Source: a virus. From it: DNA of 36,091 nucleotides. The stretch spans positions 1 through 36,091 of IMG/VR virus record IMGVR_UViG_3300025818_000076, one strand, 5' to 3'. The translations under genes and the position numbers were made by a program. Shown here piece by piece: positions 1 through 36,091 of this stretch (position 1 is the stretch's first letter; every line of letters starts with the position of its first letter). The notes beneath the pieces were generated by a model. The model saw nothing but the letters and a program-made list of their open reading frames with translations, was not told the origin of the DNA and made no database searches.

Positions 1-1
1 A

Positions 2-244
2 CTATCTCATGTACGTTCTGTTATTAAAAACGATACTCCACCAGAGAGATGTTACGAAGACAAACCAGAAGGGAAGTCAGGAAACAGAGTGTTGGCTATT
101 GGCTGTATGTACTGCGACTACAAAGATGACTGCTGGAAGGATGCAAACGAAGGTAAAGGATTACGAAAGTTTGTATATTCAAATGGTCCTAAGTTCTTTA
201 CAAAAATAGAGAAAGAGCCTAAAGTAGAAGAAGTGCCTTTATAA
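2..244 (+). CDS. Cas4-like PD-(D/E)XK exonuclease, 3' end only
   Basis: This is the last 80 codons of a gene that starts left of the window; the frame is open from base 2 and stops at 242-244. Visible is a cysteine cluster, GCMYCDYKDDCW, with C-x2-C-x5-C spacing, preceded by another Cys in ERCYED. Cas4 and AddB-type nucleases use such C-terminal cysteines to bind an iron-sulphur cluster, and phage PD-(D/E)XK exonucleases often keep it. The nuclease core is outside the window, so the activity is inferred from the C-terminus and from the neighbours: endonuclease I follows directly, its ATG abutting this stop codon. The likely role is processing DNA ends during recombination or host DNA breakdown. 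Another Fe-S nuclease-like protein is possible. Confidence 0.6.
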   Translation, partial: LSHVRSVIKNDTPPERCYEDKPEGKSGNRVLAIGCMYCDYKDDCWKDANEGKGLRKFVYSNGPKFFTKIEKEPKVEEVPL

Positions 245-622
245 ATGAATAACTACAGAAGTAAAGCAGAACAGTTTTTTGCAGAGTACCTTGAAACAAA
301 TTCTATTAAATTTGAATACGAAAATTTTAGTATTCCTTATGTTATTACTAAACATTATTATCCAGATTTTTTTATTGCTGATTATAATTTCTTTGTTGAA
401 TATAAGGGATACTTCAAACCCTCAGATAGAGGTAAACATTTACTATTTAAACAACAACATCCTAACATAGACATTAGATTTGTTTTTCAAAATGCGAGGA
501 ATAAGATAAACAAAAAATCCAAAACAACTTATGGCGATTGGTGCGATAGACATGGATTTATATGGGCAGAAGGAACCATACCTAAATCATGGCTACGAAA
601 AAACAAAAAATTGAAACACTAA
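245..622 (+). CDS. T7-type endonuclease I (Holliday junction resolvase)
   Basis: A 125-residue protein, close to the 149 residues of T7 gp3. It shows the PD-(D/E)XK core expected of that family: Glu9 in an N-terminal helix, then YYPDFFIADY with Asp41, and FFVEYKGYFK with Glu52 and Lys54. T7 endonuclease I uses a Glu, Asp, Glu, Lys set in the same order. The enzyme cuts branched DNA, resolving replication and recombination intermediates before packaging, and helps degrade host DNA. The gene starts directly after the exonuclease stop codon, and its 3' end overlaps the next gene by 34 bases, so the two are probably translationally coupled. The C-terminus is rich in Lys. Confidence 0.9.
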   Translation: MNNYRSKAEQFFAEYLETNSIKFEYENFSIPYVITKHYYPDFFIADYNFFVEYKGYFKPSDRGKHLLFKQQHPNIDIRFVFQNARNKINKKSKTTYGDWCDRHGFIWAEGTIPKSWLRKNKKLKH

Positions 623-1017
623 TTAGCTATAAAAATGAATACGTTAGTAGCGATTCATTATTAGATCAATATTTTTCTTCCGTAACTAGCGTAAGCAATG
701 TTATTCTTAATCCTGTAGATGATGACAAAGAAGAGTCATCTCCAGAAAGATTATTATTTCTCGCTGTTATCTATCAAGCAATCCTAGACGTAAGCCGTGA
801 AGAATTACCGGATGAGTCTGATCTTATCAAACGCCAGCGACGGGAAGCCCTAAGCTGGTTCTTCGATGAAAAATATATTGACGATCTTGACGAGATTTGC
901 TATCTAGCCGGTATCAATTCTAGATGGCTTGTCAGAATTGTTAAACAAATCGTAGACGGTGAATTAGAGTTTGACCGTAAGCGTATTAACGTTCTTATCA
1001 ATTCAACAAACACATAA
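589..1017 (+). CDS. Hypothetical protein with helix-turn-helix-like C-terminal half
   Basis: A 142-residue acidic protein. Residues around 85-120 (RREALSWFF, then EICYLAGINSRWLVRIV) resemble a short phage and prophage protein pattern in which an Arg-Arg-x-Ala and Trp helix is followed by a Cys-x-x-Ala-Gly turn and a second helix, which could be a helix-turn-helix. The first half has no recognisable motif. The start lies inside the endonuclease I gene (34-base overlap), with AGGA upstream at about the right distance. A DNA-binding or regulatory role is possible but rests only on the helix pattern. No function is assigned. Confidence 0.7.
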   Translation: MATKKQKIETLISYKNEYVSSDSLLDQYFSSVTSVSNVILNPVDDDKEESSPERLLFLAVIYQAILDVSREELPDESDLIKRQRREALSWFFDEKYIDDLDEICYLAGINSRWLVRIVKQIVDGELEFDRKRINVLINSTNT

Positions 1018-1028
1018 GGAATAAAGAA

Positions 1029-1313
1029 ATGTCTGGTGCTCAATGGTATTTGTTTAACGATGAAGAACCTTGGAATGAAGGTTCTGACAATGTAAACTCT
1101 CCATCACATTATAACAAAGGATTAGTAGAATGTATTGACGCCATTCAATCTGCTACTGATGATGGATTTGAGTATTATCTACAAGGTAATATCATTAAGT
1201 ATTTATGGCGTTACCGTCATAAGAATGGTGTAGAAGATTTAAGAAAAGCAAAATGGTACCTAAACAAGTTAATTGAAATCAAGGAGAAGCCTCTATGTAC
1301 GGACCAGAAGTAA
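1029..1313 (+). CDS. DUF3310 protein (T7 gp1.7-related domain)
   Basis: 94 residues, essentially only the DUF3310 domain. It contains the family signature NSPSHYNKGLVECIDAI, a central GNIIKYLWRYRHKNG, and EDLRKAKWYLNKLIE near the C-terminus. In T7 gp1.7 this domain is part of an unusual nucleoside monophosphate kinase active on dGMP and dTMP. Here the protein is shorter than gp1.7, so kinase activity is an inference. A ribosome site AAGGA lies 8 bases before the ATG. The gene overlaps the ribonucleotide reductase start by 19 bases, consistent with a shared role in dNTP supply. Confidence 0.85.
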   Translation: MSGAQWYLFNDEEPWNEGSDNVNSPSHYNKGLVECIDAIQSATDDGFEYYLQGNIIKYLWRYRHKNGVEDLRKAKWYLNKLIEIKEKPLCTDQK

Positions 1314-3013
1314 AAGCATGTGATGATCTTCATGCTCAAAAATACAGACTACCTAATGAAAGTTTTGAAGAGGCTATGCACCGTGTCGCAGGAGCTTTAA
1401 GCGATGATGAAGAACATTTTAACGACCTTAAAGAAATTCTTAAAGACATGCGTTTCATGCCAGCGGGACGTATTCAATCGGCTATGGGAAGCCCCAAGAA
1501 CGTTACAGCATACAATTGTTTTGTTTCTGGTACGATTCACGACTCAATGGAAAGCATTATGGAAAGGGCTTCCCAAGCCGCTGAGACTATGCGTAGAGGT
1601 GGTGGAATTGGTTATGACTTTAGCCACATTCGCCCTAGCGGTGATCGTATTGTATCCCTTGACTCTCATGCTTCTGGCCCTGTATCATTCATGCATATCT
1701 TTGATGCAATATGTAGGACGATTGTTTCGGCGGGACACAGGCGCGGAGCAATGATGGGTGTTCTACGTGTAGATCATCCAGATATTGAAAGCTTTATTCG
1801 CGCTAAACAAAATGACAACTCACTAACAAACTTCAACATCTCTGTAGGCGTAACAGACGAGTTTATGGATTGTGTTATTAAACAAAAGCCATTTGAGCTA
1901 AAGTTCAATGGTAAGGTTTATAAACATATCAACGCCAACGCTCTTTGGAATGAGATTATGCGAGCCAACTGGGATTGGGCAGAACCTGGAGTTCTGTTTA
2001 TTGATCGTATCAACGATGATAATCCCTTGAGCTACATTGAAACTATTGAAGCAACTAATCCTTGTGGTGAGCAGCCACTTCCACCATTTGGTGCATGCCT
2101 ACTTGGTAGTTTTAATCTTGTTAAATATACATCTATCAACAGAGTTGGTAGTGATATAAAGTTTACATTTGACTTTAATAAACTACGTGAGGATGTTCCA
2201 ATTGTTGTCCGTGCAATGGATAACGTTATTGATCGTACTCAATATCCTCTGAATGAACAGGAGAAGGAAGCTAAGAACAAGAGGCGTATGGGTCTAGGTG
2301 TTACAGGTGTAGGAAATGTTATTGCTCTTATGGAACTACGATATGGTGAGAAGGAATCTCTTAGCTTTATTCGTAAGGTTCTAAAGACAATCTGTTATGC
2401 TGCATATGAAGCTAGTTCTGATCTTGCAAAGGAGAAAGGATCGTTTCCATTCTTTGATAAGGAAAAGTACACAGCCTCTGGCTTTGTCTCTCGTCTTCCA
2501 GAAGACTTAATTGAAAAGATCAAGAAGCAAGGTATGCGTAACAGCCATCTTATGTCTATTGCTCCTACCGGCACTATCAGCTTCTGTGCAGATAACATTT
2601 CAAGTGGACTGGAGCCTGTCTTTGCACATGAGCTTGATCGTACAGTCCTTACAGAAACAGGACATACCATCGTTAAACTAAAGGATTATGTGTGGAATAA
2701 GTATGGTATCCGTTCACAAACTACGGACAATCTCAGTGTAGACAATCATCTTGATATGCAGATAGCAGCACAACCCTTCATTGACAGTGCTATTTCAAAG
2801 ACTATCAACGTAGGTGATGCTGTAACGTTTGAAGAATTTAAGAATATCTATACCAATGCTTGGAAAGGAAAGCTCAAGGGTGTAACAACCTTTAGGCTTG
2901 CTGGTAAACGGTATGGCATTCTTAATAAGATTGACGCCCCTATCAAAGATGAACAAGAAGGGGCAGCTTGTTTCTACGATCCAGAAACAGGTAAAAAGGA
3001 ATGTGATTTATAA
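1295..3013 (+). CDS. nrdJ: Class II (adenosylcobalamin-dependent) ribonucleotide reductase
   Basis: 572 residues, short for NrdJ because there is no N-terminal ATP-cone domain; the protein begins close to the catalytic barrel. Catalytic residues are visible: Cys75 in AYNCFVSG, Asn255, Cys257 and Glu259 in NPCGEQPLPP, and Cys268 in GACLLGSFNL. Cys257 would carry the thiyl radical, and Cys75 with Cys268 would form the redox pair. SAPTGTIS-type family sequence appears as SIAPTGTISF. The C-terminal tail has Cys559 and Cys570, presumably the pair that re-reduces the active site; their wide spacing is unusual. No small subunit gene is in the window, which fits a class II enzyme generating its radical from coenzyme B12. 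AGGAG precedes the ATG. It would convert ribonucleotides to deoxyribonucleotides for phage replication. Confidence 0.92.
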   Translation: MYGPEVKACDDLHAQKYRLPNESFEEAMHRVAGALSDDEEHFNDLKEILKDMRFMPAGRIQSAMGSPKNVTAYNCFVSGTIHDSMESIMERASQAAETMRRGGGIGYDFSHIRPSGDRIVSLDSHASGPVSFMHIFDAICRTIVSAGHRRGAMMGVLRVDHPDIESFIRAKQNDNSLTNFNISVGVTDEFMDCVIKQKPFELKFNGKVYKHINANALWNEIMRANWDWAEPGVLFIDRINDDNPLSYIETIEATNPCGEQPLPPFGACLLGSFNLVKYTSINRVGSDIKFTFDFNKLREDVPIVVRAMDNVIDRTQYPLNEQEKEAKNKRRMGLGVTGVGNVIALMELRYGEKESLSFIRKVLKTICYAAYEASSDLAKEKGSFPFFDKEKYTASGFVSRLPEDLIEKIKKQGMRNSHLMSIAPTGTISFCADNISSGLEPVFAHELDRTVLTETGHTIVKLKDYVWNKYGIRSQTTDNLSVDNHLDMQIAAQPFIDSAISKTINVGDAVTFEEFKNIYTNAWKGKLKGVTTFRLAGKRYGILNKIDAPIKDEQEGAACFYDPETGKKECDL

Positions 3014-3035
3014 GTAAAAAAGATTTAAAGGTTTT

Positions 3036-3080
3036 AAAGATAGGCTGTACGATAATTTTTATTGTATGGTCTATCTTTTT
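3036..3080. terminator. Convergent transcription terminator hairpin
   Basis: Bases 3036-3055 pair with 3059-3078 around a 3-base loop. The stem is AAAGATAG/CTATCTTT outside and TACGATAA/TTATTGTA inside, joined by a 4-pair segment mostly of G-T wobbles, giving an unbroken 20-pair stem. On the + strand it ends in TTTTT (3076-3080), as for an intrinsic terminator. It lies 22 bases after the reductase stop codon and directly next to the stop codon of the opposing gene at 3079. It probably acts in both directions, but is better formed for the + strand. Confidence 0.8.
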
Positions 3081-3519
3081 AACGAGCATTCTTAACCATA
3101 GATGCACCAAAATACAATCCGACGATAGCGGAAAGAAGGTGAGTATCAAGTGGTGTAATCACTAAGCCCGTTAAAGCTTGCCATTTAATTGCTTCCTTTC
3201 CTTCTGTAAAGAAAAGGAAACCTGGGTTCCATTCTGTATAACCAATGTTAACAGGAATATCAGGCCAAAATACTGCTACAATCTTAGGCCAAACAATAAT
3301 TGCAAACACAGCAGAGATGGCAATGATGCGGCGAGTAACCTGAAAGCCTTTGCTTTCGTATTTACGTGCATCATTAATAGCCTTGCGTTGAGCGGATAGT
3401 CCGGTAATTGCTCTATCAAATGCTTGCTGTTTTGCTTCTTGACTTCTGCTCCACATTGTCATAAGACCAGACATAAGACCAGAGCCTAGCATTGTTATAA
3501 GTTCAAAAGGTATGCCCAT
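3079..3519 (-). CDS. Three-TM membrane protein, possible holin
   Basis: 146 residues with three hydrophobic segments: about 4-23, 63-85 and 114-141. Between the first two lies a charged, probably helical stretch (SRSQEAKQQAFDRAITG). This size and layout resemble the 3-TM holins of gene transfer agents and phages, but I see no decisive motif. It is the last gene of the - strand operon and ends on the terminator. The ATG follows the previous stop codon after one base, so translation is probably coupled. It could make the inner-membrane lesion for lysis or be another membrane protein. A second holin candidate lies at 19701-19886. Confidence 0.6.
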   Translation of the reverse strand: MGIPFELITMLGSGLMSGLMTMWSRSQEAKQQAFDRAITGLSAQRKAINDARKYESKGFQVTRRIIAISAVFAIIVWPKIVAVFWPDIPVNIGYTEWNPGFLFFTEGKEAIKWQALTGLVITPLDTHLLSAIVGLYFGASMVKNAR

Positions 3520-3520
3520 A

Positions 3521-3826
3521 CTAATCGGTTTCCTCTGTTGCGTAAATATCCAAGAGATTCCGTCTATAAAGGGAAAGAACGGTATAAAGCCTACTGACTG
3601 AGATGCTTCCCATGATGTAATTGTCTGTTCTCCCTTCTTCGTTAAATAGTACTACCATAGCTCCTGTTATTTTCTTGTCGTTTCTGACACTCTCTAGAAC
3701 ATCGTCTAGGTTCTTTAACACAAAGCCATGTATATCGTCTATTTCCTTTTCGGATAACTCTTGGTCATCTTGTACTGTTAGTAAGCTTTTTTTAAAAGGG
3801 ATTACATTATCTATTTTATCATCCAT
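3521..3826 (-). CDS. Hypothetical small acidic protein
   Basis: 101 residues with no recognised family. It has an acidic N-terminal half (DDQELSEKEIDDIHGFVL), then a beta-like stretch GAMVVLFNEEGRTDNYIMG and a helix SVSRLYTVLSLYRRNLLDI. No signal peptide or membrane segment. It sits between the glycan-related fusion gene and the 3-TM membrane protein, with only a few bases on each side, so it is co-transcribed with them. The alternating hydrophobic pattern suggests a small folded alpha/beta protein. Function unknown. Confidence 0.65.
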   Translation of the reverse strand: MDDKIDNVIPFKKSLLTVQDDQELSEKEIDDIHGFVLKNLDDVLESVRNDKKITGAMVVLFNEEGRTDNYIMGSISVSRLYTVLSLYRRNLLDIYATEETD

Positions 3827-3831
3827 ATTTT

Positions 3832-6114
3832 TTATTCACCATACAGAGATTTAAAATCTGGTTTTATTGTATAGTTAGACCCTCTAAACAACGAAGGGGC
3901 TACACCTTCTCCATAAACAAATATATCCATATCAACCTCATTCTCTCTGTTTAACAAAGCCTCAAAGTCTTGAGACAAGGCTAATAGCTCACCAGTTGTA
4001 TAGAATATATCTTCTTCCTTTGTCTTTGGATTTAGAATACCAATCTTAATCCATTTCTTCTTTCCATACATATCGACTTCATCAAGGTCTTCTGGAACAC
4101 CTTCATGGCAGCAGTCCATACCAAAGATATGAAACTCTCTGAAGCCTAGTGTATGTCCGATACCAATTGTACGCATTGCAGAGCAAGTACCGCCAGTAAT
4201 AAGTTCCTGCTCCTGTAACTCTTGCATGTCAATAAGAGCGTTTGTGTAAGCATGCCAGCCAATAATGTTAGCCCCTTTCTCAACAAGATACTTTGTAACA
4301 TCAATGTTAGTCATGCTTGCGACAAAGTACTTTACCTTTGGATGAGGATCAGCTAACAATTCTCTACGAACAATACCGTGCGTAGATGTTCCGTCAAATG
4401 GACGAGGATCAAGAATAACGCAACCCCAAGGAATGATACCATTCTCAATCAATGTATTATGAGAATGCTTAACACAGAAAACCTTTGCTCCGTGCTTCTG
4501 AAGTTCCTTAATCTTATCTAGATTTTTAACAAGAGAAGGACCAGCAGAAGCTAAGACAAGTTTACCATGATGCCAGTGGCAACGCTGTACCATGTTATCA
4601 TTGAACAACTTCATGTTTTCACGAACGTTGTTTTGAATGTTATCAGGAGGTACACAATCTCTTGGATTAACTTGAACAGGAACCTTGTGTGTATCTGGTG
4701 GATTTGGAAGGCTAAGATCATTCAGAACAACAGCAAGGTTTACATGTCCACCACCGGCTACTCTATCACCAGTAGAGATGATGAACCTACGTTGTTTACC
4801 TGTACGATCAGTACCACCTAGTTCCTTATAAATATCGTTGACGCCTAAAAACTCTGTAGGCATTTTTCCTTGTTCATCTTCTGTATAATAATCATCCAGA
4901 ACGATGACAGGAATGTTCTTACAAAGCTCATAGTCACTACGTACAGTTTCAGTAGAATGTCCACCATCAATGAAAACAAAGTCAGGCTTTACATTATACA
5001 TATTACAAAGGCTAGGATCGTTTAGAATACTTAACTTACTTTTTGAGTCGCCCTTCATTAGATAAAATGTTAAAGTCTTATTTATCTTTGCGTACTCTTT
5101 AGCAAGATCAGTTAGCTTTAGTTCAACAGACTTCTTTGTATAATGCTTCTTTACATTAAACTCTTCCTTATCTGTTTCATCCGTAGCGTCTTCAAATAGA
5201 TCAATACCAGTGTAGTGAACAGTGTCGTTAGCCTCAAAGGCAGATTGGATCATTGCACAAGCTGTATCGCCATTCCATGTGCCAATCTCTAGAATGTTCT
5301 TACGCTTATAGTGTTTGACCATAGCACACAGATCAACATACCTACGTGCCTTGAAGTTTGGATTATTTCCAGAGCCGTACTTCTTGTTACCCTTTAGATG
5401 AACAATATGATTACCTAGAGGAGATAAATCAAAAGCATCTAGTCCTTCACAGTTCGGTGTAAGATCATGTGTAACCATGCCATGAGCTTCATGTAGAATG
5501 CGAAGACGATCAAACACATAGTTATCAGCAAAGCATTGTAACTTTAGAACTTCGTCTGAATTATAGTAGTTAACATAATCAGTCATGAAGACTTCTACTA
5601 TGCCAGGATTGATATTATAGCCAATAAGAGAAGAACATGTGGCATAGGCATTCTTACGGCCTAGATAGACTATATCAGCTTCATCGTTAAATGTCTGGCT
5701 TAACAACTCTTCTGTGATAGGCTCATACGTTACACTGTCCGCATCCAACCAAATCAACCACTGTGCATTTCCACCATCACGGTCTAGAAGATAATTCATA
5801 GCCATGTGTTGAGCGTATACCTTGTGGCTAAACTTCACGGCATCTTGATAGAAGTTATACGTATTCTTTCCAGCCTTACCATCAAACTGTTTGTTACGTT
5901 CCTTAAATTCAATTAGCCGGTCATTGTCTAGTAGATCAAAGTAATGAATGTTATCGGCTTTAGGCGCGTTGTCTGGTAGAGGATAACCATCACAATAACA
6001 AAGAAGTTGAATATCCTTTGGCCAATATTCAATGAAGCTATTTAGAAAACGTTCACCGTATACATCCCAACTTTTAACTGGAAAGGATGTAACAATCGTG
6101 TATTTATTTGACAT
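3832..6114 (-). CDS. Three-domain fusion: glycosyltransferase - SAM methyltransferase - DUF115 (Maf/MptE-like)
   Basis: 760 residues in three parts. Residues 1-255 look like a nucleotide-sugar glycosyltransferase of GT-A type with a DxD-type metal site in LIWLDADSVTY (Asp124, Asp126). Residues 270-470 are a class I methyltransferase: ILEIGTWNGDTA (274-285) is the SAM-binding loop, TGIDLFED (302-309) follows, then FIDGGHS (381-387) and VLDDYY (405-410), as in the Methyltransf_24 and CmcI-like groups. Residues 515-760 match DUF115: LASAGPSLVKNL (521-532), VILDPRP (566-572) and FHIFGMDCC (661-669). DUF115 occurs in Maf proteins that glycosylate flagellin, and in archaeal MptE. The protein probably makes or modifies a surface sugar, on phage proteins or on the host envelope; the substrate cannot be read. 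It follows the other glycosyltransferase by 7 bases. Confidence 0.82.
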   Translation of the reverse strand: MSNKYTIVTSFPVKSWDVYGERFLNSFIEYWPKDIQLLCYCDGYPLPDNAPKADNIHYFDLLDNDRLIEFKERNKQFDGKAGKNTYNFYQDAVKFSHKVYAQHMAMNYLLDRDGGNAQWLIWLDADSVTYEPITEELLSQTFNDEADIVYLGRKNAYATCSSLIGYNINPGIVEVFMTDYVNYYNSDEVLKLQCFADNYVFDRLRILHEAHGMVTHDLTPNCEGLDAFDLSPLGNHIVHLKGNKKYGSGNNPNFKARRYVDLCAMVKHYKRKNILEIGTWNGDTACAMIQSAFEANDTVHYTGIDLFEDATDETDKEEFNVKKHYTKKSVELKLTDLAKEYAKINKTLTFYLMKGDSKSKLSILNDPSLCNMYNVKPDFVFIDGGHSTETVRSDYELCKNIPVIVLDDYYTEDEQGKMPTEFLGVNDIYKELGGTDRTGKQRRFIISTGDRVAGGGHVNLAVVLNDLSLPNPPDTHKVPVQVNPRDCVPPDNIQNNVRENMKLFNDNMVQRCHWHHGKLVLASAGPSLVKNLDKIKELQKHGAKVFCVKHSHNTLIENGIIPWGCVILDPRPFDGTSTHGIVRRELLADPHPKVKYFVASMTNIDVTKYLVEKGANIIGWHAYTNALIDMQELQEQELITGGTCSAMRTIGIGHTLGFREFHIFGMDCCHEGVPEDLDEVDMYGKKKWIKIGILNPKTKEEDIFYTTGELLALSQDFEALLNRENEVDMDIFVYGEGVAPSLFRGSNYTIKPDFKSLYGE

Positions 6115-6121
6115 TTATTGA

Positions 6122-6889
6122 TTAGTCCATTAAATGGTTGATGATAAAATTCTTTGGAATTGATTGTAGATAGTCAATCCAAACCTCTCCAAAGTCACAG
6201 TCCTTGTATTCCTCAAACCAAGGTCCACCCTTTGTAAAATGAATAGCCTTTGGCTTCTTTCCGTTGTTTGTTACACCAGGAACAAAGTTCCACTCTTCTG
6301 GTAAAGGACCAATAGCTTCATCTTTAGTCCATTTAAACTTATGAAGATGGGAACCGTTAGAATTATTTACTGTGATATGATCTAGTTTCTGTACATCAGG
6401 ATGGCTCAGATTGAACATCATTAATGATGACCAAAGCTTCTTTGTGTAACGAGTTTGTAAAACGTTATCCATTTTGTATCGTTCTTTTTCATCTGGAATC
6501 CAGTTAAACTTTACACACATTACAGAATAACGATCATCAGCTAATTCAAATAGCTTTTTGATGTTTTCAAGAAACACAACATCACCATCAACAAAGATAG
6601 CCCAGCCATCCTTTCCTTGTTGCCTACAGATTTCAGGTACTAGAAATCTACTAAAGGAAAACTCAGTAGAGAAAGGCTTACTGTCGATAGTATCGAAGTA
6701 CTGTCCAGTCTCTGAAATAAAAGCTTTACGATAGTAGAGTTTTTGTTGTTGAAGGTTTTTCTTATTGATAAAGTCTACCGATACATTATCGTCACCTACT
6801 TTTAGATTTGAGATAATACTGTATTTGCAGACAATAGAAGCCAGGGCTTCACGAGGGTCATAACCCACGAAGACATGCTTGTTTGACAT
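6122..6889 (-). CDS. GT8-like nucleotide-sugar glycosyltransferase
   Basis: 255 residues. The N-terminus HVFVGYDPREALA is typical of GT-A nucleotide-diphospho-sugar transferases of the glycogenin/LPS (GT8-like) type. Asp101-Gly-Asp103 in WAIFVDGDVVFLEN is the DxD site that holds the metal and nucleotide sugar. KLWSSLMMFNLSHPD (151-165) and the C-terminal IHFTKGGPWFEE (216-227), with its conserved His, complete the pattern. No signal peptide or membrane segment, so it should act in the host cytoplasm. It is followed after 7 bases by the GT-methyltransferase-DUF115 fusion and probably works with it. Both proteins begin with MSNK. The acceptor is unknown. Confidence 0.8.
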   Translation of the reverse strand: MSNKHVFVGYDPREALASIVCKYSIISNLKVGDDNVSVDFINKKNLQQQKLYYRKAFISETGQYFDTIDSKPFSTEFSFSRFLVPEICRQQGKDGWAIFVDGDVVFLENIKKLFELADDRYSVMCVKFNWIPDEKERYKMDNVLQTRYTKKLWSSLMMFNLSHPDVQKLDHITVNNSNGSHLHKFKWTKDEAIGPLPEEWNFVPGVTNNGKKPKAIHFTKGGPWFEEYKDCDFGEVWIDYLQSIPKNFIINHLMD

Positions 6890-6936
6890 TTTGATTATGT
6901 ATATTAAATTTAAGTTGTTAAAGACAGTAACGTAAT

Positions 6937-6963
6937 ATTATAAGGTATAAGGATTATATGCAA
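6937..6963 (-). promoter_or_regulatory. Candidate sigma70-like promoter before the glycan cassette
   Basis: On the - strand, TTGCAT (6963-6958) is followed by 15 bases and TATAAT (6942-6937). This lies in the 83-base gap between the 1933-residue protein and the glycosyltransferases. The -10 box is perfect, but the spacer is shorter than the usual 17 and the region is very AT-rich, so a chance match is possible. If real, it would let the sugar genes be expressed separately from the virion genes. Confidence 0.35.
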
Positions 6964-6972
6964 ATATTAATT

Positions 6973-9900
6973 TTAATCTCTTGTAAGAAGTCCTAGCCTA
7001 CGTAGAGTAGCATCCTCTGCCATTGGTCGTGCATTCTTTCTTATGCTACGCATGGCTACACCCTTATCTGTTTGACCCAGAAGTTCTGTAGCAATTCTAT
7101 TTCTTAGGGCTTCACTTTGAATATTAATAATTAAGTCTGGACGTTTTTCAGTTGCAGCCTCTCTATTAAGATCAGCTATTTCTTTATAAATATCCCGAAC
7201 AATATCAGTTTGTTTTTTATAGTTTGACATATCACCCTTAGTATATTCCAGGTTAGCTAGATTGATATGCTTTGCAAGTTGTGAATAATAATAATCTTGA
7301 ATACCCTTTGTTTCACCTTGTAAGAATTTATAATATTGCCGTTGTTGCCTAGCTTCTGCAACAGACTTAGGAGTAAAGCCAAAAGCTTTAGCAAGGTTTT
7401 CAAGTGTTCCAATTTCTTTAGAAGGCATTAATACTCTGCCTTGAGTTGTACGTACTGGTTTATCAAGGAATTGAGTAGCGGCTGCATCGTAGGCATTTCT
7501 AATACCAACGGGTAGGAAAGCAGTTGCAAATTCAACAGCATTAAATTCTTTTTGTTTTAATGCTTCAAGTGCCTTACGACCGGCATCAATAACAACGCTT
7601 CCAGTTGGTCCATATGCAACGGATAGATCACCAGCCATAAGATCAAATGGAATAACTTCACCAACACCTACACGGCGTCTAAGGTCAATGCCGGTAAGTT
7701 GTCCAAATACACCGCTCATTAAGATGTCGTTAGCTACGCCTGTAATTCCAAGGCTAGCCAAGGTTTGTCTCATTCCGGTTTCAAGATCAAACTCATAGTC
7801 ACTTACTGCTTTAGACAGCATTTGGAGAAGTTGTTTCATATTCTCCATCCAAGGAAGTCCCATAGCTCCTGCAAAGAAAAGCATACTTAGAACCATAGAA
7901 CCTAGTAATGCGCTTCCTAGTTTCTTATCTACTTTTGCAATTGATAGTGCTTGAGCATACAAACCAACATAGTTAATAACATAAGGCATAAACTGTGTAG
8001 CAATATTCCAAAATCCTTTATGGAATAGCTCTGGCCTGTTTTCCTTACTAATTAGAAACTGTGTCTTCATAACCATCATTTCAGCGGCTTGAGTTGGAGT
8101 TGTCTTACGAGTAGAATACACAGTGTATTTTGAATAATCATCAAGCTTCTTGAGATTACTTGGAGATTTCTTTGCTAGTCTGTATGTCGTTAAGGCAGTT
8201 GTGATACGGTTAATTTGCTCTATCGCACCAAACATGAAAGAACTAGCTTCTAAAATTTTTGCACCAGCTTGAGCAGCGTTAGGTGGTAATCTATTATTTA
8301 ACTCTCCTAATGTTCTTGCTAGATTGGCTCCAGAGTCGATACTTGTTACAGCTTGAATAATGCCACGAGAGTGAAGATCACGTAGCATGTTCCATTCATC
8401 TTGACTAATTTTACCTTTTACTTGTTGAGGAACTGTTGGGCTTTCAAAATTAAAACCATAAGTATCTAAACGATCCTTAGAAAGCTTAAATAAAAGTCTA
8501 GCATCGTTCATTGCTTTTAGTAGTTCTCTTGTTGAGCCTTTTCCAACAACAACTTTTAGAACTGGAAGAGTAGCAACAAATAGCTGTGTTAAGTTAACAA
8601 TAGCAGAACTAAAGTTCATGCCAATTGTATAATGGAATGTTAGTCCTTTTAAAACAGAACCAGCATCAGCAGGATCATTGATATTTTCAACTAGCTTTTC
8701 AGCAGTTTTAACTAGTTTATGGTTTTCTCCTAGTTCTTCTGCAAGCTTATTTAAAGCTGTTCTCATAGGACGATAATATTCAAGGTTTGAGGCAGTATCT
8801 GAACCTGTACGAATATAATTACTTAAAGAATATGCAAGATAATTATCAGCAGTAGCAGGAGTATAATAACCATTAACGACATTTTTAGCTTCTCTAGTTT
8901 CAAGAAACTTGTTGAAGCCATCTGTAGTAATTGCAGTTTCTAACTGTCCAATAAATTCTTTTACTTGATCTTTATCTTTGTTATATCCAAAAGCATCTGC
9001 CAACCTTTGAAGTATACCAATATCCTCAACATCTAATTTTTTTAGAATATCTTTCTTAGTTTCTACTCTGGTGCCTATTTCAGATATTGTATATCTTTTT
9101 GAATCAGCATAAATACCACTTTCTTTTAGTTGTTTTAATCGTTCATTTAGTCTCTTTCTTTGATCTGAAATAAACCGAGGAGTAAAATCGCTATCTAAAA
9201 TTCTTGGAGTACTGGTTTCATAGTGAATAATCTTTTTAAGTTTATTATCATAGACTTTAAAGAAAAAATCTCCTTGACGTTGGCGAGGAATATAATATGG
9301 ATTACGTGTTTTTGTTGTTTCGTAATCATTAATAAATTTAATAATATTAAGCTGAGATATTACATTATCTATTAAAAGATTTTCTCTACTTCCTTTTTTA
9401 AATGTATCTTTATTATCATCTTTAAATTTAGTTAAAATTTGAGTTGCTAATTGATTATTATTTAAATCTTTTGTATATGATTCTAAATCCATAATATTAA
9501 CAGTGATTGGATTTTTATTTCCTCTTGGAATAATTTCAAAATTTAAAGTAGAAAGAGGAACTAATTTTGAAAGATCATTTAGATACATACGAACTGACTG
9601 TCTAATCTTATCATTAAGAACAGTCATTGTATCTCCCTGTGCCTCTTTAATATTTCCATATAGAGGAGCTTTTTGTAAGAAGAAGCGAATGAAGCCACGA
9701 CCAACCGTTTCATACATACGGTCAAATCCTCGTCTTGCTTCATTATATTTATTAAAAAGCTTTTTAGGTAGGCGAATGGTTCCAGGCTGAACATTAAGAC
9801 TAGCTAGAATAGTTCTGTAGTGATCTGCATCAATATCCGTAGATACTTCATTTGTTTCAGGATCAATCGTAGCAACTGGTTCTGGAGCAATAGTTAGAAT

Positions 9901-12774
9901 TGCATCTCCACTTTCTTTATCTACAGTTAATTTAACTTGTTTAGAAGTACCAAGAGCATCAAGAATAACAGCAAACTTACTAATTATCTTCTGTTCTTCA
10001 CCAGTTGTTTTAGTAAAGAAATCTCTTAAACCTTGAAAACCAAATATATTCTTTTGTTCACGACTTGCTCGTCTTCCTACTAATAAAATATCATAAAATT
10101 TTCTAAATGCTGGAACTTTTTCTGCAATTCTAGTTGGTAGAGTAAGGCTCCATGCATTTGACCATAGAGTTTTACCGCTCTTTGCTAAATCTAAACCTTC
10201 ATAATATTCTTTTAATTGTGGTGCCGCTGCTGCTATTTCTTCTTCAGTTACTAATTCTGGAGAAAAGAATAGTTTATTAGCTGCGTCTTCAATATCGGTT
10301 AAATATATATCTTTGATATTATTTTGATTTAAGTCTTGAGATACAGGTTGAGCAGGATCAAGAACCTCTGATACAGACTGCATAGTTTTAATTTCATCAA
10401 CTAGCTGTTCTTCAGAATCAGGGTCTTCTAGTAATTTAATTTTTTCTTTATCAACAAAAGCTTGTAAATCAACATCAAGAATTATATCACCAGGAGCTTT
10501 AATCTTCTCTGGAAGAATAGAAACATTTGCATCATTAAGAGCAAACTTTGTATTGATGTTATCAATTCGCTGTTGTCTTTCTGGGCTTTGGCTGTCCATT
10601 TCAAAGTAAGGAGTAGGAATTACAACATCGTTTTCTCTACTAGTTCTTTTCCAAATACCAGATTTAAAAATATTCTCCATACGTTTTAAACGATCTTGAA
10701 TATTCTTCGACGCATTCTTTTGTTGTTCAGTTTGTTGAGTATTTGTAGCGTCATTGACAGCTTGTTGTTCTTCAATAAGTTTCTGTGTTTCTTTTAACTC
10801 AGTATACTCATTGGCAATATCTTGTGCAGATGCAAATGGTTTACCAGTACGATCATTCTGTAATCCAACTCGTTTAAGAACACCATCAAGAGAAGTCTTG
10901 ATGCGATTAGGAAGAATGAAAGGTCTTTCTTTTTCTAGAATTTGTTTTTCTCTAGCATCTAAACGTTGAGCTAGATAATCTTGATATAATCCCTCACCAA
11001 GACGATATGTAAGTTGTCCAATTAGATTTGGAATTTGATCTTCTGAAATATTATTTTGTTCTGCAAATGTTCTAGCTTGCCCTTCTGTTGTTATGTAACT
11101 TGGAACAAAACCAGCTTGTTTTATATCAGTATATGTTATATCTTCTGGAGCAAGCTGTCTTTGACGAGTGGCTTGCATGTGCCATTCTGGAGATGGCTTA
11201 TCCGTAGCTGCATAACGATACCTTTGTTGTTCTTCTTCTACAGCTTGAATTTGTCTTTGAAGTCTAGGAGCAGAACGCCCATCAGCAGTTTTTAATTGTC
11301 TTGTTAGCTCACCCTTTAATTGGCCTAAATCATAATATGTTTTTCTATCTTTCTCTTTATTTAGAGAAGCTTGATATTCAATATTAAATTCTTCTTCTGC
11401 TTTAGCAGTCCAATCTAAAAGATTTTTAGAACCTTTCTTTGGTTCGACATAGCCTTCTTTAATAAGATATTCCGTTAAAGCTTCCTTGCTTTTCTTGTTT
11501 TCAAAACCAAAAATATCATCAAAATTCTTTTTAACAATCCAATTATCTTTTTTAATTTCACTTGGATTTACCCAATTAAGAATACGATCAAGATATGGTT
11601 TAGCTTTATCACCACCAGCGGATAAATCTCTAAGAACTGTATTAAGTTCATCATCTGCTGAAATACTATCAACGAATTTAAGTTGAGCCGTGGCAGAACC
11701 CATACCACGAACTTCTTCTGAAACAGGATTTTCTACAGTAGTTTCTCTGGCTTCAGTATCTTCCTGTCCCTTATTACGAGACATTAAACCAAGGCCAATT
11801 TCAAAAGTACCGCCTGGAATTTCTGCTACACCTTCAAGAAGAATTTCACCTAGTTTAACATCTTGACCAGATGCAATCTGTGCAGCAAATTCACCAGCAC
11901 CTCCAAGAGTAGGCTGAATAACAAGAGCTTCCGTACCAATAGCAGCGGGTACTTTAAGTTTAGAATATGTTCTTCCTGCTTCTTCCGCTGCCTTTTTTGA
12001 CCTTTGAACTGCACCTACTAATTTACCAGCAAAACCAACAGAAAGAGCATCAACGGCAGCAATTGGAATACCACGTTTAACAGCAAAGGCTTCAAACTCA
12101 GCCATTCTGTCTTCATCTTTAAGAAGGTCTGCTACTAATTTATCATCTTTTAAAGGAGATTGCTTTCCTGTTTGTTCTACAAGATATTCATTCATAGCCT
12201 CAAGAGTAGAAGCACCTACTTCTGTTGCTAAACTACCAAGACCAGCTACAGAGGCTAAGGCAACAGGACCAGCACCACCAATTGCAGCTAAAGCTGTTGC
12301 GCCTAAAGCTGGAGCAAACGTAGCAAAGGATTCACCAACAACAGTTCCAATAGCTTTTAGGCCAGCGGTTGTTGTAGCTGCATCCCAAAACTCTCCAACG
12401 CTTTCAGCAGTACCAAGAGCGGTGATAGCTTCTTCTACTTCTTTACTGTAAGGAACCTGAGCTAAATAGTTTTGATAATCTTGAATATCTTTTGCAGCAT
12501 TTTCTGGATTGTCAAAACCAAGGCGAACTTGAGCAACATTAGCCATTTCTCCAAGGCGATAGAAACCTCGTGCAGCCCAATCAGGAAGGGATGAGAATGG
12601 ATGATCAGGATTTTCTTGAGCGGCTTTTAAGCCAGAATCTTCATAAGGTAAATAAATATCATTTACATAAAAGTCTCTTTTTTCTTGAGTCTCGTCATAA
12701 AAAGATGGAATATCAACGGCTATATCTCTAACAGTACCGTCATCATTTTGAACTGAATAAGTTCTTTCAACCAT
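6973..12774 (-). CDS. Giant internal virion (ejection-type) protein
   Basis: 1933 residues, the longest gene. The layout fits the large internal proteins of podoviruses that leave the capsid with the DNA and help it cross the host envelope. Visible: an Ala/Gly-rich hydrophobic region at about 130-200 (ALGATALAAIGGAGPVALAS); a long charged coiled region rich in Gln, Glu and Lys at about 350-800; hydrophobic segments near 1380-1410 and 1615-1640; a helical, Arg-rich C-terminus. The stretch near 1780 (KAFGFTPKSVAEARQQRQYY) resembles C-terminal parts of PLxRFG-type phage proteins. I found no catalytic motif for a peptidoglycan enzyme or protease. It follows the 688-residue internal protein by 7 bases. 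Confidence 0.75.
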   Translation of the reverse strand: MVERTYSVQNDDGTVRDIAVDIPSFYDETQEKRDFYVNDIYLPYEDSGLKAAQENPDHPFSSLPDWAARGFYRLGEMANVAQVRLGFDNPENAAKDIQDYQNYLAQVPYSKEVEEAITALGTAESVGEFWDAATTTAGLKAIGTVVGESFATFAPALGATALAAIGGAGPVALASVAGLGSLATEVGASTLEAMNEYLVEQTGKQSPLKDDKLVADLLKDEDRMAEFEAFAVKRGIPIAAVDALSVGFAGKLVGAVQRSKKAAEEAGRTYSKLKVPAAIGTEALVIQPTLGGAGEFAAQIASGQDVKLGEILLEGVAEIPGGTFEIGLGLMSRNKGQEDTEARETTVENPVSEEVRGMGSATAQLKFVDSISADDELNTVLRDLSAGGDKAKPYLDRILNWVNPSEIKKDNWIVKKNFDDIFGFENKKSKEALTEYLIKEGYVEPKKGSKNLLDWTAKAEEEFNIEYQASLNKEKDRKTYYDLGQLKGELTRQLKTADGRSAPRLQRQIQAVEEEQQRYRYAATDKPSPEWHMQATRQRQLAPEDITYTDIKQAGFVPSYITTEGQARTFAEQNNISEDQIPNLIGQLTYRLGEGLYQDYLAQRLDAREKQILEKERPFILPNRIKTSLDGVLKRVGLQNDRTGKPFASAQDIANEYTELKETQKLIEEQQAVNDATNTQQTEQQKNASKNIQDRLKRMENIFKSGIWKRTSRENDVVIPTPYFEMDSQSPERQQRIDNINTKFALNDANVSILPEKIKAPGDIILDVDLQAFVDKEKIKLLEDPDSEEQLVDEIKTMQSVSEVLDPAQPVSQDLNQNNIKDIYLTDIEDAANKLFFSPELVTEEEIAAAAPQLKEYYEGLDLAKSGKTLWSNAWSLTLPTRIAEKVPAFRKFYDILLVGRRASREQKNIFGFQGLRDFFTKTTGEEQKIISKFAVILDALGTSKQVKLTVDKESGDAILTIAPEPVATIDPETNEVSTDIDADHYRTILASLNVQPGTIRLPKKLFNKYNEARRGFDRMYETVGRGFIRFFLQKAPLYGNIKEAQGDTMTVLNDKIRQSVRMYLNDLSKLVPLSTLNFEIIPRGNKNPITVNIMDLESYTKDLNNNQLATQILTKFKDDNKDTFKKGSRENLLIDNVISQLNIIKFINDYETTKTRNPYYIPRQRQGDFFFKVYDNKLKKIIHYETSTPRILDSDFTPRFISDQRKRLNERLKQLKESGIYADSKRYTISEIGTRVETKKDILKKLDVEDIGILQRLADAFGYNKDKDQVKEFIGQLETAITTDGFNKFLETREAKNVVNGYYTPATADNYLAYSLSNYIRTGSDTASNLEYYRPMRTALNKLAEELGENHKLVKTAEKLVENINDPADAGSVLKGLTFHYTIGMNFSSAIVNLTQLFVATLPVLKVVVGKGSTRELLKAMNDARLLFKLSKDRLDTYGFNFESPTVPQQVKGKISQDEWNMLRDLHSRGIIQAVTSIDSGANLARTLGELNNRLPPNAAQAGAKILEASSFMFGAIEQINRITTALTTYRLAKKSPSNLKKLDDYSKYTVYSTRKTTPTQAAEMMVMKTQFLISKENRPELFHKGFWNIATQFMPYVINYVGLYAQALSIAKVDKKLGSALLGSMVLSMLFFAGAMGLPWMENMKQLLQMLSKAVSDYEFDLETGMRQTLASLGITGVANDILMSGVFGQLTGIDLRRRVGVGEVIPFDLMAGDLSVAYGPTGSVVIDAGRKALEALKQKEFNAVEFATAFLPVGIRNAYDAAATQFLDKPVRTTQGRVLMPSKEIGTLENLAKAFGFTPKSVAEARQQRQYYKFLQGETKGIQDYYYSQLAKHINLANLEYTKGDMSNYKKQTDIVRDIYKEIADLNREAATEKRPDLIINIQSEALRNRIATELLGQTDKGVAMRSIRKNARPMAEDATLRRLGLLTRD

Positions 12775-12781
12775 TATTTAG

Positions 12782-14848
12782 TTACTTTTTTTCAGTTGCA
12801 CGAAGTGGTGTTGCAGGAGTAAATAGATTACCATATTTAGCTTGCATAGCACGTTTTAATAATACATCTAGTTCATTTATTACCGTTTGGTACTTATCTA
12901 CTAAGGCAGGATTTCCAGATGAGTCAGCTTGAGCTTTAATATAAGCTTCTTTTTGTTTTCTGAAAGACTCAATTAACTTATCTCTTTCTTCAGATTTAAG
13001 TTTTGAAAAATCAATATCAGGTTTTTTCTTCATATATTCAGCTTGTGCTAAAGCTTGGCTAGCTAATGCTTCTTTATATTGTTTATCAATTTTACGTTTT
13101 TCAGCTTCTGTTTCAGCTTCTCTCATTAGCTTTTTTGCACCAGCAAATTCTTTTAGACCAGCTAGAGCAGCAGTAGCTGTATCTTGCCCTGGTCTAGTAA
13201 ATTGTGCAGCAGCTTGAAAATAAGGAAGTGCAGCTTCAAGATTAAAGAATGGTTTTTCTTTTTTATCGTCTTGTTTAGGCTTACCACCTTTTTCTTCTGG
13301 TTTAGATATATCACTTGATAAAGGTAGATCAGCTATATCAGCTATATTTAGATCATCATTAAAACCTCCCTCAACTGTTATAGGAAGATTTGCAATTCTT
13401 TTATATTCTTTTAATTTATCAAAATAAGTTGGTTGTATAATATCACCCTCACCAGAAACTTCTGGTGGTAAAACAAAAGTTTCATCAATTGATTCTTGTA
13501 TCTGAGGAATGTCCTTCCCCTTTGGTTTTGCAAATCCAGAATAAGGATTATCTGTTTTATATGGTGTAACTTCTGATAAATCTTCTATTGAATCATCTGG
13601 TTCAATACCAAATTGACTTAATAATTCTAATTGTGCATCACTTAATGGATAACCACCCTTTTGATATTTCTCTACCATTCCACCATTGGCTAGTCCTACT
13701 AAACCACCCCCGGCACCAAATAAAGGCTTACCAAGACCAGAGGCAATACCAGCGGCAACTGAACCAGCACCAAGAAGTTGTTGACCAAGGCTAGGTGGTG
13801 CTTGATAAGTAGCAGCAGTTTTATAAGTAGATGGTTGCATTTGGAATCCACGATAGATACCGCTAAGGTCTTGAATTTGCTGTAATGGATAAGTTTGCTG
13901 TCTTGCAAATTCTTCATAAGCAATGTCAAGAGGCTGTTGTTGTAAACCACGTTGAGCTTCACCAGCAGCTTGTAAAGCACCTAGACCTGATAATCCAAGA
14001 GCTTGTTCTGATTGACCTAACTGAGCAAATTGAGCAGCTCCTCCCATTTTAGCAGCTTGATCTGCACGGAATTGTTGAAGTGCAGATTCATATGCTTTTT
14101 GAGAACCTGTAGCTTCAATATCACTTAATCCACGTTGAGTAGCTTCTTCACCAAGCATACGTTCTAAAACATCACGACTACCACCAAAAGCTCCTGCCTT
14201 TCCAGCAAGAGCAGCGCGTTGTTGTTCACGCCTTGCAGCTTCTTTTGCAAATTCACGTTTTTGAATATCTGTAACAGCTTGTTGATATGGAGACATATAT
14301 TTTTCTTTAAGCTGTTCTGCACTAATATCACCAAGTCCAACCGTTCCTTGAGCAGCTAGTCCTTTAGCAATATCTAATTCTTGTTGAGCAGGGGCTTTGA
14401 AAGTACGTTCACCAGTTACAGGATCAACTTCAGTAAGAAAAGACTCAAGACCAGAAAAAGCTACACGTTGTTCTGGAGTTACTTCAGCGAGACGTTGACC
14501 AGTATAGGGTACATAAGGTTCTTGATAAGCTTCTTCTGCACGAGCAAAAAGACGTTCTACATATGGCTTTGCATATTCTGGAAGATCAGATACTTGTTTA
14601 ACAACCTGTTCTGAAGCAGGAGGAGGAGCAGGAGGTGAACCACCACCACCAAAGTACTGAACAAGATTAGTACACTTGTTTACAGTACCTGATCCACCCA
14701 TAGCACGAAGAACAGCAGCTTCATATTTATTAACATGCGCAAGTTCTGTGTCACCATTAATACCACAATCAGCAATATCATTATAAAGCTGATTAAATAG
14801 TTTAATCTTTTGTTTAATTGTTAGCTTATCAAGAACGATCTTTTTCAT
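12782..14848 (-). CDS. Internal virion / core protein
   Basis: 688 residues. Residues 1-60 form a compact helical segment with three Cys (28, 59 region), followed by a Gly4-Ser-Pro linker (67-77). Residues 80-330 are helical and rich in Ala, Gln and Arg, with the phrase RAALAGKAGAFGGSRDVL that I associate with marine phage internal proteins. A glycine-rich hydrophobic stretch (about 355-385) and an NGGMVEKYQKGG turn follow, then an acidic Pro-rich region and a C-terminal coiled region with many Lys and Glu. It lies between the acetyltransferase-like protein and the giant internal protein, the order seen in T7-like internal core modules. No enzyme motif seen. Role inferred from composition and place. 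Confidence 0.65.
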   Translation of the reverse strand: MKKIVLDKLTIKQKIKLFNQLYNDIADCGINGDTELAHVNKYEAAVLRAMGGSGTVNKCTNLVQYFGGGGSPPAPPPASEQVVKQVSDLPEYAKPYVERLFARAEEAYQEPYVPYTGQRLAEVTPEQRVAFSGLESFLTEVDPVTGERTFKAPAQQELDIAKGLAAQGTVGLGDISAEQLKEKYMSPYQQAVTDIQKREFAKEAARREQQRAALAGKAGAFGGSRDVLERMLGEEATQRGLSDIEATGSQKAYESALQQFRADQAAKMGGAAQFAQLGQSEQALGLSGLGALQAAGEAQRGLQQQPLDIAYEEFARQQTYPLQQIQDLSGIYRGFQMQPSTYKTAATYQAPPSLGQQLLGAGSVAAGIASGLGKPLFGAGGGLVGLANGGMVEKYQKGGYPLSDAQLELLSQFGIEPDDSIEDLSEVTPYKTDNPYSGFAKPKGKDIPQIQESIDETFVLPPEVSGEGDIIQPTYFDKLKEYKRIANLPITVEGGFNDDLNIADIADLPLSSDISKPEEKGGKPKQDDKKEKPFFNLEAALPYFQAAAQFTRPGQDTATAALAGLKEFAGAKKLMREAETEAEKRKIDKQYKEALASQALAQAEYMKKKPDIDFSKLKSEERDKLIESFRKQKEAYIKAQADSSGNPALVDKYQTVINELDVLLKRAMQAKYGNLFTPATPLRATEKK

Positions 14849-14860
14849 TTTTATTATTTC

Positions 14861-15301
14861 CTACAATTCTTTTTCGTAGCTGTATCCTGTTACTTTCATA
14901 TTTATTTTAGAAAGAATTTTACTCCAACCTTTTCTTCCGTTAAAAATTACAGATTTTTTACAGTTATTATCTCTTCCATATTGTGCTAGAGTTTCACAAT
15001 GTTCAAGATAACAATCCATCCAGGAATTTAAATCCTTACCAGCGCATGATTCAATTTGTAAAATATTATCATAAATTCTCGTTTGAAGAACCATGACAAC
15101 ATCATTAAAATCTTTTTTATTCCAAGCTATCCAAAGTGTATGGCTTTTATTTATCGCTAGTTTTTTAAATTCTTTCTCTAAAGAAGAAAACCCTTGTCTT
15201 TCAATTAATCTTTCTAATAAAGGTGCAATGTTATTCCAAACTTTTAAAATATGTTCCGAAGGAATAATGGAAAACTCTGTTTCCATTTTTTCATTAGACA
15301 T
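14861..15301 (-). CDS. GNAT-like small virion-module protein (T7 gp13-like position)
   Basis: 146 residues. The order of elements (HTLWIAWN strand, then VVMVLQTRIYDN, a LQIESCAG strand, a long helix DCYLEHCETLAQYGRD, then GRKGWSKILSK and a final GYSYEKEL) recalls the N-acetyltransferase fold. In T7 a GNAT-like protein, gp13, stands at the start of the internal-protein genes, and this gene likewise precedes the two internal proteins. Clear acetyl-CoA binding residues (R/Q-x-x-G-x-G/A) are not seen, so it may be structural only. Function as an enzyme is doubtful. Confidence 0.6.
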   Translation of the reverse strand: MSNEKMETEFSIIPSEHILKVWNNIAPLLERLIERQGFSSLEKEFKKLAINKSHTLWIAWNKKDFNDVVMVLQTRIYDNILQIESCAGKDLNSWMDCYLEHCETLAQYGRDNNCKKSVIFNGRKGWSKILSKINMKVTGYSYEKEL

Positions 15302-15316
15302 TTAAACTCCATAATT

Positions 15317-16450
15317 TTAAGCCATCATGCCTCGTAGACCTTGAAGAGTTAGACTATTTTGAGGCTGTTGTGTCTTACCAGTTTTGTTTAATCTAATATT
15401 CTTCATGAAATTATACAACTTTTCTGCACCTTCTTTATTGCTTCCGCCACCTAATCTACTAACAGCATCACGAGGAACAACATACTCACCATCTGAAAGA
15501 GCGGCTGCACGTTTTCCATCAATTGTAGTTTGACGTAGATCATCTAATCCACCAGTTGGTCCTTTAACACCACCACCAAGTGCATAGGAAGCTGAACCAC
15601 CACCAAACATTTTGTTTAGACGGAAGATACCAGCATTTGTATTACCATCACCAGCATGAGAAACAACATCAGCGGGTAATACAAAGCTACCACTTTCTAG
15701 ACCTTCTCCTGGAATTTTACCACCACCAGCAGCAGCAAATACTGGACCTTTGGTAGAACCAATACCAACATTAGGAGCGGTATAAGGTGTTCTGCCAAGG
15801 CTTTTTAGATAAGCTTCTTTTTGTTCTTCAGTCATTCCACCAGTAGGTGCAGACATATCACCACCAAAGGCTGCACTTGATCCACCCATCTCAGCGGGAG
15901 TTTGTATAAATTGTCCAGCTAGACCAAGTTCTGTAGCATATGGTAAAGCTCCTTCAGCACTTCCTTTAAGAATTGATTTTAAGCCACCTTCTCGGCCTAG
16001 AACATCTCCTAATCCAGAGATAGATTTTTCAATTCCAGAAAAACCAGTAGCTGTTGGAGTATACCCTTGATTTAAAAAAGAAGACACTGTTCCAGTACCA
16101 TCTGATATAGCTTGTGGGGCAAATACTTTTCCCGCATCAGCAACCGCCGTTGCATCAGCAGCCGCCGCTGCATCAGCCGCTGTTACTGCTTCTGATCCAA
16201 TACCATGTAGAGAAGCGCCAGGATAAGCGCCTAAAGCACCTTTTACAAAATCAAGAAATCCTCTATCTCTACCAGCTAAAGCATATCCTGTAAGTCCACC
16301 AAGACCAAGAGAAGCATATAATGGAAGACCGGCACCACCAGTTAGAAATCCTACAGCCATTGGAGCTAAAGCTTTGACAATACCACCAAGACCGTACTCT
16401 TCTACTCCGGTATCTGGATTATAATTTTGACTATAATAATTATTGTTCAT
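15317..16450 (-). CDS. Gly/Ala-rich structural protein with a duplicated motif
   Basis: 377 residues, rich in Gly and Ala. N-terminal 20-60 is hydrophobic and Gly-rich (LAPMAVGFLTGGAGLPLYAS), possibly membrane-active. An Ala/Asp stretch at 88-107 follows. Two copies of one motif are visible: SFVLPADVVSHAGDGN (255-270) and EYVVPRDAVSRLGGGS (322-337), each followed by a Gly and a helix (FRLNKMF and EKLYNFMKNI). This motif is common in virion proteins of marine phages, but its role is not known to me. It sits within the tail and internal protein block. An AGGGA site lies 10 bases before the ATG. Confidence 0.65.
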   Translation of the reverse strand: MNNNYYSQNYNPDTGVEEYGLGGIVKALAPMAVGFLTGGAGLPLYASLGLGGLTGYALAGRDRGFLDFVKGALGAYPGASLHGIGSEAVTAADAAAAADATAVADAGKVFAPQAISDGTGTVSSFLNQGYTPTATGFSGIEKSISGLGDVLGREGGLKSILKGSAEGALPYATELGLAGQFIQTPAEMGGSSAAFGGDMSAPTGGMTEEQKEAYLKSLGRTPYTAPNVGIGSTKGPVFAAAGGGKIPGEGLESGSFVLPADVVSHAGDGNTNAGIFRLNKMFGGGSASYALGGGVKGPTGGLDDLRQTTIDGKRAAALSDGEYVVPRDAVSRLGGGSNKEGAEKLYNFMKNIRLNKTGKTQQPQNSLTLQGLRGMMA

Positions 16451-16460
16451 TTTTAATTAT

Positions 16461-16465
16461 TCCCT
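16461..16465 (-). promoter_or_regulatory. Ribosome binding site of the Gly/Ala-rich protein gene
   Basis: On the - strand AGGGA stands exactly 10 bases before the ATG at 16450, within AAAAGGGAATAAT. The same motif at the same 10-base distance precedes the genes starting at 23144 and 25924. Confidence 0.6.
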
Positions 16466-16476
16466 TTTAATATTTA

Positions 16477-16785
16477 TTAATATAAATCATTCCAGCTAGT
16501 ACCGTCATAACCTTGGTGTTTGTTTGTTGATGTATTAAATCTAATATCACCAGCTTGTGCAGTAACGGATGCTGCCGTATCTCCTACTCTTATTCTTCCA
16601 TCTACTTGAATACTTTTATTTTGATCAATTAAAACATTAAAGATATTAAGAGATTCTTTTTCTTCCAGTGAACGAACAAGACTTGCCGCCCATCTAATAA
16701 TTCCATTCCAACCTTCTTCAATTGTTTCTGGAACAATACGAGGAAAGTCTGGATAACGTTGAATATTTCTGTTACCAGTAGACAT
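16477..16785 (-). CDS. Small tail-associated protein with fibre-type C-terminal motif
   Basis: 102 residues. The C-terminal 30 residues (AGDIRFNTSTNKHQGYDG, then TSWNDLY) match the short motif often found in phage tail fibre proteins, in which an IRYNT strand is followed by GYDGTxW. The N-terminal half is helical (ETIEEGWNGIIRWAASLVR) and the centre is beta-like (LIDQNKSIQVDGRIRVGD). It follows the gp10-like tail hub by 4 bases, which suggests a small tail tip or adaptor protein. Confidence 0.65.
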   Translation of the reverse strand: MSTGNRNIQRYPDFPRIVPETIEEGWNGIIRWAASLVRSLEEKESLNIFNVLIDQNKSIQVDGRIRVGDTAASVTAQAGDIRFNTSTNKHQGYDGTSWNDLY

Positions 16786-16789
16786 TTAT

Positions 16790-18655
16790 TTAACGTTCCC
16801 CGTCTTGAACCATATCTAAACTGATAGCACCAAATCTCCAACCAGTATTTGGTTTAGTTCCTCTTTCAATTTTAATAGTAGCATCTCTTCCTCTTCCACG
16901 CATACTAATCTTTTCGGTATTTTGAGATACGTTAAATGGACCTTTATCAGTTTGTGTAGAGGATTGAGGATACCTTTTAAAACTTACTGTAATATTTACA
17001 TCACCACCAGTATTAAAGAAATCAAAGTCTGGAATGATACGATCAACGAATACTAGATTATTTCCAAATGAAGCTTTATCTAAGTCAAATGATCCGCTTT
17101 GAACAAAGGAATCAATAGCAGCACCATCACCAGTATATACATCATCTGGTTCATTATCATAAAGATATGAATCATTACCTGTAGTTAATATTGTATCATA
17201 TAATTTCTTATCTTCCCATGTAGTCCATTTAGCTTCGCCATAGCTCCACCAGTTTTCAGAAGGATTATAAGTAACATATTTATTACATTCTGTGCTACCA
17301 TTACCAGGATATAACCAAGTTACTTCTGTAAACTCTTTATTAAACCCAGCAAATACCTTATCAAAGTATGAAGTATTAATATCATCAAAAATGTATTGAC
17401 TGACTGTACAAGGAAGAGCTTTTAATGCACCATCATACATATAGAAATCTTTAAAAGACATCCAGAAAGCTCTTCCATCTGCTTCTACCGCTGCATGTAA
17501 ACCAACGGCTCCACAGTTTGTTCCTAGTTGTTGGAATGAAAACACAAATGGAACACCTACATAAGTCATACTATGAAGAGCGTTATCAGTCCAAACTAGA
17601 ATTTGGTTACGTGAGTTGATTGCTCCAACAATCTTTGAACCATCACCAATTCTTTGTTCACCAGCAGTATTACCAACAGATGTAATCCAGTCGTTATAGT
17701 CTTCTTGATTAGACCAACGAATAAGCATTGGATCAAAAACAGAAGTAAGTGTCATTGTTCCAAAAGCAATAAGATGTCTATCCAATGGAGATACTCGTGC
17801 TAAAGTATTTTGTGTTGGACAACTTGTAATAATAGTAGACCTTTGTCCTGTTCCACCATTTTCATTCCAAATGTAAATAGAACCGTTACGTGGACAAGCA
17901 ATTAAATCTTCACCCCATTGTGACAAGGACCAGTTACGAGGAAGAACAGCAAATCCTGTACCTACAGAAGCTGGTACACCGTAGCCTTGTCCGTTTGCTC
18001 TTGGTTCATTCCAAAGATACGTACCATAACCAAGGTCTTCTACTTGTGTTTGGCTACCAGCATTTAAAAGAAATTTAAAGTTAGTAGCAGAAGTTCTATT
18101 TGCATCAGAGACAGCGGTTGTATTTGTTATAATTTTAAAATAACGATTAGTAGAAAGATTAGCAGGAATAGAAGTTCTAAACTGTCCGTCTAAAGAAATG
18201 CCACCAAGACTATCTCCACCGGAGCTAACAATAACAAAAGTATTTTGTGTAAGACCAATTTGAGAAAGATCAGGAGTTTGACTTACCCAATCTACTACAA
18301 TCTTCGTACTTCCTGTACTTGTATACATAATAGGAGAAGTAGCGGAAGTTGTTGCAGAAGTATTTACAGGAGTAATGTCAAAGATTGCTCCACCATTATA
18401 AAGATATAACAGTTGATCAGTTCCAAAGGCGGCATATAGATTACCAGAAAGAGAAGCCCAGGACGTAATTGTTCTGGCAATTCCATTGTACTGAGTATTT
18501 AATTTTTTCTGCCAACCGCGAATGTTTTCTGGTTTACCGCTACGAAACCTAACCCGGTTTACATCATACCAATATCCACCTGTTGTATATTGTGTATTTT
18601 CTCGGTTAATACCAGCTTTGAAATCTATAGGTACTCGTTTAGTATCTGTAGACAT
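16790..18655 (-). CDS. Tail hub / DNA stabilisation protein, P22 gp10-like
   Basis: 621 residues with a repeated WD/beta-propeller look: many short strands with Gly, Trp and aromatic residues, e.g. LYAAFGTDQLLYLYNGG, YLWNEPRANGQGYGVP, WGEDLIACPRNGSIYIW, RHLIAFGTMT and NQILVWTDNALHSMTYVG. The N-terminus (VPIDFKAGINRENTQYTTG) and the VRFRSGKPENIRGWQK phrase are typical of gp10-like proteins of podoviruses, which form the tail nozzle below the portal ring and hold the DNA in. Length is somewhat above the roughly 470 of P22 gp10. It belongs to the tail block. Confidence 0.75.
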   Translation of the reverse strand: MSTDTKRVPIDFKAGINRENTQYTTGGYWYDVNRVRFRSGKPENIRGWQKKLNTQYNGIARTITSWASLSGNLYAAFGTDQLLYLYNGGAIFDITPVNTSATTSATSPIMYTSTGSTKIVVDWVSQTPDLSQIGLTQNTFVIVSSGGDSLGGISLDGQFRTSIPANLSTNRYFKIITNTTAVSDANRTSATNFKFLLNAGSQTQVEDLGYGTYLWNEPRANGQGYGVPASVGTGFAVLPRNWSLSQWGEDLIACPRNGSIYIWNENGGTGQRSTIITSCPTQNTLARVSPLDRHLIAFGTMTLTSVFDPMLIRWSNQEDYNDWITSVGNTAGEQRIGDGSKIVGAINSRNQILVWTDNALHSMTYVGVPFVFSFQQLGTNCGAVGLHAAVEADGRAFWMSFKDFYMYDGALKALPCTVSQYIFDDINTSYFDKVFAGFNKEFTEVTWLYPGNGSTECNKYVTYNPSENWWSYGEAKWTTWEDKKLYDTILTTGNDSYLYDNEPDDVYTGDGAAIDSFVQSGSFDLDKASFGNNLVFVDRIIPDFDFFNTGGDVNITVSFKRYPQSSTQTDKGPFNVSQNTEKISMRGRGRDATIKIERGTKPNTGWRFGAISLDMVQDGER

Positions 18656-18673
18656 TCCATTCCTTTATTATTC

Positions 18674-19078
18674 TTATGTTCTTTTTTCTTTATTTTTAAA
18701 TGGAACTTTAGGAGCTTGATAAGCATACAGTCCTGAGTAAACAAACGTATCTTTAATTTTACCTTTTATAACTTGTACTTTTTTCTTTTCGTAATCTACA
18801 TAATCCATAACTATTGATACAATTTCAATTTGAACAGGGTAAGGAGAAAAAACACATTGTCCAAATTGCATTAGCATTTTAGCTACTAAATTAGATTGTT
18901 GATAACCAGCTACATCTGCTTCTGCTATCGCTAACATTGATTTTTCATCTTTACAGAAAAAATTAATGTATGGAATTTGTCCTACTTGAAAACTTTCTTC
19001 AGCCTTTACTTTAAATGTAAAAACACTAATTAATGAAAAAAATAAAAATCCAATGAATAACTTTTTAAACTTATTCAT
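18674..19078 (-). CDS. Exported hypothetical protein with Sec signal peptide
   Basis: 134 residues. The N-terminus has a classic signal peptide: Lys-rich start (MNKFKKLF), hydrophobic core (IGFLFFSLISVFTF) and a KVKA-EES cleavage site near residue 26. The mature part is about 108 residues with two Cys (FFCKDEK, FGQCVFSP) and an alpha/beta pattern, so it is likely a soluble periplasmic protein. Its ATG overlaps the previous stop codon (TAATG at 19078). No family recognised. It could act in lysis or in blocking superinfection, but nothing in the sequence decides this. Confidence 0.7.
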   Translation of the reverse strand: MNKFKKLFIGFLFFSLISVFTFKVKAEESFQVGQIPYINFFCKDEKSMLAIAEADVAGYQQSNLVAKMLMQFGQCVFSPYPVQIEIVSIVMDYVDYEKKKVQVIKGKIKDTFVYSGLYAYQAPKVPFKNKEKRT

Positions 19079-19698
19079 TATTCTTCAGGCCAATCACTAA
19101 TTGGCGCATTACCTGTTGGTTTTCCATCTCCATCAACTGGTATTACAAACAAAGCTTTGAATTGATCCATTGTTGAACAAGCATTAATGGCTGCTTCAAT
19201 TTCATTGGCTTTTGTACGAACAGCAGAACGATATACAGTAATTGCATCAGGAACAGTACCACCTGTTTCAGTTGCACGAATTACATACCAATCTGATACA
19301 GAAAGTTTTGAGTAACAGATTTGATTATTTTGATCCTTGTATTGAGTTTTTAGACCAGTTTGTACCATTTGTTCGCCAGTTTTAGGATCAATAACTGGAA
19401 AAACTCCATCGCCATTTTCTTCAACAACAAGAATATCTTCTAAATTCTTGTCGGTATATTGAGTTACTCCAATTGCTTCCGTACCGTCATCACTAAGATT
19501 ATTGACAACGCCACCTTCTGTTTGAAAACGAGTATCTCCACCCTTTTGAATAGAGTAAGGAACAAAGCCAATACCACGTAACTCTTCTTTAGACCAAAGC
19601 TTAAAGATAGAAGACGGATATTGTGTTCCGTTTACAGTTACACCTTGATTACCACGGACAATTCCTATAATCTGTCCATTTTCTACTTTAGCCCACAT
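19078..19698 (-). CDS. Tail fibre assembly-type / hypothetical protein
   Basis: 206 residues. The start MWAKVENGQIIGIVRG, a central beta region, and a C-terminal helical part (AITVYRSAVRTKANEIEAAI) with a final FVIPVDGDGKPTG resemble proteins placed downstream of tail fibres and often called tail fibre assembly or DUF4376-like. The likeness is of pattern, not of a clear motif. It follows the holin-like gene and couples to the exported protein by a TAATG overlap. Function uncertain: chaperone for the fibre at 20241-23144 or a minor tail protein. Confidence 0.6.
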   Translation of the reverse strand: MWAKVENGQIIGIVRGNQGVTVNGTQYPSSIFKLWSKEELRGIGFVPYSIQKGGDTRFQTEGGVVNNLSDDGTEAIGVTQYTDKNLEDILVVEENGDGVFPVIDPKTGEQMVQTGLKTQYKDQNNQICYSKLSVSDWYVIRATETGGTVPDAITVYRSAVRTKANEIEAAINACSTMDQFKALFVIPVDGDGKPTGNAPISDWPEE

Positions 19699-19700
19699 GA

Positions 19701-19886
19701 TTAATCATCCTTCTTAGTATATTTGTTAATAACATTTTTAATAGTTTCTGTTTCTAAAATTCTAATTACAACCCAAATTAAAGAAAGTACAGCAGTAATT
19801 TCTGGAACCATTTCCAGTATTGCACCAATGGTAACAACACCAGCACCAGCATCAATAATTTGTTTTGTTGGTTCTTCTAGTTTCAT
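19701..19886 (-). CDS. Small membrane protein, probable holin
   Basis: 61 residues. One long hydrophobic region, about 15-44, could be one or two membrane segments (VVTIGAILEMVPEITAVL, then LSLIWVVIRIL); the C-terminus is charged (KNVINKYTKKDD). Size and layout are like T7 gp17.5 and other small class II holins, which form the inner-membrane hole for lysis. It lies directly after another small membrane protein and close to the fibre gene, as T7 gp17.5 lies after gp17. No endolysin is adjacent. Confidence 0.6.
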   Translation of the reverse strand: MKLEEPTKQIIDAGAGVVTIGAILEMVPEITAVLSLIWVVIRILETETIKNVINKYTKKDD

Positions 19887-19889
19887 TTC

Positions 19890-20234
19890 TTATTTAGCTC
19901 CTACTGGTGGGTGACTACCGTTATGCATGCTATAAATTTTATCTAAATTTTTATGAACAACTCTCATTTCAGTTTGTAATTCAGCAATTGCTTTATGGTT
20001 TTGTTCTAATTTAGCTGGTGCAAGAATATTTGAAAATACTCCAACTTGATGTTTAATTACAGCTTGTCCACTTTCTATTGCTTCTAATCTATTTTCTAGT
20101 TTACTTACGTAGTTCTGTAGTTGTGTTAAATCTTGAATAATTCTAGAAACTTGAGATTTAACAACTGCAAAAGCACCAGCAAGAGAAGCAAGTAAAGTTG
20201 CAAACTGAATAAGTTCACGAATACCAAACTCCAT
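19890..20234 (-). CDS. Small membrane-anchored coiled-coil protein, holin accessory-like
   Basis: 114 residues. One N-terminal membrane segment (about 6-24, IQFATLLASLAGAFAVV) is followed by a long coiled coil (about 28-105) with regular Leu and Ile (LTQLQNYVSKLENRLEAIES). The XhlA family, Rz-like spanins and some holin accessory proteins have this look. Placed between the fibre and the probable holin, it is likely part of the lysis group. No lipobox, so not a lipoprotein spanin. Confidence 0.6.
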   Translation of the reverse strand: MEFGIRELIQFATLLASLAGAFAVVKSQVSRIIQDLTQLQNYVSKLENRLEAIESGQAVIKHQVGVFSNILAPAKLEQNHKAIAELQTEMRVVHKNLDKIYSMHNGSHPPVGAK

Positions 20235-20240
20235 TGTAGT

Positions 20241-23144
20241 TTACCGTGCCTTCGCCTGAGCGACATCTTCGCCACCAAACGGATATTCCGCGAAGGCTAG
20301 GTAGATGTATGTTCCGCCGCTGGCGTTTACGCTATTAGATGCAACGCGCCACTTGAACCCATTGGCTGTAAAATCAACATTCAAACCGGAACCTTCTGCT
20401 ACGCTGAGGTTCGCGGATAGGTTCTTGTTGACCGGATTGTATGTGTCGCGAATCGCGTCAACGATCTGCCAATCGTAAGCACCATCCGTTCGCTTAACCA
20501 TCAGCCATTTAGGACGGAACCCGGATGCACCGTCATCAACGACAACGTAAGGACCGTCCGTAGAAGAACCGTTGCCAGTATATTTCCCACTAGCAATAAG
20601 CCCAGGTGTTTTAGCGAAGGCATAGAATACAAAAGTAGAACTACTTTGATTTGTTGCATCGTTGCCAACGCTAAACACACTGGCCGTTGGGGCTGTGCTA
20701 CTAAACGAAGCACCACTAGTACTGGCGTCAGGAAGATTTAAGATAATGTATGCGTTACTTGCCCCATCAAATATGTCTTTCTGAAACACTGTCCAGGTCT
20801 GCGTACCAGTTCCGGCAATCATTTTTACAATTACCCATTCTGGTGCACGAGATAGTCCGTGTCCTACTGTAGCAGCACTTCCAGTTCCAGTATAAGTTCC
20901 AATTGAAAATCCGCCATGAGCGGCAGCACTTACCGTTGAAGTAATTGAACCATCGGTGTTGGAAGAACCCGCACCGTTGGCCTTCAACGTATAGACAACA
21001 TGGTTAGTGCCGGATTGGCCAAGGTTTGCCGTGTTGTCAAAGTTGAACGTACCGCCACTGAAACTGAAACCAGTTTTGGTTACAGCGTCATCGGCGTTGT
21101 TTGATTGAAGTAGTGAATTTGCTCCACGAACCGCGTCAAACCATTCCCAACCGGCAGCACCATCGTAACGCTTGGCAATCAACAGCCCAATGCTATCAAG
21201 GCCACTATCATAACTATCAGTAGAACCCGAACCTGTATGGGTTCCGACTGAAAAGTATGCAGACGGATCAGTAACCGTTGGGGCGGGAAGGTTCGCCGTG
21301 TTTAGTGACTTGAAACCAGTTGGAGCCGAATAAGACCAAGCCGATTCTTTCGTCCTAATAGTTACGTCTGCGGTGTAAACGCCAGCACCAAAGCAAAGCG
21401 GGGTTCCGTCACCTAACGCGGCCCATTCCGCCGATGTAGAAAGTGCGTTTGTGGTTGTCCCGGCTGCAATTTCCGATGACGTTGCACTATTCCACCACGT
21501 ACCGTTAAGCCCCATCCAAACGGCACCGTTATCAAGGTCCATAGCACACATAACTACGTCCGTGCCAGATGTGTACGCTGCGCCGTATGCGTCGGAACTA
21601 TCAAACGGGTAATCTGTTTTGTAGCCGTCCCCTGACCTGACGCCAGCACCAACCCAAACCCAACCATTTTCATCAATGGACGGATCGGATACGCCTAGAA
21701 GCGGATAGTTGCTGGCAGCGGAGTTAACTAGAAACTCGCAGTACCATTTACCGGAACCCACCGCGATTGACGTTTGCAAGTTGCAACCTGTCGCGCCTGA
21801 CGATGCTCTTAGATTTCCTTCCGAATATGTCGCATTTGAAGTCATTCCCGCTTTGCTGTTTGGGTTCCAAGTTGCATAGTTTCCAACATCGTTGTCCGCA
21901 TCGTCAGCAGGACGATCAGAAGTGGCGTTGGCGGCTGACATGCTGATTGGGAAGAACGAGTTTGGTAAATCTGTTCCACCTTCAAACATTTGAAACTCAG
22001 CAACGGAGTTAGTTGCGCTGGACATGCCGTAAAAACGTATCCAGTGATAGCGATAAGCTGTGCTTGTTGTAATACCAGAGTTATATGAAGAATACCCACC
22101 ACTTGCTGGCGTGTCGTCAAACGTACCTGAAAATAAAACTGTTCCATCTGTTTCAGATGTAGGTGCGGAGTTAGAACCGTAAAGTTGAATTGTATGTGAC
22201 GCACTTGAATGAATACGTCCGTTACTTGGTTGATAAATTTTAAATCCAGTAATGGTCTTAGTTACGCCACTACCATGATCCATACCAAGATAAAATGAGG
22301 TTGCGGCTGTACTATAGCCACCGGCACCGTTTGCGCCGGTATCAATGGTATTGTTGAATGCGGCGGCTAATCCACCACCACCAGTTAAATCACCAATATA
22401 TGAACCACTAGCAGGAACTTTAGTAACGCTTGTTGAAACGTCTTTGCCAAGATCGGCGCTGTCAGCAAAGTCTAGCCAGAAACCATTGGTGCCTTTGTTG
22501 GCTGTGACTACAGAGGTAGGATCAATCGGAACCCAGTTGCCATTAGTGTCGTATTCACCGAACTCAGTGGCATCCGTTGAACGATAGCCGTCGAGCATGA
22601 CACACTCGGACAAATAGCCGTTGTAGAACTGCGCCGTGCTGACATTGCACCCGAGCCAATGCTGCTGGTTGTTGTTTGTTGGTCCGTCAACATTCTGCGC
22701 GGGGTAACTCTCAACACTGAAAGAGGAAATCTTGGTGCCGTTTACGAACAACGACAATCTATCCGAGGCCGTCGCTTGCGTGCTATCGAATACAATTACG
22801 ATGTTCATCCATGCAGTCGGATCACGGTATACGGCATTTGGGGTCAACCTACCGATCCATGACGAGCCATTATAATACGCATACCACGTGAGCGTATCGC
22901 TGCTATCAAATTGAACGTAGTAACCACCACCGGTACTACCCAATGCTCCTGGGGTAAAAACTTGATCGGAGCCAAGGCCCGACCGTTTAATCCAGGTGCT
23001 GTAAGTCCAGGTCTTTCGGTTTCCCGCGCTGCCGGGTGTCCTCGTCAGATAGTCCGCGCTACCGTCAAGCCAAATTGCGCCAGCAGGGACGTAGTCAGCA
23101 GCAACGCCGCCTGTTAAACTAAAAGGTACTCTTACGATAGACAT
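20241..23144 (-). CDS. Receptor-binding tail fibre with LamG-, discoidin- and SPRY-like domains and three C-terminal repeats
   Basis: 967 residues, the probable host-recognition protein. Parts in order: a LamG/concanavalin-like domain (about 15-225, with WTYSTWIKRSGLGS and LSLFVNGTKISSF); a discoidin or F5/8C-like domain (about 245-390, KTITGFKIYQPSNGRI and YRYHWIRFYG); a SPRY-like domain (about 425-610, GKWYCEFLV and DLDNGAVWMGLNG); then three repeats of about 100-115 residues that begin FSVGTHTGSG (near 631), FSIGTYTGTG (near 746) and ASGKYTGNGS (near 849), resembling DUF7483. Base use is unlike the neighbours: much of it is GC-rich, but the discoidin-like part is AT-rich like the rest of the phage. 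This suggests domain exchange. An AGGGA site lies 10 bases before the ATG. Confidence 0.8.
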   Translation of the reverse strand: MSIVRVPFSLTGGVAADYVPAGAIWLDGSADYLTRTPGSAGNRKTWTYSTWIKRSGLGSDQVFTPGALGSTGGGYYVQFDSSDTLTWYAYYNGSSWIGRLTPNAVYRDPTAWMNIVIVFDSTQATASDRLSLFVNGTKISSFSVESYPAQNVDGPTNNNQQHWLGCNVSTAQFYNGYLSECVMLDGYRSTDATEFGEYDTNGNWVPIDPTSVVTANKGTNGFWLDFADSADLGKDVSTSVTKVPASGSYIGDLTGGGGLAAAFNNTIDTGANGAGGYSTAATSFYLGMDHGSGVTKTITGFKIYQPSNGRIHSSASHTIQLYGSNSAPTSETDGTVLFSGTFDDTPASGGYSSYNSGITTSTAYRYHWIRFYGMSSATNSVAEFQMFEGGTDLPNSFFPISMSAANATSDRPADDADNDVGNYATWNPNSKAGMTSNATYSEGNLRASSGATGCNLQTSIAVGSGKWYCEFLVNSAASNYPLLGVSDPSIDENGWVWVGAGVRSGDGYKTDYPFDSSDAYGAAYTSGTDVVMCAMDLDNGAVWMGLNGTWWNSATSSEIAAGTTTNALSTSAEWAALGDGTPLCFGAGVYTADVTIRTKESAWSYSAPTGFKSLNTANLPAPTVTDPSAYFSVGTHTGSGSTDSYDSGLDSIGLLIAKRYDGAAGWEWFDAVRGANSLLQSNNADDAVTKTGFSFSGGTFNFDNTANLGQSGTNHVVYTLKANGAGSSNTDGSITSTVSAAAHGGFSIGTYTGTGSAATVGHGLSRAPEWVIVKMIAGTGTQTWTVFQKDIFDGASNAYIILNLPDASTSGASFSSTAPTASVFSVGNDATNQSSSTFVFYAFAKTPGLIASGKYTGNGSSTDGPYVVVDDGASGFRPKWLMVKRTDGAYDWQIVDAIRDTYNPVNKNLSANLSVAEGSGLNVDFTANGFKWRVASNSVNASGGTYIYLAFAEYPFGGEDVAQAKAR

Positions 23145-23154
23145 TAATAACTAT

Positions 23155-23159
23155 TCCCT
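23155..23159 (-). promoter_or_regulatory. Ribosome binding site of the tail fibre gene
   Basis: On the - strand AGGGA within AAAAAAGGGAATAG stands 10 bases before the ATG at 23144, the same arrangement as at 16461 and 25935. It decides the start of the fibre gene. Confidence 0.6.
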
Positions 23160-23162
23160 TTT

Positions 23163-24044
23163 TTACTTAAAGTCTGCCTTTAGTTCTGCATCAATTGCTG
23201 TTGAAGTACGTACACTATAAGAAAGAATATCAACAGCGGAAGCAGTTGTAGTAAGAGTTGGAGCAGTCCCACCAGCAAACTTATAAACACTATTATAAGC
23301 AAGAGTACGACTACCAGTTCCATCTTGGTATACATAGATAAGTCCTGTTTGTCCTGGTTGTGCAGGGGTCATTGCTTTTAAAGTACGATTACCGCCTAGA
23401 GTTACAACAAAGTTATTTGCGTTGCTTGAAGAAACTGCAATGCAAGCTGCATCTGTAAGAGTAATGATTGTACCTCGTGCTGCACCAGATACGTTTACAA
23501 TATTATCAAAGTTTGTTACGCTAGTAAATGTTTTGGAGCCAGTAATTGTTGAATCAGAAGAAGTTTGAACATAACGAGCATCAGCAATTGAAATATCAGG
23601 AATTTCAGTTACGCTTGTACCAATATTTCGTGAAGCTCCTGTACCAAAAGCAGATCGTACAGAAACGCCATCGCAATACATAATTGCAGCATAACCTTGT
23701 GGAACAGCAGTACCGTCTCCACCAGCACATTTCATTGTAACAGAAAAGGCACCAGACGTATTGTTACGTACAAGATACTGTTTTGTTACAGAAGGAATGA
23801 TAACATCTACACTTGATGTTAGTGTACCATGCAGTTCAAGAATTGCACTACGAGCTTGGTCAACAGAACCATTCTCTACACTAAGAGTTACGCTATCTGC
23901 TGCTAAAGCAATTGAGGTATATCCAGCAACAGCTTGGTCTACAAGTGAAAATACGTTGGAGTTAAGTCGGCTACCCCAAGTATTAGAGTTTTCACCCGTT
24001 GCTTGTTTCTCTAGTCGAATACGTGTGGTATATGTACTAGGCAT
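23163..24044 (-). CDS. Tail protein (fibre base type)
   Basis: 293 residues, mostly beta. The N-terminus YTTRIRLEKQATGENSNTWG followed by LNSNVFSLVDQAVAG is a frequent start of marine phage tail proteins (a stretch with TGE..NTWG..LN....LVD.A). The centre has ISIADARYVQTSSDSTITG followed by SKTF, a typical fibre repeat-like strand, and the C-terminus contains a Gly- and Tyr-rich part (TGLIYVYQDGTGSRTLAYNS). It probably attaches to or forms part of the fibre encoded next. No enzymatic motif seen. Confidence 0.65.
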   Translation of the reverse strand: MPSTYTTRIRLEKQATGENSNTWGSRLNSNVFSLVDQAVAGYTSIALAADSVTLSVENGSVDQARSAILELHGTLTSSVDVIIPSVTKQYLVRNNTSGAFSVTMKCAGGDGTAVPQGYAAIMYCDGVSVRSAFGTGASRNIGTSVTEIPDISIADARYVQTSSDSTITGSKTFTSVTNFDNIVNVSGAARGTIITLTDAACIAVSSSNANNFVVTLGGNRTLKAMTPAQPGQTGLIYVYQDGTGSRTLAYNSVYKFAGGTAPTLTTTASAVDILSYSVRTSTAIDAELKADFK

Positions 24045-24046
24045 TT

Positions 24047-24712
24047 TTATCTAGCTCCGTCAATTAAAGTATCACCACTTCCTGCGGGTGAAGCTACAGT
24101 TTCCATATCGTCTCTGCGATTACGTCTTGCCTCGTTAACAAGGGTCAGTGAGGCTCGTTGATATTGACCATCCCAAACTTGTGCAGCAGTAAAGTTTTTC
24201 ATGTAATAACATGCCTCTACCATAGTAGCATAGAACAATGCATTAGCACAAAAGTTAGTATAGTAATTAGTTTGTTTTCCTGTACTTAAAGTAGAAGGTT
24301 GAACAACATACTCTAACTCGACTACATTAGCTGATGTGGGAGTTGGTACAATGATAAGTTTATCATTTCTAAATTTGGCATAATATTTAGGAACACCAAC
24401 AGAAGAACGTACAGGCCAGTAATCTTCTGTAAATTCCTTTGTACGAAGAAGAAGTGATACACGGCTTCCACTTGAATTAATGTAATTAACATTCTTTACA
24501 ATAAGTATATTGGAAGGCATACTTAAAAATGCATCAGAAGCAGTAAAGTTACTCGTAGCATATTCAGTTAATCCTTCTGAATCAAGCTCACGAGTCATAC
24601 GATTTTCTGCCCGTCGAATAAAATCTGGAATAGCATTTACAAAATCTGTATCATCATTTTCAAGGGTGTCTTGAACTTGTGACACTAAAGTATTATAAGT
24701 TAATGCTGGCAT
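24047..24712 (-). CDS. Head-tail adaptor / tail tubular protein
   Basis: 221 residues. The start LTYNTLVSQVQDTLENDDTD followed by FVNAIPDFIRRAENRMTREL is characteristic of the short adaptor proteins of marine podoviruses that occupy the place of T7 gp11 / tail tube A. The centre is beta (NILIVKNVNYINSSGSRVSL, YYAKFRNDKLIIVPTPTS) and a C-terminal helix bundle follows (FYATMVEACYYMKNFTAAQV). It starts one base from the previous stop codon. It likely forms a ring between portal and tail. Confidence 0.7.
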   Translation of the reverse strand: MPALTYNTLVSQVQDTLENDDTDFVNAIPDFIRRAENRMTRELDSEGLTEYATSNFTASDAFLSMPSNILIVKNVNYINSSGSRVSLLLRTKEFTEDYWPVRSSVGVPKYYAKFRNDKLIIVPTPTSANVVELEYVVQPSTLSTGKQTNYYTNFCANALFYATMVEACYYMKNFTAAQVWDGQYQRASLTLVNEARRNRRDDMETVASPAGSGDTLIDGAR

Positions 24713-25495
24713 TTACGCTGCCCTTCTTCTTTCTACTGTCCAGGTTTCCGTTGTACCGCTGCCTAATTCTCTAGTCCAACTTGCACTACCAGTTCCTGGT
24801 TCTCTTGTCCAATTTTCTGTTGTTGCATTTCCACGTTCAATAGACCATAAACCAAATCCAGTAGAAGAATTTACAGTAAAGGTAGCCTTTTGTCCTGTTA
24901 GAAGTACAAGAGCATTTCCAGTTACACTTACACTTCCTAAACTGTATTTAACTTGTTGGCCTGTAATTGGTACATTAACATCAACAACTGCTGTTGGAGT
25001 ACCTAGTTCAAAAGTAGCTTGTTGTCCAGTTATCTCAACAGTAATACTAGCAACAATATCTACACTACCAACAGAGTAAACACTTTCTTGTCCGGTTGGT
25101 ACTACAGTTGCACCAGCAAAAGTATCTACAGTTCCGAGAGAATAAGTTGCTTCTTGTCCTTGAGGTACAGCGGCATGATCAATAACTACAAGAGGAGTAC
25201 CGACTCCAAAGATAGCTTGTTGACCATCAATGCTAATTAAAGCATCACCAGTTACGTCAACTGTTCCTACAGAATAAGTAGCTTCTTGTCCTGTAATTTC
25301 AAAGATAGAACCGATTGTAACTACAACTGATCCTAAACTAGATTGTATTTCTCCTACTAAATCAGCTTCACTATAGGCAAAGTCACCATAACCCCAATAA
25401 CCATACCCTTGTGAATTATTTAAAACAACGGTAGCATCCTGAGTATCAATTCCATACCCATAGTAACCATAAGGATTGCTGCCGTAACCAGCCAT
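24713..25495 (-). CDS. Repeat protein with seven 22-residue GQ repeats
   Basis: 260 residues in three zones. Residues 1-45 are rich in Tyr and Gly (YGSNPYGYYGYG, QGYGYWGYGDFAY). Residues about 56-209 hold seven repeats: a Gly-Gln pair occurs at 69, 91, 113, 135, 157, 179 and 201, exactly every 22 residues, each within a pattern TGQ-(E/Q)-A-T-(Y/F)-S-(V/L)-G-(T/S)-V. Residues 215-256 hold a Trp repeat (W217, W229, W240, W252) with TRE or ERxx. The regular beta pattern suggests a beta solenoid or a stack of hairpins. It lies among head-tail and tail genes, so it is probably a virion protein, perhaps a fibre or capsid spike. No known family recognised. Confidence 0.75.
   Translation of the reverse strand: MAGYGSNPYGYYGYGIDTQDATVVLNNSQGYGYWGYGDFAYSEADLVGEIQSSLGSVVVTIGSIFEITGQEATYSVGTVDVTGDALISIDGQQAIFGVGTPLVVIDHAAVPQGQEATYSLGTVDTFAGATVVPTGQESVYSVGSVDIVASITVEITGQQATFELGTPTAVVDVNVPITGQQVKYSLGSVSVTGNALVLLTGQKATFTVNSSTGFGLWSIERGNATTENWTREPGTGSASWTRELGSGTTETWTVERRRAA
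24869..25330 (-). repeat. Seven 66-base coding repeats (22 codons each)
   Basis: The coding region for the GQ repeats. The period is exact at protein level (seven Gly-Gln pairs 22 residues apart). At DNA level the copies have diverged, with only pieces such as CTTGTCC and TGTTGACC recurring, so this is an old duplication or one held by selection rather than a fresh array. Confidence 0.85.
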
Positions 25496-25501
25496 ATATT
25501 A

Positions 25502-25924
25502 TTAAGCTAAACGTACAATTGCAGTTGTAGCACCAGCGACAGGGAATTGAACAGTAAACGTACCATTTGTTGCTGTCTTATCACCACCAAAGTCTACAAC
25601 AGCTACAGTCTTATTTGACTGTGATGAGTTATAAATTAGACAACCACGAGCCGTAAAGGTTGCACTTGTCCAAGATACATCTGCAAAGTCTACAATTGCT
25701 ACACTACCATCTACAGTAACGTTAGTAACTGAAAGTGCTTCACCACCAGTTGTATAGCCATTACCATTGGCAATTTCAGCCGATGTAATATAAACAGATG
25801 TGCCATTACTTAATGAAGCTACACTGGAATAAAGAGCAATCTTAAATGTTGCACTTGTAAAATCATGTACAGCTTTAAGACTATCTTCTTTAAACCGAAT
25901 AGCAATTCCAGATGAAATAGCCAT
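25502..25924 (-). CDS. Hypothetical virion-block protein
   Basis: 140 residues, beta-rich. A helical start (SSGIAIRFKEDSLKAVHDFT) is followed by strands: ATFKIALYSSVAS, NGNGYTTGGEALSVTNVTVD, VAIVDFADVSW and a final GTFTVQFPVAGATTAIVR. This pattern (KIALY...., GYTTGG...., W) is frequent among marine phage structural proteins of unknown function. No membrane segment or catalytic motif. It lies between a head-tail gene and the repeat protein. Confidence 0.65.
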   Translation of the reverse strand: MAISSGIAIRFKEDSLKAVHDFTSATFKIALYSSVASLSNGTSVYITSAEIANGNGYTTGGEALSVTNVTVDGSVAIVDFADVSWTSATFTARGCLIYNSSQSNKTVAVVDFGGDKTATNGTFTVQFPVAGATTAIVRLA

Positions 25925-25934
25925 TTTTATTTAT

Positions 25935-25939
25935 TCCCT
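25935..25939 (-). promoter_or_regulatory. Ribosome binding site of the 140-residue protein gene
   Basis: On the - strand AGGGA within AAAAAGGGAATAAA stands 10 bases before the ATG at 25924, as at 16461 and 23155. Confidence 0.6.
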
Positions 25940-25951
25940 TTTTCTTATCTT

Positions 25952-26242
25952 TTATGATGTTGTAAACATTGTAATACTTGTTGGAACATAGGTTGTCATA
26001 CTAGGTTGCCAAGTTGCATCTCCAGTTGTTGCAAGAACTGTATCTGGACGAGCATCTTTTAAAACAATAAAATCAGAAATCCTTGGTGACTTGTTTTGTG
26101 GATGGTTTACTCTATCAAATTGTCCATCAGATTCATCAGGACCAACTAACGTACCATCTGTTTCTTTTACTCTATCAGCGTACCGATAACGAAATCCACT
26201 TCTATCAGAAATAAACCAAGATTGTATTCTTCTTCCTGCCAT
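25952..26242 (-). CDS. Small hypothetical virion-block protein
   Basis: 96 residues. Basic start (AGRRIQSWFISDRSGFRYRY) with a turn GPDESDGQFDRVNHPQN and a Pro/Thr-rich tail (WQPSMTTYVPTSITMFTTS). No family recognised. It directly follows the gp4-like protein (4 bases) and so is likely co-translated with it. The RSGFRYRY and VKETDGTLVGPD stretches look like a small beta fold, possibly a head-tail completion protein. Confidence 0.6.
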   Translation of the reverse strand: MAGRRIQSWFISDRSGFRYRYADRVKETDGTLVGPDESDGQFDRVNHPQNKSPRISDFIVLKDARPDTVLATTGDATWQPSMTTYVPTSITMFTTS

Positions 26243-26246
26243 TGTT

Positions 26247-26918
26247 TTAAACTCTAAAGAATGGTCTTATATATAAACTTTCTCTATCCCTGTCAGATTC
26301 AAAAGCTTCATTAAATACTTGATCGTAAATTTGTTTTAGCAGAGCTACACGAGAATCTGGAACTCCTGGACGTTTTAATGCCATTTTAAAAGCTAATCCT
26401 GCCGTAAGAGCAGGAAGCATATGAGTAGGAACATCTGCATTATATCGTGAACCAGAACTATCTTGAGTATATCCAAAATAGCGATAACGGAAAGTATAAG
26501 TAGCTACATCTGGTAAAGGCCAAAAATAAACAGTTGGTCCTGCGCTTGTAGTTGATTGAACAGCATACTGTAAGGGACGACCTGTTTGAGACTTATTTGG
26601 AATCTTTTCATATTCTTCCATAGTAATTCGACGCAGTTCAATGTCGGTACTATCAGAACGAATTGTTCCAATAATTAAATCAATTACATTACTTCCAGGT
26701 TGAAATGTAGTTTGACCAGTAGATAGTGTAGTTGTTCCAGTATCTGTTTTCCAAAGTGAATATCCACGGTTCTGCCATTCACGAAGAAGTAGATCAAGAC
26801 TACGACGAGCCTCTCTTACATCATCACCAAGAGTTACTTCACCGCCAATTTGAGAGATAGCTTCTTCAATGATTTCATCAATTTGTAGATTAAAACTTGT
26901 TGTTCCTGAAGTAGCCAT
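26247..26918 (-). CDS. P22 gp4-like head-tail adaptor (tail accessory factor)
   Basis: 223 residues. Pattern typical of the P22 gp4 family: N-terminal helix LQIDEIIEEAISQIGG, then DDVREARRSLDLLLREWQ and NRGYSLWKT, a beta part with IELRRITMEEYEKIPNKSQT and GPTVYFWPLPDV, and a C-terminal helix LTAGLAFKMALKRP. Proteins of this family bind below the portal ring, extend the DNA channel and seal the head after packaging. The neighbouring small capsid-type genes fit this role. Confidence 0.8.
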   Translation of the reverse strand: MATSGTTSFNLQIDEIIEEAISQIGGEVTLGDDVREARRSLDLLLREWQNRGYSLWKTDTGTTTLSTGQTTFQPGSNVIDLIIGTIRSDSTDIELRRITMEEYEKIPNKSQTGRPLQYAVQSTTSAGPTVYFWPLPDVATYTFRYRYFGYTQDSSGSRYNADVPTHMLPALTAGLAFKMALKRPGVPDSRVALLKQIYDQVFNEAFESDRDRESLYIRPFFRV

Positions 26919-26922
26919 TTAA

Positions 26923-27210
26923 TTAAATATAAGTTACAAAACCAACAACGTCGGTAGCTACGGAAACATAAACACCGTTATAGCATTTAATACCGCTTAG
27001 ACCATTATAAGTATGAGTTACTTCTCCACTTGTGGGAACAGTTAAACTAAAACGACGATTACCTAAAGAACCGTCAGAAGCTAAATCATAAAAAGTAACC
27101 TCACCTGGAGATGCTGATTTATTAGTAAAAGTAAAACCGGAAATACGAACTGAGTCTGCAACTACAGTTCCAGTAGCGGTTACAACAACAGGGGATAATT
27201 GAGTTGACAT
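26923..27210 (-). CDS. Small beta-sandwich protein next to the capsid gene
   Basis: 95 residues, almost all beta: VVVTATGTVVADSVRISGFT, NKSASPGEVTFYDL, RRFSLTVPTSGEVTH, GVYVSVATDVVGFVTYI. No helices and no Cys pair; looks like a small Ig-like or head-fibre domain. Located just after the major capsid gene and its hairpins. Could decorate the head or the neck. No function assigned. Confidence 0.6.
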   Translation of the reverse strand: MSTQLSPVVVTATGTVVADSVRISGFTFTNKSASPGEVTFYDLASDGSLGNRRFSLTVPTSGEVTHTYNGLSGIKCYNGVYVSVATDVVGFVTYI

Positions 27211-27233
27211 TCTTTATTCACCTTTTTATTTAT

Positions 27234-27285
27234 GAAAGGTAGGGTAGAGATAACTGCGAACAGCTATCCCTACCCCTAGTCTTTC
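27234..27285 (-). ncRNA. Strong RNA hairpin between capsid gene and next gene
   Basis: On the - strand the RNA would fold into a stem from 27275-27261 and 27256-27242 (GGGTAG, GATA and CTG blocks) with a UUCG-type loop at 27260-27257. The two places where the + strand shows A-C mismatches become G-U pairs on the - strand, so the stem is complete only in the sense of transcription. Outer GAAAG/CTTTC (27234-27238 with 27281-27285) can add pairs. No U-run follows, so it is more likely an mRNA stabiliser or processing site than an intrinsic terminator. Confidence 0.6.
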
Positions 27286-27290
27286 AGAAA

Positions 27291-27312
27291 ATCTAATGTT
27301 TAATCATTAGAT
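27291..27312 (-). terminator. Hairpin just after the capsid gene
   Basis: A perfect 8-base inverted repeat, ATCTAATG and CATTAGAT (27291-27298 with 27305-27312), with a 6-base loop. Read on the - strand it comes 9 bases after the capsid stop codon and runs into TTTTC, so it is a weak AT-rich intrinsic terminator or attenuator. It is followed at once by the stronger hairpin at 27234-27285. Confidence 0.5.
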
Positions 27313-27321
27313 ATTTATTGA

Positions 27322-28251
27322 TTAGACTTCAGCGCCAAACCACTTGCGCCAATCTGACCAACCAAAGCTATAACGCTCACGAGCCTTAAAGCGAAGGTTG
27401 CCGGTATCAAAGTCTGGCTCCATCTTGGTAGCAAGAGGTGCACGAACGAACATCTTGGAACCGTTTGGAACGTCAGTCTTTACGAACCAGTTGTTAGCAT
27501 CAGTGAAGCGACGGTTTACATAGAAACCACCGGGGAATAGACCCATGTTACGAACTGGGTTGATATCGTTTGGAGCGATACCGGAGGTTGGATATGCAAC
27601 AGTACCGTTTGGTAGACCAGCGGAGTGTAGAAGCATATCAGTCTCAAAAGCTAGTTCAGGTGGAATGTGGATTGAAACTGGTGAAGCACCAATTAGAATG
27701 CCACGATCATCCTTTAGCTTATGAATGGCAGTAACTGCTGTTTCAATGGTTGAGATTGAAATTGCAGAAGTACCAATCTTGTTGCTTTGATTGCCATCGC
27801 CAATGGTTGGGTGAGAGTCAGAAATTAGAGCCACACCGTCGCCACCAACATAGCTGGCAGAGAAAGCATTGTTAAAGGTGTTAGCAGCCTTAACTTGCTT
27901 GGTTGAAGCCATAGCACGAGCAAGACCCTTGGCACGAACCTTGGCGAAGGTGTCGTAAAGGTTGTCTTCCATAGCTTCTTCAGTGACAGCAAAGGCAAGA
28001 GCAACTGTCTCGTGAGTGTAACGAGAAGTGTAGCTTTCCTTAGCTGAGTCGTATTGTACGGCAGCGCCTTCTGATTTGGTTGGAGCTTCACCGAACATAG
28101 TGAATAGAACTTCTTCTTCAAAAGCCCGATCTGAATTTTCAATTTCGTATAGTGGTACATGCTCGTCTTCAACAGCACCATATTCTAGACCGAAAATAGC
28201 ATTTAGGCCTGGGAGAAGTTCCTTTGAAATATCTGAACGATTAATAGCCAT
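27322..28251 (-). CDS. Major capsid protein (HK97-like fold inferred)
   Basis: 309 residues. Place (after scaffold and decoration-type protein, before head-tail adaptors) and sequence fit a capsid protein: SDISKELLPGLNAIFGLEY, then a long helical stretch (ALAFAVTEEAMEDNLYDTFA, KGLARAMASTKQVKAANTFN) like the spine helix, a IPPELAFETDMLLHSAG segment, and a C-terminal WFVKTDVPNGSKMFVRAPL part. GC content in the gene looks higher than in most of the window, consistent with codon choice for high expression. AGGGAG precedes the ATG. Two hairpins lie directly behind the gene. Confidence 0.85.
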   Translation of the reverse strand: MAINRSDISKELLPGLNAIFGLEYGAVEDEHVPLYEIENSDRAFEEEVLFTMFGEAPTKSEGAAVQYDSAKESYTSRYTHETVALAFAVTEEAMEDNLYDTFAKVRAKGLARAMASTKQVKAANTFNNAFSASYVGGDGVALISDSHPTIGDGNQSNKIGTSAISISTIETAVTAIHKLKDDRGILIGASPVSIHIPPELAFETDMLLHSAGLPNGTVAYPTSGIAPNDINPVRNMGLFPGGFYVNRRFTDANNWFVKTDVPNGSKMFVRAPLATKMEPDFDTGNLRFKARERYSFGWSDWRKWFGAEV

Positions 28252-28266
28252 CTTTCATTCTCCCTA

Positions 28267-28851
28267 TTAAACTGGCCCAACAACGCAAGCAACAACGTCA
28301 TATTGTTGGTTACGAAGGATACGGACTTCTACCTTTGTAGCTGCATCGCCAAATGCATTATCAGGTTGCTCATAAAGAGCTACTGGGCGAACCATAGCAG
28401 TGGTAGCAACACGAGAAGCTGCCTTAATACCAAAGCCGGAACGACCAGTGAAGGTGCTGCCTGCGCCTAGAGTTACATCAAAGTTTAGGGCAAGATCACC
28501 GATTGTTAGAGATGCATCAGCCTGTACAACGTAAGTTGAGTTAGGATCATCATCTACTAGAGCGTAAGTAATGCTGTCATCTGAAGAAACAGATGCAGGA
28601 ATATAAGCAGCCCATACAGGTTGCTTAGAAGTCTTATCGACATATTGTACACCCATTAGTACGCCTACTGCATAGTCAGTAGTTGTGGTAATTGGAGTAA
28701 CGTAACCACTGTCCATCTTTACTAGATCACCTTGGAACATTGCGGAAGCATTGTTCTGGGCAATTTGATAACGACTGAAACCAGTGGAGTTAGCTGCACT
28801 ACCACGTTTGCGTGAAGGGTGAAAGCCGGTTAGGTTCTTAGTTGAACTCAT
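28267..28851 (-). CDS. Capsid decoration / head protein
   Basis: 194 residues, beta-rich, directly before the capsid gene. Visible: a Ser/Lys-rich start (FHPSRKRGSAANSTGFSRYQ), then GDLVKMDSGYVTPITTTTDY and VGVLMGVQYVDKTSKQPVWA, SLTIGDLALNFDVTLGAGST and TKVEVRILRNQQYDVV. The pattern DLVKM..G.V.......VGV..GVQY is one I associate with small head proteins of marine phages. A strong ribosome site (AAGGAG) lies 9 bases ahead. It likely decorates or stabilises the head. Confidence 0.65.
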   Translation of the reverse strand: MSSTKNLTGFHPSRKRGSAANSTGFSRYQIAQNNASAMFQGDLVKMDSGYVTPITTTTDYAVGVLMGVQYVDKTSKQPVWAAYIPASVSSDDSITYALVDDDPNSTYVVQADASLTIGDLALNFDVTLGAGSTFTGRSGFGIKAASRVATTAMVRPVALYEQPDNAFGDAATKVEVRILRNQQYDVVACVVGPV

Positions 28852-28905
28852 TTTGGTTTCTCCTTTTTGTTTATTTTTTTAACTTAGTCTTTTTTTACAG
28901 AAAGA

Positions 28906-28924
28906 AACTAACTATTAATTAGTT
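28906..28924 (-). other. Short hairpin at a gene end
   Basis: AACTAA and TTAGTT (28906-28911 with 28919-28924) pair around a 7-base loop overlapping the stop codon of the 168-residue protein. An alternative fold pairs part of the same TTAGT with ACTAA further on (near 28880), so the two exclude each other. No proper U-run. The rest of this 67-base gap holds only A/T runs and the strong ribosome site for the next gene. Confidence 0.35.
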
Positions 28925-29425
28925 ATCAAAATCAACTGAACGATTACCTACAGTAACACGAGATTTACTAGCGTTAGAGATAGGCATACGACGATCCTGC
29001 ATTGACATTAGACGTTGATTAATTGCTTCATTCATTTCGATATTTCGATCAATACCCCGTTGTTTCCTGGCTTGCCAGATGTCATGAGGAATTTTAGCTA
29101 AAGCAACATCACCACGAACAATACAATTTTGGAACCTATCGTTTTCCTTATGGTATCCATAACCCATTGTCATCTCTGGTACTTCATCGGAAGTTACGAA
29201 CTCCCATCCTTCGTTAATTTTCTTACCAACTGACTTAAAATCTTCATCACCATTAATAAAAATTCGTAGCCATCCTAATTTGAAATTTTGGTCTAGGAAA
29301 TTTTTTTCAATATGGGAAGGAATATCTAGCCAGTTTTCAGAATCATAGTAAGTTCGTTGTTTGGTATCCCTCGTTGAAGCTTCACGAGCTTCACGAGTAA
29401 CTGCATCATTAATTTTATTAGTCAT
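28919..29425 (-). CDS. Hypothetical head-block protein
   Basis: 168 residues, charged and mostly helical. Visible: TREAREASTRDTKQRTYYDS, SENWLDIPSHI, KLGWLRIFINGDEDFKSVGK, and a basic C-terminus (QARKQRGIDRNIEMNEAINQ, MQDRRMPISNASK). No membrane segment or catalytic motif. Position between scaffold and the decoration-type protein suggests a role in head assembly. Family seen in marine phages but with no known function to me. Confidence 0.6.
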   Translation of the reverse strand: MTNKINDAVTREAREASTRDTKQRTYYDSENWLDIPSHIEKNFLDQNFKLGWLRIFINGDEDFKSVGKKINEGWEFVTSDEVPEMTMGYGYHKENDRFQNCIVRGDVALAKIPHDIWQARKQRGIDRNIEMNEAINQRLMSMQDRRMPISNASKSRVTVGNRSVDFDN

Positions 29426-29441
29426 TAGTTTCTATCCTTTA

Positions 29442-30524
29442 TCACGCACGTTTAGTTTCAATAGTTGTATAATTGCCGTTAAGGTTATCTACCTTATGTT
29501 TTTCTGCGGCGTACCTGTCAAGTGGAATCCCCCATTTCTTAGCAAGGTCAACATCTCTTTGAGTTAACTTGACCTTATTACCTTTGGGAGAGGATTTACG
29601 TGATGTTCCTGCTACCACTTGAGACGGTTTTTTCGCATCCGTCCCACGATTAAATTTATTAGGTAGTTCTGCTTTAAGCAGCCTATCTATTTCATTATAA
29701 AACTCTTTTGTCTGTGGATCATAGCCTTCATTCTTTAATTTTTGATCCAAAGCTAAAGCAACAGTAGTTGCAACTTCATCTTGTCCAAACCAACTAGAAT
29801 TATTTTCAAACCATTCTGAAGCAAGAGGGTCTAATTTTCTTTGTACTTGAGGCTGAGTTTGTTGTTGTTGGCGTTGTGCTGGACGTTGCTCTTCTTGATA
29901 TGTTTCATACTGTTCTAATTCTTTTGTATATTTTGATTCTTCTTGTTCCCGTGCAGCCTCTAGCTGGGCCTTACGAGCTTGAATAATTTTAAGATCAGTC
30001 TTTGCATCATTTAAAACATTCTGTGCTTCTAGTAATTTTTCTTTTTCACCGTCATCATAGGCACGAAGATAGTTTGATTCTGCCATTCTGATTCGTTCAT
30101 TTAATTCATTTTCACGAGAATATAAAGAAGAAATCTCATATGACTTTGTTGTTTGCTGTGTCTTAATAAGTTCTGAACGAAGTTTATTTAGTTCAGAAGA
30201 CATAGCCTCAAGTTGAGCTTCACGTTCCTTACGTTGTTGAACAAGTTGACGAATACGTTTTTCAGCACCCTTACTGTTAATACCTTCTAGTTCTGAAATT
30301 TGTTCCTTTTCAGAAATTTCTTGTACATTTTCACTATTATCTTGTTCGTCATCTTCCGAAACAATCTCATAATTAGATTCATTATCTACATTAGGTTTTG
30401 TTTCTACCTTTTCAGTATTTTCAACCTCATCTTCTAAATCGTAAGATACTTCTGGTTCTTTAGCTACGGCAGCTTTCTTAGGATCAATACTGGTCCAACC
30501 ACCGTTATCATTTTCTGTTGACAT
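29442..30524 (-). CDS. Scaffolding protein
   Basis: 360 residues, highly charged and helical. Residues 1-80 are acidic (EVENTEKVETKPNVDNES, SEDDEQDNSENVQ). About 80-215 form a coiled coil (AEKRIRQLVQQRKEREAQLE, SSELNKLRSELIK). A Gln-rich part (QRPAQRQQQQTQPQVQ) follows, and the C-terminus is basic with a helix (LTQRDVDLAKKWGIPLDRYA), the usual capsid-binding end of scaffolds. It lies directly before the head genes. It should guide shell assembly and leave before DNA entry. Confidence 0.8.
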   Translation of the reverse strand: MSTENDNGGWTSIDPKKAAVAKEPEVSYDLEDEVENTEKVETKPNVDNESNYEIVSEDDEQDNSENVQEISEKEQISELEGINSKGAEKRIRQLVQQRKEREAQLEAMSSELNKLRSELIKTQQTTKSYEISSLYSRENELNERIRMAESNYLRAYDDGEKEKLLEAQNVLNDAKTDLKIIQARKAQLEAAREQEESKYTKELEQYETYQEEQRPAQRQQQQTQPQVQRKLDPLASEWFENNSSWFGQDEVATTVALALDQKLKNEGYDPQTKEFYNEIDRLLKAELPNKFNRGTDAKKPSQVVAGTSRKSSPKGNKVKLTQRDVDLAKKWGIPLDRYAAEKHKVDNLNGNYTTIETKRA

Positions 30525-30562
30525 AAGTCACTCCTTTTATACGTAGGCAACGATACTACGAG

Positions 30563-30988
30563 TTACGCTGCATTAGCTGAAAGATTAAACATAATGTCTA
30601 AACTCTCTGGGCTTTCAACTTTCATGATTACTTGGTCATCAAAAATAAGTAGAAGGCGAACACCCTTATACATAAACTTATGACCTACATGCCGACCATA
30701 TGCAATATAATCTCCCTCTTTACACCAAGGACCATTAGGAAACTTATTTTCATCTTGATAAGCACTTTGTCCTACAGCTAAGACTTTACCCACTGTAGTA
30801 AGGTATTTTACATCTTCTTGAAATTGATCAGGAAGAAGAATGCCGCCTTTAGTTTCCTTACGAATTGAAACAGGGCGAATGAGAATATGGTATCCAGGAA
30901 GTGCTGGAAGTGGATCAGGATCAGGTACTAGCTTTTCCGTAATCCAATCATCATTCTTAACGGCTCCACTATATTTAACGTTCTGCAT
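30563..30988 (-). CDS. GroES-like co-chaperonin
   Basis: 141 residues with a Cpn10 core at about 31-125. PGYHILIRPV (31-40) is the first strand; KETKGGILLPDQFQED (44-59) is the mobile loop with Ile50-Leu51-Leu52, equivalent to the Ile-Val-Leu triplet by which GroES binds GroEL; VGKVLAVGQ (66-74), KEGDYIAYGRHVG (90-102) and LLLIFDDQVIMKVE (112-125) complete the fold. Longer than GroES (97) because of added N- and C-terminal tails. No GroEL gene is in the window, so it would pair with host GroEL, as T4 gp31 does to fold its capsid protein. It stands just before the scaffold. Confidence 0.85.
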   Translation of the reverse strand: MQNVKYSGAVKNDDWITEKLVPDPDPLPALPGYHILIRPVSIRKETKGGILLPDQFQEDVKYLTTVGKVLAVGQSAYQDENKFPNGPWCKEGDYIAYGRHVGHKFMYKGVRLLLIFDDQVIMKVESPESLDIMFNLSANAA

Positions 30989-31193
30989 CTTCTAGTTCAT
31001 CCTTTAAATATCTATGTTTAAGATCATCAACAATTCCAATTAAAGTACTGATACCATCATGTACTCCAACTAGATAACGATAGTCATCGTATGATGAACA
31101 AGAGCCAGATGCAAGGTTATTTTTAACATTTTCTAAAGCAGTATCTAATTCTTTTTCAATATAAAAAGAATCAATTAGTTGACTAGGTTTCAT
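30975..31193 (-). CDS. Small helical hypothetical protein
   Basis: 72 residues, acidic, probably two helices (SFYIEKELDTALENVKNNL and HDGISTLIGIVDDLKHRYL) with a Cys and Tyr-rich turn (GSCSSYDDYRYLVG). It overlaps the GroES-like gene by 14 bases and begins on the previous stop codon (TAATG at 31193). Function unknown. Confidence 0.6.
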   Translation of the reverse strand: MKPSQLIDSFYIEKELDTALENVKNNLASGSCSSYDDYRYLVGVHDGISTLIGIVDDLKHRYLKDELEDAER

Positions 31194-31309
31194 TACTTTT
31201 TCTTTTTAGGTTTTCCCTTAGAAGCCTTACCTTGTTGTGGGGCAGTTTCTGGAAACCATTTGTTTCCACCCTTGCCACCAGCTTGCCATTCTTGTTTAAT
31301 TGCAGCCAT
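31193..31309 (-). CDS. Very small basic protein (38 residues)
   Basis: 38 residues: MAAIKQEWQAGGKGGNKWFP, then ETAPQQGKASKGKP and four Lys. Gly- and Lys-rich with two Trp; likely disordered. It is bounded by clear stop-start junctions: TAA-A-ATG from the previous gene and TAATG to the next, so translation is coupled on both sides. It belongs to the set of small basic proteins near the portal gene. Confidence 0.55.
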   Translation of the reverse strand: MAAIKQEWQAGGKGGNKWFPETAPQQGKASKGKPKKKK

Positions 31310-31310
31310 T

Positions 31311-31508
31311 TTATTTTTTCCTTTTTTTCTGTACGTTTCTTGCTTCACTCAAAGCAATAGCCATTGCTTGTTTTTTAGATTTTACTTTTGGTCCTTTCTT
31401 TGAACCAGAATGTAATTTACCAGCCTTATACTCACGCATAACCTTAGAGATTTTCTTTTGTCCTGGCTTGGTAATTTGTTGAGAAATATTTGATCTAGAA
31501 ATTGCCAT
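31311..31508 (-). CDS. DUF6496-like small basic protein
   Basis: 65 residues, Lys-rich. KISKVMREYKAGKLHSGSKK and GPKVKSKKQAMAIALSEARN match the pattern of DUF6496 (a KVM.E.K.GKL.SGSK.G..V..R.QA.AIALSEA phrase), a family seen in phages and bacteria without known function. It starts 1 base after the portal stop codon. Positive charge suggests DNA or RNA contact, but no direct evidence. Confidence 0.7.
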   Translation of the reverse strand: MAISRSNISQQITKPGQKKISKVMREYKAGKLHSGSKKGPKVKSKKQAMAIALSEARNVQKKRKK

Positions 31509-31509
31509 T

Positions 31510-34500
31510 TTATTTATCTTTCTGTGTTGTTTCTATTCCTGCATCTATCTCTTCACCCACATTGACGCGATTTCTTCTCCCTAGACGGTTTTTTCCACCT
31601 GAAGATTCATGTTCTGCAATAATAGGATATATTTTATTCCAATCTTTTTTCTCCTCAGTAGATAATTTTTTATACTTAGGGTCTGCTTCTATTTTTGGTT
31701 TTGTAGACCAACGTTCTAATCCATATTTGTCAAATATTCCTTTTCCAAAAGCCTTGTTAATATTATCATTAGTCATGAGTAATTCTCTTCGTTCAATTAC
31801 AGACTTTTTCATAAAATCATTATAATCTACACCAATAGCTTTTAATTCTTTAATAATATTACGTATAGCTCGGTCTGTGTGCTTTCCCTTTTCGTTCAGT
31901 TTTGTAAATGAAGTTGGATCGTCTTTATCTCTTACCCATTTATCATTAATTTGTAAAAGTCCTAAATCAAGGGAAGAAAGTGCGTCATACCAAGGCTTCC
32001 AATTACTATTGTAAGCCTTTTCATATTCATACAAATTTTTAACATCTCCAGCAGGGGGCTTTTCCATTATATAATCTTTTACAGTATCTAGATTTAAAGA
32101 ATCGCCTTCACCGGCTTGTTCTATAGTTTGATTTTCTTTTACTAAATCAACCAATTCAGAAGGTAACATTTTTTCTAAAGTAGGTCCACGAGTAATATCT
32201 GAATCAATTTTTACTTCTTCTTGTGGAAGATATGTTTCTTCTAATTCAGGTACATAAGGAATTTCTTGTTCTTGTTGTTCTTTCAAAAGAGTATCTACAA
32301 AATTTTGTAACTCTGGGCTAAGTTGAACATCTCCACCTTTAGCAAATTGTGGAGTAAGGTCTACTTTTTCTTTTAATTCTTCCACGCTAGTTCCTGTTTC
32401 CTTCATAAGAAGTTTCATGACTTCAATAAGGAACTTATCATCACGATCTTTTGTTTTGTTAGTATCACCAGAACGTAGCTTGGCTAGTTTTTCAGCGGCT
32501 GAAATTTCTAGATCATCACGTTGAAGATCAAGCTTCTCTTCATCAATAGCAATCTTGGCAGCAGATTGTAGAGACGATAGTTTTAGTTTTTCTTTTTCTA
32601 GGTCTAGCTGTTGCCGTTGTAGTTCAAGGGTCATACGCTCTAGGTCTTCTACAGTACCCATCTCAGCCATACGTTGATTGTTTTGTAGAATTTCTTGAGC
32701 AGCGCCTTGAGTGATTGCAGAAATAGCAGATTCATCACCAGAACCAGCTTGTTCAACACCGGCACGAAGCATACCAGCCATTTGTTCTTCATATTGCATA
32801 ATCATATGGTCACGAATATTTGCTTGAAGAATTGGAACGACTTGTTGCATTAGTGGGTCTTGCCCAAGTGTAGGATCAGCAATAAAAGATTGTTTTACAA
32901 TAATGTGAGATTGATGATCTTGACCTGGAAAAGCTTGAATAGGTTGTCCTTTCACAGCTTGTCGAATATCTGAAACTGGATCAAGAGGCTGTGGTTGAGG
33001 CATATCAGGATTAAGGAACCTATTTGGATCAGTGATATTTAAAGCCTCTAGAATTGTACGATTAACTTCCTTCATGTTGTACATACCAGCAGGAGATTGA
33101 GAAGCTAGTTGTAAAACAGTTTGTGCCATTGCAATACGATGGGCAGAAGAAGGAACGTTTGGATCAGATACAGGAATAATATCAATACGACCATCAAAGT
33201 CTGCTTTAAAGATTTGACCTGTAATCATAGGAATATCAAAAGGATATTCATTTGGCAGATAATCATAGTTAATACGAGCTAGAATTTGAAACTCGTTACG
33301 TTGGCTATGATGCAGACGTTTATGGATTGCACTAAAGAATTTAGTAGAAGCTTCTAGTAGAGCAAGTGTAGTACCTACTGGACCATAGTTAGTAGAATCA
33401 GCTACAACTTGTTCCGTTGTATCAGCAAACTTTTGACCAGTTGCAGATACAAAATTAAGCATTTGCATAAGAGTATTTGATGGCTCTTTGTAAGGCAGAG
33501 GAATAATAGCTTTGCTAAGATCAACACCAGTTGCTTCTACTTCTCTAAACTCGCCTGGAGCAATAGGATCGTTTGCACCTACAACTCGTACACCACGAGC
33601 TTTAAAACCACCAGGAAGATTTGCGAATTGACCCGCATCAACTAGGTTTCGCATTGCAGCCGTAGCTGTGGCTGTAAGGTTTCCAAGAAAATGGATGTAG
33701 CCTAGACCATAAAAACCAAAGCCAGGAACAAACTTATAATGAGTGAACCAGCAAAGTTTTTCTTTTCTTTCATCACTTTCTCTCCAGTTACGACGAATTG
33801 AAAGAACAGTACGAGAATCAAGATCAACAGTAACAATATAAGGAAGTGCTACTGTAATTTTATCTTCTTCTCCCTCATTCTCATTTTCTTCCTCAATCTC
33901 CAAATAACAATGATGTTCAAGAAGAGTATATTGTGGATCACTTGTATAGTTTGGAGACATACCAAGAATAGTATCCATCTTCTTACGAAGACTTGTTGGA
34001 ATTACTTCTGTAGGTTCTGGTAATTCTGAGTCAGTATAGTCTGGCAGACCATAGAATCCAGTAACAATATCACGCTTTAAATCATTTGGACTGCGATAGA
34101 TAACATGAGTATATCGGTCTGCCTTACGTAGATCAGGAGCATTATTTGAAACAACAAATTGATCAATAGTTACAAACTCAGAAACGGGACGTTCTAAAGA
34201 AGGATCATAGTAAATCTTTTTAAATGCAGAACCAAAAATTGGTAGATGGAACAACATACGTTCCAGTTCATCAAAATATTCAGGCATTTGGTCTGTTAGC
34301 TGATAATTCATAAAGTTCTGAACACGATTAGCTTGTTGCTCCTTTTCAGGAGTGGAAAGACCAACAACTTGAGCCTTTACTGGACCTTTTGATGGAAATA
34401 GTTCTTGAATAGCTTTTGATTGAAACTTAACGGAAGATTCAATAATAAGAGGATGAACGGCTGTGCAAGCACCTTCAAATGGTTCAGAAGCTTCTTCTAG

Positions 34501-34809
34501 TTTTAGACCAAGAAGATCAAAGCCACGTTCAAAAGTATCTTCCCAATCTGCACGGCTTTCACGATCTGCTTCATACTCGTCAATTACTTTGTTAGCAATT
34601 TCTTGAAGTTCATCTTTATCTAAAGAAAAGATTAGATTCTCATAATGATCATAAGTTAATTCTTCCATAAGCTCATGAAGATCACTCTCAACATTATCTT
34701 CTTCCATTTCAATTTCTAATTCAAAAGGCTCACTACCAGCCTCTACATTAAAATCAATAATGTTAGAGTTACTTCCTTGTTCTGCAAAAGGATTACGTTC
34801 AATAGCCAT
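31510..34809 (-). CDS. Portal protein with a long coiled-coil and lysozyme-like C-terminal extension
   Basis: 1099 residues, well above the roughly 725 of P22 gp1. Residues 60-640 are a P22-type portal: YEADRESRADWEDTFERGFD, EGACTAVHPLIIESSVKFQS, KAIQELFP, LPIFGSAFKKIYYDPS, then TEQVVADSTNYGPVGTTLAL. The portal forms the ring through which DNA enters and leaves. About 690-800 is a coiled coil (MTLELQRQQLDLEKEKLKLS), like the portal barrel. From about 820, after FAKGGDVQLSPEL, comes a region with lysozyme or transglycosylase-like phrases: LDLGLLQINDKW (948-959), a NDNINKAF..GIFDKYGLERW helix phrase, and AEHESSGGKN (1065-1074) close to the end. The order of the last two motifs is opposite to the usual one. 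Whether this part is enzymatic is open. Confidence 0.85.
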   Translation of the reverse strand: MAIERNPFAEQGSNSNIIDFNVEAGSEPFELEIEMEEDNVESDLHELMEELTYDHYENLIFSLDKDELQEIANKVIDEYEADRESRADWEDTFERGFDLLGLKLEEASEPFEGACTAVHPLIIESSVKFQSKAIQELFPSKGPVKAQVVGLSTPEKEQQANRVQNFMNYQLTDQMPEYFDELERMLFHLPIFGSAFKKIYYDPSLERPVSEFVTIDQFVVSNNAPDLRKADRYTHVIYRSPNDLKRDIVTGFYGLPDYTDSELPEPTEVIPTSLRKKMDTILGMSPNYTSDPQYTLLEHHCYLEIEEENENEGEEDKITVALPYIVTVDLDSRTVLSIRRNWRESDERKEKLCWFTHYKFVPGFGFYGLGYIHFLGNLTATATAAMRNLVDAGQFANLPGGFKARGVRVVGANDPIAPGEFREVEATGVDLSKAIIPLPYKEPSNTLMQMLNFVSATGQKFADTTEQVVADSTNYGPVGTTLALLEASTKFFSAIHKRLHHSQRNEFQILARINYDYLPNEYPFDIPMITGQIFKADFDGRIDIIPVSDPNVPSSAHRIAMAQTVLQLASQSPAGMYNMKEVNRTILEALNITDPNRFLNPDMPQPQPLDPVSDIRQAVKGQPIQAFPGQDHQSHIIVKQSFIADPTLGQDPLMQQVVPILQANIRDHMIMQYEEQMAGMLRAGVEQAGSGDESAISAITQGAAQEILQNNQRMAEMGTVEDLERMTLELQRQQLDLEKEKLKLSSLQSAAKIAIDEEKLDLQRDDLEISAAEKLAKLRSGDTNKTKDRDDKFLIEVMKLLMKETGTSVEELKEKVDLTPQFAKGGDVQLSPELQNFVDTLLKEQQEQEIPYVPELEETYLPQEEVKIDSDITRGPTLEKMLPSELVDLVKENQTIEQAGEGDSLNLDTVKDYIMEKPPAGDVKNLYEYEKAYNSNWKPWYDALSSLDLGLLQINDKWVRDKDDPTSFTKLNEKGKHTDRAIRNIIKELKAIGVDYNDFMKKSVIERRELLMTNDNINKAFGKGIFDKYGLERWSTKPKIEADPKYKKLSTEEKKDWNKIYPIIAEHESSGGKNRLGRRNRVNVGEEIDAGIETTQKDK

Positions 34810-34822
34810 GATTTATTTCTTT

Positions 34823-35092
34823 CTAATCTTTTAAATTCTTTTTACCAGCATTTTTAGTTCTACTAAAAGACCTATTCTTACTTGCTGGTTTGACAGCTAA
34901 ATTTTTACTTGTAGTTTTGCCGCCAACGTGATGAACATCATTTCCATCACCTTTTGAAACTTTACCTAAACGAAGCATCTTCCGTCTGGCGTTATTACGC
35001 CTAGCACGATCTTTTTTACTTTTAGATTGAGACTGATATTTACCCTCACCGTTTTTACTGTAGTCTCTTTTGTAATTAGGAGAAGATGGCAT
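34823..35092 (-). CDS. Small basic protein with HNH-like phrase
   Basis: 89 residues from the ATG at 35092, which overlaps the previous stop codon (TAATG) and has GGAG ahead; an upstream ATG at 35107 would add five residues but overlaps that gene by 16 bases. Very basic: KSKKDRARRNNARRKMLRLG and a GDGNDVHHVGG phrase, like marine phage proteins that carry KGDGKDVHH and are sometimes called HNH-like. Full HNH residues are not visible, so nuclease activity is unproven. It stands directly before the portal gene. Confidence 0.65.
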   Translation of the reverse strand: MPSSPNYKRDYSKNGEGKYQSQSKSKKDRARRNNARRKMLRLGKVSKGDGNDVHHVGGKTTSKNLAVKPASKNRSFSRTKNAGKKNLKD

Positions 35093-35388
35093 TAGCGGCA
35101 TCTCCAACGTTTACGAGCTTGCCGTAGACGGCTATTAGGGTCTTTTGCTGCACTTGGAAACTTCTTCATTTGTCCTTCTGATCTGGCACAAAAACTCTTA
35201 CGCCGTTTAGCACGTTTACCAGTTGGATTAGCTTCCGTAACGGCGGTTTGTAGTTTACTTCCTGGGTTTTGGCGACGATACTTTGCAACACCTTTAGCAG
35301 TTAATCCTGCACCTTCTTTAGTGGGACGTTTATCTCCACTACCAATGGTCATGCCTTTCATGCCTTTACCAGTTTGCTTACGTGCCAT
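35092..35388 (-). CDS. DUF6321-like small basic protein
   Basis: 98 residues. RPTKEGAGLTAKGVAKYRRQ, NPGSKLQTAVTEANPTGKRA and KRRKSFCARSEGQMKKFP fit the DUF6321 pattern (a GAGLT.KG...YRR.NPGSKL phrase and RRKSFCARS). One Cys in SFCARS and another in the final RWRCR. The family is common near phage head genes; its role is unknown. Sharing of TAATG with the next gene indicates coupling. Confidence 0.7.
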   Translation of the reverse strand: MARKQTGKGMKGMTIGSGDKRPTKEGAGLTAKGVAKYRRQNPGSKLQTAVTEANPTGKRAKRRKSFCARSEGQMKKFPSAAKDPNSRLRQARKRWRCR

Positions 35389-35391
35389 CTA

Positions 35392-35550
35392 TTATTTTCC
35401 CTGTCCACGATACTTTTTGTAAGAACGTCTTTTACTTTTATTAAGATTACTTCTTTTAATCATAGAAGAATTATTTCCAATAGTAGTCTTTTTTCGTACT
35501 GGAATATGTTTAATCTTTAAACCAATTGTACCTTTAGGAGCTTTAGCCAT
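35392..35550 (-). CDS. Very small basic protein (52 residues)
   Basis: 52 residues: MAKAPKGTIGLKIKHIPVRK, KTTIGNNSSMIKRSNLNKSK, RRSYKKYRGQGK. About one residue in three is Lys or Arg. Stop codon at 35392-35394, 3 bases before the next ATG. It fills an otherwise empty gap exactly and has the same strand and composition as its neighbours, so it is probably real. Function unknown. Confidence 0.6.
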   Translation of the reverse strand: MAKAPKGTIGLKIKHIPVRKKTTIGNNSSMIKRSNLNKSKRRSYKKYRGQGK

Positions 35551-35559
35551 TTTTTAAAA

Positions 35560-35727
35560 CTACTTCTTTACTTTCTTTTTAGCTGCTGCGCTTAAATCTT
35601 TATAATGAAATACTTGTTTTGATGACTTGCTATGTGTAGCACCACTGTGAATTTGACCATTCATTTTATGTGTTTTACCGGAATACTTAGTCCCGTTCTT
35701 AAAATAATGCATTACATTAGCAGCCAT
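35560..35727 (-). CDS. Very small basic protein (55 residues)
   Basis: 55 residues: MAANVMHYFKNGTKYSGKTH, KMNGQIHSGATHSKSSKQVF, HYKDLSAAAKKKVKK. Rich in Lys and His. Its ATG overlaps the previous stop codon (TAATG at 35727), strong evidence for translation. A phrase HYFKNGTKYSG..HKM.G.IHSGA.HS.SS resembles short phage proteins seen near head genes. Function unknown. Confidence 0.65.
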   Translation of the reverse strand: MAANVMHYFKNGTKYSGKTHKMNGQIHSGATHSKSSKQVFHYKDLSAAAKKKVKK

Positions 35728-35975
35728 TATTTTACCTTTCTATATTTTTTTACTTTTTTAGCAATACGTGATGGCTGTTTTACAAATTGCTTACCAGACT
35801 TTGTTCCTTCTCGCTTTGCTTTAGTTGTAGCAGCATATTCTGAAGGTGACAATGCTTTTATAGCAGAAGAAGGTAAATATCTTTCTCCAGTTTCACCAGA
35901 AGGTTTACCAGACTTGGTACGCCATTTCTGTTTAGTCCAAGCTTTTAAACTTTTTTGACTTTTTTTAAGAGCCAT
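35727..35975 (-). CDS. DUF5872-like small basic protein
   Basis: 82 residues. LKAWTKQKWRTKSGKPSGET and GERYLPSSAIKALSPSEYAA match a small phage protein pattern (W...KWRTKSGKPS......RYLP), I believe DUF5872. Ends KKVKKYRKVK. Basic throughout, no Cys. Starts 2 bases after the stop of the preceding gene. Function unknown; the recurring presence beside head and packaging genes suggests a DNA-related or assembly role. Confidence 0.65.
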   Translation of the reverse strand: MALKKSQKSLKAWTKQKWRTKSGKPSGETGERYLPSSAIKALSPSEYAATTKAKREGTKSGKQFVKQPSRIAKKVKKYRKVK

Positions 35976-35977
35976 TT

Positions 35978-36091
35978 TTAACTCTCATTTTTAATATAAA
36001 TTATTTCAAAGTCAGCAGAGACAAAGTTATTAGACCCTGAACTATATGCTCGTGCCTCAATATCAGTTTTTTCTGAAAAAGCTACTGGTAC
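35978..36091 (-). CDS. 3' end of an unknown gene
   Basis: Last 37 codons of a gene running in from the right edge: VPVAFSEKTDIEARAYSSGS, NNFVSADFEIIYIKNES. Beta-like; the ending AFSEKTDIEARA..S resembles the end of phage beta-rich structural proteins. The stop codon TAA (35978-35980) is followed after 2 bases by the next ATG. Too short for a name. Confidence 0.55.
   Translation of the reverse strand, partial: VPVAFSEKTDIEARAYSSGSNNFVSADFEIIYIKNES

Follow-up and report, generated by a model that had tools for sequence, protein, structure and literature searches.

An uncultured marine phage joins two putative sugar-transferring enzymes and a predicted methyl-adding enzyme in one protein. The three-part fusion is widespread among uncultured marine phages, but none of 50,697 phage records has it. 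The gene lies in a virus record of 36,091 bases, which we analysed as a whole and call the window. Residues of the active-site type are kept in all three domains. A sequence-only reading of this DNA had suggested that the protein could build a methylated sugar on virion proteins or host surface glycans, and among possible functions this class has the best support. Our analysis widens that reading by a GT8-like partner, repeated loss of the methyltransferase and a phage-encoded GDP-mannose 4,6-dehydratase (Gmd).

Gene and domain layout

The fusion ORF lies on the minus strand, begins with an ATG at 6114, stops at 3832-3834 and encodes 760 residues. A three-part protein of this length with a set of named motifs had been proposed from the letters of the DNA, and we confirmed both the ORF and the position of every motif: DAD at residues 124-126, ILEIGTWNG at 274-282, FIDGGHS at 381-387, GPSL at 525-528 and FGMD at 664-667. 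The protein recurs over its whole length in other IMG/VR contigs at 64-100% identity, so the frame is not a chance one. Distant relatives share about 30-43% identity, and the DxD, HxKG, LDPR and STHG motifs stay unchanged across all 62 diverse sequences compared. The features of the locus in the window are as follows.

3079..3519, minus strand: 146-aa membrane-type protein, downstream of the fusion (phrog_38283)
3832..6114, minus strand: fusion gene, GT-A + methyltransferase + DUF115, kept at full length in IMG/VR contigs
3835..4692, minus strand: DUF115/MptE-like domain, residues 475-760 (Pfam core 492-670), by Pfam, Foldseek and PDB profile search
4705..5343, minus strand: predicted methyltransferase domain, residues 258-470, by Pfam, Foldseek and conservation
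5368..6114, minus strand: N domain, predicted GT-A-fold glycosyltransferase, residues 1-249, by Foldseek and invariant residues
5389-5400, minus strand: HxKG, residues 239-242, with invariant H239, K241 and G242
5737-5745, minus strand: DxD, residues 124-126, with invariant D124 and D126
6122..6889, minus strand: GT8-like glycosyltransferase, 255 aa (phrog_28018), ending 7 bp before the fusion start
6973..12774, minus strand: 1933-aa protein, probable internal/ejection virion protein (unnamed PHROGs)

Structure model and the three domains

The AlphaFold2 model of the fusion was built on an alignment containing 62 diverse relatives and has a mean pLDDT of 89.7. It replaced an earlier model from five close homologues, which at a pLDDT of 43.9 was useless. 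The model consists of well-folded domains on linkers, with a dip in confidence at residues 247-251, and its pTM of 0.58 means that the mutual arrangement of the domains is not fixed. Foldseek against the PDB returned Maf (5mu5) as the top match, together with GT-A enzymes of the GT6 family, glycogenin, TomG, TrmR and MptE (8sd5); matches were allotted to the thirds of the protein by fold type. A single-sequence search of the PDB with the protein gave a designed protein as its sole match.

The N domain is modelled as a GT-A fold of the GT6/glycogenin-like kind. No Pfam family matched residues 1-250, and the GT-A call made from the sequence is borne out by structure only: Foldseek matched BoGT6a (TM-score 0.57 on target), glycogenin (0.50-0.53) and alpha-1,3-GalT. 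A profile search of the PDB with this domain gave nothing significant, the best match being domain 1 of the chlorovirus protein A064R (2p6w, E 0.37). Residues D91, K98, W122, D124, D126, D197, H239, K241 and G242 are invariant (62/62), and these include a DxD and a C-terminal histidine of the metal type (D124, D126, H239).

Both Pfam and fold agree with the proposed SAM methyltransferase. Methyltransf_24 (PF13578) matches at 275-400 with an E-value of 6.6e-10 (40.3 bits against a curated cut-off of 26.3), and Foldseek matches this fold to the O-methyltransferases TomG and TrmR. In the SAM loop, ExGTxxG, E276 and G278 are kept in 56 of the 57 rows that have a methyltransferase. D383, D407 and D408 are kept in 53-55 of the 56-57 rows with a residue there, a few members lacking D383; they are candidates for a metal-binding set, which we take to be like the D...DD metal site of COMT-type and macrocin-type O-methyltransferases. 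Sequence and model together point to a COMT-type methyltransferase of the Methyltransf_24 family. A methyltransferase profile from close relatives matched nothing in the PDB. The domain also matches phrog_2675, and we discarded the label of that group, DNA methyltransferase, as one of convenience for a shared Rossmann domain.

For the C-terminal part, the DUF115 assignment and its kinship to Maf and MptE are upheld by PF01973, 5mu5 and 8sd5. PF01973 (MptE-like, the former DUF115) matches at 492-670 (E 1.1e-22, 81.1 bits against a cut-off of 34.6) and is found in 11 of 11 diverse members. A PDB profile search with this part found Maf (5mu5, E 9e-4), Foldseek found MptE (8sd5) with a TM-score of 0.68 on target, and Maf ranks over MptE in both the profile and the fold searches. 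Invariant positions among the 62 sequences are K549-H550, L568-R571 (LDPR), S577-G580 (STHG), R583, G641-G642, R648, D667 and Q715-D716. The sole NCBIfam match, the full-length Maf/PseD profile NF050051, scores 20.6 bits, far under its cut-off of 670.

The GT8-like partner and its surroundings

The gene directly upstream encodes a GT8-like enzyme (PF01501, E 1.1e-5; phrog_28018, E 4e-61) in which D101, D103, H217 and G221 are invariant in 110 of 110 sequences, leaving the DxD and His motifs intact. It is directly upstream in 74 of the 77 three-part loci that are not at a contig edge; in the remaining three it has a small overlap with the fusion or is no more than one gene away. The same placement is seen at 18 of 20 non-edge two-part loci. 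In one sub-clade (L008-L011) the fusion has a second, diverged GT8-like gene on its downstream side (L010:8961-9695).

The main genes of the window, from 3079 to about 35,400, form one minus-strand block with structural genes, and the fusion and its GT8-like partner share this strand, flanked by the ejection-type protein and the holin-like gene. The 1933-aa protein matches unnamed PHROGs only, and the same neighbour (cluster c5) is present at 18 of 61 representative loci. A GTA_holin_3TM protein (c7, PF11351) takes the place of the 146-aa membrane-type protein in relatives. One side of the gene pair is occupied by RNR and/or the long ejection-type protein, and in many relatives genes for the terminase small subunit, a holin-like protein, a 2OG-Fe(II) oxygenase or Hsp20 lie near the pair. 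Both the oxygenase and Hsp20 are found repeatedly around the cassette (L056:4432-4995; L121:1797-2222), and a protein hydroxylase beside glycosyltransferases could prepare acceptor residues. By portal and terminase, the nearest isolates, none above about 40% identity, are HTVC023P, HTVC027P, DSL-LC04 and CRP-901/902.

Candidate sugar donor genes

IMG/VR record 3300035070_001240 (59,141 bases) encodes a fusion protein that by eye is three residues off that of the window, and it also encodes a GDP-mannose 4,6-dehydratase (PF16363, E 1e-105).

L206:4805-5902 (record G001, 24.8-25.9 kb): Gmd gene, near terminase genes in a marine phage of about 59 kb that is almost identical to the window

Gmd occurs in 9 of 32 related records; by tblastn, 225 of the 50,697 phage records have any match and 86 a match to most of the protein, and the comparison of 9/32 with 225/50,697 is a rough one, the two sets differing in sampling and relatedness. 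Most related records lack Gmd, near-full-size ones (58.9-59.1 kb) among them, so it is not required. All its occurrences are in methyltransferase-bearing records (9/21, against 0/11 of those without; Fisher p 0.013), and we claim no link between the two genes since eight of the eleven methyltransferase-less records look like one clade. A CMP-sugar synthetase was not found in the 32 related records, nor was a further epimerase; the Maf-like domain would thus need a CMP-sugar from the host, or another donor. Next to Gmd is a 244-aa ORF (L206:4129-4860) that by eye resembles a sulfotransferase but has no Pfam match; we do not count it as evidence.

Distribution and domain variants

Wider scans returned at least 575 relatives of the N domain and 355 of the DUF115 part, of which 80 each were kept. 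After profile annotation and removal of duplicates, the fetched loci hold at least 81 distinct three-part proteins, at least 23 with GT-A and DUF115 and no recognised methyltransferase, at least 3 with GT-A and methyltransferase, and at least 9 N-domain proteins, part of the shorter forms being cut by contig ends. One of the GT-A + methyltransferase proteins is complete at 455 aa (L119). The DUF115 tree requires four changes in the presence of the methyltransferase, each forced by well-supported branches, and the methyltransferase-less L140 and L173 are nested deep among bearers of the domain. The methyltransferase has therefore been lost more than once, with the outer domains retained. A divergent branch of about 660-725 aa (L092-L099) has the N and DUF115 parts, with a stretch of about 140 residues without assignment in the methyltransferase's place. 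Within the clade of the two-part GT-A + DUF115 gene, that gene is followed by a protein of about 302-304 aa (L203:8833-9747; L056:1627-2532), which has no match in Pfam or NCBIfam.

Searched with four different queries, the 50,697 phage records gave no match to the methyltransferase-DUF115 part; the N domain alone is present there, in an uncultured podovirus and in Mosig EXVC030M, a Pelagibacter phage. The sequence-only reading had taken such a fusion to be new for a phage, which holds for these records but not for uncultured marine phages. A metagenome protein of an uncultured Caudovirales member, A0A6J7X5Q0 (BFVD/UniProt, 714 aa), aligns with the fusion over its whole length (763 columns, 31% identity, E 2e-67). 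It is named as a methyltransferase-domain protein, and by its sequence most likely has the same three parts; other MptE-like proteins exist in BFVD. The possibility had also been raised that the fusion is common and already characterised. It is common, but as far as the literature could be searched we found no paper characterising it.

A genome scan with the full-length profile found no bacterial source of the fusion. A scan with DUF115, which reaches close relatives of the phage motifs only, found one locus in 84,980 bacterial and archaeal species (L203, PANU01000007.1, Flavobacteriaceae MAG SAT25). We rejected this locus as bacterial because an ejection-type protein, RNR and a GT8-like gene are on the same contig; it is a phage contig that looks mis-binned.

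Comparison with known systems

Chlorovirus PBCV-1 encodes A064R, a 638-aa protein in which two rhamnosyltransferases and a 2-O-methyltransferase finish the capsid glycan, as well as a GMD, A118R (PMC9614988; PMC7826918); it is a precedent for a chain of this kind being functional. Like A064R, the phage fusion is one soluble viral protein that by fold unites a class-I methyltransferase with a GT-A domain at its N-terminus; its DUF115 part would be the second glycosyltransferase, and some related phages resemble PBCV-1 in having a GMD gene. The domain order differs, however, being GT-GT-MT in A064R and GT-MT-DUF115 in the phage. The second glycosyltransferase of A064R is of an unrelated family rather than DUF115, and its virus infects algae and modifies an N-glycan. 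The domain 1 match at E 0.37 is not significant, and no significant sequence similarity links A064R with the fusion across the three domains. The fusion may work like A064R by analogy, yet it is no member of the A064R family.

The central domain of Maf has been described as sialyltransferase-like (PMC11339370). The fusion shares the DUF115 core of Maf by profile and fold (5mu5; PF01973/MAF_flag10), but GT-A and methyltransferase domains replace the N- and C-terminal domains of Maf. Its C-terminus is DUF115 itself, without a helical C-terminal domain, so it departs from the three-domain Maf layout, and the phage family has invariant motifs of its own (KH, LDPR, STHG, QD). Maf enzymes transfer a nonulosonic acid to Ser/Thr, and no CMP-sugar synthetase was found among the 32 related records. 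The fusion thus holds a Maf-like domain and falls outside the definition of Maf. Archaeal MptE (8sd5), a 6-hydroxymethylpterin pyrophosphokinase, has the same Pfam family and fold as the DUF115 part; MptE is a single-domain pterin kinase, whereas the phage domain is fused to a glycosyltransferase in a setting of glycan genes.

Mosig EXVC030M carries a stand-alone homologue of the N domain beside a GT8-like gene (genes 00186-00191), in a run that also holds two putative methyltransferases and a putative sulfotransferase. A stand-alone N protein near a stand-alone GT8-like gene is found in other phages too. Mosig differs in that these are separate genes, no DUF115 was found, and the phage is a 141-kb member of the Kyanoviridae. 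Since the N part, the GT8 partner and methyltransferases exist there as stand-alone versions, the fusion has the look of a glycan cassette condensed into one protein.

Proposed function and alternatives

We give a probability of about 0.5 to the reading that the fusion is a glycan-assembly enzyme with three activities, making a methyl-capped glycan on a virion acceptor, by analogy with A064R. The domain folds, the conserved residues of active-site type, the constant pairing with the GT8-like gene, the Mosig cassette, the Gmd gene of the near-identical phage and the place of the pair among the structural genes speak for it. The fusion would be switched on together with the late genes, being the second of two genes in a glycosylation cassette. 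One sugar would be added by its DUF115 (Maf-like) domain, one by its GT-A domain and a third by the separate GT8-like protein, and the methyltransferase domain would O-methylate one of the sugars in the product, probably capping it. Some of these phages would supply one donor themselves through GDP-mannose 4,6-dehydratase, as GDP-4-keto-6-deoxymannose or the compounds formed by its reduction. As acceptor, a virion protein synthesised concurrently is the most likely. We infer catalysis, donors, linkage, order of steps and acceptor, the virion target from gene position alone, and host-surface glycans fit nearly as well. More tentative is the full scheme of a phage-encoded mini-pathway, in which the Maf-like domain starts the glycan on a virion protein, the GT-A and GT8-like enzymes extend it and the fused methyltransferase caps it.

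A possible alternative, which we would hold with no great conviction, is that late in infection the same enzyme remodels a polysaccharide of the host surface (LPS, capsule or exopolysaccharide), against superinfection or re-adsorption of progeny to debris. The folds and the sugar-nucleotide gene fit this equally. Bacteroidota DUF115 genes adjoin GT2-like and sugar-metabolism-like genes (neighbours named by eye), which speaks for a glycan role under either reading, and the putative sulfotransferase of the Mosig cassette also points to the host surface. Against it, a place within the late structural/lysis block is late for superinfection exclusion, and an unsystematic look directly beside the gene pair recognised no membrane-anchored or polymerase-type partner.

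The domains are unlikely to be remnants, with one or more inactive and the protein a scaffold only. Repeated loss of the methyltransferase and the few members without D383 would suit such decay, but the GT-A and DUF115 motifs are invariant in 62/62, and the methyltransferase residues persist at the frequencies given above wherever the domain is present.

Glycosylation of DNA is known from phages, and the fusion might instead glycosylate or methylate phage DNA to give hypermodified bases. The phrog_2675 match (E 5e-7) and the 2OG-Fe(II) oxygenases near the cassette of some relatives speak for this. The 59-kb relative, however, has ThyX only and lacks the thymidylate-synthase/hydroxymethylase family PF00303, for which reason we set DNA hypermodification aside as improbable. 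Moreover, the methyltransferase fold matches metal-dependent O-methyltransferases of small molecules and tRNA, and the 2OG enzymes match PF13640, which is no known base-hydroxylase family.

That the DUF115 part is a pterin pyrophosphokinase and the fusion makes a modified cofactor instead of a glycan, as the Pfam name and the MptE match could suggest, is very hard to credit for a domain fused to GT-A, adjoined by a GT8-like gene wherever testable, closer to Maf in both searches and matched in NCBIfam solely by the flagellin-modification protein PseD; nor did we notice a pterin gene in the neighbourhood.

Implications

To our knowledge, few phages glycosylate their own virions, and those that do use scattered single glycosyltransferases. 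If the glycan-assembly reading is true, a small set of enzymes for making a methylated glycan, missing from every phage record we searched, would be present in hundreds of uncultured ocean phages. With capping on the virion, this would be the equivalent, in viruses of prokaryotes, of the way chloroviruses glycosylate their capsids, encoded by genomes of about 60 kb and in some cases with a phage-made 6-deoxy sugar. DUF115 would gain a new role beyond flagella and pterin synthesis. Viral glycan assembly could be studied conveniently in this one protein, and nature already supplies forms with and without the methyltransferase for comparison. The fusion would also suggest an explanation, open to testing, for why these phages may evade recognition or differ in their adsorption.
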